Source: Sphingobacteriales bacterium
Lineage (GTDB): Bacteria; Bacteroidota; Bacteroidia; UKL13-3
NCBI GenBank assembly: GCA_021298155.1
Contig: JAJTEN010000017.1
Coordinates: forward strand, 1 to 54,615
Reading direction: 5' to 3'
DNA: 54,615 nucleotides
The position numbers and the translations under genes were made by a program. The notes under the pieces were generated by a model that was not told where the DNA came from, searched no databases, and was given only the letters and a program-made list of their open reading frames with translations. The number at the start of each line of letters is the position of its first letter. The stretch's first letter is position 1. Positions 1 to 54,615 of this stretch are shown one piece after another.

Positions 1-16
1 TTTTTGTTCTTTTTTT

Positions 17-82
17 GCTACGAAGGCTCCAAGGCTCCAAGTTTTTTTATTTAATTACCTGGTGTCTTTGTGCCTTAGTGGC
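17..82. repeat. Hairpin repeat with 8-base internal period, copy A
   Basis: The left arm (17-41) and right arm (59-82) are imperfect inverted repeats around an AT-only loop (42-58). Pairing 17-39 with 82-60 gives about 17 Watson-Crick pairs and 2 G-T pairs out of 23. Each arm is itself built of an 8-base unit of the form CNCNAAGG with variable positions. The right arm, GGTGTCTTTGTGCCTTAGTGGC reversed, reads as the CACTAAGG/CACAAAGA/CACCAAG type seen widely in intergenic DNA of this phylum. A second copy lies at 3621-3695. It contains no gene. It could also act as a terminator for the gene ending at 122. Confidence 0.6.
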
Positions 83-121
83 TGGTTTTTCTATAATTCA
101 GTAACAATTTTAAAATATCTG

Positions 122-2548
122 TCATTTCCCCCTTACTTCCTTGACATACGCGCTCAAACCCCAACACTCCTTAATTTTGTAGTAATCAGTTTGTGAATAT
201 TGGTCATGAAGCCTAAATAGGTATGGCAAATCGCTTTGCTGGTCTTTTATATTATTGTAAGTTAACAAATGCCTGTTGCAACGAAATAGGGCATACAAAC
301 ACTTTGCGGATAGTTCCTTGTTCTTGCTGTGTTTTAAGGCCAATTTATAATAAGGAATTGCCCAAGTATTGCCATAATAATGCGATTCAAAAGGTAATTT
401 AGATTCATTGTATTCTAATTCATTCCAGCTCCAATTGCCATTAAATTGCAAGGCTGTATAAGCCCTACCAAAGTAGGTAATCTCCATGTACAAACATGCC
501 AATTGGTAATAGTTTTCTGCTATATTTCCTTTCTTCTGCTTGATCCTACGCTGCAAATCCAACATGGTTTTGGTGATACTATAATTGTTCGTATTCAATG
601 CCAATTTTTCTGCCCTGTCATTGTATGCTTTCAATCCTTCAGGTGAATAATATTCAGCCTCTCCTTCGGTTAATTTATTGTAACAATAAGGGTAACATGG
701 GTGCCCATCAGGATTGGTATTTAGTTTGGCAAAATCGATGGGAATATATGTAGGGTTATCCAATGCAAAACAAATATTGGCCATTGCTACATTGTTCTGT
801 CGCAAATAAAGTGAGCCTTGTATATTTCTCAGCTCTTTCTCACTGAGTTTTTTGCCCTGAACCAACATTTCCTCAAAAGCCGTTTTGGGATGTTTTCTGA
901 TAGCAAGAATGGTGTCAATGTCTTGTGGTCTTAAGGTATTGCCAAACAATTCATAACTATCATAAATGGTTTCTATTTTTTCTGCAAGCAAATAAGCATG
1001 GGCATAATCATTGTTTTGAATGAGCTTATAAACTGCCATTGTTTTTATGGCATTAGGAATAAACTCTTTGTAATAAATTTTATCATTGTGAGATTGCAAA
1101 TAAGCCAAATTTTGGTTCAAAACTTGTTGGTTTTCTGGTAAGCGTAAATTGCTTGTTTTTATTTGTAGGATGGCTGCTGTTAATTGATGCTGCACCCCTA
1201 ATTTATCTGATAATTTTGAAACGGTAAGCGATTGCAATAAGGCCTTTGATTCTGGATAATTTTCCATTATTAATTGCAAATGCGCCAGGCATAAGGTGTA
1301 AAAACTGTGGTAGGGTGTATTACTTTGTTTCAAGGTTTGAATCAATTCCAACAAGACCTTGGTATTTTCATTTTCACTGGCATAAGCTCGAATTGTTTCT
1401 CCTTGATCGTTCATGATACTTGGCGCTTCATTGTTGTTGTACCCATTGTATTCAGCATAATCGTATCCATGCATTTGGGGCATTAAATGAAAATCTATTT
1501 TGTTTATTTCCCTTATCAACAAATCATTGATACTGGTATTTTTTGGATCGAGCAAAACTGCTTGTTTGATATATGCTGCATTTAAATAAAAATCTTTAAA
1601 GGCATACAAAGCATACACTTTGGCCTGCTCCTCCTTGCTTTTGCAATAGGGCAATACAGATTCTACACGAATATATTTACTGAAATTATCGAATGCCCTT
1701 AACTGCTTTTCCTCGCTGACATCAAACAATTGTGCCGCATAATAATTTGCTTTCTCTTGCTGGCCTTCATTCACCAAAGCATCGGTGGCATAATTTAAAG
1801 CTGCCATTTTTAAATCTGAATAAGGCAACGAATCAAAGTATAACAGATACAAAGAATCTACCTTATTAGGTATAAAATTATACCTGCAATTTCTTATGAG
1901 CTGAAAGGCCAAACGCTGCGCATAAAATGGATCCTTTTCCTTTTTTAGTTTCTTTTCAATAAAGGCAGTAAGTTTACTCGGCGTTTCCAAAGTCTTTATA
2001 GAATCTGTTCCATATACATCCCACTCATTAAAATAATTCCAACCATTGTCGAGCTCACTCACCCCAAATTCATTGGCTTTTGCAATCATAAAATAATCGA
2101 GGGCCTTATTTTGTTTGCTCTTTTGTAATGCCTGCACAAAAGGGTTTGACCCCAAAACCATTATAAAATCTTTGAGATTAGGTTCTGTTAAACAGGTATA
2201 ATTAGAAGAGGAGTATAAAAAATCGTAAATGGTTTGTTTGGGTATTTGTCCATTCAATTGTTTGAACCAAACAATAGTATTTTCATCAATTTCTGCTGCT
2301 TGTTCCGAAGTTAAATTCGAAATAGAATTATCCTCCGAACCACTATTTAAAAAATCTAGCGTAAAATAAAAAGGTTCAAGCCGTTTTTGACCCACCTCAA
2401 TATCTGGCTGCATAAATACATTCGGATTATCGCGCCAATACCAGCCATCGCCTCCACATGCTTTTACGATGGTATGCACCAACAGTAGCCCACAAATAAG
2501 ACTAGTGAGAAGCTTTAAGTAATTGTAATATTGAGCTTTTATTTTCAT
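122..2548 (-). CDS. Large secreted protein of unknown function (TPR-like helical)
   Basis: I cannot assign a function. The 808-residue product opens with a signal peptide: basic start, hydrophobic stretch around residues 12-27, then Ala-Cys-Gly-Gly. The Lys two before the Cys makes a lipobox poor, so cleavage by signal peptidase I or retention are both possible. The rest is alpha-helical with repeated Leu/Ala/Tyr-rich segments that look TPR-like, for example around residues 250-330 and 680-760. No catalytic motif is visible. The ATG at 2548 is the only start that keeps the signal peptide, so the 47-base overlap with the upstream lipoprotein gene (ending 2502) is probably real and suggests translational coupling. 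The pair may act together at the cell surface; this is inference from position only. Confidence 0.8.
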   Translation of the reverse strand: MKIKAQYYNYLKLLTSLICGLLLVHTIVKACGGDGWYWRDNPNVFMQPDIEVGQKRLEPFYFTLDFLNSGSEDNSISNLTSEQAAEIDENTIVWFKQLNGQIPKQTIYDFLYSSSNYTCLTEPNLKDFIMVLGSNPFVQALQKSKQNKALDYFMIAKANEFGVSELDNGWNYFNEWDVYGTDSIKTLETPSKLTAFIEKKLKKEKDPFYAQRLAFQLIRNCRYNFIPNKVDSLYLLYFDSLPYSDLKMAALNYATDALVNEGQQEKANYYAAQLFDVSEEKQLRAFDNFSKYIRVESVLPYCKSKEEQAKVYALYAFKDFYLNAAYIKQAVLLDPKNTSINDLLIREINKIDFHLMPQMHGYDYAEYNGYNNNEAPSIMNDQGETIRAYASENENTKVLLELIQTLKQSNTPYHSFYTLCLAHLQLIMENYPESKALLQSLTVSKLSDKLGVQHQLTAAILQIKTSNLRLPENQQVLNQNLAYLQSHNDKIYYKEFIPNAIKTMAVYKLIQNNDYAHAYLLAEKIETIYDSYELFGNTLRPQDIDTILAIRKHPKTAFEEMLVQGKKLSEKELRNIQGSLYLRQNNVAMANICFALDNPTYIPIDFAKLNTNPDGHPCYPYCYNKLTEGEAEYYSPEGLKAYNDRAEKLALNTNNYSITKTMLDLQRRIKQKKGNIAENYYQLACLYMEITYFGRAYTALQFNGNWSWNELEYNESKLPFESHYYGNTWAIPYYKLALKHSKNKELSAKCLYALFRCNRHLLTYNNIKDQQSDLPYLFRLHDQYSQTDYYKIKECWGLSAYVKEVRGK

Positions 2549-3539
2549 TGTTTTTGTTCAATCTATTATAATGAAATAAGGTTATGGTTGCATCTGCTTG
2601 TTGCAAATGTTTTTTGAGGTAATCTACTATTTCCAACTCTTGTTCTAAATTGCTTTCTTCTATCCGCACTAATGTTCCTTGTTCAAAATAATTCGACCAA
2701 GAATAGGTTTGATTTTTTGCCAAAAACACATTGGGTCGGTCTGTATTTACAAAATTGGTGTCCTTCTGTATTTCTTTTAACTGAATGGAATTGGCAAAGC
2801 CCAAGAATTTTTCCTGGGCATTAAACATCACACCCCAACTAAATGCCGGCATTGCCAAATCCAATGGCAATGGATAATTTACACCCTTAATATACTTCAA
2901 CACTTCTGCCTTATCAAATAAAGAATTGTTTACCTTAAATTCGGTTGGGTCATTAACATTATAACACATCAACATCCCTTTTTCCACTGGCGGCAAATTG
3001 TCTTTAAAATATTTGTATTGATGCAAGCGTATGGTGGCCGAAACAGTGTAAGGCAGACTTTCTTTTATTAAATTGAGTAAATAAAAATATTTGTGGCGTG
3101 TGCTTTTTGTCCAATCACAATCTATCTGCACCTCCGAAACTTGCTTTATTATTTGAGTACGCAGTATTTCTTTCTGAACTCTCGTCACAATTTTTTGAGA
3201 CAAATCTCTGATGCCAATAGTGTCCAACGAGCTAATAGTTTTATTGGTAATGAAAACTACAGGCACTATTTCAAAATTTGCAGGTATTTTAGTATTGAAC
3301 CGAATAATGCCAGCGGGCACAGCTTGAGATTCATATTCCACATCAAAAAAATGGATATACAGTTTTTTTATTGACAACTCATTGAAATAAACCAAATCGG
3401 ACTCATCCAAGTTAAAATTGGTTTCCCAATAATAAAAAGCATGCTGATTTATTCCCGATTTATTGCTGCTGCATCCGCCATATAAACAAATTGCCAGCAA
3501 AAAAATGATTCCGATTTTTAAGGTCTTTTTCTTAAACAT
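2502..3539 (-). CDS. Lipoprotein resembling DUF3142-type TIM-barrel proteins
   Basis: The ATG at 3539 gives 345 residues; an in-frame TTG two codons earlier is less likely. The N-terminus has a basic start, a hydrophobic core and Tyr-Gly-Gly-Cys, a good lipobox, so the protein should be lipid-anchored. Strand-like segments such as VQIDCDW (mid-protein), VSATIRLHQY and MLMCYNV are spaced as in a beta/alpha barrel and recall DUF3142 proteins, which carry a QIDFD-like strand. A glycoside-active role is possible but not shown. It heads a two-gene unit with the 808-residue protein, overlapping it by 47 bases, and has a strong promoter immediately upstream. Confidence 0.75.
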   Translation of the reverse strand: MFKKKTLKIGIIFLLAICLYGGCSSNKSGINQHAFYYWETNFNLDESDLVYFNELSIKKLYIHFFDVEYESQAVPAGIIRFNTKIPANFEIVPVVFITNKTISSLDTIGIRDLSQKIVTRVQKEILRTQIIKQVSEVQIDCDWTKSTRHKYFYLLNLIKESLPYTVSATIRLHQYKYFKDNLPPVEKGMLMCYNVNDPTEFKVNNSLFDKAEVLKYIKGVNYPLPLDLAMPAFSWGVMFNAQEKFLGFANSIQLKEIQKDTNFVNTDRPNVFLAKNQTYSWSNYFEQGTLVRIEESNLEQELEIVDYLKKHLQQADATITLFHYNRLNKNNENKSSILQLLKASH

Positions 3540-3542
3540 CCT

Positions 3543-3570
3543 CAAAAATAACGAAGTTTTTTACTACAAA
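3543..3570 (-). promoter_or_regulatory. Bacteroidota-type promoter, candidate leaderless start
   Basis: Read on the minus strand, TTTG (3570-3567) is followed after 16 bases by TATTTTTG (3550-3543), an exact TAnnTTTG -7 element. The element ends only three bases before the ATG at 3539, so transcription would begin at or next to the start codon. Spacing and both boxes fit the known consensus of this phylum. It lies beside hairpin repeat copy B. Confidence 0.6.
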
Positions 3571-3620
3571 GAAGCTAAGCAACGATTTTCTTTTGCCACC
3601 TTTTGGGCGCCGAAGCCTAT

Positions 3621-3695
3621 GGTGAAGGTGTCAAGGTTCTATGGCGCAAAGTCTTTTTCTTTTTTAAATTCTTGGTGTCTTTGTGCCTGAGTGGC
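3621..3695. repeat. Hairpin repeat with 8-base internal period, copy B
   Basis: The right arm (3671-3695) matches the right arm of copy A at 21 of 22 bases (3674-3695 against 61-82). The left arm is more decayed but keeps the 8-base register: GGTGAAGG, TGTCAAGG, TTCTATGG, CGCAAAG at 3621-3651. The two arms flank an AT-rich loop. Copies A and B have the same orientation and bracket the two-gene unit 122-3539. The remaining sequence of the gap 3540-3747 shows no gene. Confidence 0.5.
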
Positions 3696-3747
3696 ATAAT
3701 GCTATGTTCCTTTGTAGTTTAAACTAAAGTTTATTAGAATAGCTATC

Positions 3748-5028
3748 CTATTTGGTAAGATTACTTATCTCTATTAACGCCTCAACCAGCGTATTGAGTT
3801 CTTTTTCGGTTGTATATAGGTGGGGTGTAATTCTTACGCCGTGAATATTTGCAGTATTTATGCCTACTGTCCAAATTTTATATTTGTTCAATAGGGTTTT
3901 TGCAAGTTCTATTGCGTCTATACCCTTAACCCCAACATTTCCAATTCCACAACTTCTATTTTTACTGCTTGGTGTATTGATGATAATATTTTTCTGGCTT
4001 TTTACTTTATCTATCCAATAATTCTGCAAAAATCTTAATCGCTTTTCTTTATTATCTATTCCAATCCATAAACTATAATCTAAGGCATGGTTGATGGCAA
4101 TGTCTGTTGCCACTGGATGTGTGCCTGTATGATTCAGTTTGGCGATGTTTGTTTTGGCTACACCGTACTCCCCATAAATGGGCCATAAGGCTTCAATATT
4201 TTCTTTTTTAACATATAGTATTCCAACTCCGAGCGGACAACCTAGCCATTTGTGCAAACTGCTTCCATAATAATCACAACCCAATTCGGATAGTTTAAAA
4301 TTAATTTGTGATACTGCGTGTGCACCATCAACCATTACTTGCACACCCTTATTATGTGCCATGTCGCAGATTTTTTTTATAGGTAGTATTTGTCCGCTAA
4401 TGTTAACCATGTGGCATACCATTAACAATCTGGTTTTTTCAGTAATGGCCTGCGCATATAAGTCAACTATTTCTTCATCTGTTTTTGGATCAATAGGTAA
4501 TGAAATTTTTTTGTTAATAATGCCATACCTATTGGACTGCTGCTTAAACATATCTAACATACTTCCATAATCCTGCTCCGCCATCACAGCTTCATCGCCT
4601 GGCTTCCAATCTATGCCTGATATAACTGTATCAAGTGATTCTGTAGTATTGCGTGTAATGATTAACTCCTCTGCTTCGCATCCCAAATATCTTGCTAGCC
4701 GTTTTTTTGTATTAAATTTATCTTCATATTGAACGGTGCGCAAATAGTAAGAGCCTTCTAAATTTATTTTTTGAATATCCTGTAAATATGCAGCCATTAC
4801 TGGCTGGGCCATAATACTGTAATAGCCATTTTCAAGATTTATATAATCCTTCTTCAATATGTAATGACCTCTAATTTCATTCCAATTGCCAGTAAAAGGA
4901 ATGCCATAATTTGGTTTATTGAAACTTTGTAAAATATTTTTAGTATTCGCTTCAAATGGGAATGCAGCGCCAATTGCCAATGATTTTAAAAATTGTCGTT
5001 TACTAAATTGCATACAACAAGATAACAT
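3748..5028 (-). CDS. Class V aminotransferase-fold protein, exported
   Basis: A PLP-dependent enzyme of the cysteine desulfurase / isopenicillin N epimerase-like group. The PLP lysine is Lys260 in SSLHKWLGCPLG, and the cofactor aspartate is Asp234 in MVDGAHAV. The N-terminus carries SKRQFLKSLAIGAA, a Tat-like leader with Lys-Arg rather than Arg-Arg, so export is likely but the route is uncertain. ATG codons exist at 5028 and 5013; the second would start directly at the leader (MQFSKRQFLK) and is attractive. Substrate unknown. No cysteine-persulfide loop motif was recognised, so an epimerase or lyase is as likely as a desulfurase. It lies 82 bases after aroA on the same strand, probably as a separate unit. 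Confidence 0.85.
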   Translation of the reverse strand: MLSCCMQFSKRQFLKSLAIGAAFPFEANTKNILQSFNKPNYGIPFTGNWNEIRGHYILKKDYINLENGYYSIMAQPVMAAYLQDIQKINLEGSYYLRTVQYEDKFNTKKRLARYLGCEAEELIITRNTTESLDTVISGIDWKPGDEAVMAEQDYGSMLDMFKQQSNRYGIINKKISLPIDPKTDEEIVDLYAQAITEKTRLLMVCHMVNISGQILPIKKICDMAHNKGVQVMVDGAHAVSQINFKLSELGCDYYGSSLHKWLGCPLGVGILYVKKENIEALWPIYGEYGVAKTNIAKLNHTGTHPVATDIAINHALDYSLWIGIDNKEKRLRFLQNYWIDKVKSQKNIIINTPSSKNRSCGIGNVGVKGIDAIELAKTLLNKYKIWTVGINTANIHGVRITPHLYTTEKELNTLVEALIEISNLTK

Positions 5029-5110
5029 TTTGGTTCAAAAAGTCAATATGCCATAAAAATAAAAAAATACGATGGTGTATTTATTTACGCTGTTTTTGCT
5101 GAACTTTATT

Positions 5111-6376
5111 TTAACGAATAATGATGCCAATTTTTGCTGCCTCTTCCCAAAAATTTGGAAAAGATTTTTTAACTGAATGGCTTTCTGTTAATACCATATT
5201 GGATTGTGCAATAGCCATGATAGCAAAAGCCATGGTAATTCTATGGTCGTCTTCAGTTTCCAAGCAACTGTTTTGATAAAATGCATGAGCCAAACCATCG
5301 TGGCAAAGGCTATTTTCAGTTGTTTGTACTTGGTAATGAAGTAGAGATAATCCTTTTGCTATGGCGCTAATTCTCTGACTTTCTTTAAATTGTAAACTAT
5401 CTATACCCATAGCGCAAAATGGAATTGAGGCACCCGCACTGGCACAAATAATAGCTGGTGCCAAATCTGGGTGATTTGTAAAATCTAAACTATTTATAAT
5501 TGGCGTTGGAACTTTTATTTTGCTTATAGCTACACCCGTTTCTTTTTGAATACTTTTAATACCAAAATTTTCCATCCAATTTGCTAAAATAGCATCACCT
5601 TGTATTGAATTTAATTGCAAATTTTCGAAGAATAGGTCGGCCTTATCCGCCAATACAGCTGCTTCATAAAAGAAAGCAGCGCTGCTCCAATCTGCCTCAA
5701 TGGTATAGGTTTCAGGGATATTATCTTCCTTAATTAATTCGGTTCGAACCAAATTGTATTCGTTTGAAATAAAGCATGGAATTCCCATTTCTTGTAGCAT
5801 GGTTTGGCTGAGTTTGATATAGGCTTTACTTACAATTTTATTAGAAACTTGAAGGGTTATTGGTTCTGCTAATAAGGGTGAAATAAGCATCAGTGCGCTT
5901 ATAAATTGGCTCGACTCATTGCCCTCTACCTGCACAATTCCACCCTTTAATGCTGTTCCCTTGATGCGAATAGGAAGGCTATTATCTGCATTGACATAAC
6001 TGATTTGAGCACCCATACTTTGTAGGGCCTTAATTAATGGTTGAATGGGTCTTTTGAGCAATCTTTCACTACCTGTAAGTACGAGATCAATACCTGGAAT
6101 AGCTGCAAAATAGGCACATAAAAAGCGCAAACAGGTACCCGCATTATCAACATGAATGGTTCCACTGGCCTGTTTCAATGCCTTTTGTAAAATGAGCGTA
6201 TCGTCTGCTTGTGAAAGGTTTTTTAATGATATGCTTTTCCCAAATTTATACTGTATAACCGCGTTCAAAATAAGAGCCCTATTACTAATACTTTTTGAGG
6301 CAGGTAAGTTTATATTCGCAATCAACACCTCCTTGCTAGAGCTTATATTTACTTTTGTTTTGCCAACCTTTGCCAT
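5111..6376 (-). CDS. aroA: 3-phosphoshikimate 1-carboxyvinyltransferase (EPSP synthase)
   Basis: Cytosolic enzyme joining phosphoenolpyruvate to shikimate-3-phosphate, the sixth step of the shikimate pathway. Family motifs are in order: LPASKSISNRALI (Lys28, Arg33) near the N-terminus, NAGTCLRFL, EGNESSQFISALM, DWSSAAFFYEAA, FKESQRISAIAKGL and EDDHRITMAFA near the C-terminus. The length of 421 residues is normal. The ATG at 6376 sits one base after the aroB stop, so aroB and aroA form a coupled operon. The chorismate synthase gene lies 14 kb away in this window at 20414. Confidence 0.97.
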   Translation of the reverse strand: MAKVGKTKVNISSSKEVLIANINLPASKSISNRALILNAVIQYKFGKSISLKNLSQADDTLILQKALKQASGTIHVDNAGTCLRFLCAYFAAIPGIDLVLTGSERLLKRPIQPLIKALQSMGAQISYVNADNSLPIRIKGTALKGGIVQVEGNESSQFISALMLISPLLAEPITLQVSNKIVSKAYIKLSQTMLQEMGIPCFISNEYNLVRTELIKEDNIPETYTIEADWSSAAFFYEAAVLADKADLFFENLQLNSIQGDAILANWMENFGIKSIQKETGVAISKIKVPTPIINSLDFTNHPDLAPAIICASAGASIPFCAMGIDSLQFKESQRISAIAKGLSLLHYQVQTTENSLCHDGLAHAFYQNSCLETEDDHRITMAFAIMAIAQSNMVLTESHSVKKSFPNFWEEAAKIGIIIR

Positions 6377-6377
6377 G

Positions 6378-7427
6378 TTATAAATGCTGATAATAGTCTA
6401 AAGATTTAGCAATTAATTCGTCATGACAATGGCAATTAATTTTAGCCTTGCCAATTTTTTTAAGCAAAGTAAAATTGATAAAACCTTCCTCGTTTTTTTT
6501 GTCGTTTCTCATATATTCTATGAGCTCTTGAGCAGGCAATTTGCCTTTGTATTTTGGGAAGCGATCTATAAAATATTGGCTAATTTTTTTGAGTTCATTA
6601 TTGGCTAATCCTTGAATTGCCACGCTAATATATGCTTCACATATCATTCCAATGGCTATGGCTTCTCCATGTTTAAGCGGATTAGAATCATTTTTTAATG
6701 AATACGTTTCAATTGCGTGACCAATGGTATGTCCGAAATTAAGTGTTTTCCTTAAATCCTTTTCAAATGGATCTTTTTTTACAATTTTTACCTTAATTTT
6801 AATTGAATGAAAGAGCAGCGTATCAAGGGTTTCTTTGTTTTCTGTTAGTTGTAGTTTTTCAAATAAAGATTTATCATCAATCAACGCGTGCTTGCACACT
6901 TCGGCTAATCCATTTCGTTTTTCAGCAGCAGATAAGGTGTTTAAAAAAATTGGGTCGATAAAAATATATTTGGGATTTTTAATAACGCCAACTGCATTTT
7001 TGAAGGCATGTAAATCTATCCCTAGTTTTCCTCCAATACTCGCATCTACCATGCCTAGAAGGGTTGTTGGTATATTTATGAAATCAATCCCACGTTTGTA
7101 GGTTGCGGCTACAAATCCACCCAAATCACTAATAACTCCACCTCCTAGATTTATAATAACTGCATGTTTATCTGCTTTGTAATGCTGTAATTTTGTCCAT
7201 ATCTTTTCGGCATTTTGCAAGTTTTTATGACTTTCTCCTGCTTCAATTTCTATGAGTTGTACGTTTACCAGGTAGGGACTCAAAATGGGCCAGCAATGTA
7301 TTTTGGTATTATTATCTACCAATACAAATATTTTAGAATATTCCTTATTTATCAGTATTTCAGCGAGTTTCTCCAATACTTCTGATCCAAAGTAAATTTC
7401 AAAATCTTTTTGAATTATTTCTTTCAT
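6378..7427 (-). CDS. aroB: 3-dehydroquinate synthase
   Basis: Second step of the shikimate pathway: NAD-dependent cyclisation of DAHP to 3-dehydroquinate, with a metal cofactor. Visible motifs are NLGGGVISDLGGFVAATYKR (NAD binding), PTTLLGMVDASIGGK, ERNGLAEVCKHALI with the metal-binding Glu, LNFGHTIGHAIE with two metal-binding His, and LKHGEAIAIGM. The length of 349 residues fits the family. It is the first gene of the aroB-aroA unit and is divergent from proline dehydrogenase across a 78-base gap. Confidence 0.97.
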   Translation of the reverse strand: MKEIIQKDFEIYFGSEVLEKLAEILINKEYSKIFVLVDNNTKIHCWPILSPYLVNVQLIEIEAGESHKNLQNAEKIWTKLQHYKADKHAVIINLGGGVISDLGGFVAATYKRGIDFINIPTTLLGMVDASIGGKLGIDLHAFKNAVGVIKNPKYIFIDPIFLNTLSAAEKRNGLAEVCKHALIDDKSLFEKLQLTENKETLDTLLFHSIKIKVKIVKKDPFEKDLRKTLNFGHTIGHAIETYSLKNDSNPLKHGEAIAIGMICEAYISVAIQGLANNELKKISQYFIDRFPKYKGKLPAQELIEYMRNDKKNEEGFINFTLLKKIGKAKINCHCHDELIAKSLDYYQHL

Positions 7428-7445
7428 GAAACGAGCTTTTAATAA

Positions 7446-7453
7446 TACTTTTG
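7446..7453 (+). promoter_or_regulatory. TAnnTTTG -7 element for proline dehydrogenase
   Basis: TACTTTTG is an exact match to the phylum -7 consensus, 52 bases before the ATG at 7506, inside the divergent gap between aroB and the proline dehydrogenase gene. No clear -33 TTG was seen at the expected distance. Confidence 0.4.
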
Positions 7454-7505
7454 TCCTGCAAAATAGGGTTATAAATTGGTAACAGCAATTTAATATTTAC
7501 AAAAC

Positions 7506-8690
7506 ATGATTCATACCAAAATTGATTTTTCTAACACGCAAATTGCCTTTCAAACGAAGTCTAATAAAGAATTACGCAACTCTTATATGTTGTTTAAGGC
7601 AATTGGGTATAATTGGTTGGTTCAGGCCGGGCCAAAAATGGTTGAATTGGCTTTTAGCTTAGGTTTACCAATTAAGGGAATTATTAAGAAAACAGTATTT
7701 CATCAATTTTGTGGCGGAGAAAATATTCAAGATTGTGAGAAGAATATTCAATTGATGCATCAATTTAATGTAGGAACTATTTTAGATTACTCTGTTGAAG
7801 GGGAAGAGAGAGAAGAGGTTTTTGAGGCAACTGCTAAGGAGATAATTCAAACCATTTTAAAAGCCAAGGCTAATCCAGCCATTCCATTTAGTGTGTTTAA
7901 AGTTACAGGTGTGGCACGATTTGAATTATTGTCGAAAATTAACGCTCGCCTTGCATTAACAGAGCAGGAACAAGCCGAATTTAACCAAGTAAAAAGGCGC
8001 ATTCAATTGATTTGCGAGATGGCCCATACCCATCAAGTAAGACTGTTTATTGATGCAGAAGAAAGCTGGATTCAGGATGCAATTGATGAAATAGCATTAG
8101 AAATGATGCTACATTTCAATAAAGAAAGGGCAATTATTTATAATACCATTCAATTTTATAGGCAAGATCGGATCACTTTTTTGAAGAAATCTGTGGAGCA
8201 TGCGCAATTGCACAATTATTATTATGGTGTGAAATTAGTTCGTGGAGCATACATGGAAAAAGAAGCACTTCGTGCCCAAGAATTACAATATAAAAATCCC
8301 ATTCAACCCAATAAAGCTGCCAGTGATGCAGATTACAATGCTGGCTTAGCTTATTGTATTGAGCATATTGATCGAGTTTCATTATGTGCTGGAACTCACA
8401 ATGAAGAAAGCTGCAAGTATTTAATTTCTTTGATGCAAGCTGCTTCCATACCAGCCAACGATTCACGTATATTCTTTTCACAGTTATTTGGGATGAGCGA
8501 TAACTTAAGTTATAATTTGGCAAATGCAGGATATTGTGTGGCCAAATATTTACCATACGGACCAGTGAAGGCGGTTTTACCCTATTTATTCAGAAGGGCT
8601 CAAGAAAACACCAGTGTTCAAGGTCAAGCAGGTAGAGAGTTAAGTTTGGTTCAAACCGAGTTGAGAAGAAGAAATGCAAGTAAAAAATAG
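7506..8690 (+). CDS. Proline dehydrogenase (monofunctional)
   Basis: FAD-dependent oxidation of proline to pyrroline-5-carboxylate, the first step of proline catabolism; usually membrane-associated and feeding electrons to quinone. The barrel motifs are present: FIDAEESWIQ, VKLVRGAYMEKE, LCAGTHNEES, QLFGMSDNLSYNLA, and the substrate-binding PYLFRRAQENTSV near the C-terminus. At 394 residues it is the stand-alone enzyme, not the fused PutA. The partner P5C dehydrogenase is not in this window; the aldehyde dehydrogenase at 41052 is of a different class. The last 17 bases overlap tsaE. Confidence 0.93.
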   Translation: MIHTKIDFSNTQIAFQTKSNKELRNSYMLFKAIGYNWLVQAGPKMVELAFSLGLPIKGIIKKTVFHQFCGGENIQDCEKNIQLMHQFNVGTILDYSVEGEEREEVFEATAKEIIQTILKAKANPAIPFSVFKVTGVARFELLSKINARLALTEQEQAEFNQVKRRIQLICEMAHTHQVRLFIDAEESWIQDAIDEIALEMMLHFNKERAIIYNTIQFYRQDRITFLKKSVEHAQLHNYYYGVKLVRGAYMEKEALRAQELQYKNPIQPNKAASDADYNAGLAYCIEHIDRVSLCAGTHNEESCKYLISLMQAASIPANDSRIFFSQLFGMSDNLSYNLANAGYCVAKYLPYGPVKAVLPYLFRRAQENTSVQGQAGRELSLVQTELRRRNASKK

Positions 8691-9096
8691 CATAAACTAC
8701 ACTCTTCACAATTTGCATGAGGCCGCTCAATTCGTTATTGAGCATGCAGGTAATCAAAAGTTATGGTGTTTTTATGGTAACATGGGAGCAGGCAAAACAA
8801 CTTTAATTAAAGAGATTTGCAAGCAATTAAATATAAACCAACAGGTTAGTAGTCCAACTTTTTCTTTGGTTAATGAATATACCCTGCCCAACCATTTTCC
8901 GCTCTATCATTTTGATTTTTATCGGATTAAAGATATTACAGAAGTGTATGATATTGGGTATGAAACATACTTTGAAAGTGGATTCATTTGTTTAATAGAA
9001 TGGCCCGAGATGATTCATGAAATATTAGCAGGAGAGACATATATTGCCATTAAAATCGAAGTTTTAGAGAATTCTAGATTGATCCAAATACTCTAA
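8674..9096 (+). CDS. tsaE: tRNA t6A37 synthesis ATPase TsaE
   Basis: ATPase that works with TsaB and TsaD to make threonylcarbamoyladenosine at position 37 of ANN-decoding tRNAs. Walker A is GNMGAGKTTL around residue 35, followed by VSSPTFSLVNEY (switch-like region) and HFDFYRI, all diagnostic. At 140 residues it has the normal length. The ATG at 8674 lies inside the proline dehydrogenase gene (17-base overlap), which indicates translational coupling of two functionally unrelated genes. Confidence 0.95.
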   Translation: MQVKNSINYTLHNLHEAAQFVIEHAGNQKLWCFYGNMGAGKTTLIKEICKQLNINQQVSSPTFSLVNEYTLPNHFPLYHFDFYRIKDITEVYDIGYETYFESGFICLIEWPEMIHEILAGETYIAIKIEVLENSRLIQIL

Positions 9097-9110
9097 TAAA
9101 ATTTTAGCAA

Positions 9111-9140
9111 TTGAATTTTAAAATAGAATTTGTACATTTG
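9111..9140 (+). promoter_or_regulatory. Promoter of alanine dehydrogenase gene
   Basis: TTG at 9111-9113 is followed after 19 bases by TACATTTG at 9133-9140, an exact TAnnTTTG. This is one of the clearest consensus promoters in the window. The predicted start of transcription leaves a short leader of roughly 20 bases before the ATG at 9164, so ald is transcribed separately from tsaE. Confidence 0.65.
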
Positions 9141-9163
9141 GGTTCATTCAAATCAAAGCAACC

Positions 9164-10390
9164 ATGGCAGAACATACATCTTTTGGGTTTGGGGATCTAG
9201 CCAGGCAAGCGAGTTTACAGCCTAAAGAATCATTGTTAGAGGTAAATTCACCCAATAAAACCTTGTATATTGGTGTGCCTAAAGAAACTACGTTGCAGGA
9301 GCATCGCATTGCCCTTACGCCTTCTTCTGTTCAACAGCTTGTAAATAATGGAAATGAGGTTTGGATTGAGGCTGATGCAGGTAAACCAGCCAAGTTTAGC
9401 GACAGAGAATATAGTGAAGCAGGGGCTAAGATATGCTACAGTAGAGAGGAGATTTATAAAGCAAATATTATTGCCAAAGTTGAGCCACCAACCATAGAGG
9501 AAATATCGTTATTAGCGCCAGACAAGCTCCTAATTTCTGCTTTGCAACATGGGTCAAAATCGAGCTCCTATGTAAAAAGTCTGATGCAAAAGAAGATTAA
9601 TGCAATTGGTTTTGAATATTTAAAAGATGCTGATGGTATTTTTCCGATTATTAGAAGTATGAGTGAAATTGCTGGGATCACTGCAATTTCAATAGCAGCA
9701 GATTTATTAAGTATTAGAAGTGGGGGAAAGGGCGAATTATTGGGTGGTGTATCTGGAATTCCGCCTACAGAGATAGTTATTATTGGTGCTGGTACAGTAG
9801 GAGAATATGCTGCAAAAGCTGCCATCGGAAAGGGCGCTATTGTTAAGGTGTTTGATAACTCATTAGCCAAGTTAAGAAGGTTACAAAGTAATTTGGGTCA
9901 GCCTATTTTTACCTCTTTAATACATCCAAAGATTTTACAAAAGGCCTTGTTAACTGCTGATGTGGCTATCGGGTGTATAAGGGGAGAAGAAGGTAGGAGT
10001 CCGGTTATTGTTAGCGAAGAACTGGTAACCCAAATGAAGCCAAGCAGTGTGATTTTGGATATAAGTATTGATCAGGGTGGGGTGTTTGAAACTTCAGAAT
10101 TAACAACTCATGCTTCGCCTACATTTGTAAAGCATGATGTGATACATTATTGTGTGCCCAATATTACGAGTAATGTTTGCAGAACTGCCAGTTATGCCTT
10201 GAGCAATATTTTAACACCACTTTTGTTAAAAATAGCTGAGTCTAGCAGTATTTCTTCGTTTTTATTAACCCATCCTGAAGTAAGAAATGGAGTGTATATT
10301 TATAAGGGTAACCTAACCAATCAGCATTTGGGTAAACGTTTGAGTATTTATCAAAAAGATATTGATTTATTGTTGGCAGCGCATGCCTGA
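9164..10390 (+). CDS. ald: Alanine dehydrogenase
   Basis: NAD-dependent interconversion of alanine with pyruvate and ammonia. The N-terminal domain has IGVPKETTLQEHRIALTPSS with the family Lys and Arg residues, and the Rossmann domain has IVIIGAGTVGEYAAKAAIGK. PNITSNVCRTASYALSN near the C-terminus is also typical. It is 408 residues, longer than the 370 of Bacillus because of an N-terminal extension of about 30 residues, which I believe is common in this phylum. NAD(P) transhydrogenase alpha subunit is the related alternative, but no transhydrogenase partner is adjacent. Confidence 0.92.
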   Translation: MAEHTSFGFGDLARQASLQPKESLLEVNSPNKTLYIGVPKETTLQEHRIALTPSSVQQLVNNGNEVWIEADAGKPAKFSDREYSEAGAKICYSREEIYKANIIAKVEPPTIEEISLLAPDKLLISALQHGSKSSSYVKSLMQKKINAIGFEYLKDADGIFPIIRSMSEIAGITAISIAADLLSIRSGGKGELLGGVSGIPPTEIVIIGAGTVGEYAAKAAIGKGAIVKVFDNSLAKLRRLQSNLGQPIFTSLIHPKILQKALLTADVAIGCIRGEEGRSPVIVSEELVTQMKPSSVILDISIDQGGVFETSELTTHASPTFVKHDVIHYCVPNITSNVCRTASYALSNILTPLLLKIAESSSISSFLLTHPEVRNGVYIYKGNLTNQHLGKRLSIYQKDIDLLLAAHA

Positions 10391-10492
10391 TTTTTATACA
10401 TATTTTGCAAATTATTATTTTAAGTGTATACAAATCAATTGATAAAGTAATCCACATGGGTGTTGATACGTGGTGCATTAGTTAAGATAATC

Positions 10493-10548
10493 TTGTTCTT
10501 TATTTGAAGAACAAACAATGTTTCACAAAATCTGAAATACTGTTTCAC
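10493..10548. promoter_or_regulatory. Inverted repeat and twin parS-like half sites upstream of parA
   Basis: A perfect 8-base inverted repeat with a 6-base centre (TTGTTCTT at 10493-10500, AAGAACAA at 10507-10514) is followed by two direct copies of TGTTTCAC at 10519-10526 and 10541-10548, 22 bases apart, about two helical turns. TGTTTCAC is the left half of the consensus parS palindrome, but neither copy has the right half. The surrounding gap 10391-10650 (260 bases) contains no gene. It may hold the parA promoter, an operator, or partial ParB sites. Confidence 0.35.
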
Positions 10549-10650
10549 GGAGAATTAAAAGCAATATGTGAAGGCAAATAGGCTTTTAACAACTTAAAAA
10601 AGGTTCAATTAAAAGATTTAAAATCGGGTGTGTAATTCACCAATAAAATT

Positions 10651-11457
10651 ATGGGTAAGATAATATCAATTGTAAATCAAAAAGGTGGAGTAGGAAAGAC
10701 TACCACTGCCATTAATTTGGCGGCTAGTTTAGCTGTTTTGGAGTTTAAAACTTTGGTAATTGATGCAGATCCGCAGGCAAACACAACCTCTGGTCTTGGG
10801 TTCGATCCAAAAGAGATACGCACTGGTTTGTATGAAGTATTGGTTAATGAGGTTCCATTTAAAGATGCAATCCTAGGAACTGATTTTGCTTATCTCGATA
10901 TCCTACCATCTAATATTGATTTGGTGGGCGCAGAGATCGAATTAATTAATGTGCCCAACAGAGAACGCATCATGAAACATGCCCTGGACAAGGTGAAAAA
11001 CATGTATGATTTTGTTATAATTGATTGTTCTCCATCTTTGGGATTAATTACCACCAACTCACTTGTGGCTAGTAATTCTGTAATTATACCGGTTCAATGT
11101 GAGTATTTTGCTTTGGAAGGTTTAGGTAAGTTATTAAATACGGTAAAAATTATACAAAGCAATTTGAATACTGAATTGCAAATTGAAGGCTTGTTGTTAA
11201 CGATGTACGACATGCGTTTGCGATTGAGTAATCAGGTTGTAGAAGAAGTAAAAATGCATTTCCAAGATCTAGTATTTGATACCATAATCCAACGAAATAC
11301 GAAATTGAGTGAGGCGCCAAGTTTTGGTTTAGCTGTAATAACCCATGATGCAGAAAGCAAGGGTGCCGTAAACTATTTAAACTTAGCGAAAGAGCTTTTG
11401 CATAAAAATGGGTTAACCAAAACCAATATGATGGAGAGCAACCACGATTTAAACTAA
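10651..11457 (+). CDS. parA: Chromosome partitioning ATPase ParA (Soj)
   Basis: Deviant Walker A ATPase that binds DNA non-specifically and moves ParB-parS complexes during chromosome segregation. The motif KGGVGKTTTAINLAASL starts at residue 10, followed by DADPQANTTSG, and DFVIIDCSPSLGLIT holds the Walker B aspartate. The length of 268 residues and the absence of an N-terminal helix-turn-helix mark it as the short chromosomal type. It is first in parA-parB-DUF5683-dapB-lepB, a gene order I recognise from many members of the phylum. Promoter not identified with confidence. Confidence 0.97.
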   Translation: MGKIISIVNQKGGVGKTTTAINLAASLAVLEFKTLVIDADPQANTTSGLGFDPKEIRTGLYEVLVNEVPFKDAILGTDFAYLDILPSNIDLVGAEIELINVPNRERIMKHALDKVKNMYDFVIIDCSPSLGLITTNSLVASNSVIIPVQCEYFALEGLGKLLNTVKIIQSNLNTELQIEGLLLTMYDMRLRLSNQVVEEVKMHFQDLVFDTIIQRNTKLSEAPSFGLAVITHDAESKGAVNYLNLAKELLHKNGLTKTNMMESNHDLN

Positions 11458-11481
11458 CATTTTAAGCCAACACATTTACAC

Positions 11482-12372
11482 ATGAGCAAGCAACAACGCA
11501 ATGCATTAGGAAGAGGATTAAGTGCTTTATTAGAAAATGCAAGCACCGATATAACTGCAACAGAATCGAAGCCACTTCATTCTATTAGTGAAATTTTAAT
11601 TAGTCAGGTTCAAGCCAATCCATTTCAACCACGCGAGGAATTTGATGATGTGGCCTTGAATGAATTAGCGGATTCTATTCGTGTTCATGGAATTATTCAG
11701 CCAATAACCGTTAGAAAATTAGGATATGATAGTTACCAGATAATTAGTGGAGAGAGAAGAACTAGGGCTTCAAGGTTAGCTGGACTAACTACTATTCCTG
11801 CCTTTATTAGATTGGCAGATGATCAAGGAATGCTTGAAATGGCATTAATAGAAAATATCCAACGTGAGGAGTTAAATGCCATGGAAATCGCATTTAGTTA
11901 TAAGCGATTATTGGATGAATGCTCATTAAATCAAGAACAATTAGGGGATAGGGTTGGTAAAAACAGATCTACCGTAAATAATTACCTCAGGTTGTTAAAG
12001 CTGCCTGATAATATTCAAGTTGCCATTAGAGATGGACAAATTTCAATGGGTCACGCACGCGCTATCATAAATATAGATAACCTAGACGAACAACAGTATT
12101 TGTTTTCAAAAATGATGGAAGAGGGATTGTCTGTGAGAGATGTAGAAAATTTGGTTCGGGCGGCACATGAAAGAAAAGATGAAGAAGTAAAACCTTCAGT
12201 ACAAAGCAAAAAGAAGGTAAGTTTGCCTGAAGGATTCTCGGATATTCAAAAAACCTTGAGCGGAAAGCTGAGTGTAAAAGTTAAAATTAAGGCAGATGAG
12301 CGCGGAAGAGGAATGGTAAGTATTCCATTTAAATCGCAACAAGATTTAAAGCGAATAATTGATTTAATGTAA
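11482..12372 (+). CDS. parB: Chromosome partitioning protein ParB (Spo0J)
   Basis: CTP-dependent DNA clamp that loads at parS. The CTPase signatures are visible: GERRTRAS and ENIQREELN. A helix-turn-helix follows around SLNQEQLGDRVGKNRSTVNN, and MGHARAI is typical of the DNA-binding domain. The N-terminus has the ParA-stimulating RNALGRGLSALL. At 296 residues it is normal. It starts 24 bases after parA and its stop TAATG overlaps the ATG of the next gene by one base, so the unit is coupled. Confidence 0.97.
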   Translation: MSKQQRNALGRGLSALLENASTDITATESKPLHSISEILISQVQANPFQPREEFDDVALNELADSIRVHGIIQPITVRKLGYDSYQIISGERRTRASRLAGLTTIPAFIRLADDQGMLEMALIENIQREELNAMEIAFSYKRLLDECSLNQEQLGDRVGKNRSTVNNYLRLLKLPDNIQVAIRDGQISMGHARAIINIDNLDEQQYLFSKMMEEGLSVRDVENLVRAAHERKDEEVKPSVQSKKKVSLPEGFSDIQKTLSGKLSVKVKIKADERGRGMVSIPFKSQQDLKRIIDLM

Positions 12373-12947
12373 TGCAGAAATTTCTGCTGCTTATACTTGT
12401 TAATAGCTTTATTTTAGGCACATTTGCTCAAAGTAAAGACAGTACTTCTGTTGTAAAGTTACCTGTTGCTAAAAGCGAATTAACACGTCCTCAAAAGGCA
12501 ACTTTACTCTCCTTAATTCCGGGAGGCGGACAAATTTACAACCAAAAGTATTGGAAGGTTCCTGTGGTATATATTGGATTTGGGGCATTGGCCTATTCTA
12601 CGCTCATGAACCAACAATATTACGATGAGGTGCGATTGGCTTATTTACAGCGAATAAATAAAGAACCAGTTACTAATCCTGAATACGCCAATGTGCCTAC
12701 AGAAATGTTGTTTGGTTTGCGGGAATATTATCGGAAAAACCGAGATCTTTCAGTAATTGGCCTATTTGGCTTATATGCCTTCAATTTAATAGATGCGGCT
12801 GTTGATGCACATTTGCGCGAATTTGACGTAACAGATAAATTAAGTTTACAGCTAAAACCTGTTTATCAAATGGGATTCGCAGGCAATTATTCTGGTTTGA
12901 AATACTTGATATTAATTTATGAAAATCGCATTATTAGGTTACGGTAA
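12372..12947 (+). CDS. DUF5683 domain protein, membrane or exported
   Basis: Function unknown. The 191-residue product has a signal peptide ending in Thr-Phe-Ala-Gln, then the family hallmark LSLIPGGGQIYNQKYWKVP and two hydrophobic segments (about residues 58-78 and 127-145). Families with this motif sit in or at the membrane. Its place between parB and dapB is conserved in the phylum, which argues for a housekeeping envelope role. The start overlaps the parB stop by one base and its end overlaps dapB by 29 bases. Confidence 0.88.
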   Translation: MQKFLLLILVNSFILGTFAQSKDSTSVVKLPVAKSELTRPQKATLLSLIPGGGQIYNQKYWKVPVVYIGFGALAYSTLMNQQYYDEVRLAYLQRINKEPVTNPEYANVPTEMLFGLREYYRKNRDLSVIGLFGLYAFNLIDAAVDAHLREFDVTDKLSLQLKPVYQMGFAGNYSGLKYLILIYENRIIRLR

Positions 12948-13680
12948 GATGGGTATGGCCATTGAGAAAATTGCCATCGCAAAAGGGCATGAAATTGTTT
13001 ATAAAGTTACTTTTGAAAATGCCTATGATTTTATGCCAATTTCATTAAAAAATGTAGATGTAGCCATAGATTTTAGTATGCCAACTGCTGCGGCAGACAA
13101 TATTTATAAGTGTTTTGATACCAATACTCCTATTGTGGTTGGAACTACAGGTTGGTACGATCAGTTTGATGAAATTAAAAATAGGTGTTTACAAGAAAAT
13201 CAATCCATGGTTTATAGCACTAATTTTAGTATAGGTGTTAATTTATTTTATAAGTTAAATAAGGTACTTGCCAGTATGATGGCACATTTTGATACCTATG
13301 ATGTGATGTTAGAAGAAGTACATCATACAGAAAAAAAAGATCATCCAAGTGGTACAGCACTTTCTTTAGCTGACCAAATTATGGGTGAAATAAAAACAAA
13401 AACTCAGATAAAAGAACGTTTAATCTACAGTAAAGAAATGCCTTCGCAAAGTGTAAAGCCGCATGAACTTTTAATTGAATCATACAGAGAGGGCGATGTT
13501 ACTGGCTTGCATAAAGTAAAATATGAGTCTTTAATAGATAGTATAGAAATCACACATGATGCAAAATCTAGGTATGGCTTTGCAAAAGGTGCCTTGTTAG
13601 CTGCAGAATGGATTGTAGGTAAAAAAGGAATTTACACCATGGACGACATTCTAAATTTAGATGAAATTAGTAAAAAGTAA
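12919..13680 (+). CDS. dapB: 4-hydroxy-tetrahydrodipicolinate reductase
   Basis: NAD(P)H-dependent step of the diaminopimelate/lysine pathway, feeding peptidoglycan and lysine synthesis. The dinucleotide motif GYGKMGMAIE opens the protein; VVGTTGW, TNFSIGVNLF and the signature EVHHTEKKDHPSGTA (catalytic His and substrate Lys) follow. At 253 residues it is typical. It begins inside the DUF5683 gene, 29 bases before that gene ends, so it depends on its translation. Confidence 0.96.
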   Translation: MKIALLGYGKMGMAIEKIAIAKGHEIVYKVTFENAYDFMPISLKNVDVAIDFSMPTAAADNIYKCFDTNTPIVVGTTGWYDQFDEIKNRCLQENQSMVYSTNFSIGVNLFYKLNKVLASMMAHFDTYDVMLEEVHHTEKKDHPSGTALSLADQIMGEIKTKTQIKERLIYSKEMPSQSVKPHELLIESYREGDVTGLHKVKYESLIDSIEITHDAKSRYGFAKGALLAAEWIVGKKGIYTMDDILNLDEISKK

Positions 13681-13770
13681 CCTCTTAGCTAATTTTTAAA
13701 CCGATTATCATTTATTTCCTAGTTTGCTCAATTTTTACTGCAAATTCTACGTTGAACCAAATAAAAAAAC

Positions 13771-15144
13771 ATGTCAAAACAAGCTTCGTTTAACCTGAAA
13801 GATACTTTTAATAGTTATTATAAATCTCCTAAGCAATTCACCAAAAAGCAGTGGATTATATCATTGGTTTGGTGTTTTTTAAATTGTATTATTTTTGCAT
13901 TGTATATAAGTGCTGGTTCAGATGTAGTAATGGCATTCATGAATCTGTTTTACGGATGTGCCTTAATCTTTTTATATTTTACACGTATTTTGGCATTCAT
14001 TGTATCTCCTGTTATATATTTGATTTTATACGTTTTTTATTTGGTTAGATTGCAAGCAAAACCAAGTCAGCACATGGTATATGAATGGAGTGATGCCCTT
14101 TGGTTTGCTACACTTGCAGCTACAGTAATTCGTTCTTATTTTATCGAGGCCTATACCATTCCAACTTCATCTATGGAGAAGTCTCTCTTAGTTGGTGATT
14201 TTTTATTCGTCAGTAAATTTCATTATGGAACTCGCTTGCCTGTTACGCCATTAGCCTTTCCATTTGCGCATAATATCATGCCATTAACAGATTCAACGCC
14301 GAGTTATTTTTCATTTATGAAAATGCCTTATAAGCGTTTACCTGCAATAAATGATATTAAAAACAATGACGTGGTTGTGTTTAATTACCCTTACGAGGAC
14401 GGTAGACCATTTGATAAAAAAGAAAACTATATTAAACGTTGCTTGGCTATTGCTGGTGATAGCATAAAGGTGCACAACGGACAAGTATACATCAATAATA
14501 TACCTGCAGAGAACCCACCAAAAATGCAATTTAAGTATTATGTAAAGTTTAATGAAAACGGATTTTGGAATGAAAAAACCTTCCAAGGTATGTTAAGGAG
14601 GTATGATATTTCGGAAGGGGAGAATTTACCTCATGGGAACTTAGACTTCGCTTTTCCGCTTTCGGCTACCAATAAATTATCTATGGAGAAAGAGGCTGGG
14701 GTTGTAAAGGTAGATTCTTTATTTAGTAAGGAGGGTGAATATCAAGAGTATATATTCCCACATAACCCGAAATTAGCTTGGAGCGTAGATTTTTACGGAC
14801 CCTTATATGTACCAAAGGCAGGTGATGTTATTCAATTAGATTCAATTCAATATAGTTTGTATGAACGTGCCATTAGGGTTTATGAGAATAATCCTGGTTT
14901 CCGTATGGAAAATGGCAAATTTTATATGGGTAACAATCCAATAGAAAGCTATACATTTAAATATAATTATTATTTTATGATGGGTGATAACCGTCATAAT
15001 AGCGCAGATAGTCGTTTTTGGGGCTTTGTGCCAGAAACGAATGTAGTGGGTAAAGCCTTATTTGTTTGGATGAGTTGGGATAAAAACGGGGAGAATATTT
15101 TCAAAAAAGTTCGTTGGGACAGGTTATTTACCCTGATCAAATAA
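13771..15144 (+). CDS. lepB: Signal peptidase I
   Basis: Membrane serine protease that removes signal peptides from exported proteins. Three to four hydrophobic segments fill residues 28-95 and 110-125. The catalytic dyad is Ser134 in [13 protein letters not shown] and Lys222 in [11 protein letters not shown]. The C-terminal box [18 protein letters not shown] is also present. At 457 residues it is longer than the E. coli enzyme because of a large insertion between the Lys box and the C-terminal box, as is usual for this phylum. It is separated by 90 bases from dapB and by 101 bases from the SMC operon. Confidence 0.95.
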
Positions 15145-15191
15145 ACCACAACTAATTTCTTTTAATTTATCCCTCCAATGTGCATTAGATG

Positions 15192-15223
15192 TTGGTTTCT
15201 TTAGAAAAGTGAGTTGTATTTTG
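15192..15223 (+). promoter_or_regulatory. Near-consensus promoter of the Wadjet-like operon
   Basis: TTG at 15192-15194 and TATTTTG at 15217-15223 (one base short of TAnnTTTG) are separated by 22 bases, and the ATG of the SMC gene follows 23 bases later. The match is imperfect in both motif and spacing. The gap between lepB and the operon holds no visible hairpin terminator, so read-through from lepB is possible. Confidence 0.3.
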
Positions 15224-15245
15224 CCTCGATAAACGACGCAAATTT

Positions 15246-17882
15246 ATGCTAACTTCTTTAACTATTCTAAATTCTAAGGTATACGGAAAGGCTGAAATAA
15301 GGCTAAACGACTGTGATAGCTTACAATTGGTAGGGCCAAATAATATTGGAAAAAGTACCCTTATTTATGCCTTAAATTTCTTATTTATAATAGATGGTAA
15401 TAAGATGACCTTTAGTGGTCAGCGTAGGGGCGACAAAGAAACATTGCATCATTACTTTCCAAACCCTAATCAGAGTTATATCGTATTTGAGATTTTTAAA
15501 AAATCTTACTATTGTATTTTGGTCAAGCGTAATGGAGAGTCTGAATTAGAGTACTTTAGGTTTAACAGTGAATACAAGGAACATTTTTTTGTAGATGCCA
15601 ATAAAAAGCTTTTAAAATTTGATGAGGTGCAAGAAGCGCTTGCTAAAGATGGAATAAATCTAGAAGCGTTTAAAGATAAACGGGAGGTTTTTAATACGGT
15701 ATACCAGCGTGGCAGAAGAAATAATGGTGTAGTATGGTTAGATGATAATGTTAAAACAGAAGGATTAAGCAATAATTTTTCAAGAATCTATCGTTACCTG
15801 ATTAATACAAAATTAATTACCAATAAGAATTTAAAGGAAGCTTTAATAGTTGCTGATAATAGAGAAAATGAATCTTTGAATTTTTCACAAAAGAACAAAA
15901 AGGATATTATTGATCTAAGAAAAATTAACAATGAAATACGGAATTTAAAGTCGGTTAAAAATGAGTTTGAAGATTTCCGCGAGGTGGTAAGTCAGTATTC
16001 TGCTAAAGCTAGAATTATCAATCAGCTTTATTTTGGGTTTAACACAAATTATGAAACCACCTTACCTACACTTCAGAGTCAATTGGCTGAACGCAATCTT
16101 AATATAGCCAAAATTAACACAGAGATTAATGAAAATTTAATACCCAAAAAGGCCGAATTTGATCGAAAGATTGGTAATAAAGAAACAGAGATTAATAGTA
16201 AGGCTGAGTTGTTAAATTTTAAAGAGGAAGAATTAAAAATAATTCAATCTTACGATCCAATTGAGCTTCAAACTGAGGCTTTAGCCAATCATGATAAACA
16301 AAGAAAAGAAATAGAATCTAGGCTTACTATGGTTGAAATTCAGAAATTGAATAGCAACATGATAGAGCAAAGAATTAATCAACTAACTGTACAGGTAAAC
16401 CAATATGAAAATCAAATAAAAAATTACGGTGATTTATTGATTAATAAAATTTCAGGGAATAAAGAAAATCGCAAATGGCTTAACGGAATTTTAAGCGAGC
16501 AGGTAAAAAGTTTATCAGGCAAACAGGTGGTTAAAGCCATACATAAAGTATCTGATAAGCTTACTATTTTTGATGGAGAAATTGATTTAAAAAATCAGAT
16601 CAAGTTTGAAGATTTTAAATCGGTTGAAGAAATAAAAGAAGAGTTAGGCTTCACTAAATTAGAATTGAAAAGTCAGCAAGATTTATTTGAAGTAGCCAAA
16701 AATATTGAGAAGTCGGCTAAAGATTTATCTCAAATTAATCAAGAAATAGAGCGCATTAAAACCCAGATTCAAAAAATTAAGTCGGTACCCAGCATTCAAA
16801 AAGCCATTGAAAAGCTTAAAGCAGAGTTGCAGGTATTAAACACAGAGAAGCAGAAAATTGAATCGGAACAGTCTAAATTAGCTAAAGATATTGCTAAGAG
16901 GCAGTTAGAGGTTCAAGATTTAATTGTAGATAAAGACAAACGGGAGCGAAGAATTCGTGAATTACAGGATTATAAGCAACAGTTGGATACACTAGGATTA
17001 ATAGGAGAAGAATTTGAAACACAAGATGATTTGGATAATTTATTTAAAAAAGTGAGCATTAATTTGGCAGATAGAAATGAATTAAAGCAAACTAAAGATA
17101 AGTTATTTGAGAAATTACGTGATAAGTTACAATCGACCTTTGCAGACGAGCAAGATTTTATAAAATATGTGGAGGAAGAAATTGCCTTAATAGAAGATAA
17201 AGAACGTTCAATATCCTCTTTATTAGAAAATATTTCTGCTCAGTTTGCCAATCCTGCCTATACCTTGTTAAAGAGATATGATGAGTTTAAAGAGTTTGTC
17301 TACAATAAATTTAACAGTAAGTTATCTCAAGCCAAAATTTCTGATATTGAATCGCTAACCATTGAGTTAGAGGATAACAAGCGATTGGTGGATGAGGTTA
17401 AAAAAATTAGCCAGATTCAGCAAGTACGTGGACAATTAATGTTTGAATTTGACCATTCCGAGAATCTCAAGGTATTAGATCAATATTTGGATGCAGGAAA
17501 GAAAATTGATTTTGATGATTTATTTGATATTACCCTAAATTTAACGAGAAAAGGAAGTTCAAAGCGCGTAGATTTAAATGAGCAAATTGAATCGGATGGA
17601 ACCGATAAAATGATACGATTAATTATAATTATGACTATCATTAACCGTTTAGCCCTATTTGATGATGAGAATAGAATAGCTTTGTTTATTGATGAGGTAG
17701 CTACCATTGATAAACAGAATAGGCCAGAGTTAGTAAGGTTCTGTAAAGAGCACAATTTTATTCCGATATTTGCTGCGCCTGATGCTGTTGCAGGATTTGG
17801 AAAGTATTATTTTATATATCCAAATGCCGGAAAAATTAACATTAACGAAAAGGTTAATGCCATGTATGGGGAGCGTAATTAA
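15246..17882 (+). CDS. jetC: SMC/MukB-like ATPase of a Wadjet-type complex (JetC-like)
   Basis: Motor subunit of a predicted SMC complex that extrudes DNA loops. Walker A is GPNNIGKST at residues 30-38; Walker B is IALFIDEV at 811-818 with Asp816 and Glu817. The place of the ABC signature is taken by ESDGTDKMIRL near 782. Between about residues 230 and 720 lie long Glu/Lys/Gln-rich coiled coils, interrupted around 400-470 by a non-coil segment that may be the hinge. At 878 residues it is shorter than typical JetC/MksB proteins (about 1,100), implying short arms. It is the first gene of a four-gene operon, C-D-A-B. A RecN/SbcC-like protein is the alternative, but the kleisin-like and KITE-like partners downstream argue for MukBEF/Wadjet. 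Confidence 0.8.
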   Translation: MLTSLTILNSKVYGKAEIRLNDCDSLQLVGPNNIGKSTLIYALNFLFIIDGNKMTFSGQRRGDKETLHHYFPNPNQSYIVFEIFKKSYYCILVKRNGESELEYFRFNSEYKEHFFVDANKKLLKFDEVQEALAKDGINLEAFKDKREVFNTVYQRGRRNNGVVWLDDNVKTEGLSNNFSRIYRYLINTKLITNKNLKEALIVADNRENESLNFSQKNKKDIIDLRKINNEIRNLKSVKNEFEDFREVVSQYSAKARIINQLYFGFNTNYETTLPTLQSQLAERNLNIAKINTEINENLIPKKAEFDRKIGNKETEINSKAELLNFKEEELKIIQSYDPIELQTEALANHDKQRKEIESRLTMVEIQKLNSNMIEQRINQLTVQVNQYENQIKNYGDLLINKISGNKENRKWLNGILSEQVKSLSGKQVVKAIHKVSDKLTIFDGEIDLKNQIKFEDFKSVEEIKEELGFTKLELKSQQDLFEVAKNIEKSAKDLSQINQEIERIKTQIQKIKSVPSIQKAIEKLKAELQVLNTEKQKIESEQSKLAKDIAKRQLEVQDLIVDKDKRERRIRELQDYKQQLDTLGLIGEEFETQDDLDNLFKKVSINLADRNELKQTKDKLFEKLRDKLQSTFADEQDFIKYVEEEIALIEDKERSISSLLENISAQFANPAYTLLKRYDEFKEFVYNKFNSKLSQAKISDIESLTIELEDNKRLVDEVKKISQIQQVRGQLMFEFDHSENLKVLDQYLDAGKKIDFDDLFDITLNLTRKGSSKRVDLNEQIESDGTDKMIRLIIIMTIINRLALFDDENRIALFIDEVATIDKQNRPELVRFCKEHNFIPIFAAPDAVAGFGKYYFIYPNAGKININEKVNAMYGERN

Positions 17883-17890
17883 TATTATCT

Positions 17891-18688
17891 ATGAATTCAA
17901 CTGAAATTAATTTTTTTAGGGGTTTATTGGAAACTAAAAGCGTTATTAAGTCATCTATCCCAAAAAATATTTTAAAATCTGATAATTTTAAACTACTAAT
18001 TAACTCTGGAATATTGAATGATGAAAAGTCTGGTAAAGGAAGGGTTTATTTTATAGTTAAAGAGGAGTCTTACAAGCAATGGTTGAATAAGAATTCAAAT
18101 GAATATGATGGTTCTATAAATAGTAAATTTGAGTCTATTATAAAATATAGAAATTCAAAAGCAAAAAAAACAAATCAACTTCCATTTTATTTTTTAAGAG
18201 GAAATGAAATCGTACATATTTTAAACGATGAAATTCTTTTAAATTATTATACTGATAAGTTTGGCGCATTTCTTACGTCTAGCTTAAATTTTAAATGTGA
18301 AAAAGTTTGCTTTGTTGAAAATAAAGAGAGTTTTTTAATGGCAGAAAAAATATTTCCAGATAACTGGATTTTTGTCCATAAATATGGTCGATGGGGAAAG
18401 AAAGATTTTGATGGTTTAACGGCCAACAAAGTTATTGTATTCGGAGATTATGATATTATTGGTTTAAATGAATTTTTATTAATCAAAGAAGTAATAAAAA
18501 ATGCAGAATTTTATATTCCATCTGATTTTATGGAAAAATTCAATTTGTATTCTAAGCAGAATAATAACTTAAATCAAAAAATTTCTGAAAATTTAAAAAA
18601 TGCCTCATGTAAAAAGATTATAGAGATTAGAGAATTGGTTATAAAATCAAATCGCTTTTTAGAACAAGAAGCATTATTTATAAGTTAA
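17891..18688 (+). CDS. jetD: JetD-like Toprim nuclease subunit
   Basis: Predicted nuclease of the complex. A winged-helix-like N-terminus (about residues 8-65) precedes a Toprim core: acidic Glu143 in VCFVENKESF, then Asp186 and Asp188 in VIVFGDYDIIGLNE, and a conserved C-terminal RFLEQEAL at 255-262, as in DUF2220/JetD and topoisomerase VI A-type proteins. At 265 residues it is much shorter than usual JetD (nearer 400). It is unusually AT-rich: I counted 40 G/C in 18121-18300 (22%), against 35% in 16501-16560 of jetC and 47% in 18781-18840 of jetA. This could mean separate acquisition. It starts 8 bases after jetC and ends one base before jetA. Confidence 0.7.
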   Translation: MNSTEINFFRGLLETKSVIKSSIPKNILKSDNFKLLINSGILNDEKSGKGRVYFIVKEESYKQWLNKNSNEYDGSINSKFESIIKYRNSKAKKTNQLPFYFLRGNEIVHILNDEILLNYYTDKFGAFLTSSLNFKCEKVCFVENKESFLMAEKIFPDNWIFVHKYGRWGKKDFDGLTANKVIVFGDYDIIGLNEFLLIKEVIKNAEFYIPSDFMEKFNLYSKQNNNLNQKISENLKNASCKKIIEIRELVIKSNRFLEQEALFIS

Positions 18689-18689
18689 T

Positions 18690-19886
18690 ATGATTAAGGC
18701 TGAACCAAAATCAATTTTAAATTTTTTAGCGGCTCATTTTGATACGCTCAAAGATTTGTTTGACATACAAACGGAAGACCAAATTATCCGAAAAGAACGC
18801 CTGCAGGAGGTGTTTGACAACAGGCAGGATGATGTGCTCTCGCAATTGTTGGAATATAAAATTATTAGAAAACTTGGTGATGATTTTGAATTTAGAGATA
18901 CTTATTACAAGTTATTTGAATTTATTTTAAACGAGTTTAGACCCTTATTGCCTGAAACGATTCAAAAATATGAACAATCTATTGGTATATTATTTAGAAA
19001 AATAAGGGAAGGTATAACCAAAGACAAGTTGATTTTAAGTCAGAGAATTAACGATTTGTACAATGAAATTAAAGAGTTTGGCGAGGCTGTTGAAAAAAAT
19101 ACCATTCGATTATTAAACGAAACACGCGAGTTAAAATCAAATGTTGAAAAACTAGATTATCAAGAAAAGGTACGTAAAGCTAGTTTTTGGATAGATTATT
19201 ATATTAGTCCTTTAAACAATATTTTAGATATCAACCATGCCGAGTCTATAACCAATAAGCTATTTGATGTATCTCAATATGTAAATGTTAGGCGATTAAA
19301 TTTTGATGATGAGCAAATAAGATTGCAGTTTGAGAAAACCTATAATTTTTTGGTTCAAACCAATGATGATTTACTCAAGCAATCTAAATTATTAGCCAAT
19401 GAGTTATTGCCTTTAATAGAGCGAATTAGAACAGAATCGATCATTTTAACGGGTTGGATTGAATTTTTAAAAGCACCACATAAATCTCCCTTGCCAAAGG
19501 TGTTTAAAATTGAGCGAGTTTATCCATATAGTAACGATATGTATTTAAATGCGAAAGAGTATTTAGAACAATATGTGATAGACGAGACTATAATCTTGGA
19601 AGATCCAATGATGTTGAGTGATAAATGGGTTTTTAATAAAGACCTATATCGAAACAAATTGATGAGTCAATTGCCGCTTGATAGTTTTTTTGAATGGTGT
19701 GGTTTAACCTTAAAAACAGAATATACTGCTATTGAAACGGATAAGTTTTTCGCATTAACTGCCCTGCTATTTGAAGACGGCATTGATATTGAATTAGATG
19801 ATATAGCCGACAAACAACTGATTAATACTACCCAAATGACCTTACGTGTACCTAAATTAAAAATAAATAGATATGGATTATCCTAG
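18690..19886 (+). CDS. jetA: Kleisin-like subunit of the SMC complex (JetA/MksF-like)
   Basis: Predicted kleisin bridging the SMC heads. The N-terminal 90 residues look like a winged helix (RKERLQEVFDNRQDDVLSQL, then KIIRKLGDDFEFRDTYYKLF). A helical, partly coiled-coil middle follows (residues 105-165), and the C-terminal 120 residues are mixed. There is no enzymatic motif. I infer JetA from size (398 residues), fold pattern and neighbours; sequence similarity within this family is always weak. It starts one base after jetD stops and overlaps jetB by 14 bases. Confidence 0.65.
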   Translation: MIKAEPKSILNFLAAHFDTLKDLFDIQTEDQIIRKERLQEVFDNRQDDVLSQLLEYKIIRKLGDDFEFRDTYYKLFEFILNEFRPLLPETIQKYEQSIGILFRKIREGITKDKLILSQRINDLYNEIKEFGEAVEKNTIRLLNETRELKSNVEKLDYQEKVRKASFWIDYYISPLNNILDINHAESITNKLFDVSQYVNVRRLNFDDEQIRLQFEKTYNFLVQTNDDLLKQSKLLANELLPLIERIRTESIILTGWIEFLKAPHKSPLPKVFKIERVYPYSNDMYLNAKEYLEQYVIDETIILEDPMMLSDKWVFNKDLYRNKLMSQLPLDSFFEWCGLTLKTEYTAIETDKFFALTALLFEDGIDIELDDIADKQLINTTQMTLRVPKLKINRYGLS

Positions 19887-20421
19887 ATTTCATAAAGAGA
19901 TTGTAAGTGATTTAATGAGCGGTAAATTTATACTTGCCAGCGACCCAAAATTTGTATCTTTAAAAGAACAGAGTTCATTTTATGAACAGTTTTTTAAAGA
20001 GAGTTTTTCATACGAATTAGAGTTGAAAAGTGATTATGCGTATTTGTTAAGTTACGAAACTGCAGAGCAGTTGAGTCGGGATATCTGTTTGTTTTTTGCT
20101 GTTTTGAGCTATGAATTAGACAAAGATGGAAAGAACTTTCTTGAAGAAATTCAATTTGCTGAATTTGAAATGGAGAAGCTAGATGCTTATTTTGATAACA
20201 GTGCATATATTGAGATAATATCTGCAAATAATCAACTTAAGAACGCTGAATCGCGAAGAGATTTTGTGCGCACCCTTGCAAGAAGAAATATTGTTGAAAG
20301 AAATGGGGATGCCAAGTTTTCATTTACCCAGGCATACAAAGTATTCATTGATTTTGCAGCAGATTTTGCCAAAGGAAAACTAAGCAATGAAACAGAAAAT
20401 GAGGTGCATTTAAATGGGTAG
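19873..20421 (+). CDS. jetB: KITE-like subunit of the SMC complex (JetB/MksE-like)
   Basis: A 182-residue protein expected to bind the kleisin as the MukE/JetB (KITE) partner. It is mostly helical with a likely winged helix at the C-terminal third (SRRDFVRTLARRNIVERNGD, then a beta hairpin and FTQAYKVFIDFAADF). Assignment is mainly by context: a small acidic protein directly after the kleisin-like gene in an SMC operon. It overlaps jetA by 14 bases and the following aroC by 8 bases, so the complex and chorismate synthase appear to be co-translated. Confidence 0.6.
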   Translation: MDYPRFHKEIVSDLMSGKFILASDPKFVSLKEQSSFYEQFFKESFSYELELKSDYAYLLSYETAEQLSRDICLFFAVLSYELDKDGKNFLEEIQFAEFEMEKLDAYFDNSAYIEIISANNQLKNAESRRDFVRTLARRNIVERNGDAKFSFTQAYKVFIDFAADFAKGKLSNETENEVHLNG

Positions 20422-21502
20422 TTCATTTGGTAAAATATTTACAATAAGCACTTTTGGTGAAAGTCATGGCGCTGCATTAGGCGTTGTAATAGATGGATGT
20501 TTGCCCAATATTGAGGTAGATTTTGATTTAATACAAAGGGATTTACAGCGCAGAAAACCCGGACAAAGTAAGCTTAGTTCTCCAAGACAAGAGGCAGAGG
20601 ATGTTGACATTCTAAGTGGCGTATTTGAAGGTAAAACTTTGGGAACTCCCATAACCTTATTGGTTAAAAATACAGATGTAAAATCTGCTGATTATACCCC
20701 TATAAAAGATATTTATCGGCCATCGCATGCAGATTTTACCTATGACGCAAAATATGGAATTAGAGATTATAGAGGCGGCGGACGGCAATCGGCCAGAGAG
20801 ACCGTAGCTCGCGTATTAGCAGGGTCTTTTGCTAAAATGATTTTAAACAAACTTGGAATTCACATTCAAGCATATGTTTCACAAATTCATACTATTCAGG
20901 TTTCAAAATCCTATCTTGAGTTAGATTTGGCTCAAACCGAAAGCAATTTGGTTCGATGTCCAGATTCTGAAACAGCTGCAAAAATGGAAGAAGCGATTTT
21001 AAAAGCGAAAGCTGAAGGAGATAGTTTAGGAGGTATAATTTCATGCGTTGTAAAAGGCTTACCTGTTGGATTAGGAGAGCCAGTTTTTGATAAACTTCAT
21101 GCCGATCTGGGAAAAGCCATGCTTAGTATTAATGCCGTTAAAGGATTTGATATTGGTTCGGGATTTGAATCTGTTTTGCGAAAAGGAAGTGAATTAAACG
21201 ATTCATTTACTATAGAAAATCATTCGGTTCGAACCAAAACAAATCATAGTGGAGGTGTACAAGGTGGAATTAGTAATGGCGAAGATATTTATTTTAGGGT
21301 GGCTTTTAAGCCTGTTGCTTCAATAAAAAGTGAGCAAGAAAGTATCACCAAGCAGCTTGATAATGTAAAGTTTAGCATTGATGGTAGGCACGATTCATGT
21401 GTGGTACCTCGCGCAGTACCTATTGTTGAGGCAATGGCTGCTTTGGTTATTGTTGACCATTATCTAAGAAATGCTAGTTATAAAATGCAAGCTTTTTCCT
21501 AA
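20414..21502 (+). CDS. aroC: Chorismate synthase
   Basis: Last common step of the shikimate pathway: FMN-dependent conversion of EPSP to chorismate. Motifs: TFGESHGAALGVVIDG, RRKPGQSKLSSPRQE, RPSHADFTYDAKYG, YRGGGRQSARETVARV and GRHDSCVVPRAVPIVEAM. The 362-residue length is normal. The ATG lies 8 bases inside jetB, an odd partnership for a defence or condensin operon. Its stop codon TAA overlaps the -7 element of the next gene. Confidence 0.97.
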   Translation: MGSSFGKIFTISTFGESHGAALGVVIDGCLPNIEVDFDLIQRDLQRRKPGQSKLSSPRQEAEDVDILSGVFEGKTLGTPITLLVKNTDVKSADYTPIKDIYRPSHADFTYDAKYGIRDYRGGGRQSARETVARVLAGSFAKMILNKLGIHIQAYVSQIHTIQVSKSYLELDLAQTESNLVRCPDSETAAKMEEAILKAKAEGDSLGGIISCVVKGLPVGLGEPVFDKLHADLGKAMLSINAVKGFDIGSGFESVLRKGSELNDSFTIENHSVRTKTNHSGGVQGGISNGEDIYFRVAFKPVASIKSEQESITKQLDNVKFSIDGRHDSCVVPRAVPIVEAMAALVIVDHYLRNASYKMQAFS

Positions 21503-21507
21503 CTTTG
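21500..21507 (+). promoter_or_regulatory. TAnnTTTG -7 element for the M43 protease gene
   Basis: TAACTTTG is an exact match and begins with the aroC stop codon itself. It lies 36 bases before the ATG at 21544. No good -33 TTG was found, so confidence is moderate. Confidence 0.4.
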
Positions 21508-21543
21508 TTGTTATAGTAAATAATTAGATTATCCTTTTTATAC

Positions 21544-23382
21544 ATGAAGAAATTATTATTGATCGCGTTTGTTTGCTTTGGTGTTCGCACACTTCAAGCC
21601 CAATTTGTTACTAAATGCGCCACAGACGAAATGTTTTTAGAAAGTTTGAAACAGTTTCCTGAACTAGCGAAAGAGCAACAACTTGCAGGTGAAATAGCTG
21701 CAAATACAGCTACTCAAACCAAGAAAAATACCGTAAGATATATTCCTGTTGTGTTTCATGTTTTGCATAAATATGGTTTAGAAAATATTTCTCAAACACA
21801 ACTCAATGATGCCATACGGGTTTTAAACGAAGATTTTAGAAAAAAAGTGGGTACCAACGGAGGTAGTAGCACAGATCCATTAACCGCAGACATTGAAATA
21901 GAATTTAGGTTGGCTCAGTTTACGCCCAATGGATTGCCTACAAATGGAGTGAACAGAATTTACACTTTAAGTACTGATAATGCCAGAGATGCTCAGAAAT
22001 CTGTAAGTTATTGGGATGCTAGAAAGTATTTTAATGTTTGGGTAGTTAATACCATCAACAACACAGGTGGTGCTCCTGGATCTATTGTTTTAGGATATGC
22101 CCAATTTCCTTTTCAAATTAATTCTCAAACCAGCACAGATGGCGTGATGATGAGGGCCGACCAAATGGGCGTAATTGAAAATGTAGATTTATCTCAACAA
22201 GGTAGAACATTTACGCACGAAGCAGGACATTGGGTAGGTTTATATCATCCCTTCCAAGGAGGTTGCGTAGGCAATACCAGTTCAAATTGTTTGTCTCAAG
22301 GAGATCAAGTATGCGATACACCGCCTGTTTCTACTGCCACTACAGGTTGTCCGAGTGCTAGAAACTCATGTTCGAATGATGTACCTAATTTGCCAGATTT
22401 GGTGAAAAATTATATGGATTATGCAGACGGAAATTGCATGAATATGTTTACGGCAGGTCAGAAAGCCAGGATTAATTCCATAATGCCTAGTTTTAGATCG
22501 AATATTTATAGTACAACTAATTTAAATTCGGCAGGCATAAATGCGGATGGATCATACAGAACGCTTACTCCATCCAATATTAAAGCACCATATTATTTTG
22601 GCTATGATGTTAGCAGTTTGGCTGGAACAGGATGGATACAAGAGAATTATATGTGCCCAGGTGATAGTGGTTGGCAAATTACTAACAGTGTGAGTTTGGT
22701 TGGTTCAGGGTGTATGGCTGCAATGAATTTAAAAACATGGAGAACAAACGTAAGAAATGCATTTGTTTCTCCGAACATAGATATTAGTGCGTTACAAAAT
22801 CCAAGCCTTAGTTTTTATTGTTCATATGCAAGAAGAAGCACAGCTAGTGGCGATAGATTAAGAATATTTATTTCAGATAATTTTGGCCGAACCGAGGTAT
22901 TGACAAGGACGATTTTATCGGCAGAATTAGCAAGTGGTCCAACATCTACAACTGCATTTGTGCCAAATACAAGTGAATGGAAAAAGTATACGATTGATTT
23001 AACACCTTATAAATCATATACCAATTTAAGAGTGAGATTTGAATTGCAGTCGCTGCGCGGAAATAATATTTACATTGATGAATTTAAAGTGGATGAACCA
23101 ACCAGTTTAGGAGAGCAATTAAAAAGTGAAATGAATTTTACTTTATTTCCAAATCCAAGTCGAGGAATTAGTAAATTAAGCTTTACGAATTCAAAAAATC
23201 AGTTGTTTGAAATTGGAATAATAGATATTCAAGGAAAAAAAATAAAAGAAATTTTTTCTGGAGAATTAAGTGAAGGAGTTAAAGAAATGGATATCGACTT
23301 AAAAGACTTATATTCAGGTTTTTATTTGGTGTCTGTTAAGACTGAAAATGGAATGTTTGTGCACAAAATTTGGCTTGAATAA
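21544..23382 (+). CDS. Secreted M43 (pappalysin-like) metalloprotease with T9SS sorting domain
   Basis: Extracellular zinc protease. A signal peptide ends at Leu-Gln-Ala-Gln (residues 17-20). The catalytic motif HEAGHWVGLYH places zinc ligands at His225, His229 and His235 with Glu226 as base, and the Met-turn is in NYMDYADGNCMNMF. Cysteine-rich loops near residues 240-290 match the family. A jelly-roll-like region (about 345-520) may bind carbohydrate or protein. The C-terminal 80 residues, beginning FTLFPNPSRG and ending with KIWLE, are a type A T9SS sorting domain, which directs export and surface attachment. A terminator follows at 23400. Confidence 0.92.
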   Translation: MKKLLLIAFVCFGVRTLQAQFVTKCATDEMFLESLKQFPELAKEQQLAGEIAANTATQTKKNTVRYIPVVFHVLHKYGLENISQTQLNDAIRVLNEDFRKKVGTNGGSSTDPLTADIEIEFRLAQFTPNGLPTNGVNRIYTLSTDNARDAQKSVSYWDARKYFNVWVVNTINNTGGAPGSIVLGYAQFPFQINSQTSTDGVMMRADQMGVIENVDLSQQGRTFTHEAGHWVGLYHPFQGGCVGNTSSNCLSQGDQVCDTPPVSTATTGCPSARNSCSNDVPNLPDLVKNYMDYADGNCMNMFTAGQKARINSIMPSFRSNIYSTTNLNSAGINADGSYRTLTPSNIKAPYYFGYDVSSLAGTGWIQENYMCPGDSGWQITNSVSLVGSGCMAAMNLKTWRTNVRNAFVSPNIDISALQNPSLSFYCSYARRSTASGDRLRIFISDNFGRTEVLTRTILSAELASGPTSTTAFVPNTSEWKKYTIDLTPYKSYTNLRVRFELQSLRGNNIYIDEFKVDEPTSLGEQLKSEMNFTLFPNPSRGISKLSFTNSKNQLFEIGIIDIQGKKIKEIFSGELSEGVKEMDIDLKDLYSGFYLVSVKTENGMFVHKIWLE

Positions 23383-23399
23383 ACCTGTATTCTAAACGT

Positions 23400-23433
23400 A
23401 AAAAGCCGCTTATATGCGGCTTTTTGTTTTTTT
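23400..23433 (+). terminator. Rho-independent terminator after the M43 protease
   Basis: AAAAAGCCGC and GCGGCTTTTT pair around TTATAT (23400-23425), followed by a run of T to 23434. It separates the protease gene from topA. Confidence 0.9.
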
Positions 23434-23518
23434 TAAGAAATTGAATTCAGATATTGTGCCCGTTATTTGTAAGGTTTTATTGCAAATACATAGATTTTAA
23501 AAGTGAGAAAAAGTAAAG

Positions 23519-25924
23519 ATGAGTAAGAACCTTGTAATTGTTGAGTCGCCTGCTAAGGCAAAAACCATAGAGAAGTTTTTAGGAAGCGATTATACTGTTA
23601 AAAGCTGCTTTGGACACATACGTGATTTGGCCAAAGGAGATGATGCCATCAACGTTAAAGGCGATTTTTCTCCAACTTATGAAGTTAACGATGATAAAAA
23701 AGCCATTGTAGCTGAATTGAAAAAATTATCTAAGGAAGCCAATATGGTTTGGTTAGCTTCCGATGAGGACAGAGAGGGGGAGGCAATTAGTTGGCATTTG
23801 AGCGAAGTTTTAAAATTAGATGATAAAAAAACAAAAAGAATTGTATTTCATGAGATAACTAAGCCAGCTATTTTAAAAGCAATTGAAAATCCAAGAGGAA
23901 TAGATAAGAACTTAGTTGATGCGCAGCAGGCCAGGCGTGTATTGGATAGATTGGTAGGATTTGAATTGTCTCCCGTTTTATGGCGGAAGGTGAAGTCGAA
24001 TTTAAGTGCGGGTAGGGTTCAATCTGTTGCAGTTAGGTTAATAGTAGATAGAGAACGAGAAATTAATTTGTTTAATTACAATTCAGCGTTTCGGGTAGTT
24101 GCTATTTTTAATGTAGCAGGTAAGCAAATGGAGGCTGAATTGGGTAAACGATTTGAAACAGAAAAAGAAGCCCAAGCATTTTTAGAGACCTGTAAGCATG
24201 CAACTTTTACCATAAAGAATTTAGAGGTGAAGCCAAGTGAAAAGTCTCCAGCACCACCATTTACTACCTCTACGTTGCAACAAGAGGCTAGCAGAAAAAT
24301 GGGATATGGTGTGAGCACCACCATGAGTATAGCACAAAAGTTATATGAACATGGATTGATCACTTACATGAGAACTGATAGTGTAAACCTATCTGAAATG
24401 GCTATTGCAAGTGCTAAAAATTATATCAGCGAAAATTTTGGAGAAAAGTATAGCAGACCCATGCGTTATACTACCAAGAATGATAGTGCGCAGGAAGCAC
24501 ACGAAGCAATAAGGCCCACCTATTTTGAAAATGTTGAGATAGACGGAACGCCTCAAGAAAAAAGGTTGTATGATTTAATCTACAAGCGTGCAATAGCCTC
24601 TCAAATGGCCAAAGCACAAATAGAAAAAACAGTTGCAACCATTACCATTTCTGGCATTTCAGAGCAGTTAGTAGCCACTGGTGAAGTGCTAAAATTTGAT
24701 GGATTTCTAAAGGTTTATTTAGAAAGTACAGATGATGATACCGAAGATGAAGGTAGTAAAATGTTACCACCATTGAAAATTGGTGAATCATTAAATTTGA
24801 TACAAATTCAAGCAACCGAAAAATTCACTAGACCATCCGCAAGATATACTGAAGCTAGTTTAGTAAAGCGTTTAGAAGAGTTGGGAATAGGAAGACCTTC
24901 CACCTATGCGCCAACTATTTCAACTATTCAAAAACGTGGATATGTAGTGAAAGAGGATAGGGAAGGCAAGGAGCGTAATTTTGTTCAAATTACTTTAAAA
25001 AACAACGATATTCAACGTCAGGAAAAGCAAGAGAAATTTGCTAGTGAAAAATCAAAACTTTTTCCGAGTGACATTGGAATGATTGTTACAGATTTTTTAA
25101 GTAAACACTTTGAACAGATCATGGATTTTGGTTTTACTGCATCTGTAGAAGAGGAGTTTGATAAAATTGCTAGGGGTCAATTGGTTTGGAATAAAATGAT
25201 TGAAAAGTTTTATGGTCCATTTCATGCCACGGTAACAAACACAAGCGAGCATGCAGAGAGGCAAAATGCAGAGCGCAATTTAGGCTTCGACCCAGAAAGT
25301 GGAAAACCTGTTTTTGTGAAATTAGGGAGATATGGTCCGTTTGCACAAATCGGAGAAAATAGTGATGATGAGACCCAGAAACCAAGATATGCAAGTTTAA
25401 GAGCAGGGCAATTAACTGAAACGATTACCCTAACAGATGCATTAGAATTATTTAAGTTGCCTCGTTTAGTTGGTAATTTTGAAGGAAAAGATATCAAAGC
25501 CGCTATAGGAAGATTTGGGCCTTATTTGGTCCATAACAGTAAGTTTGTTAGTATCCCTAAAACGGATGATGTTTTTGCTATAGATGAAGCACGCGCTATT
25601 GAGTTAATTGAAGGTAAAAGAATAGCTGATGCCAATAAGCTTTTGAAATCTTTTGATGAGGATCCTGAAGTGAAAATTTTAAATGGTCGCTGGGGCCCAT
25701 ATATTTCAAAGGGTAAAGGGAATTATAAGTTATCCAAAACACAGAAGTTGGACGAATTAACTTTTGCAATGGTTTCAGAAATAATTGAAGCAGAAGAAAA
25801 AACCAGTGCTAAGAAAGTTCCTGCAAAAACTGTTGCTCCAAAGAAAACAGCGGCTCCTAAAAAGGCAATAGCAGCTAAAAAAGTAGCAGTTAAAAAGTTG
25901 CCAATTAAAAAAGCAAAAACATAA
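23519..25924 (+). CDS. topA: DNA topoisomerase I
   Basis: Type IA topoisomerase relaxing negative supercoils. The Toprim domain opens with VESPAKAKTIEKFLG and has ASDEDREGEAISWHL; the active-site tyrosine is in GLITYMRTDSVNLS; RPSTYAPTISTIQKRGYV is also typical. The C-terminal part has repeated GRFGPYL/GRWGPYISKG segments (Topo_C_Rpt) in place of zinc fingers. The last 45 or so residues are a Lys/Ala/Pro-rich, histone-like tail, presumably binding DNA. The 801-residue length is normal. It heads a plus-strand run that continues to 32221. Confidence 0.97.
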   Translation: MSKNLVIVESPAKAKTIEKFLGSDYTVKSCFGHIRDLAKGDDAINVKGDFSPTYEVNDDKKAIVAELKKLSKEANMVWLASDEDREGEAISWHLSEVLKLDDKKTKRIVFHEITKPAILKAIENPRGIDKNLVDAQQARRVLDRLVGFELSPVLWRKVKSNLSAGRVQSVAVRLIVDREREINLFNYNSAFRVVAIFNVAGKQMEAELGKRFETEKEAQAFLETCKHATFTIKNLEVKPSEKSPAPPFTTSTLQQEASRKMGYGVSTTMSIAQKLYEHGLITYMRTDSVNLSEMAIASAKNYISENFGEKYSRPMRYTTKNDSAQEAHEAIRPTYFENVEIDGTPQEKRLYDLIYKRAIASQMAKAQIEKTVATITISGISEQLVATGEVLKFDGFLKVYLESTDDDTEDEGSKMLPPLKIGESLNLIQIQATEKFTRPSARYTEASLVKRLEELGIGRPSTYAPTISTIQKRGYVVKEDREGKERNFVQITLKNNDIQRQEKQEKFASEKSKLFPSDIGMIVTDFLSKHFEQIMDFGFTASVEEEFDKIARGQLVWNKMIEKFYGPFHATVTNTSEHAERQNAERNLGFDPESGKPVFVKLGRYGPFAQIGENSDDETQKPRYASLRAGQLTETITLTDALELFKLPRLVGNFEGKDIKAAIGRFGPYLVHNSKFVSIPKTDDVFAIDEARAIELIEGKRIADANKLLKSFDEDPEVKILNGRWGPYISKGKGNYKLSKTQKLDELTFAMVSEIIEAEEKTSAKKVPAKTVAPKKTAAPKKAIAAKKVAVKKLPIKKAKT

Positions 25925-25955
25925 GTTTAGATATAAATTTAACATAGCCAAAAAT

Positions 25956-26900
25956 ATGAATGATTCTGAATTAAGATCTTTGGTTGCTTTGTTAGATGAT
26001 GATGATCCAGATGTTTTGCAGCACATTGAACAAAAATTATTGTCATTGGGCAGCACAGTTATTCCATTTTTGGAGGAGGAATGGGGAGAGTTAAAGGATA
26101 TTTATCACCAGCAGCGCTTGGAGAATATCATTCATCAATTACAATTAAATGAACTGATTCAAGAATTTATTGATTGGCATTCAACCAAGGAGCAAGATTT
26201 ACTTCATGGTGTCTACCTCATTTGCAAATACCGCTTTCCAGAATATTCTAAGCAACAACTCATAAATGCCATTGAAAAATTACGTTTAGATGTTTGGTTA
26301 GAGATGAACTTTGAAATGAGTCCGTATGATAAAGTTAGAATTATTAACTATATACTTTATCAAATTCATGGCTTTAAAGGGAATGTAGAAAACTATCATG
26401 ATCCATCAAATTCTTTTATAAATCAGGTTTTAGAAACAAAAAAGGGAAATCCAATTTTGTTGTCAACCATTTATGTTTTAATTGCACAACGTTTGAATAT
26501 TCCTATTTATGGAGTAAATTTACCTCAGCATTTTGTATTGGCTTATTTAGAAGAAATTGGCAGTAAACAAGTAGGGATGCGCTTTAACGATATTGAGGAT
26601 ATGCTTACAAATAGCGGTAAAATCTTATTTTATATCAATGCATTTAATGGCGGTTCGATATTTACAAAAACCAACTTAGAGCAATTCTTGCAACAAATTA
26701 ATGTTTCTGCCCAACACAACTTTTTGGTTCCATGTTCCAATTTAGATATGGTGAAACGAATTTTAAGAAACTTAGCTTCATCATATCAAAAGCTAAATAA
26801 GCCTCATAAACAGAAGGAAGTGATGACAATATTATATACTCTAGGAGAGCCTCCAATGATAAATTTTCAAGGGATGGGCGACCAAAGTAGTGATTTATAA
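25956..26900 (+). CDS. SirB1-like protein with transglutaminase-like core
   Basis: Member of the SirB1/YchA family (transglutaminase-like fold, Transglut_core2). The diagnostic segment is KKGNPILLSTIYVLIAQRLN followed by IYGVNLPQHFVLAYL, in which the His of a would-be catalytic site is kept but the usual Cys is replaced. The biochemical role in bacteria is not settled. The N-terminal 60 residues are acidic and HEAT-like. It is 314 residues, 31 bases after topA. Confidence 0.85.
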   Translation: MNDSELRSLVALLDDDDPDVLQHIEQKLLSLGSTVIPFLEEEWGELKDIYHQQRLENIIHQLQLNELIQEFIDWHSTKEQDLLHGVYLICKYRFPEYSKQQLINAIEKLRLDVWLEMNFEMSPYDKVRIINYILYQIHGFKGNVENYHDPSNSFINQVLETKKGNPILLSTIYVLIAQRLNIPIYGVNLPQHFVLAYLEEIGSKQVGMRFNDIEDMLTNSGKILFYINAFNGGSIFTKTNLEQFLQQINVSAQHNFLVPCSNLDMVKRILRNLASSYQKLNKPHKQKEVMTILYTLGEPPMINFQGMGDQSSDL

Positions 26901-26901
26901 A

Positions 26902-28596
26902 ATGAAATTAACTTATCCATATACACATTATTATGTTGGGATTTTGATCTTTTTAATAGGTCTAGTTCAATCACTGAAAGCCCAACATACGTATATCCCA
27001 AACGGAGGTATAAGTCAGCATATTCTTGATAGGTTAGAGATAAAATCGGGGGAGTTAGCCAATCCCTATTTTCATAGTGCTGGAAAAAGCTATAGAAGAA
27101 AAGCAATTGCTACTTATATTGATAGCTTTCCTGCCGCTAAAGTTGGGTTATCTTCTGTTGATTATTTTAATATGGATTATCTTATTACGGATAATTTTGA
27201 ATGGAGTAATAGGCAAATTGGAATTAATAGAAAAGGTCTTGTTAAATCATTCTATAAGCATAAAGCAGCCTTATATCATGCCAGTATTCCAGATTTCAAC
27301 CTCATCGTAAATCCAGTTTTATATTACCAAGTTTCTACAGATAAATGGAATGGACAAAACGCATTGATAAATAACCGTGGAGTAGAAATTAGAGGTAATG
27401 TAGGTGATAAAATTGGTTTTTATACCAGTATTAGTGATGAAATTTTGAAGCCATATAGTTGGGTGGGCGAGTATTATGCAAGAGATACTACACTTTTGTA
27501 TGCCAATTTTGTTAAGTCGTACGATACATATTTAGGATATTTTTTGTCTAACGCATATGTTACCGGTTCACTAAATAAATACATGGATTTGCAATTTGGC
27601 CATTATCGAAATTTTATTGGCGATGGGTATAGGAGCTTTATTTTGGGTGATATGCATCCAGAATATTTATCTATGCGATTAAATACCCGAATTTGGAAAA
27701 TGAATTATACCAATATTTGGGCAGAGTTACGAGATCCAATAGCAAGATCTTATGCTGCGCAACCTAGGCATTATATGGCAACGCATCATTTGAGTTTAAA
27801 TATAGGGAAGAACTTTAATATAGGCTTATTTGAGACGATATTATTTCAAAGAGACAGTGGGCATGCCAGAAGTGGTTTTGATCCCAATTATTTAAATCCA
27901 GTTATTTTTTATAAATCTGTTGAAAATGGTTTAAATAGCACAGATAAGGCAATTATAGGTGTAAATTATAAATATAATTTTTTACGTCATTTTTCACTTT
28001 ATGGGCAGCTTGTAATATCCGAATTTGTGTTAAACCAATTGGTTAACGATAGTGGATGGATGCATAATAAATATGCGGTTCAAACCGGAATAAAATATGT
28101 GGATGTGTTAGGAATAAAAAATTTGGATCTTCAAGCAGAATATAATTTGGCTCGACCATTTCAATATACAAGCTATAATTCGGCACAGTCTTTCAGTAAT
28201 TTCAGGCAATTTATGGCACATCCATTGGGTGCTAATTTTTTTGAAGGAGTTGTGATCGTGAGATACCAGCCTAGTAACCGACTGCATGTTCTGGCTAAAT
28301 GTATAATGGCTAAATATGGCAATGATACAAATGGTAGCAATTTTGGAAAAGACCCGAGGTTAAGTTATAGAACGCATTCTTCAGGTTTGTATGGGAATTT
28401 TATTGGGCAGGGTGTATCAACTACTTTGTTTATGGCTGATTTAACGGCAAGCTATATGGCCTATCATAATTTGTTTGTTGATTTTAAAATAGGAATGCGA
28501 ACTACTGAATCAGTTTTAAAACAGTTTATTACTGAAACATCTTATTTTACCTTAGGAATACGACTCAATATTAATCAAAGGAATTACGATTTTTAG
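26902..28596 (+). CDS. Outer-membrane beta-barrel protein, RemB/Wzi-like
   Basis: A signal peptide (hydrophobic residues about 10-24, ending Leu-Lys-Ala-Gln) precedes a protein rich in alternating aromatic and polar residues. The segment FGHYRNFIGDGYRSFILGD is the hallmark of proteins annotated in the phylum as gliding motility RemB or capsule-assembly Wzi-like barrels. I chose the ATG at 26902; a GTG at 26890 would overlap the previous gene and adds only four residues. The stop of the preceding gene lies one base away, so translation is coupled. The exact role, in motility or capsule, is not decided by sequence. Confidence 0.75.
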   Translation: MKLTYPYTHYYVGILIFLIGLVQSLKAQHTYIPNGGISQHILDRLEIKSGELANPYFHSAGKSYRRKAIATYIDSFPAAKVGLSSVDYFNMDYLITDNFEWSNRQIGINRKGLVKSFYKHKAALYHASIPDFNLIVNPVLYYQVSTDKWNGQNALINNRGVEIRGNVGDKIGFYTSISDEILKPYSWVGEYYARDTTLLYANFVKSYDTYLGYFLSNAYVTGSLNKYMDLQFGHYRNFIGDGYRSFILGDMHPEYLSMRLNTRIWKMNYTNIWAELRDPIARSYAAQPRHYMATHHLSLNIGKNFNIGLFETILFQRDSGHARSGFDPNYLNPVIFYKSVENGLNSTDKAIIGVNYKYNFLRHFSLYGQLVISEFVLNQLVNDSGWMHNKYAVQTGIKYVDVLGIKNLDLQAEYNLARPFQYTSYNSAQSFSNFRQFMAHPLGANFFEGVVIVRYQPSNRLHVLAKCIMAKYGNDTNGSNFGKDPRLSYRTHSSGLYGNFIGQGVSTTLFMADLTASYMAYHNLFVDFKIGMRTTESVLKQFITETSYFTLGIRLNINQRNYDF

Positions 28597-28617
28597 GTGC
28601 TTACTTGTATTTAATTT

Positions 28618-28632
28618 GCTTCATAATGAAGC
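28618..28632. other. Perfect inverted repeat in the glmM upstream gap
   Basis: GCTTCAT and ATGAAGC flank a single A. A T-run follows only after ten bases, so it is at best a weak terminator for the barrel gene ending at 28596; it could be an operator. The gap 28597-28709 holds this and the glmM promoter. Confidence 0.3.
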
Positions 28633-28681
28633 TATTAGAGTTGAATTTTTAAGCATAAATGTATATTAGTGGTGGAAGGCC

Positions 28682-28689
28682 TATTTTTG
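28682..28689 (+). promoter_or_regulatory. TAnnTTTG -7 element deciding the glmM start
   Basis: TATTTTTG matches the consensus exactly and lies downstream of the ATG at 28659 but 20 bases upstream of the TTG at 28710. If it is the active promoter, the ATG is not transcribed and the TTG must be the start. Confidence 0.45.
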
Positions 28690-28709
28690 CAGCCCTAATA
28701 TTTATAAAA

Positions 28710-30125
28710 TTGACCCTAATAAAATCTATATCCGGCATAAGAGGAACCATTGGCGGTAAAGCTGGTGATGCGCTCACTCCAACTGATATTGTTAAATACA
28801 CAGGAGCTTTTGGCTATCTCATGAAACAAAATCAGACTAACTGCAAAATAGTGGTTGGTAGAGATGCAAGAATTTCAGGAGAAATGGTAAATTATTTGGT
28901 ATGTGGTACCTTAATGGGTTTAGGCATTGATGTAATAGATCTTGGTTTAAGCACTACGCCAACTGTTGAAATGGCAGTTGAAATGGAATCGGCCCAAGGT
29001 GGAATTATTTTAACAGCAAGCCATAATCCAAAACAATGGAATGCATTAAAGCTATTGAATAACCGTGGCGAATTTATTTCAGATGAAATTGGAAGAGAGG
29101 TGCTTTCTATCGCTGAAAGTGATAAAATTGAATTTGCAGAGGTAGAAAAATTAGGGAAAAGAACAGAAGATCATTCTTATATCGAAAAGCATATCAATGC
29201 AATTTTAAATATTGATTTAGTAGATGTTGAAGCCATTAAGGCCAAAAAGTTTAAAGTAGTTGTAGATGCAGTTAATTCAACGGGTGGAATAGCTGTTCCC
29301 CAATTATTGAGGGCTTTAGGAGTTGATGATATTATAGAAATATATTGCACACCAGACGGGAAATTCCCTCATAATCCAGAACCTTTGCCAGAAAATTTAA
29401 CAGCCATTGCTGGTGAGGTAAAAAGAAATCATGCCGATCTTGGAATTGTAGTTGATCCTGATGTGGACAGACTTGCATTAATAAGTGAAGATGGAAGTAT
29501 GTTTGGTGAAGAATATACCTTGGTTTCAATAGCAGATTATGTGCTCAAAAATTCTAGCGAAGAGAAATTGGCTTCTTTAGGATACAAAAGAAATGCTGTC
29601 TCTAATTTATCTTCTACGCGTGCGCTTCGAGATATTACTGAAAAACATGGTGGAAATTATTCTGCCAGTGCGGTAGGTGAGGTAAATGTAGTGAAAATGA
29701 TGAAAGACACTCAATCTGTAATAGGAGGTGAGGGTAATGGTGGAATTATTTTTCCTGAATTACATTATGGAAGAGATTCATTGGTGGGAATTGCCTTGTT
29801 TTTGTCGCACTTAGCTAAGTATGGCAAGATTTGTTCTATGCTCAGAGCAAGTTATCCAGATTATACGATTGCTAAGAAGAAGATTGAACTTACCCCTGAA
29901 ATTGATATAGACCGTTTATTGTTGCAAGTGAGAGAAAAATACAAAAAGCAGCCTATTAATGAAGTAGATGGATTAAAAATAGAATTTGATAAAGAATGGG
30001 TTCATTTAAGAAAATCAAATACTGAACCAATCATTAGGATTTATGCTGAGAGTCAGAGTGAAACTACAGCTAATAATTTAGCTGAAAAGTTGATTTCAGA
30101 TATGAAGCAATTCATAAAATCATAA
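28710..30125 (+). CDS. glmM: Phosphoglucosamine mutase
   Basis: Converts glucosamine-6-phosphate to glucosamine-1-phosphate for UDP-GlcNAc synthesis. The active-site serine is in TASHNPKQWNALKLLN, the metal loop is DPDVDRLAL, and GEGNGGIIFP and RKSNTEPIIRIY are the sugar- and phosphate-binding loops. An upstream ATG at 28659 would add 17 residues (MYISGGRPIFAALIFIK) absent from the family, whose start is TLIKSISGIRGTIGG. With the promoter at 28682 this supports TTG 28710 as the real start, giving 471 residues. Phosphomannomutase is the close alternative. Confidence 0.88.
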   Translation: MTLIKSISGIRGTIGGKAGDALTPTDIVKYTGAFGYLMKQNQTNCKIVVGRDARISGEMVNYLVCGTLMGLGIDVIDLGLSTTPTVEMAVEMESAQGGIILTASHNPKQWNALKLLNNRGEFISDEIGREVLSIAESDKIEFAEVEKLGKRTEDHSYIEKHINAILNIDLVDVEAIKAKKFKVVVDAVNSTGGIAVPQLLRALGVDDIIEIYCTPDGKFPHNPEPLPENLTAIAGEVKRNHADLGIVVDPDVDRLALISEDGSMFGEEYTLVSIADYVLKNSSEEKLASLGYKRNAVSNLSSTRALRDITEKHGGNYSASAVGEVNVVKMMKDTQSVIGGEGNGGIIFPELHYGRDSLVGIALFLSHLAKYGKICSMLRASYPDYTIAKKKIELTPEIDIDRLLLQVREKYKKQPINEVDGLKIEFDKEWVHLRKSNTEPIIRIYAESQSETTANNLAEKLISDMKQFIKS

Positions 30126-30176
30126 ATTGGCAATTGATTGATAGACCAAGAACTAATAAAATAAAAACAACAAACC

Positions 30177-31274
30177 ATGGCATTACAATGTGGGATAGTA
30201 GGATTACCCAATGTAGGTAAATCAACCTTATTTAATTGTTTAAGCAACGCGAAAGCCCAAGCTGCGAATTTTCCATTTTGTACCATTGAGCCAAATGTTG
30301 GGGTTATTACAGTACCAGATAGTAGATTAAATAAAATTGCTGAATTGGTAAAACCAAACAAAATGGTTCCTACCACCATCGAAATTGTGGACATTGCAGG
30401 TTTGGTTAAGGGGGCAAGTAAAGGAGAGGGATTGGGAAATCAGTTCTTAGGAAATATTCGTGAAACTGATGCCATAATACATGTATTAAGATGTTTTGAA
30501 AATGACAATATCATTCATGTGGATGGCAGTGTTAATCCCCTTCGCGATAAAGATGTAATTGATACCGAACTACAATTAAAGGACATAGACTCTATTGAAA
30601 AGAAGCTCATGAAAACGAGTCGCGCCGCTAAAACCGGTGATAAAGAGGCCTTAAAAACAGAGCTTGTGCTTAACAAATTTAAATCACATTTAGAAAACGG
30701 TTTAAATGCACGCACCTTGCAAGCAAACGAAGATGAGTTAGAAATGGTGGCAGATTTATGTTTGCTAACCTTAAAGCCTGTTATGTATGTTTGTAATGTA
30801 GATGAAGGCAGTGTAATAAGTGGCAACGAGCATGTAGAGAAAGTTAAAGAAGCGGTAAAAGATGAAAACGCACAAGTTATTGTGATTAGTGCTGCAATAG
30901 AAGCTGATATTGCACAGCTTGAATCATATGAAGACCGTATGGCATTTTTAAATGATTTAGGTTTATCCGAGTCTGGTGTTGCCAAATTAATACACGCAGC
31001 GTATAGTTTGCTTAATTTAATAACCTATTTTACAGCTGGTGTGCAAGAGGTAAGGGCATGGACTATCCACAAAGGAGATAAAGCTCCTCAAGCAGCTGGT
31101 GTTATTCATACCGATTTTGAAAGAGGGTTTATTAAAGCTGAAGTCATTCACTTAAATGATTATTTACATTATGGTAGTGAATCTGCCTGCCGAGAAGCTG
31201 GTAAGTTAAGCATGGAAGGTAAGGAGTATGTTGTGGTAGATGGAGATGTTATGCATTTTAAATTTAATGTATAA
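30177..31274 (+). CDS. ychF: Obg-family ATPase YchF
   Basis: Ribosome-associated P-loop NTPase preferring ATP. GLPNVGKSTLFNCLSNA is the P-loop, DIAGLVKGASKGEGLGNQFL the G3 region, and the C-terminal TGS domain contains RAWTIHKGDKAPQAAGVIH. The length of 365 residues is standard. Its stop TAATG overlaps the start of the Smr protein gene by one base. Confidence 0.97.
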   Translation: MALQCGIVGLPNVGKSTLFNCLSNAKAQAANFPFCTIEPNVGVITVPDSRLNKIAELVKPNKMVPTTIEIVDIAGLVKGASKGEGLGNQFLGNIRETDAIIHVLRCFENDNIIHVDGSVNPLRDKDVIDTELQLKDIDSIEKKLMKTSRAAKTGDKEALKTELVLNKFKSHLENGLNARTLQANEDELEMVADLCLLTLKPVMYVCNVDEGSVISGNEHVEKVKEAVKDENAQVIVISAAIEADIAQLESYEDRMAFLNDLGLSESGVAKLIHAAYSLLNLITYFTAGVQEVRAWTIHKGDKAPQAAGVIHTDFERGFIKAEVIHLNDYLHYGSESACREAGKLSMEGKEYVVVDGDVMHFKFNV

Positions 31275-32221
31275 TGATTATTAAATTAGGTGATAAAGTA
31301 AGATTCCTGAATGAGAATATGGAGGGAATTGTCACCTCATTTAAGGGTAATAACCAAATTGGAGTTACCATCGAAAGTGATTTTGAAATTCCAGTTTTAA
31401 TCAGTGAAGTGGTTAAGATCAAGTTTGATGAAAAAGCTGGAAATAACCCTGAACCTAATGTAGTTAAAACATTTAAAGTAGGTAATTCAAACCCTTTAGG
31501 TGTATTTTTAGCCTTCGAGCGTATTGGAGATACTCAGCTAGATTTGCATGTGCACAATAATTTAGCCGATGAAATTATTGTATTGTTTTATCATAAACTT
31601 CAGGGTGTATATCATCTGAAAAAACAATTACAATTATCTAGAGAAGATACTTCAGTTATTGGTCAAACAAGCCTAAATCAATTTGAGCAATGGCCAAACT
31701 TTTATTTTGTAGTTATTCCCATAGAGCAAACAAGTGTAAAAGCAGTTACTAGTATTAATAACGAATTTACTTTTAATGCAAAAACCTTTCATGCTTATTG
31801 GAAACATTGTTTCTTTTTAAGTAAACAAGCCTATGTGTTTAATATTGATGCGCCCATTGAAAAGTTAAATTTGCAGGCCTTAAAGGAAAAAGATTTTTCA
31901 GAAAAGTCTACACCGATTCAAATAGATTTGAAAGCCAAACCGAATCAAACCATTGATTTGCATTATGAGGCCTTGCAAGCCAATGGATATGGCTCATCCA
32001 ATGACATAACTACCCTTCAAATGGATGTTTTTAGGCAAACTTTAGAGGCGGCATTTATTCATAGGGTTCCAGAAATGGTATATATTCATGGTGTTGGAAA
32101 TGCCTATCTAAAGAATAAGATTCGAACCTATTTAGCCAAACACCCAGAAATTGTTTTTTCATTTGAAGATGCAGATGGACTAAATTTTGGCAATGGGGCT
32201 ACTTTGGTTTTCTTGAAATAA
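31274..32221 (+). CDS. DUF2027 protein with C-terminal Smr domain
   Basis: The N-terminal 60 residues form a small beta domain (KLGDKVRFLNENMEGIV), the middle matches the DUF2027 pattern, and the C-terminal 85 residues are a Smr domain beginning IDLHYEAL and containing IHGVGNAYLKNKIRTYL. Smr domains bind and may cut branched DNA or act on ribosomes. The hallmark HGxG is present. It is translationally coupled to ychF and ends 18 bases from the convergent rluF gene. Confidence 0.9.
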   Translation: MIIKLGDKVRFLNENMEGIVTSFKGNNQIGVTIESDFEIPVLISEVVKIKFDEKAGNNPEPNVVKTFKVGNSNPLGVFLAFERIGDTQLDLHVHNNLADEIIVLFYHKLQGVYHLKKQLQLSREDTSVIGQTSLNQFEQWPNFYFVVIPIEQTSVKAVTSINNEFTFNAKTFHAYWKHCFFLSKQAYVFNIDAPIEKLNLQALKEKDFSEKSTPIQIDLKAKPNQTIDLHYEALQANGYGSSNDITTLQMDVFRQTLEAAFIHRVPEMVYIHGVGNAYLKNKIRTYLAKHPEIVFSFEDADGLNFGNGATLVFLK

Positions 32222-32239
32222 AAGGTTCTGTGTTGATTG

Positions 32240-33169
32240 TTATGAGCGCCTAGATTTTCCAGATTTATTTTTATTGGCATACGTTTTTACGTTTTTGGGT
32301 TTATTGGATCCACCCGTGGGTTTAAATTTACGGGTTTGTTGTCCTTTTTTTTGTGCAGATTTTGTAGCGGGTTTCTTCTCTATCGTGTTTCCCTGTTTTG
32401 TATTTTGTGTTTTGGTTTTAAGCTTTGCCTCATTTTTTCTATCGGTTGAATCAGATTTTTCAATAAGTTTATACAGTTCTTCCTTTTCACCCTTTGTTAA
32501 ATCACGCCAGTCTCCAAGTTGAATTCCTTTTAGACTGATGTGCATAATCCTAATCCGTTCTAGCTTAATTACTTCATAGCCAAAATGCTCACACATTCTG
32601 CGTATTTGTCTGTTTAAACCTTGAACTAAAATAATTTTAAAAACGAAGGGACTTTCTTGAATAATTCTACATTTTTTTGTTTGAACACCAAGCATTGGTA
32701 CTCCCTCCATCATACCCTTTATTACTGCTTCGGTGAGTGGTTTATTAACCGTAACGATATATTCTTTCTCATGGTTATTTCCCGCACGTAAAATTTTATT
32801 GACTAAATCTCCATTATTTGTAAGAAGTATAAGTCCTTGAGAGTCTTTATCTAATCTACCAATAGGGAATATTCGTTTGCTGTGATTTACAAATTGTACA
32901 ATATTATTTCGCACAGCAGCTTCGGTGGTAGAGGTAACTCCAGTAGGTTTATTTAATGCAATAATAATACTATCTTCTCCTGCACGCGGCTCCAATTCAT
33001 GTCCGTTTACCCGTACCTGGTCGCCAACTTTTACTTGATCGCCAATTTTGGCCCTTTTACCATTGATAAATACATGTCCGTTTTCTATGAACTTATCTGC
33101 TTCTCTACGAGAGCAAATTCCACTATCACTGATAAATTTATTTAATCTTATGGCGCCAGAATTTTGCAT
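32240..33169 (-). CDS. rluF: 23S rRNA pseudouridine synthase, RluF-like
   Basis: An S4 RNA-binding domain ([20 protein letters not shown], residues 7-60) precedes the RsuA-type catalytic domain with the active aspartate in [17 protein letters not shown] and the motif [17 protein letters not shown]. Together these fit RluF/RluB-type enzymes. Beyond about residue 240 the protein continues as a 65-residue tail very rich in Lys, Asn, Thr and Gln, likely disordered and RNA-binding. RluB specificity cannot be excluded. It is divergent from the AsmA-like gene across 118 bases. Confidence 0.88.
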
Positions 33170-33275
33170 GCATTTTTTTAGGCAAGATACATAATTTGTT
33201 CTGTAGGGAAGAAATTTTTACGCACTTATAACGTTGTTAGTTTGTTTAAATTTCTTAAAAATCAATTCACTTAGT

Positions 33276-33283
33276 TAACTTTG
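33276..33283 (+). promoter_or_regulatory. TAnnTTTG -7 element directly before the AsmA-like gene
   Basis: TAACTTTG is an exact match ending four bases before the ATG at 33288, which predicts a leaderless transcript. No -33 TTG was found at the usual spacing. Confidence 0.4.
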
Positions 33284-33287
33284 TATC

Positions 33288-36008
33288 ATGAAAATAATTA
33301 AATATTCTGTTTTAGTTTTAGTAGTATTATTACTTGCCTTGCTAATAACTCCCTACTTTTTTAAAGGGAAAATTGTTGGTTTAATTAAGAATCAGATAAA
33401 TTCACATCTTCACGCAAAAGTTTATTTTAATGATGATGTGTCGCTAAGTTTAATCAAAGACTTTCCTTCAATGTATTTGAATATTAAAGACTTATCTGTT
33501 GCTGGAATAAGTGAATTTGAAGGTGATACTTTACTTTCTGCTAAGAATTTTTCCATTTCTCTCAATCTCATGAGTGTGATTAAGGGCGAAGAGATGATTA
33601 TTAAAAAAATACGTTTGGATCAGCCCAGAATTAAAGCATTGGTATTAAAAAATGGGAAAGTGAATTGGGATATTACCAAAACTGATTCCAATGTTACGAA
33701 TGTGTCTGCTGATACCGCAAGTTCGCCATTTAATGTAAAGTTAAAATCATTGGAGATTGTTGATGCCTATATTTATTACAATGATGAGGCAGGAAATATG
33801 ACTAGTGAATTGGAACATTTTAATTATACCTTATCTGGTGATTTTTCTGAAAAGTTATTTGAGATGAAAAACACGGTAGATATTGGTTCATTAACTGTTG
33901 GTTTAGAGGGTATAAATTATTTAAACAAAGTACGCTGTACAGCAAATGCTTTAATTGATGCAGATATGAACCAATTTGCATTTACTTTTAAAGAAAATGT
34001 TTTTACCTTAAATGATTTACAATTTGCCTTTAACGGAACTTTTGCAATGCCTGGTAATGATATGCGTATGGATATTACCTATGCAGCAAAGCAAAATGAA
34101 TTTAAAAACTTTTTATCTTTAATACCTGCTTTGTATGCCAATGATTTTAAAGATATGCAAGCAAAAGGTAAATTAGCATTTTCTGGTCATGTAAAAGGAA
34201 TATACAACGAAAATCAAATACCTGCATTTGGGTTAAAATTGGGTATTGAAAATGGTTGGTTTAAATATACTTCTTTACCAATTCCGGTAGAAAATGTGCA
34301 AATGGATTTAAATATTTTTAACCCAGATGGCAATTTGGATCATACTGTAATTGATTTAAAAATGTTGCATTTTGATATTGCTAAAGATCCATTTGATGCT
34401 CGGTTCATAGTGAAAACGCCAATGTCTGACCCCTATATAGATGCTATGGCCAAAGGCATATTAAATTTAAATAACATGGCCAAATTGGCCCCATTACCTG
34501 CAGATACTAAATTGAAAGGAATTATTCGTTCTGATTGGAATATCAAAGGGAATTTGAGCAGTATTGAAAAAGCAGATTATACGCGTTTTACTGCTTCAGG
34601 CAATTTAATTTGCGAGCAACTATTTTATGCTGCACCTGATTTGCCTAAACCTTTTGAATTAGCGGTGGGTAATTTTGGATTGTCGCCAAAAGCTATTCTG
34701 ATGAGAGCCTTTGATGCAAAAATAGGCGGGAGTGATTTGCATATGGAGGGCGAGATAAGTAATTATTTATCTTACTACTTTGATAAAGGATCTCTGAAAG
34801 GTAGGTTAAATGTTGGGAGTACATTATTTGATGCCAATGCCTTTATGGCTGAAGAAAATGCAAATGCAGAGCAGGTAGCCACAGATACAGCGCAAATGGC
34901 AATCGTTGAAGTGCCTGCAAATATTGAATTTGTTTTAAGCAGTAGAATTGATAAATTGTTGTATACCAATTTGAAAATTGAGAATTTTATTGGAAATATT
35001 GAGGTAAAAGACCAACAATTAACTTTTCAAAACATTGCAATGAATCTATTGGGTTCAAACATGAAAATGAAAGGTTTTTATGAAACCAGGAATCCTAAGA
35101 AACCAACTGTAGATATAGATTTTAGTTTGGTGAATTTAGATATTCAGCAAGCATTTAAAACTTTTAATACAGTTCAAAAGCTTGCGCCTGCAGCAGAACA
35201 TGTTTTTGGATTGTTTAATGCCGATTTTACTATGCAAACTGCGCTTACGTCTAATATGCAACCTAATGTTGACATACTTTATGTTGCTGGAAATTTGTCT
35301 ATTCCTTATGCCGAGCTAAAGGATAGTAAGACATTGAATATGGTTTCAGATTTTATTCAAAAGCCAGAATACAAAACCATTACTATGAAAAATTCGGCTA
35401 TTGCCTTTATTGTTGAAAAAGGTAGAATCAATACGAAGCCTTTTGAGGTAAAATTAGGCAATCAAACGATGAAAATAGGAGGGTCTACTGGATTAGATCA
35501 AACCATCAATTACACAGGAACGCTCGAGGTGCCAAGAGAAGATTTGGGAGCTGCAGATAAAGCCATGAGTGATGCGTTAAATCAATTAAATCAAAAAAGT
35601 GGAATACGTGTAAAAATGAATGAAACCTTGCCATTACAGGTTAATATTGGTGGAACGTTTTCTGCACCAATTATTACCAATAACTTAGCTGAACTGGTAA
35701 AAAGTGAGCTAGGTTCTTTAGGCGGTCAACTAAAAGATGAAACCCTACGTATGAAACAAGAAGCCCTCGATAAAGCTAAAGCCGAAGCTGAAAAGTTGAA
35801 AAATGAAGGGATTAGGATGAAAAACGAAGCTGAAGCCAAAGCACGCGCTGAAGCAGATAAAATACGAAGAGAAACAGAAGCAAAACTTAGGGCAGAGTCA
35901 GATAAACTTAAAAAAGAAGCAGAGGAAAAAGCGAAAGCAGAAGCCAATAAACTTAAAAAGCAAGCGGAAGAGGAAGCCAAAAAACGCCTGAAAGGATTAC
36001 TTAAATAG
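33288..36008 (+). CDS. AsmA-like inner-membrane protein with Lys/Glu/Ala-rich tail
   Basis: A 906-residue member of the AsmA family, proteins linked to outer-membrane assembly and lipid transport. One N-terminal membrane anchor (residues 5-25) precedes the AsmA-like start with SLSLIKDFPSMYLNIKDLSV and many beta strands. The AsmA-like C-terminal region ends near residue 800. The final 90 residues are a highly charged helix with a period of about 15 residues (KARAEADKIRRE, KLRAESDKLKKE, KAKAEANKLKKQ), recalling TolA. Its last 12 bases overlap the convergent small gene. Confidence 0.9.
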   Translation: MKIIKYSVLVLVVLLLALLITPYFFKGKIVGLIKNQINSHLHAKVYFNDDVSLSLIKDFPSMYLNIKDLSVAGISEFEGDTLLSAKNFSISLNLMSVIKGEEMIIKKIRLDQPRIKALVLKNGKVNWDITKTDSNVTNVSADTASSPFNVKLKSLEIVDAYIYYNDEAGNMTSELEHFNYTLSGDFSEKLFEMKNTVDIGSLTVGLEGINYLNKVRCTANALIDADMNQFAFTFKENVFTLNDLQFAFNGTFAMPGNDMRMDITYAAKQNEFKNFLSLIPALYANDFKDMQAKGKLAFSGHVKGIYNENQIPAFGLKLGIENGWFKYTSLPIPVENVQMDLNIFNPDGNLDHTVIDLKMLHFDIAKDPFDARFIVKTPMSDPYIDAMAKGILNLNNMAKLAPLPADTKLKGIIRSDWNIKGNLSSIEKADYTRFTASGNLICEQLFYAAPDLPKPFELAVGNFGLSPKAILMRAFDAKIGGSDLHMEGEISNYLSYYFDKGSLKGRLNVGSTLFDANAFMAEENANAEQVATDTAQMAIVEVPANIEFVLSSRIDKLLYTNLKIENFIGNIEVKDQQLTFQNIAMNLLGSNMKMKGFYETRNPKKPTVDIDFSLVNLDIQQAFKTFNTVQKLAPAAEHVFGLFNADFTMQTALTSNMQPNVDILYVAGNLSIPYAELKDSKTLNMVSDFIQKPEYKTITMKNSAIAFIVEKGRINTKPFEVKLGNQTMKIGGSTGLDQTINYTGTLEVPREDLGAADKAMSDALNQLNQKSGIRVKMNETLPLQVNIGGTFSAPIITNNLAELVKSELGSLGGQLKDETLRMKQEALDKAKAEAEKLKNEGIRMKNEAEAKARAEADKIRRETEAKLRAESDKLKKEAEEKAKAEANKLKKQAEEEAKKRLKGLLK

Positions 36009-36206
36009 TGTTTTTTTTTCTTGCTGAGTTCGTTTCATTATTCCATAAGCTGCAGCGCTGCCTATCAGGGAGGAAATTCCTCCATCTATTGGCACCGCAT
36101 CTTGACTTGTTTCATCATTAACATCATCTTCAAATGTTTTTTGTGCTGTACTTTTATGCCTAAAAGTTAAAATAAATAACAGCATAATTAGGGTTTTGTG
36201 TTTCAT
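35997..36206 (-). CDS. Small membrane protein with PIDGG motif
   Basis: The ATG at 36206 gives 69 residues: a signal peptide (MKHKTLIMLLFILTF, ending Ser-Thr-Ala-Gln), an acidic spacer, then VPIDGGISSLIGSAAAYG followed by basic residues. The (P)IDGG plus small hydrophobic segment plus Lys/Arg layout is common at the ends of secreted proteins in this phylum and looks like a membrane or sorting signal. Function unknown. A TTG at 36227 would overlap the preceding gene. The 3' end overlaps the convergent AsmA-like gene by 12 bases. Confidence 0.6.
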   Translation of the reverse strand: MKHKTLIMLLFILTFRHKSTAQKTFEDDVNDETSQDAVPIDGGISSLIGSAAAYGIMKRTQQEKKTLFK

Positions 36207-36219
36207 AGCTAAGGGGTAT

Positions 36220-38793
36220 TTATTCAATCATTATTTTATAACTCAAGGCATACTTATCGGTTTGTAAGCTCAAAATAAAAAGGCCTGAACCGATACCGCT
36301 GCAATCTATTTTTTTGGTGTCAGGCAATTCTCCCTCTAAGAGAATTTGTCCTTGTACATTTGAAATCACATAGTTTATAGACTGGTTTTGGTACTGTGAT
36401 GTGCTTAGTTGAAATAGTCCATTACTTGGGTTTGGGTATATGGTAAAACTTGGCAAAATAGTATGCGCTACCTTATTATTTAGGCCAATTGCTTTGGATA
36501 ATAAAAACCTGTTTTCATCCATGCTGGCTTTATCTTGAGAAATATCAAATTCATATTGTGTAAAGGTGTCTAGTAGAATTTCTTTCCCTAAATATTGATC
36601 TATTAGTCGCCAGTACTTCTCAAAATTATTATTTGTATGTATTTTAAATTGGTAAGATTTGATCTCTGTATGGGTAAGCTTTAACGGAATTGTATTGGGT
36701 ATTTGTGTTTGACTAATTGCCATAATAGAATAGGTATTATTTAAACTATCTACACTATATAATGAGGTTCCTGGATTCATCCATTTTTCTGAATCGTACA
36801 GGTCTATTAATGGTTTTGCATCTGTATGTGTGCAGATAAAAACCGCATCTGTTAAGATACTATCGTGTTCATATAATTTTATGCGCATATTGGCTAATGT
36901 ATTTTTTCCTAAAATCAGACTACCCTCATTGGCTGCAGTTTTATCAGATTCTTTAATTGTTATACTTGGATTGCTTCCAGTTGTTTTGATCATAAATGCA
37001 GCGCCAGATGAGATGATTGCATTTACATTTCCATCTGAGCTGCTCTGACCAATTGCATTATAACTTACATATGCGCCTTTATTATTGCTTCCACCTTGCG
37101 CTCGCCAAGTATAATAGGTGCTCGAAATTTGATTTTTACTCACTAAATTCCAGTTTATTGCTGATGGGAAAGGATTTCCCAGTAGACTTATTCCACCTAT
37201 GCTATCGCTGATAGATGGATTACTGCTACTTGTATAGGTTTTATCTCCTGTTTGATGAAAACCTGTAGCATTTAAAACACAGGCATTTGGTATGGCATTA
37301 TTGCTATACAAATTTATATTTCTATTGCCTCTAATTAAGATACGATAACCAGCGCCTTGCATTAAATCTTGGGTGAGTGTATTGGTGAAGGGTTGCCAAT
37401 TTTGGCTTTGGGCATGAAGTGTGAAAATTGATGCATTTTTACTTGCTGTAGAATCAAATCCTGGTCCGTTACCTGTTATATGTGTCTGTTGTTGCCAGGC
37501 ATTGCTTAACCCATTATCTGTATTTACTGGGGTGCTTAAAAACCTAAATGCCCGCCTCGCTGGAATAAATTTTTGAACAGAAATTTTACCAATAAGCAAT
37601 GCACCTACTCCCAAAGTAGCCAGTCTGGCTGAACCAAATTCGTTGGAAAGAAAGGTTAACTGATGACCCGTATTTAATTGCGAATTATTCCCTAAAATAA
37701 GCGTTCCTGGGTTAATTCCTGCCTGTAATTTGACAGGAGACCCAATAGTTAAACTCGCATTTTCATGTAATTGAATGGTTTTAAATTCGCATTGAAGGCT
37801 ATCAAAAATAATAGATCCAGCTGATTTATAAATGTGTAAACCTGCTCCATTAAATCCTGCAATTTTTCCGTTGCCACTCATGGTTCCGTGTAGGTGTAAA
37901 TCTTTACCATTCAAACTAAGTTTTGCATGGTTGTTCATATGCAACTGATACATATGAATGCTTGAATCTGGCGAAAAATTACTCATAATCTTAACGTTGC
38001 TTCTTGCAGTTGGTGCGCCGTTTGTCCATGTGTTATTTGAATTCCAAACGCTAGTTCCTACAACATCTTCCCATGAAGTAGCTACCCTTAATTCATCTAA
38101 CCGTCCTGTTATTGCTGTAAGTCCTTGACGAATACAAACAGAAACGATAGTACTTGGGTCTGTTCCTAAAAAGTCTTTATTGTTGGGTGTCCCTGCATCT
38201 ATTTCTGTAGCCGTTGGTTCAGACAAAACCCACAAACTTACCGTATCGTTGGTGCTAGTGCCTGGTATAAAAGCGTATTTAATTACAATGAGATAATTTG
38301 AGTTAAAGTTATAATTCCCTTGGTATATAGCAGTAGCATTACTTTTACTGCATCCAATTTGAAATTTGTTGAGTTGTTTTTTGATAAAAACCCGAGCAAT
38401 ATGGGTAGATGTGTTTAAATGAAAAAAGTAGTCTTCTGTGGCTAGCGAGTCTATATTTAGTAAAAATGATACATATACATTACCCGAATTTTGAGCTGTA
38501 AAAATTCTATTTACATCTTCTCTGCTGCCAGCTCCACCTGTGAATCTCAAACATCCTCCACTGCTATTGGGTAAACCTGTAGGAGCTATTAATCCTGTTG
38601 GTTCAAATCGCACCACATTATTTCCTGCAGCTCTATGCGCACTCCACCATGAACTCAAAGAATCTAAACTCCCACCGAATGTTCCATAATTAAAAGGTTC
38701 ATAAGTTAATTGAGCCTGAGTATAATTGGAAAAGACAATACACAAAAATAACAGGCCTATAGGTGCCGAATTGCGGGGTGTTGGGGTTTGCAT
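36220..38793 (-). CDS. Large T9SS-secreted surface protein
   Basis: 857 residues. A signal peptide ends near Tyr-Thr-Gln-Ala-Gln. A laminin-G/concanavalin-like beta region follows (about residues 30-235), then a repeat-poor beta-helical middle with many Gly/Asn residues, and the C-terminal 75 residues form a type A T9SS sorting domain (FTIYPNPSNGLFQLS, ending KIMIE). It should be exported by T9SS and attached at the surface. No catalytic residues were recognised; adhesin or structural protein are the best guesses. It lies downstream of the S9 peptidase across a gap with inverted repeats. Confidence 0.85.
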   Translation of the reverse strand: MQTPTPRNSAPIGLLFLCIVFSNYTQAQLTYEPFNYGTFGGSLDSLSSWWSAHRAAGNNVVRFEPTGLIAPTGLPNSSGGCLRFTGGAGSREDVNRIFTAQNSGNVYVSFLLNIDSLATEDYFFHLNTSTHIARVFIKKQLNKFQIGCSKSNATAIYQGNYNFNSNYLIVIKYAFIPGTSTNDTVSLWVLSEPTATEIDAGTPNNKDFLGTDPSTIVSVCIRQGLTAITGRLDELRVATSWEDVVGTSVWNSNNTWTNGAPTARSNVKIMSNFSPDSSIHMYQLHMNNHAKLSLNGKDLHLHGTMSGNGKIAGFNGAGLHIYKSAGSIIFDSLQCEFKTIQLHENASLTIGSPVKLQAGINPGTLILGNNSQLNTGHQLTFLSNEFGSARLATLGVGALLIGKISVQKFIPARRAFRFLSTPVNTDNGLSNAWQQQTHITGNGPGFDSTASKNASIFTLHAQSQNWQPFTNTLTQDLMQGAGYRILIRGNRNINLYSNNAIPNACVLNATGFHQTGDKTYTSSSNPSISDSIGGISLLGNPFPSAINWNLVSKNQISSTYYTWRAQGGSNNKGAYVSYNAIGQSSSDGNVNAIISSGAAFMIKTTGSNPSITIKESDKTAANEGSLILGKNTLANMRIKLYEHDSILTDAVFICTHTDAKPLIDLYDSEKWMNPGTSLYSVDSLNNTYSIMAISQTQIPNTIPLKLTHTEIKSYQFKIHTNNNFEKYWRLIDQYLGKEILLDTFTQYEFDISQDKASMDENRFLLSKAIGLNNKVAHTILPSFTIYPNPSNGLFQLSTSQYQNQSINYVISNVQGQILLEGELPDTKKIDCSGIGSGLFILSLQTDKYALSYKIMIE

Positions 38794-38810
38794 AGGATAT
38801 TTGAATTACC

Positions 38811-38878
38811 TTTCAAATAAACTTGCTCTTGAAATTTATTACAAGTTTTTACCTCAACTCCAATCCAGTTAACTGGAT
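38811..38878. repeat. Cluster of inverted repeats between S9 peptidase and T9SS cargo genes
   Basis: Three inverted repeats sit in one 90-base gap: TTTCAA/TTGAAA (38811-38836), AAACTTG/CAAGTTT (38819-38825 and 38842-38848), and the perfect 16-base palindrome ATCCAGTTAACTGGAT (38863-38878), which starts five bases past the S9 peptidase stop. None has a minus-strand T-run at the right place for a standard terminator. Confidence 0.4.
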
Positions 38879-38883
38879 AAATT

Positions 38884-40968
38884 TTATAAAGTTTCAGCTA
38901 GCCATTCAAAAAATACGCGTTGCCATAGCACACTATTTTGGGGTTTTACTACCCAATGATTTTCATCAGGAAAGTATAAAAATTTACTTTTTATGCCTTT
39001 CATCTGTGCTGCTGTAAAGGCCTCCATTCCTTGGTTTAATGGAACCCTGTAGTCTTTTTCATTATGAATAACCAATATAGGCGTATCCCAATTCTTCACG
39101 AACTTATGAGGTGAGGCGTCGAAGTTATTTGGTGATATTTTCTGATCCCAATATGGTCCGCCATTATCATGGTTTGCGAAGAACATTTCTTCGGTAGAAC
39201 CATACCAACTTTCCATATTAAACATGCCACAATGTGAAATAAATGATTTAAATCTTTTATTGTGATTTCCGGCTAACCAATATACACTATATCCACCAAA
39301 ACTTGCACCAACAGCACCCAATCTGGTTTTATCTACATATGTTTCACTTGCCACATCGTCGATGGCACTTAAATAATCTTTCATGCATTGCCCGCCATAA
39401 TCATTCGTTATCGCATTGTTCCATTCGCTGCCAAAACCAGGCAAGCCTCTGCGGTTAGGTGCAACCACTATATATCCATTTGCCGCCATCAATTGGAAAT
39501 TCCAACGGTAACTAAAAAATTGCGAAACCGGACTCTGCGGGCCACCTTGACAATATAATAGGGTTGGATATTTTTTGCTTGGATCAAAATTTGGCGGGTA
39601 AATAACCCAAACCAACATGTCTTTTTGATCTGTTGTTTTAACCATTCTTTTCTCTACTTTACCCATTTTGGTTTGATCCAAAATTGTTTTGTTGACATAG
39701 GTAAATTGCATAGTGTTTTTTGAACTTAAATCAACTTTAAACAATTCTGTAGGCATGCTGATAGTCATTTTTGAGGCAAGCAACCAGGGCTTTTTTCCCG
39801 GAATTAATGCTATACCAGTATAATCATGTAATCCTTCTGTATGAACCAAAACGCGACTCACACTTTTGAGCATAGGATTAAAGATTGCAATTTGTTTGGT
39901 TGCATTGATAACTGTGGTGAAGGCAATTTGTAAGTTATTAACCCAAACAAAGTTCTCAATGGTATAATCAAATTGGTGGGTTAGCGGGGTGATTTTAGGT
40001 AACATATACAAGGCCACCTGTTTATTTCCATCGCCGGGAGTACTTAGTTTTGGCGCATTAAAATCGAACATAACAAGGGTATTTCTATCACTTTCGTTTC
40101 CTGGTTCAGCCATGCTAAGCCAAGCAATTTTACTGCCATCTGGAGAAAATTGAGGGTTTTTATCATAACCTTGATTGGCTTCAGAAATATTTTTGGTAAC
40201 CTGTGTGTTTAGATCATAAACGTAAATATCACTATTGGTAGAAATTGCATCTTGGGTGCCATTCATCTTTTTACAATCGTAGGCAATTTTGCTACCATCC
40301 ATACTCCAGTTAAATTCATCATCATCTCCATGAGGGGGAATGGGACAATCAAATCTTTCACCTTCCATTAGGTCTTTCGGATTTCCAATGAGTTTGCCAT
40401 TTTCAAAATTTTGAATAAATAAATGACTGTAGGCATAATCATGCCAGGCATCCCAATGACGATAGAATAATCCATCAATAATACGTGCATTGGTTTTCTC
40501 TAAATCTGTATATTTTTCTTTTACCTCTAGGTCGAGTTTAACATCCATCACCAAGGCGATGTGTTTCATTGTTGGTGAAAATTTGTAGCCATTTATTCCT
40601 CCTTTTACAAAGGTAATTTGTTGTTGATTTGTTCCGTTTAACTGGCAAGTATACAGTTGCACTTCACCACTTAAAGCGCTTAAATAAGAGATAAATTTCC
40701 CATCTGGTGTAAACCTGGCACCAAATGCATTAATGTCAGGATTAATAATTACTTGCGGGTTTCCACCTGCAATGCTTTGCGTAAAAATTTGGTTTGTTCC
40801 TTTATTTGCTTTTATGTCGTAATTTTTAACAGCATAAATAGCGGTTTTTCCATCGGGTGAAACACTATGCTCGCTAATTCTTCCAAATTGCCAAAGTGTT
40901 TCTATGTTCAGATTATTTTGTGCCATTGCAAAAAATGGAATAAATGTAAGTAATAGGAATTTTTTCAT
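38884..40968 (-). CDS. S9 family peptidase (acylaminoacyl/dipeptidyl type)
   Basis: Exported serine peptidase. A signal peptide (MKKFLLLTFIPFFAMAQ) is followed by a WD-like beta-propeller built from SPDGKTAIY, TPDGKFISYL and SPDGSKIAWL repeats, and an alpha/beta hydrolase domain with the catalytic triad Ser556 (GASFGGYS), Asp639 (NEKDYRVP) and His671 (PDENHWV). The 694-residue length is standard. It probably trims peptides in the periplasm for amino-acid use. Transcribed alone or with the downstream T9SS cargo gene. Confidence 0.93.
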   Translation of the reverse strand: MKKFLLLTFIPFFAMAQNNLNIETLWQFGRISEHSVSPDGKTAIYAVKNYDIKANKGTNQIFTQSIAGGNPQVIINPDINAFGARFTPDGKFISYLSALSGEVQLYTCQLNGTNQQQITFVKGGINGYKFSPTMKHIALVMDVKLDLEVKEKYTDLEKTNARIIDGLFYRHWDAWHDYAYSHLFIQNFENGKLIGNPKDLMEGERFDCPIPPHGDDDEFNWSMDGSKIAYDCKKMNGTQDAISTNSDIYVYDLNTQVTKNISEANQGYDKNPQFSPDGSKIAWLSMAEPGNESDRNTLVMFDFNAPKLSTPGDGNKQVALYMLPKITPLTHQFDYTIENFVWVNNLQIAFTTVINATKQIAIFNPMLKSVSRVLVHTEGLHDYTGIALIPGKKPWLLASKMTISMPTELFKVDLSSKNTMQFTYVNKTILDQTKMGKVEKRMVKTTDQKDMLVWVIYPPNFDPSKKYPTLLYCQGGPQSPVSQFFSYRWNFQLMAANGYIVVAPNRRGLPGFGSEWNNAITNDYGGQCMKDYLSAIDDVASETYVDKTRLGAVGASFGGYSVYWLAGNHNKRFKSFISHCGMFNMESWYGSTEEMFFANHDNGGPYWDQKISPNNFDASPHKFVKNWDTPILVIHNEKDYRVPLNQGMEAFTAAQMKGIKSKFLYFPDENHWVVKPQNSVLWQRVFFEWLAETL

Positions 40969-41051
40969 ATAATTATGTATGTGAATAAAATGAGTGCATT
41001 CGGCTGATTTACAGCTATACGCGCGTGTTATGATGTTGAATAAATGAAATG

Positions 41052-42419
41052 TTATATAATATTTTTAATGAATTTAAAATATTTAAAAGGAGCATATTTA
41101 AATGGTAAATCTATTAACGTTGGCGTAAATACTACCGATTTAAAATGACTAAAGGTTTCAAAACTGCGTTTTCCGTGATAACTGCCTTGTCCGCTATTGC
41201 CTACACCGCCAAAAGGTAAATGATGATTTGAAACATGCATAATTGTATCGTTTATACAGGCGCCACCAGAAGATGTTTTATGCAATATTTCACGCGCAAT
41301 CTCTGTCGACCCAAAATAGTATAATGCGAGTGGTTTTTCTCCATTATTTATATGTGTTAGTGGTTCATTAATATCTTCAAATGTTAACAAGGGCAGGAGA
41401 GGCCCAAAGATTTCTTCTTGCATAATTTCATCGCTTACCTTGATATTATCTAGCAGCGTTGGAGCAATAAACTTTTCTGATTCAGCGAGTTCTCCACCCA
41501 TTCTAATTTGCCCATTTTGCATTAGGTTTTGGAGTCGAGCAAATGCTTTTGCATGGATAATTCTTGGATAAAAAGCGCTGTTTTTTAGGTCTGAACCAAA
41601 CATGTTTGTTAGTGCAGTTTTAATTTCTTCTATTAGTTTTTCTTTAATTGAAATATGAACATACACGTAATCGGGTGCAATGCAGGTTTGGCCGGCATTG
41701 AGGGTTTTACCCCAAATAATTCTTTTTGCTGCTAATTTAATATCAGCACTTTTATCAACAATACACGGACTTTTCCCGCCTAACTCTAATACAACTGGCG
41801 TTAAAAATTCTGCCGCTGCTTTTGATACAATTTTACCAACTTGAGTGCTTCCCGTAAAAAAGATAATATCGAATCGTTGTTGTAATAATATTTGGTTTAT
41901 TTCTATGCCACCTTCAAATAAAGATATATAGTTTTTAGGGAAGGTATCGGCAATGAGTTCTGCCATCACCGCGCTTGTTTTAGGTGCATCTGGAGATGGC
42001 TTCAAAACAACTGTACAACCTGCTGAAATGGCTCCTATAAGCGGACTCATTGTTAACTGAAATGGGTAATTCCAAGGAGAGATTATTAAAGCTAATCCAA
42101 GAGGCTCTGGATATAATTTACTTTGCGAAGGCCAGAGATAAATGGGTGTACTTACTCGTTTTGGTTTTGCCCAATTTTTTAGTTTTTTTATGTGGTAATT
42201 TATCTCTTGAATTACCAAACTAATTTCTGTTAAATAGGCCTCTTCATATGATTTGTGTAGGTCGTGCCAGAGCGCTTCAGTTATTATTTTTTCTCTGGAA
42301 ATAATAGCCAACTTCAACGCGTTTAACTGTTCTATTCTAAATGGAATACTTTTAGATAGGTGACTCTTGAAAAAGTTTTTTTGAGCGTCTATTTGCGCAA
42401 TAATTTCATCCTTTATCAT
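41052..42419 (-). CDS. Aldehyde dehydrogenase (class 3-like)
   Basis: NAD(P)-dependent oxidation of an aldehyde to the acid. Catalytic Cys246 lies in LNAGQTCIAPDY and Glu212 in LELGGKSPCIV; PWNYPFQLTMSPLIGA and FFTGSTQVGK bind cofactor. At 455 residues, with a hydrophobic C-terminus (FKYAPFKYFKFIKNII), it matches the short class 3/fatty-aldehyde group, which may be membrane-associated. It starts 21 bases after the serine hydrolase gene and probably shares its operon. Confidence 0.93.
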   Translation of the reverse strand: MIKDEIIAQIDAQKNFFKSHLSKSIPFRIEQLNALKLAIISREKIITEALWHDLHKSYEEAYLTEISLVIQEINYHIKKLKNWAKPKRVSTPIYLWPSQSKLYPEPLGLALIISPWNYPFQLTMSPLIGAISAGCTVVLKPSPDAPKTSAVMAELIADTFPKNYISLFEGGIEINQILLQQRFDIIFFTGSTQVGKIVSKAAAEFLTPVVLELGGKSPCIVDKSADIKLAAKRIIWGKTLNAGQTCIAPDYVYVHISIKEKLIEEIKTALTNMFGSDLKNSAFYPRIIHAKAFARLQNLMQNGQIRMGGELAESEKFIAPTLLDNIKVSDEIMQEEIFGPLLPLLTFEDINEPLTHINNGEKPLALYYFGSTEIAREILHKTSSGGACINDTIMHVSNHHLPFGGVGNSGQGSYHGKRSFETFSHFKSVVFTPTLIDLPFKYAPFKYFKFIKNII

Positions 42420-42440
42420 TTTGTTTGTTGTTAGAGTCTA

Positions 42441-43958
42441 TTATTGTTTTAAAAATTCATACTTTTCATAATCAATAAAATCTGCTACTTTAACATGTAT
42501 AGATTTTACACTATTGTTACTAATGGTAAAAGGTAAAACCGCTACTCCGCAGGTAACATCGCTATAGGTACACAGAAAATTATTATTACCAATATGTTGC
42601 AAGGTTCCAATATTAGTTGGATGATTACTTAAGTACATTTTTAAAATCCCTTTCTCTAATTTTATTTGCATATTGCCATATAAACTATTGATATAGTTTC
42701 CTGTAAATTCAATGAGAGGGATATCAGTTTTAATTTTCTTTTTGGATAAACTCTCCAGACTATCTAATTCTTTTAAGTTTGCCATTTTACTTGGTAAACT
42801 TGCGTTAAAATATAATTCACTTACATTCCTATATGCCACATTTAAATAGGCCTCAATAATCTGTTTAACAAGTGCATCGTACAATGAATTTGCATCTGTA
42901 TTGGTATAAACTAAAACGCCTAAATTTGCTTCTGGAATAAATTCTGTTTTGGTAACAAAACCGTTTGCGCCTCCGCTGTGCTCCCAAATGCGTTTTCCAT
43001 GGTAATCATAACTAGACCATCCAAGTCCGTATGTTACAAAATGTTTGCTAGGGAATAACTTAGAACCAGCATCATTAACAATCATATTCGATTTTCTAGT
43101 TTCTTTTAAAACTGAGAAAGGAACCACCTCTTTGCCGTTAAATCTTCCACTATCTAATTGCATAAGTAGCCAATTCGCCATATCTGCAGCACAAGAATTA
43201 ATGCTGGCAGAGGGTCCCATATTATCAATATTTGTTAAAGGCAATCGCACTAGGTTTTGTTTAACTAAAGTATGAGGGGTACAGGCATTTTTATCGGTGG
43301 CCATTGCCCGGTGCGTTGTGCTAGTTCTTTGCATTTGCAGTGGGTTAAAATAGGATTCTGTGATAAAATCATCCCAACTTTTACCTGTAACTATTGGTAT
43401 TAATTCTCCAGCTGTGATATAGGCGGCGTTGCAATAACCATAATTGTACCTGAATTTATTTTTTGGTTTGGTTCGGGCCATACCTGAAATAATTTCTTGC
43501 CGACTTAATGTACTTCCCCAGTTTAAAAAATCTCCTTGAAAGGTTCCCAAACCAATGCGGTGACACAGTAAATCTCTAACAGTAGTTAATTGCCCACTCA
43601 GACTATCGTACAGCGTAAACTGTGGCATGTACTTTTTTACGCTTTCATCTAAGTTTATTTTTTTTTGCTGATGCAAGTGAGCCATCGCAGTGCCTGTAAA
43701 AGCTTTGCTGTTGGATGCAATTTGAAATAAAGTATAGGCATCAACAGGCTCTTTACTGACTATATCTTTTACCCCAAATCCTTTGGCAAGAACAACTTTA
43801 CCGTCTTTCACTATAGCTACTGGCAAGCCTGGCACCTGCCATCTTTGCATTTCACGCTGAATATAACTATTTAATGAATCTGTTACAAAAGTAGGTTGTG
43901 CGTAGCTAGAGGTTGAAAAGATGAAATATACTAAAAAATAGCGTAATTTATTTCTCAT
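42441..43958 (-). CDS. Serine hydrolase of the class C beta-lactamase family
   Basis: Exported enzyme with signal peptide ending Ser-Tyr-Ala-Gln. The SxxK motif is Ser82-Lys85 in ASNSKAFTG; the YxN motif is Tyr175-Asn177 in NYGYCNAAY; HSGGANGF takes the KTG position. These define a penicillin-binding/class C fold, used by D-aminopeptidases, esterases and peptidoglycan-active enzymes as well as beta-lactamases. The C-terminal 110 residues resemble DUF3471. The length (505) and this extra domain argue against a resistance enzyme. The substrate is unknown. Confidence 0.88.
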   Translation of the reverse strand: MRNKLRYFLVYFIFSTSSYAQPTFVTDSLNSYIQREMQRWQVPGLPVAIVKDGKVVLAKGFGVKDIVSKEPVDAYTLFQIASNSKAFTGTAMAHLHQQKKINLDESVKKYMPQFTLYDSLSGQLTTVRDLLCHRIGLGTFQGDFLNWGSTLSRQEIISGMARTKPKNKFRYNYGYCNAAYITAGELIPIVTGKSWDDFITESYFNPLQMQRTSTTHRAMATDKNACTPHTLVKQNLVRLPLTNIDNMGPSASINSCAADMANWLLMQLDSGRFNGKEVVPFSVLKETRKSNMIVNDAGSKLFPSKHFVTYGLGWSSYDYHGKRIWEHSGGANGFVTKTEFIPEANLGVLVYTNTDANSLYDALVKQIIEAYLNVAYRNVSELYFNASLPSKMANLKELDSLESLSKKKIKTDIPLIEFTGNYINSLYGNMQIKLEKGILKMYLSNHPTNIGTLQHIGNNNFLCTYSDVTCGVAVLPFTISNNSVKSIHVKVADFIDYEKYEFLKQ

Positions 43959-44009
43959 ACATTATTATTTAATTGATGCTAAATCTGGATTTTACTAACA
44001 ATATTAAAC

Positions 44010-44017
44010 CAAATATA
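44010..44017 (-). promoter_or_regulatory. TAnnTTTG -7 element for the serine hydrolase gene
   Basis: On the minus strand TATATTTG is an exact match, about 50 bases before the ATG at 43958, in the 83-base gap after the ABC1 kinase gene. The -33 box is unclear. Confidence 0.4.
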
Positions 44018-44041
44018 GCACAAATTAAATTTTGCTATGTA

Positions 44042-45385
44042 TTACAATGCAACTGCTTCTTTTCCATGAAATTCCATAAGTGGCAATTTCCAATTTCTTT
44101 CGCCAGTTCTAACCCGTGCTTGCAGAACATTTAAGATTGAATATAATCCGAAATAAGTGCGATTGATATATAAAGCATGTTGCGAACCTCTGCCTTCCTT
44201 AGAGTTTTTGAGTTCATCCATTTTACTTACCTCTTCACCCAAAGCATAAATTTGATCGATATAATCATTGTTGCCAAAATCAAATGTGTCTTCTAGGAAT
44301 GGGGTAGCTAAAAGCCTAGTCATTCGCATGAAAGCATCAGTAATTTTCTCCTGAGTTACTACAGAATCTTTCTCATTAATAATTTCTTGTTGTAACATAA
44401 TTCTTCTGATAACCCCAGGTTCTTCTAGTAATTCAGGGATTAATAAAGCGAAATAATTATGATAAAAATCTGCAGGGATTTCTTTAACACAACCAAAATC
44501 TATTACGCCCAACTCGCCGTTTGGCCTGAGTAAAAAATTTCCAGGGTGTGGATCGGCATGCACAGATTTTAAGGCATGCACTTGCATGTCATAAAAATCC
44601 CACATGGCCTGCCCAATTTTATTGCGATCTTCCTGACTTGGGTTTGTTTTTAGGAAATCATCCAAATGTAAACCATCCATCCAATCCATAGTTAACACCC
44701 TTTTACCAGATAATTCTGGGTAATATTGCGTGAAAAATAAATTAGGAATATGCTTACAGGCCTCTGAAATTTCAATAGAGCGCTGGTATTCTAATTCATA
44801 ATCTGTTTCTTCTAACAGTTTTGATTCAACCTCTTTGATGTATTTTTCTAATTCCTTTTCGTTCATGCTTAACAAACGAAAGGCAATAGGCTTTACTATT
44901 TTTAAATCACTTTTAATACTATCCGCCACACCTGGGTACTGAATCTTTACTGCCAGTTTCTTCCCGTTTAGTGTGGCTTCGTGAACTTGCCCGATACTAG
45001 CAGCATTGCAGGCCTTCATATTAAATGTACTAAATAGTTGCTGTGGACTTTTCCCAAAATGTTTCGTAAAAGTTTGAACAATGAGCGGGCCAGAAAGTGG
45101 TGGCGCATTATATTGCGCCAATTGAAACTTGTTTGTGTATTGTCTAGGTAGAATGTTCTTCTCCATGCTCAACATTTGCGCTACTTTTAAAGCAGAGCCT
45201 TTCAGTTCGCTTAAAGCATTGTAAACATCTGTTGCGTTATCTTCATGTAATTCTTCTTTACTCAAATTTGGGTCAACCAATTTCTTGGAGTAATGCTTTA
45301 TGTAATTACCTCCAATTTGAGCGCCAGTTTTTACAAAACGCATAGCCCTTTCTACCTTCGTAGAGGGGATTTTTGATTGTTCCAT
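44042..45385 (-). CDS. ABC1/UbiB (COQ8-like) atypical kinase
   Basis: Member of the AarF/UbiB/COQ8 family, ATP-binding proteins that support quinone biosynthesis or lipid handling. Seen: VKIQYPGVADSIKSDL with the nucleotide-binding Lys, MDWMDGLHLDDF, the catalytic-loop HADPHPGNFLLRPNG and the metal-binding IDFGCVKEIP. An N-terminal KxGQ-like motif is partly kept as LKVAQMLSME. At 447 residues it lacks the C-terminal membrane helices of E. coli UbiB. It starts one base after a TetR/COQ9-like gene, and the pair is probably functional together. Confidence 0.92.
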   Translation of the reverse strand: MEQSKIPSTKVERAMRFVKTGAQIGGNYIKHYSKKLVDPNLSKEELHEDNATDVYNALSELKGSALKVAQMLSMEKNILPRQYTNKFQLAQYNAPPLSGPLIVQTFTKHFGKSPQQLFSTFNMKACNAASIGQVHEATLNGKKLAVKIQYPGVADSIKSDLKIVKPIAFRLLSMNEKELEKYIKEVESKLLEETDYELEYQRSIEISEACKHIPNLFFTQYYPELSGKRVLTMDWMDGLHLDDFLKTNPSQEDRNKIGQAMWDFYDMQVHALKSVHADPHPGNFLLRPNGELGVIDFGCVKEIPADFYHNYFALLIPELLEEPGVIRRIMLQQEIINEKDSVVTQEKITDAFMRMTRLLATPFLEDTFDFGNNDYIDQIYALGEEVSKMDELKNSKEGRGSQHALYINRTYFGLYSILNVLQARVRTGERNWKLPLMEFHGKEAVAL

Positions 45386-45386
45386 A

Positions 45387-46019
45387 TTACCTATTTTGAA
45401 ATAGAAATTTTCCGAAATTTAGCATAGAATCTAAGGCTGTTTGTCCCATTAAATCGAAAGCTAGATTTACAGATTTCTCTATCGCTTCATCACTTTTTTC
45501 AAAATTTGTGCTGTGATCATTTACCCAAAAATTGGTAATAAATACTAAGTTTAACCATTGCGAATCTGCATATTTGTCGCTTAAAAATTTGCGCTCAGTG
45601 ATTTCGTTGGATTGCATTCCTTCATTCAGAATTCCTTGAGCAAATGAAATAAAATCCTCCTTTAAAGGTTTTAAAAATTCTGGAGTTTTGGGAACTGAAA
45701 TCTGTTTTGTTTGAGATTTCCATTTGGCTACTACAAAACTTCTATGTTTTTTTAAAGATTCTATCCATGCGAAATAAAATGCTAAAAATTTTTCCCGTGC
45801 CGCATAGCCTGCGAACAGTTCAGATGATTCGATATTTTGTTTAACTTCTTTAAACCATTCTTGAAAAATGGACGCCTCAATTGCTTCTATGCTGGGAAAA
45901 AAGGTATAGAACTCTTGTTCAGTAATATTGAGCGACTTGGCAAAAACATACACATTTTTTGGTGCTTCATTTTGAGTAAGGTACATATCTATGTACTGTT
46001 CTATGATTTGATTTTTCAT
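45387..46019 (-). CDS. TetR-fold protein, COQ9-like
   Basis: 210 residues. The N-terminal 50 residues form a TetR-type helix-turn-helix (VFAKSLNITEQEFYTFFPSI). The C-terminal domain ends with FWVNDHSTNFEKSDEAIEKS and a long helix, which recalls the TetR_C domain in COQ9, a lipid-binding partner of COQ8. The gene lies one base upstream of the ABC1 kinase gene. It may be a regulator of the unit or, as in COQ9, a TetR-fold lipid-presenting protein. The helix-turn-helix looks weakly basic, so DNA binding is uncertain. Confidence 0.75.
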   Translation of the reverse strand: MKNQIIEQYIDMYLTQNEAPKNVYVFAKSLNITEQEFYTFFPSIEAIEASIFQEWFKEVKQNIESSELFAGYAAREKFLAFYFAWIESLKKHRSFVVAKWKSQTKQISVPKTPEFLKPLKEDFISFAQGILNEGMQSNEITERKFLSDKYADSQWLNLVFITNFWVNDHSTNFEKSDEAIEKSVNLAFDLMGQTALDSMLNFGKFLFQNR

Positions 46020-46090
46020 ACTGCTTTTTTATTTACATAAACGGGCTTAGTATTAAAACCAATGCTATCCTTAAAAGTTTTAAACCAGTA

Positions 46091-46723
46091 TTAATTAATA
46101 GCCTGAACCAAATAATCTTTACTTAAAGGCCCCACATTGAAAAGCAAATCGATAATTGACAAGTTAGGTTTGAATGTGAATTTTTCAGCAAATACTTGGT
46201 AATATTTTTTTTCAAATAACAATTCTTTATCAATATTGGGATTTTTAGCCTGAAAACTATTTCTAAAGTCGGCACCCATATTTAGTTGCCATTCATAAGT
46301 GTCTGTTATTTGAATCTCACAATCTACTTTTAATAGCTTAAAAATGAGTTGTATAAATGCAAGGTTCAGACCAAATAAATGATTCGAATCTTTGTTTAAA
46401 TAAATGTTTTCGAAGGCATCTCGATAGTATAAAAAAAAGGCAGATTTCCCATAAGCTGAACAAATGGCTTGCCAGTGAATCTTTCTCCAAGGTTCACTTT
46501 CTTGCGTTAAAACCTCCTGAATGAATTGTTTTTTATTTTGATGAATAACTGGGATACTTAAGTCTAAAATTCCATTTGCAGACAAAATTTTACATCTATT
46601 TCTATAGCTCTGTTTGTTGTAATGTTCATTCGCTTCAATACTAATTTGTTTATATTGTAAGGCATGCTGAAACCAAGCAATAGGAGGTAAATAAGCAGTG
46701 CAAAAAGTAGCTTTTTCAACCAT
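46091..46723 (-). CDS. WbqC family protein
   Basis: 210 residues matching the WbqC family (YLPPIAWFQHALQYKQI at the start, YNKQSYRNRCKIL, then SEPWRKIHWQAICSAYGKS). Members are often found near polysaccharide synthesis genes; a role in sugar modification is suspected but unproven. Here it follows the deoxynucleoside kinase gene by 3 bases. In relatives I recall it directly after lepB, but in this genome it is 31 kb away. Confidence 0.85.
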   Translation of the reverse strand: MVEKATFCTAYLPPIAWFQHALQYKQISIEANEHYNKQSYRNRCKILSANGILDLSIPVIHQNKKQFIQEVLTQESEPWRKIHWQAICSAYGKSAFFLYYRDAFENIYLNKDSNHLFGLNLAFIQLIFKLLKVDCEIQITDTYEWQLNMGADFRNSFQAKNPNIDKELLFEKKYYQVFAEKFTFKPNLSIIDLLFNVGPLSKDYLVQAIN

Positions 46724-46726
46724 AAA

Positions 46727-47374
46727 TTAAATTAAACTTACTTGGGTAATTCCCATTGGATAGTTTTTCTTGAGCAAATCTTTAATTTGCTCATAATGAG
46801 ATTTGTTTTTAACAAAATCTACCTGTGTACAATCAATAATTAGAATGCGCAATTCGGTTTGAGTTTGTAAATAATCAAAATAAGTTTGTTGCAAATTTTG
46901 AAGGTATTCATCGCGTATGTGTTGCTCATATGACCTACCTCTATTGGCAATATTCCATTGCAGTTTTTCAATCGGGCAATGCAAATAGACAAGTAAGTCG
47001 GGTTTAGGTAACTGCGAATGAATGATATGAAAAAGTTTATTATATAATTCATATTCATCCTCATCTAAGTTAACCTTGGAGAACAATAAGCACTTGGCAA
47101 AAATATAATCACTAATTGTGAGTTGCTTAAACAGATCTTGACTTGAAAGTTGGTTTTTTAATTGATTGAACCTAGCTGCTAAAAAGCTCATTTCTAAAGG
47201 GAAAGCAAATCTCCTTGCATCTACATAAAATTTTGGCAAAAACGAATTATCCTCGAATTCTTCTAAGATAATTTGAGCATTCCAATCAGTAGATAGGAAT
47301 TGCGCTAAGGTTGATTTACCTGCGCCAATATTACCTTCTATCGCAATAAATTGATATGGAGTTGTAGTGTTCAA
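46727..47374 (-). CDS. Deoxynucleoside kinase
   Basis: Salvage enzyme phosphorylating deoxynucleosides. The P-loop is EGNIGAGKSTLAQFL at residues 13-27; DYIFAKCLLF, YLHCPIEKLQWNIANRGRSYE (the ERS-like substrate and lid region) and the terminal beta strand fit the dNK family. The start is a TTG at 47374: an in-frame stop lies eight codons upstream and no ATG occurs before the P-loop. The 215 residues are normal. It lies between folK and WbqC, in a tight minus-strand run. Confidence 0.9.
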   Translation of the reverse strand: MNTTTPYQFIAIEGNIGAGKSTLAQFLSTDWNAQIILEEFEDNSFLPKFYVDARRFAFPLEMSFLAARFNQLKNQLSSQDLFKQLTISDYIFAKCLLFSKVNLDEDEYELYNKLFHIIHSQLPKPDLLVYLHCPIEKLQWNIANRGRSYEQHIRDEYLQNLQQTYFDYLQTQTELRILIIDCTQVDFVKNKSHYEQIKDLLKKNYPMGITQVSLI

Positions 47375-47401
47375 GCTTACAAAAATGAAAGAATATATTT
47401 A

Positions 47402-47893
47402 TTATTTCACAATCATTTTTTCCACCTCCAAGGTATCGGGGCAAATTTTCAATAATTCTACACTATTTAATCCAAGTTTGGGGTGTATCAGATTTGGTGC
47501 AATCTCGGCTAAAGGAATTAAGGTAAACCTTCTGTTTGCCATATGTGGGTGTGGAACGGTTAATTCAGGTAGTTCTATCAACTCATTGTTATAATATAAA
47601 ATATCAATATCAATAACACGTGGCTCCCATTTTTCCTTCCGAACTCTACCCATACTTTCCTCTATCGCAAGATTGATTGCTAAACAGGCTAGGGGACTAT
47701 TGTTTGTTTGCACCAAAATTACCTGATTAACAAAAGGGTCTTGTTGCGTATTCCCCCATGCTTCAGTTTGGTAATACGAGGAGAACTGAACAATATTACC
47801 TAATTTTTCTTCTATTAACGAAGCAGCGTTTTTTAAGTTCTCAACCGCATTTCCTTGGTTCGACCCTAACAATATGTATACAAAAGATGGCAT
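47402..47893 (-). CDS. folK: 6-hydroxymethyl-7,8-dihydropterin pyrophosphokinase (HPPK)
   Basis: Folate pathway enzyme. Seen: LLGSNQGNAVENLKNAASLI at the start, YQTEAWGNTQQDPFVNQV, and RKEKWEPRVIDIDILYYNNE with the metal-binding DIDIL and basic ATP loop, followed by PHPHMANRRFTLIPLAEIAP. At 163 residues it is the single-domain enzyme. It is the first gene of a minus-strand unit with the deoxynucleoside kinase. Confidence 0.96.
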   Translation of the reverse strand: MPSFVYILLGSNQGNAVENLKNAASLIEEKLGNIVQFSSYYQTEAWGNTQQDPFVNQVILVQTNNSPLACLAINLAIEESMGRVRKEKWEPRVIDIDILYYNNELIELPELTVPHPHMANRRFTLIPLAEIAPNLIHPKLGLNSVELLKICPDTLEVEKMIVK

Positions 47894-47963
47894 AAGGCAA
47901 TATTAAGTGAAAAAGCTTTCTATCTGTTATTTTATTTTTACTACTTATCAGCTTATTTTTACC

Positions 47964-47971
47964 CAAAATTA
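47964..47971 (-). promoter_or_regulatory. TAnnTTTG -7 element for folK
   Basis: TAATTTTG on the minus strand, with TTG 15 bases further upstream inside the start of the divergent lipoprotein gene. Leader to folK about 65 bases. Confidence 0.4.
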
Positions 47972-47976
47972 TTTCT

Positions 47977-48414
47977 ATGCGTTTTACAACTTTATTTTTA
48001 ATTGGATGCTTAATTATTTTTGCGTCATGTGAATCAGATAATACAGATGACCCTAGTCCTGATACCTCTGCCAGTATTGATTTTGTTGGTAAATGGAATA
48101 GAGATAGTGTGATTGTGTATGATGTATATCCATCAAAGTTAAAAGTTAGATTGGAAACAGAGTTTAATTATGGCTTTTATATTTTTAATAGCGATTTAAA
48201 AACAGGTGTGCTCAATTTATTAGGTTCAGATTTTGGAATTACTTGGAAGTATACTTCGAGTAATAAAAATCTTTTTATTAATGAGATAGATTGGGAAAAT
48301 ATGGATTATTCTGTTCAAACCATTACAAAAGATAAGCTTGTTTTAATAGGATCAAAAGATACGGGAAGTGGAAATCAAAATGAGCGCGTGATCTATCTCA
48401 GCAAGAAAAACTAA
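47977..48414 (+). CDS. Small lipoprotein, lipocalin-like
   Basis: 145 residues with a lipoprotein signal peptide (FLIGCLIIFASC). The mature part begins with an acidic, Asp/Ser/Pro-rich stretch, then VGKWNRDSV and beta strands separated by short turns, as in lipocalin-like lipoproteins. No ligand can be inferred. It is 13 bases upstream of an M48 peptidase lipoprotein gene and probably co-transcribed. Confidence 0.75.
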   Translation: MRFTTLFLIGCLIIFASCESDNTDDPSPDTSASIDFVGKWNRDSVIVYDVYPSKLKVRLETEFNYGFYIFNSDLKTGVLNLLGSDFGITWKYTSSNKNLFINEIDWENMDYSVQTITKDKLVLIGSKDTGSGNQNERVIYLSKKN

Positions 48415-48427
48415 TTAGGAATACAAA

Positions 48428-49249
48428 ATGAATAGTAAAAATCTACCTATTATACTGCTTGTTGGTTTGGCTATGCTATACAGTTCATGCAGTAAAGTTC
48501 CTGTAACAGGTCGCAGGCAGTTAGGTTTGCTTCCTGAAAGCGAATTAATGGGTATGAGTTTAACTAGCTACAAGCAATTTTTAGCTTCAAATAAGGTGTT
48601 AACAAATGGCAAGGAATTGGCCATGGTAAAGCGTGCGGGTGATAAATTATCTCAAACTATAAGTTCCTTTCTGCAAAACAATAAGATGGGCGATCGGGTG
48701 GCTGGTTTTAAATGGGAATTTAATTTAGTTGAAGATAAAACCGTTAATGCTTGGTGCATGCCGGGAGGAAAAATTGTGTTTTATACAGGTATAATGCCTA
48801 TATGTAAAGACGAGGCTGGTGTTGCTGTGGTAATGGGACATGAAATTGCCCATGCTATTGCCAGACATGGAAATGAAAGGATGAGTCAAGGATTGGCTCA
48901 ACAATTAGGTGGTGTTGCGCTATCTGCAGCGCTTGCCAATAAAAGTCAGCAAACCCAGCAATTATTTTCTGCAGCATATGGCATTGGTACCCAAGTTGGC
49001 GCTATGCTGCCTTTTAGCAGATTACATGAATCTGAGGCAGATGAATTGGGTTTGTATTTTATGGCTATGGCTGGTTATGATCCAAGAGTAGCACCTGCGT
49101 TTTGGCAAAGAATGAGCGCAGGAGGCGGGGGGAGAGCACCCGAATTCCTGAGCACGCATCCAAGTCCAACCACCAGAATTGCAAATTTGAATAAATGGAT
49201 GCCAAAAGCCATTCAGTATTATAATCAGTCTACTCTTAAACCAAGATAA
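48428..49249 (+). CDS. M48 family zinc metallopeptidase lipoprotein
   Basis: Envelope quality-control protease related to LoiP/BepA/Oma1. The lipobox is LYSSC (Cys21). The zinc site is HEIAHAIARH at His138/Glu139/His142 with the third ligand Glu201 in SRLHESEADELG. PVTGRRQLGLLPE at residues 25-37 is the family start. At 273 residues it lacks the TPR domain of BepA, so it is LoiP-like. Likely periplasmic, cleaving misfolded outer-membrane proteins. Confidence 0.92.
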   Translation: MNSKNLPIILLVGLAMLYSSCSKVPVTGRRQLGLLPESELMGMSLTSYKQFLASNKVLTNGKELAMVKRAGDKLSQTISSFLQNNKMGDRVAGFKWEFNLVEDKTVNAWCMPGGKIVFYTGIMPICKDEAGVAVVMGHEIAHAIARHGNERMSQGLAQQLGGVALSAALANKSQQTQQLFSAAYGIGTQVGAMLPFSRLHESEADELGLYFMAMAGYDPRVAPAFWQRMSAGGGGRAPEFLSTHPSPTTRIANLNKWMPKAIQYYNQSTLKPR

Positions 49250-49279
49250 TAATTAATCTTATTGCTTATTTTCCCCAAA

Positions 49280-50041
49280 TTAATTAGGATCATGGGCTTC
49301 TCGCATCATAGTTTCAGATAATTCTTTTCCGAGGTAATTGTCGATAATGCGGTGTATGAAATAAAGCAATGGTGTAAGCGCAAGTGCTACAGTAAGTTTG
49401 TAGATATAATTTACTAATCCAATACCTAATACCAATTTAATATCCCATCCAGCGCCAATATAAAAAGCAATAAACAAAACAACAAAGCTATCTATAAGTT
49501 GAGAAACCAAAGTTGAGCCAGTTGCTCTGAGCCAAAGTTTCTTTTCTCCAGTTTTCTTTTTTAGGTAGTGAAATACAACTACATCTGTAACCTGACCAAT
49601 TAAGAATGCAACTAAGGAGCCAATAATTATCCATAAGCCTTGACCAAATATTTGCTCAAAAGCCACTTGCATATTTAGATTTCCAAAATCAGTTTCTCTA
49701 TTTATCCAAAAATCTGCAGGTGGTAGTTTAATACCAACATAAATGATTAAGAATGCGTAACTAATCAAAATGGCTGCCAAATAGGATAATAATTTTACGC
49801 CACGTTTTCCATAATATTCATTGATGATATCCGTCATAATAAACACAAGCGGCCATAATATTACCCCAACGGTCATATTAAAAGACAATGAATAGCCTAA
49901 AATATTCCAGTTAGCCTTATTCATTCCTAAACTAGATTCTAGGGAAAATATTTTTACACCAATAAATTCAGCTAGAATGGCATTGGCAATAAAAAAACTT
50001 CCTAAAATAATGAACAATAGACTTCGCTTATTTTCTTTCAT
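49280..50041 (-). CDS. Queuosine precursor transporter (YhhQ/VUT family)
   Basis: Inner-membrane uptake protein for 7-cyano-7-deazaguanine or related queuine precursors. Six or so hydrophobic helices fill residues 8-240; DIINEYYGKRGVKLL is the family's charged loop after the second helix, and FLIGQVTDVVVFHYLKKKTG and RATGSTLVSQLIDSFVVLF follow. I prefer the ATG at 50041, giving 253 residues beginning MKENKRSLLFIILGSFF; the ATG at 50083 would add 14 residues. It is divergent from the copper locus. Confidence 0.88.
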   Translation of the reverse strand: MKENKRSLLFIILGSFFIANAILAEFIGVKIFSLESSLGMNKANWNILGYSLSFNMTVGVILWPLVFIMTDIINEYYGKRGVKLLSYLAAILISYAFLIIYVGIKLPPADFWINRETDFGNLNMQVAFEQIFGQGLWIIIGSLVAFLIGQVTDVVVFHYLKKKTGEKKLWLRATGSTLVSQLIDSFVVLFIAFYIGAGWDIKLVLGIGLVNYIYKLTVALALTPLLYFIHRIIDNYLGKELSETMMREAHDPN

Positions 50042-50133
50042 ATCAATTATAAAAAATCTATTGCAAATAAGTTTTTTCTGCATACATTTTTGTAAAAAGA
50101 ATAAAACTTCAGTTTCTAGCTTGTTTAAATTTG

Positions 50134-50141
50134 TATATTTG
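50134..50141 (+). promoter_or_regulatory. TAnnTTTG -7 element of the copper locus, candidate leaderless start
   Basis: TATATTTG is an exact match ending four bases before the ATG at 50146. A near-consensus TTTC lies 17 bases upstream. As with 33276 and 3543, transcription would start at the initiation codon. Confidence 0.5.
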
Positions 50142-50145
50142 TACT

Positions 50146-50400
50146 ATGGAATCTAGTCAAACGCAATTACAAGAATTATATGTAGAAGGAATGTCTTGCG
50201 CGAATTGTGCAATGGGTGTAAAAAAACGTTTGGAAAAACAAGGAATGCAGGCTGTTGACGTAAACTTTGCTTCTGGAGAGGTTCGATTTGATAACGTTAT
50301 TGCAAAGCCACTTGCTGAAATTTCTGAGAGCATAGAAGACTTAGGTTACACCGTTCGCATTCCAAATTCAGGTGTGAATGATCAAAAAAAAAACGCTTAG
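50146..50400 (+). CDS. Copper-binding HMA domain (CopZ-like); 0-frame product of the copA locus
   Basis: 84 residues. The metal site is GMSCANCAMGVKKRL with Cys18 and Cys21, and the rest is a complete HMA fold ending GYTVRI. Read in frame it stops at TAG 50398-50400, yielding a stand-alone copper chaperone. A TTG at 50131 would add five residues but sits inside the promoter; ATG 50146 is preferred. Its 3' end holds ten A residues (50384-50393) with the slippery heptamer A_AAA_AAC; a -1 shift there joins it to the ATPase frame. It is therefore both a possible independent CopZ and the N-terminal domain of CopA. Confidence 0.85.
   Translation: MESSQTQLQELYVEGMSCANCAMGVKKRLEKQGMQAVDVNFASGEVRFDNVIAKPLAEISESIEDLGYTVRIPNSGVNDQKKNA
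50384..50394 (+). promoter_or_regulatory. Slippery site for -1 frameshift (or transcriptional slippage)
   Basis: Ten A residues followed by C. In the HMA frame the codons read CAA AAA AAA AAC, so A_AAA_AAC at 50388-50394 has exactly the phase of a classical -1 slippery heptamer. Small hairpins follow: GCTT/AAGC (50395-50405) and GAGT/ACTC (50409-50420), which may stimulate slippage but are weak. Confidence 0.55.
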
Positions 50401-52289
50401 CAAGCCTTGAGTCAAAACTCCTATTTAGTTTAATTTTTACTGTTCCATTAAGCCTGCACATGTTTTTGTCGTGGGAACCTCTGCACAATCCTTTTATTCA
50501 ATTTGGTTTATCTGTTCCTGTATATGGTTTGGGACTATGGTTTTTTGGGAAATCAGCTTTCAATAGCTTAAAATCTGGTGTGCCCAATATGGATGTGCTT
50601 ATATTTATTGGTGCAAGTTCTGCCTTATTTTATAGTATTTTTGGTGCTTTCTACTATTATGGCTCTCACGAAGTTCATAATTATTTGTTTTTTGAAACTG
50701 GGGCGAGCATCATTTCTCTTGTTTTATTTGGTAATGTAATAGAAAAACGTTCAGTAAAAAAAACAACAAATGCCATTCAGAGTTTGTCTAATCTACAGGT
50801 ACAGAAAGCACAATTAATTTCAACTGAAAACGGTCTAATCAGCTATCAAGAAATTGAAGTTAAGTTATTAAAAAAGGGCGATTTATTGCAGGTTAATGCA
50901 GGTGATATTGTGCCCATTGATGCAATAGTTATAAGTGGGGAAGCCGATTGTGATGAGCGTTTAATGACGGGGGAAAGTATACCAGTATTTAAGCAAAAAG
51001 GAGCAAATGTAACGGGTGGAACAATTCTCATCAATGGAAATTTGCAAGTTGAGGTAATAACTGAATTAAAGAATTCCGTCTTATCTCAAATAATAGAAAT
51101 GGTAAAAAAAGCCCAAACCAACAAGCCAGCTATCCAAAAGTTGGGCGATCAAGTCAGTAGCATCTTTGTGCCTGCTGTGATATTGATTGCGCTTTTTACA
51201 TTTCTATTCTCATTTTTTTATTTAGAAATTGGTTCGGCACAAAGTATGCTCAGGGCTGTTGCCGTATTGGTTATTTCATGTCCTTGTGCTATGGGTTTGG
51301 CCACTCCAACGGCCATTATGGTTGGTATTGGTAAGGCTGCCAAACGTGGCATTTTAATTAAAGGTGGACATGTTTTAGAGGATTTTGCAAAAAGCAAAAA
51401 AATAGTATTTGATAAAACGGGTACTTTAAGCACAGGAGATTTTGTTTTCACTCAATTTTGGTCTGAACCAAATACAGAATCAGAAGCTAAAAATATGATT
51501 TATGCATTAGAAAAGAGATCATCTCATCCAATTGCTAAAGCATTGATCAAAAAACATTCTGATTGGTATTCAGCAGAAATAATTTTTGAAAAGGTTGAAG
51601 AAGTTAAAGGTTTTGGTATGCATGCCCGAGATCATTCAGGAAATGAGTGGAAATTTGGTTCTGCAGAATGGCTTCAGGATAAAGATCATCCATCAGATTT
51701 AGTATTGAGTAAAAACGGGGATATAATAGCTGGCATTTCTCTGAATGATGAACTCAAAAAAGGGGCAAGCGATTTAATTGCCTATTTAAAAGATCAGCAG
51801 GTCTCAAATGTAATTTTAAGTGGCGATAGTTTAAAAAAAGTTACTCAATTAGCAAATGAATTGCATATTGAAGAATATTATGCACAACAATCGCCAACAG
51901 ATAAATTGGTTAAGATCACAGAATGGCAAAAAAATGAACGTATAATTATGGTTGGAGATGGCGTAAATGATGCACCTGCATTGAGCAAAGTATCGGTGGG
52001 TATTTCTTTTGCAAGGGGCAGTGATATTGCGATTCAGTCGGCTAATTTGGTAATTATGCGTAATGATATGAAAAGCATACAGGATGCTTTTATCATTAGT
52101 AAACAAACATACAAAACCATTAAACAAAATTTGTTTTGGGCTTTCTTTTATAATATACTCTGTATACCATTAGCTGCCGCGGGATATATGCACCCTATGC
52201 TTGGGGCATTGTCTATGGCGTTTAGTGATATTATAGTTATTGGAAATTCTTTGTGGCTTGGGGTTAAAAAGATTAAAAGACCATTTTAA
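50394..52289 (+). CDS. copA: Copper-translocating P-type ATPase (CopA), -1 frame segment
   Basis: P1B-type ATPase exporting Cu(I). Seen: TGES-type motif MTGESIPVF, the membrane metal site CPCAMGLATPTA, phosphorylation motif DKTGTLSTG, SSHPIAKAL, and MVGDGVNDAPALSKV with the membrane tail. The first in-frame ATG is at 50460, but that would drop the first membrane helix. Reading back to 50394 gives RLASLESKLLFSLIFTVPLS, the missing linker and helix of CopA, joining the upstream HMA domain without a gap. Full product by -1 shift: 714 residues from ATG 50146, normal for the family. A homopolymer error or mutation would give the same picture. Confidence 0.88.
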   Translation, partial: RLASLESKLLFSLIFTVPLSLHMFLSWEPLHNPFIQFGLSVPVYGLGLWFFGKSAFNSLKSGVPNMDVLIFIGASSALFYSIFGAFYYYGSHEVHNYLFFETGASIISLVLFGNVIEKRSVKKTTNAIQSLSNLQVQKAQLISTENGLISYQEIEVKLLKKGDLLQVNAGDIVPIDAIVISGEADCDERLMTGESIPVFKQKGANVTGGTILINGNLQVEVITELKNSVLSQIIEMVKKAQTNKPAIQKLGDQVSSIFVPAVILIALFTFLFSFFYLEIGSAQSMLRAVAVLVISCPCAMGLATPTAIMVGIGKAAKRGILIKGGHVLEDFAKSKKIVFDKTGTLSTGDFVFTQFWSEPNTESEAKNMIYALEKRSSHPIAKALIKKHSDWYSAEIIFEKVEEVKGFGMHARDHSGNEWKFGSAEWLQDKDHPSDLVLSKNGDIIAGISLNDELKKGASDLIAYLKDQQVSNVILSGDSLKKVTQLANELHIEEYYAQQSPTDKLVKITEWQKNERIIMVGDGVNDAPALSKVSVGISFARGSDIAIQSANLVIMRNDMKSIQDAFIISKQTYKTIKQNLFWAFFYNILCIPLAAAGYMHPMLGALSMAFSDIIVIGNSLWLGVKKIKRPF

Positions 52290-52328
52290 TTGAAAATGAG
52301 ATAGGAATTAAAATGGCCTTTTAATTTT
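52269..52328. terminator. Bidirectional terminator between copA and a T9SS cargo gene
   Basis: AAAAGACCATTTTAATT (52275-52291) and AATTAAAATGGCCTTTT (52306-52322) pair over 17 positions with one mismatch around a 14-base loop; pairing extends outward to 52269 and 52328 with one G-T pair. The stem has A on one side and T on the other, so it can stop transcripts from both convergent genes. Confidence 0.75.
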
Positions 52329-52329
52329 C

Positions 52330-53061
52330 TTATTGTTTAATAAATCTTACTTGGTAATTTTTGCCATTGCTTTGGCCGTATACCATATAAATACCTGCTG
52401 TAAGTGAGCTTGTATTAAATTTTATTTCACCTGTTTGAGGAGAGAAACTAGGTGTAATCTGCATGTCTTGTCCCAAATTGTTGAATAAGCTAAATTGTGC
52501 ATTTGAACTATATGATGGTAACTCAATGCTAAGTGCTTCATTCACGGGATTTGGATAGGCGATTAAATTATTTCCATGAGCAAATTCCTGCAATGAATTT
52601 CCCATTACTACTCTAAAATCTATAGTACTTGAGTCTAATTGATCTAATTGATTTGGAAGGCCAATGATTTTGAAAAAGGTTCTCACTTTAACAGAAACTA
52701 CATAAAAACCAACACTACTGGCAATTGGATTTCCAAATAATCTGGCACATCCCTTTTCTCCTCCGTTCCAGGTTCTGGTGGCTTTATTGGCTTCATAACC
52801 AAATCCGGTTGGTAAATCGCCAATAGAAACAACAGTTGCAGAATCTATTCTGATATTGTATGGAGTTCCTTGGTACAGTATGGTTGAGTCTAATGGTACT
52901 AATAAGGTAACAACTTGCGAGTATGGCTCGCCAACAATCCCATCAGGTAATTTGGCTGGAGAAATTCCAGGTTTAGTTACAGAAGGATCTGGCGTACATT
53001 GAGCCAAAGCAGCCATACTTAATGAAAGTGCTACTAAACTTAAGTATATTTTTTTCATCAT
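52330..53061 (-). CDS. T9SS-secreted protein of unknown function
   Basis: 243 residues. A signal peptide (MMKKIYLSLVALSLSMAALAQ) precedes an Ig-like or Cadherin-like beta region beginning PGISPAKLPDGIVGEPYSQV, a pattern of putative Ig domains. The C-terminal 75 residues are a T9SS sorting domain (LIAYPNPVNEALSIEL, ending VRFIKQ). No catalytic motif. Exported to the surface or medium. Downstream lies the shared terminator with copA. Confidence 0.85.
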   Translation of the reverse strand: MMKKIYLSLVALSLSMAALAQCTPDPSVTKPGISPAKLPDGIVGEPYSQVVTLLVPLDSTILYQGTPYNIRIDSATVVSIGDLPTGFGYEANKATRTWNGGEKGCARLFGNPIASSVGFYVVSVKVRTFFKIIGLPNQLDQLDSSTIDFRVVMGNSLQEFAHGNNLIAYPNPVNEALSIELPSYSSNAQFSLFNNLGQDMQITPSFSPQTGEIKFNTSSLTAGIYMVYGQSNGKNYQVRFIKQ

Positions 53062-53075
53062 AATTTTATTTAATT

Positions 53076-53083
53076 CAAAAGTA
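53076..53083 (-). promoter_or_regulatory. TAnnTTTG -7 element for the T9SS cargo gene
   Basis: TACTTTTG on the minus strand, 14 bases before the ATG at 53061; the expected transcript leader is about ten bases. No -33 TTG seen. Confidence 0.35.
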
Positions 53084-53122
53084 ATGAATTTTTTGGGAAT
53101 AGATTTCTAATATTTGATTTTT

Positions 53123-54043
53123 TCAGATCAATATATGATGTTTTTGAAGTAAATCTATTGCCTCATCCTCTGATTTTATCCAATGTATATCTAAGCCAGA
53201 TTTCTCCATTTTTCTAAAATAAGTCATTTGTCTTTTGGCAAATTGTTGGATCGCAATTCCTAATAATTCAACCATATTTTCTTTGTTTAATTCCCCGAGT
53301 AGATATCTTGTTACAAATTTGTATTCAAGTCCTAATGAAATCATTTTCTCTACACTAATACCGGTATTTAGTAAGTTTTCAACTTCTTCAATTAATCCAT
53401 TTTGAATCCGTTGATTTAAGCGTTTCGTAATATTGTTTCTTCTTTCCTGTGTTGGTGGGTTCAAACCGAATGTAATTGGTTGCAATGGCTTAGGTTTAAC
53501 CAATTCATAACTCGGATTTTCAAGTAAAAAATTAGCAATTATGAGGGCACGAATCGCTCTTTTTTTACTTCCCAAATCTGCTATTTCCATGAAAGAATGA
53601 ACGTCTAATTGGTGAAATTTTTCTTGCAGTTGGGTTAATTCTAATGCTTCTAGTTTTTCTTGTAATAGTTTATTTCCTGGTATACTTGTATAAGCATAGT
53701 CATTAATTACGGCATCCAAATACATGCCACTGCCACCGCATAAAATGGGCGTTTTATTTTTACTTCTAACGACATCAAAAGCCATTTTAAAAGCTTGTTG
53801 GAATTGATAAATATGGTAATTATTTTGGGGTTCACACACATCAATTAAATGATATGGTATAGCTTTGTTTTCGTGAATATATTCGTCTAAATCTTTCCCA
53901 GTGCCAATATCTAATTGTTTATAAACCATTCGCGAATCAATACTGAGAATTTCGCTATTTAATTTTGCTGCCAATTGAACGGCTAATTTGGTTTTTCCGC
54001 TGGCTGTTGGGCCTAAAATAACAATTGAATCTATTTGTTTCAT
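53123..54043 (-). CDS. miaA: tRNA dimethylallyltransferase
   Basis: Adds the isopentenyl group to A37 of UNN-decoding tRNAs. P-loop LGPTASGKTKLAVQLAAKL at residues 11-29, then SIDSRMVYKQLDIGTGKD, CGGSGMYLDAVI and the C-terminal FAKRQMTYFRKM. At 306 residues it is complete. The ATG overlaps the TGA stop of the preceding gene (ATGA at 54040-54043), so it is co-translated with the Mom/GNAT-like gene. Confidence 0.96.
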   Translation of the reverse strand: MKQIDSIVILGPTASGKTKLAVQLAAKLNSEILSIDSRMVYKQLDIGTGKDLDEYIHENKAIPYHLIDVCEPQNNYHIYQFQQAFKMAFDVVRSKNKTPILCGGSGMYLDAVINDYAYTSIPGNKLLQEKLEALELTQLQEKFHQLDVHSFMEIADLGSKKRAIRALIIANFLLENPSYELVKPKPLQPITFGLNPPTQERRNNITKRLNQRIQNGLIEEVENLLNTGISVEKMISLGLEYKFVTRYLLGELNKENMVELLGIAIQQFAKRQMTYFRKMEKSGLDIHWIKSEDEAIDLLQKHHILI

Positions 54044-54615
54044 CTTAGGTCTAAAATCATTTTTTGTGTGCTGTATTCTTCAATATATTTAGCTTCAAAT
54101 TTACTATTATCCATTAACTCATATTCCTTTTTGGAGTATCGCTTGTTAGCCATTGGGTCTACATAAAATCCTTGTAATTGGGCTGAACCTATTTTTTTAA
54201 ACCCAAAGTTTTCAAAACTTTTTCCATCTCCGAAGTTTAAATCTATATAGGTCATGAGGTGAATTACATTCTTTTCCTTGATAAAATTACGCAATATTTT
54301 TTGAAGTCCACCCACCACAACAGTGTTTTTTAGGCTTGCCAATCGAATCAACTCAAAGGAGCGATAATATACTTCACCATCAACCATAACTCTTGATTTA
54401 CTAAATGAGGCTGCCAATGTAAGATTTCCATTATGAATTAATCCATAGTTATGGCTAACATTACAGGAGCCTAGCAGATGATTCTGTTTGAAGAAATCTG
54501 CTGCTACCTTTTTATTGATTTTTTCAAAAGTACACGAACGTGCTGCCAATTTCCTGCTTAAACCAAGGCGATTTATAATTCTACTAATAATAATGTCTTT
54601 TTGGTTTATCCATTG
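54040..54615 (-). CDS. Partial Mom/GNAT-like protein, 5' end beyond the window
   Basis: The frame stays open to the window edge, so the first in-frame TTG (54549) is not the true start; 191 codons are present. The visible part has NVSHNYGLIHNGNLTLAASFSK-like strands, RSFELIRLAS, VVVGGLQKILRNFI, and MTYIDLNFGDGKSFENFGFK. This layout (ASY/F.K.R..ELIRL...VVGG..K....F......Y.D...G....GF) resembles phage proteins linked to Mom-type GNAT DNA modification or the C-terminal part of some homing-type proteins. I do not know the substrate. Its translational coupling to miaA is unexpected for a phage gene and suggests a resident chromosomal copy. Confidence 0.55.
   Translation of the reverse strand, partial: QWINQKDIIISRIINRLGLSRKLAARSCTFEKINKKVAADFFKQNHLLGSCNVSHNYGLIHNGNLTLAASFSKSRVMVDGEVYYRSFELIRLASLKNTVVVGGLQKILRNFIKEKNVIHLMTYIDLNFGDGKSFENFGFKKIGSAQLQGFYVDPMANKRYSKKEYELMDNSKFEAKYIEEYSTQKMILDLR

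Follow-up and report, generated by a model that had tools for sequence, protein, structure and literature searches.

A conserved copA gene split at a run of ten adenines in Bacteroidia, with a probable copper chaperone and copper pump as its two products

Introduction

Dual-product copA was previously known from Escherichia coli, where it arises by ribosomal frameshifting at the slip site CCCAAAG. The two E. coli products are a short protein of 70 aa and the full pump of 834 aa (PMC5009743), and the shift that yields the short one, CopZ, involves a slippery sequence, a pseudoknot and the nascent chain (PMC7558416). CopZ proteins deliver Cu(I) both to CopA and to regulators (PMC9470648), and separate copZ genes encode an HMA chaperone with a CxxC motif (PMC9470648, PMC10187127).

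Frame changes on long A runs have been described for other bacterial genes. For two-ORF dnaX with ten A's, transcriptional realignment has been proposed (Antonov et al. 2013, PMC3711429), and slippage on the A9 run of Thermus dnaX reaches about 50% (PMC1088944). The long form of tssM1 of Citrobacter rodentium (A11) comes from messages with an added A, through transcriptional slippage at about 20-25%; both tssM forms are needed, and the tssM genes of C. rodentium and Yersinia pseudotuberculosis have opposite polarities (PMC4256274). The main text of PMC3711429, supplements apart, contains no mention of copper, P-type or ATPase, and PMC10885494 does not mention copA, copper or dnaX. Among the literature matches listed, judged by titles and abstracts and with subscription papers mostly outside their scope, no paper deals with a poly-A copA. 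Here we describe a copA that is split at an A10 run; the split is real and conserved, and the gene is very probably programmed to give two products.

Results and discussion

The copA frame is split at ten adenines

The window, by which we mean the whole 54,615-nucleotide stretch of DNA analyzed (GC 34%), belongs to a 2.5-Mb draft genome in 71 contigs. The features around copA are as follows.

49280-50083, minus strand: divergent queuosine-precursor transporter gene, preceding the copA ATG at 50146
50146..50400, plus strand: HMA-domain frame (0 frame), ATG at 50146, 84 codons, TAG at 50398-50400, read directly
50384..50393, plus strand: A10 run, the proposed slip site, exactly ten A followed by CGCTTAG, read directly
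50398..50400, plus strand: 0-frame stop TAG, one codon past the codon that ends the A10 run
50382..52289, plus strand: -1 frame, open for 635 codons, with the linker, TM1 and the rest of a P1B copper-transporting ATPase
50460..50462, plus strand: first ATG/GTG/TTG of the ATPase frame, an ATG for a conserved Met inside the first membrane segment

The 0-frame codons at the junction are CAA AAA AAA AAC GCT TAG. Direct reading bears out what the preliminary description had reported, an HMA frame closed by TAG 50398-50400 with the ATPase in the -1 frame. It had also pointed to A_AAA_AAC as a classical slippery heptamer; this motif does lie in 0-frame phase, but it is not distinctive, because the run equally offers A_AAA_AAA. 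The ATPase frame appears to be reachable from the HMA frame solely via slippage. A restart at 50460, where the Met sits within the first membrane segment, would lose most of the TM1 helix. By arithmetic, a slip would fuse 82 HMA-frame codons with 632 ATPase-frame codons into a protein of about 714 aa, compared with open frames of mostly about 690-770 aa in unsplit relatives.

Both parts can be assigned. The HMA frame scores 42.4 bits against the Pfam HMA cut-off of 24.8; at 84 aa and with the motif GMSCANC, it fits the GMxCxxC pattern by which small HMA proteins are taken as CopZ-type chaperones. Its best NCBIfam matches are CopZ models, all under cut-off (43.5 against 91, 36.8 against 85 and 36 against 95 bits), and its relatives by sequence among solved structures are CopA domains and CopZ. 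We predict that the product is an 84-aa CopZ-like copper chaperone and that, in the full pump, the same segment would serve as N-terminal metal-binding domain. Copper P1B ATPases are marked by CPC in TM6, DKTG and GDGxNDAP, and the translated ATPase frame contains SCPCAMG, DKTGT and GDGVNDAPA. This frame passes the copper-translocating P-type ATPase model TIGR01511 (490.9 bits, cut-off 397) and scores 539.6 bits with TIGR01525 (cut-off 346.25); it is below the cut-off of the E. coli CopA equivalog NF007952 (368.4 versus 1316 bits).

Among the HMA matches of this draft genome (E <= 0.001), we found no second cytosolic GMxCxxC protein; of the two others, one is a P-type ATPase of 824 aa and the other a frame of 132 aa that begins like a signal sequence and carries the motif NCTQC. 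Two unsplit relatives, G026 and G037, each have a single HMA protein besides their ATPases. In contrast to systems with a separate copZ gene, which was not found in this draft, the chaperone here would be the front of copA. Most likely, the split gene would supply CopZ and tie the amount of chaperone to that of the pump via the slip rate.

Seven HMA proteins of about 100 aa were read in relatives, and none of the seven is a split copA. Six (L241-L246, from six relatives, with KCxGC or SCSGC motifs) lie among frames that we named by eye as rhodanese- or thioredoxin-like, and these HMA-like proteins look unrelated to copper export.

The split recurs in 23 genomes and three families

The split was found in 23 genomes in total, always in the -1 direction. 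Within the genus, the junction could be read in 17 genomes, the source genome included, and all 17 are split; one of them, L011, is truncated by the start of its contig and lacks the HMA domain, but it retains the run and stop. The genus members lacking a readable junction are G017, whose contig holds only the C-terminal part, and G018, which has no match at E <= 1e-100. Beyond the genus, the split occurs in two genomes of genus g8 (L024, L061), in the named MAG locus L076 and in two other families, represented by one genome of f38 (G139) and two of f60 (G324, G445), which brings the families of the class that have it to three. The preliminary description concerned a single gene; the result is wider, with copA split in three families and a like run in the genome's own dnaX.

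These counts come from searches of different reach. In the first, which covered 98 genomes, the source genome included, the pump frames of the genus are 635-659 aa long, versus about 700-760 aa for the best matches of most other genomes. Within f38, another three genomes are unsplit by length, their open frames being 712-721 aa, and one of them (G095) also by direct reading; in f60 and its neighbors, this pump was found in two of 57 genomes (E <= 1e-120), both split. A class-wide draw of 395 genomes gave 148 matches at E <= 1e-120, of which seven are split by open-frame length: five of the genus, plus G139 and G324. The remaining matches have frames of at least 686 aa or are cut by contig ends, and two short ones, G158 (687 aa, L178) and G150 (698 aa, L177), proved unsplit when read. 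A phylum-wide draw, in which 19 of 395 genomes match at E <= 1e-130, yielded no further split copA.

Quick trees of the ATPase part place the split genes of f60 and f38 apart from those of f1, within which the unsplit genera g7 and g9 are nested among split ones. One tree, under LG+G4, has 83 rows, 21 of them split, and drew a long-branch warning for L175; the other, under a mixture model, has 57 rows, none of them long and 22 of them split. Rows without the search motif were dropped from these trees and L061 was left out. They need five changes between split and unsplit, at least four of them forced by starred branches. Because unsplit g7 and g9 lie among split genera, the trees fit gains and losses alike, and the arrangement, either losable or repeatedly gained, is not indispensable.

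The run, its position and the stop are kept

The run is A10 in 21 of the 23 split genes, A11 in one and A9 in one, and it is followed by C (13), T (8) or G (2). Its first A is at codon position 2 in every gene except G324, where it is at position 1, and an Asn codon (AAC or AAT) closes it in 20. The 0-frame stop (TAG in 18, TAA in four, TGA in one) stands one codon past the run in 22 genes and eight codons past it in L014. As the species are related, these counts carry no p-value. The ATPase of L013 is still at -1 with an A11 run, so the out-of-frame state is kept despite the changed length. When the run is shortened by one A, reading stops within 14 codons too, so every wrong run length gives an HMA-only product. 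In 16 of the 17 genus genes the stop falls within a Leu codon (xTA) of the -1 frame, and TTA and CTA together are 45% of the Leu codons in the split-gene ATPases. Lys codons wholly inside the run are AAA; downstream, AAG accounts for 210 of 817 Lys codons.

A long run goes with the split. We scored the junction, from -90 to +75 of the ATPase match, in 80 named GTDB loci (L066-L145), of which 11 are split and 69 unsplit (L110, with the motif ERMTC, is counted as unsplit, its frame being open through the HMA domain). The longest A run is 10-11 in all 11 split loci and at most A8 in all 69 unsplit ones; the named loci are not independent of the 23 genes, ten of the 11 split ones being already counted there and only L076 adding to them. 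Among the 69 unsplit genes, seven have an A8 and ten an A7 near the HMA-ATPase linker, which are possible starting points for a slip run.

Both frames evolve as protein. In the genus, the HMA segment varies at its own three codon positions by 0.22/0.13/0.51 (16 rows; L011 has no HMA), and the segment between the run and the TM1 Met, taken in the -1 frame, by 0.36/0.17/0.58 (16 rows of equal length); each is most variable at the third position of its own frame. In all 17 genus genes, the ATPase frame has no ATG, GTG or TTG more than six codons ahead of the TM1 Met. This third-position pattern, together with the missing early start codon, suggests that the stretch after the run is selected as protein without a start of its own; it resembles the linker and TM1 of unsplit pumps. 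Judged by their evolution, both frames are probably translated.

Long A runs elsewhere, and dnaX

The source genome has six A10/T10 runs on both strands, versus 53-236 runs of at least ten in sequences simulated from Markov models of the 54.6-kb window. Such depletion of long A runs need not be general: congeners have 6-62 A10 matches, counted as overlapping 10-mers. Only two of the six lie on the coding strand of genes, in copA and in dnaX, the latter being the only other A10 clearly within a gene. Two of the others, L172 and L174, follow hairpins and are terminator-like, L172 also touching the stop codon of a convergent frame; L173 is intergenic, and L170 precedes a likely ATG, although a frame with a possible GTG start contains it. 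An A9 run on the coding strand (43658-43666) sits inside an intact serine-hydrolase-like gene (42441-43958, minus strand), so nine A's are tolerated in this genome.

The gene dnaX (L169:370-2097 in the source genome) is a classic recoding gene, and its run is at the gamma/tau boundary. We read 30 dnaX loci (L210-L239) out of 57 genomes with a match, and all 30 have a run there: A10 in 25, A11 in four and A12 in one. Two polarities occur. In 22 loci tau continues in the 0 frame, and reading at -1 ends within two codons of the Lys codons, whereas in eight (g2, g5, g6, g7, g10) the 0 frame ends shortly after the run, with tau at -1. The source genome has the former, that is, not the two-ORF polarity, which is found in five other genera of the family. 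The runs lie in all three codon phases, 1 and 3 being common and 2 occurring in one locus. The copA arrangement is the design of two-ORF A10 dnaX in another gene: it shares with the dnaX described in PMC3711429 the A10 run, the -1 arrangement and the need of a shift for the longer product.

Error, switching or a second start

Three other accounts of the split have to be weighed. A sequencing or assembly error, or a recently broken gene, would be a natural suspicion in a draft of 71 contigs, given that homopolymers are error-prone and that the named relatives with the split are MAGs. These MAGs come from several projects, and an eleventh A missed in assembly, the error considered in the preliminary description, would need to have happened again and again, each time in one direction; nor is the source genome alone in being split, as had also been considered, since its nearest relatives are split too. 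The same frame break is found in 23 genomes with a purifying pattern in both frames, and the dnaX run was assembled in frame in the same 17 genus genomes (A10 in 15, A11 in two). With the split so conserved, we rejected error and pseudogene as extremely improbable. Almost as improbable is a pair of separate starts, with CopZ made from ATG 50146 and an HMA-less pump from 50460 by coupling. The ATPase frame does have its ATG there, but this Met is inside the first membrane segment with no start more than six codons earlier in 17 of 17 genes, and the stretch ahead of it evolves as -1-frame protein and resembles the linker and TM1 of unsplit pumps; on this start-codon and codon-position evidence, reinitiation at 50460 was rejected.

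Phase variation, in which the run would change length at replication and leave the pump on (whole) or off (split) within a population, is very unlikely as well. In its favor, a homopolymer of ten in coding DNA is a usual contingency site; slipped-strand mispairing is discussed in PMC3711429. A switch should leave a mixture of in-frame and out-of-frame genes, but all 23 copA genes with a junction run of at least nine are out of frame and in one direction, that of L013 with A11 among them, and none of the 69 unsplit named genes has such a run; phase variation was rejected on this ground. The proposal first made for this locus, that one gene gives a CopZ-like protein and the pump with a polarity opposite to that of E. 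coli, is probably right in view of the conservation in 23 genomes: comparing homologous loci, one of the checks it had named, finds both the split and the A run kept in all 23.

Polymerase or ribosome

The best reading of the comparative evidence is programmed slippage, by RNA polymerase more likely than by ribosomes. RNA polymerase would re-align part of the time on the A10 run, giving messages with ten A's or other numbers. Unslipped messages (ten A's) and those of wrong length would stop soon after the run and yield a small soluble HMA protein, which may accumulate and, like CopZ, carry Cu(I) as a chaperone. If a message gained one A or lost two, the HMA and ATPase frames would be fused into the whole CopA pump of ~714 aa. 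A single promoter would thereby serve both products, in a chaperone-to-pump ratio set by the slip rate.

The same two products would result if ribosomes made a programmed -1 shift at an A_AAA_AAA or A_AAA_AAY of the run, and several features suit this: the heptamer has the right phase, 22 of 23 genes keep that phase, and the Asn codon closing the run (20 of 23) and the stop one codon later (22 of 23) are kept. The stimulators expected of such a site were not found. Searches that modeled secondary structure without pseudoknots gave mean RNAfold z values downstream of -0.39 (70 bases) and -0.57 (100 bases), with one of 23 genes below -2 in each, and an RNAalifold consensus with no pairs on 12 sequences downstream of the run. 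Synonymous sites show no added constraint, the first 15-codon windows after the run having 0.83-1.01 of the gene-mean synonymous identity, and a Shine-Dalgarno-like motif is not general, occurring within 20 bases upstream in three of 23 genes. The run is the sole stretch that we found strictly kept. An A10 is retained where A7 would suffice for ribosomes, and although AAG is a usable Lys codon, the length of the run is conserved. A_AAA_AAG is an efficient slip site in E. coli (PMC4066793), and the G that it needs follows the run in just two of the 23 genes. The dnaX runs of the same family, moreover, lie in all three phases. Slippage on the A runs of tssM1 and Thermus dnaX offers a precedent, and the depletion of long A runs in the source genome also counts in favor of programmed slippage.

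Some observations pull the other way. The single codon phase in 22 of 23 copA genes, including members of both other families, and the C or T after the run in 21 weigh against RNA polymerase, to which a constant phase should not matter; descent and protein constraint can explain this constancy. Ribosomes, for their part, could also slip on A10 in any phase. The 6-62 A10 matches of congeners, and the place of unsplit g7 and g9 among split genera, likewise count against the reading. Taking both sides together, we regard ribosomal shifting as rather unlikely and consider it likely, from the comparison of genes, that copA is a programmed slippage gene on which RNA polymerase slips to give chaperone and pump. 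The preliminary description had allowed frameshifting or polymerase slippage; the polymerase half is now the probable one, and the classical heptamer with a ribosomal shift the less likely.

Comparison with known systems and implications

The locus shares with E. coli copA and its CopA(Z) product a single copper-pump gene, a short HMA chaperone beside the full pump, and a frame change after the HMA domain. The polarity is reversed: a shift produces the short protein in E. coli, whereas here it would produce the long one, the short one being that of the 0 frame. The slip site also differs, being an A10 run for which folding without pseudoknots found no structure, in contrast to the E. coli type with its downstream stimulator; CCCAAAG is absent from this copA, none of its seven matches in the window falling in the gene. 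The slippage of tssM concerns a secretion gene and is reported to be uncommon among tssM genes (PMC4256274), whereas the copA run is kept through the genus and in other families.

We are inclined to go one step further, with less assurance than for copA itself, and to suggest that RNA polymerase slippage on A10 is a reusable dosage device of the Bacteroidia that, beside its place in dnaX, has been recruited into copA more than once, there to set the ratio of chaperone to pump with a polarity inverted from that of E. coli. If so, pump output would be controlled at the level of transcription fidelity, and E. coli and Bacteroidota would have arrived at dual-product copA convergently, using different machines. 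A dual-product copA in another phylum, with a different site, opposite polarity, no stimulators found and a presence in three families, allows testing whether it is the ratio of chaperone to pump, and not any one mechanism, that selection maintains. For genome annotation, the consequence is that automatic pipelines may label split pumps as broken or HMA-less, and that a 'missing' CopZ can hide in front of copA.

Neighborhood of the split genes

Queuosine modifies tRNA-Asn, the reader of the AAC or AAT codon that ends the run, and the queuosine-precursor transporter gene upstream of copA was considered as a general cause of the split. This idea was dropped, as the neighbor is found at none of the six split loci outside the genus (within 588-2987 upstream bases); it is also at none of ten unsplit loci checked. 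In the genus, the transporter adjoins copA at 15 of the 16 loci with upstream sequence, in the other orientation in L014, and is absent from L018.

Within 50133-50146 there is a TATATTTG box whose end is a few bases ahead of the copA ATG, and L006-L009 have similar boxes in that position. It resembles the -7 promoter box of Bacteroidota. The copA message may be nearly leaderless.
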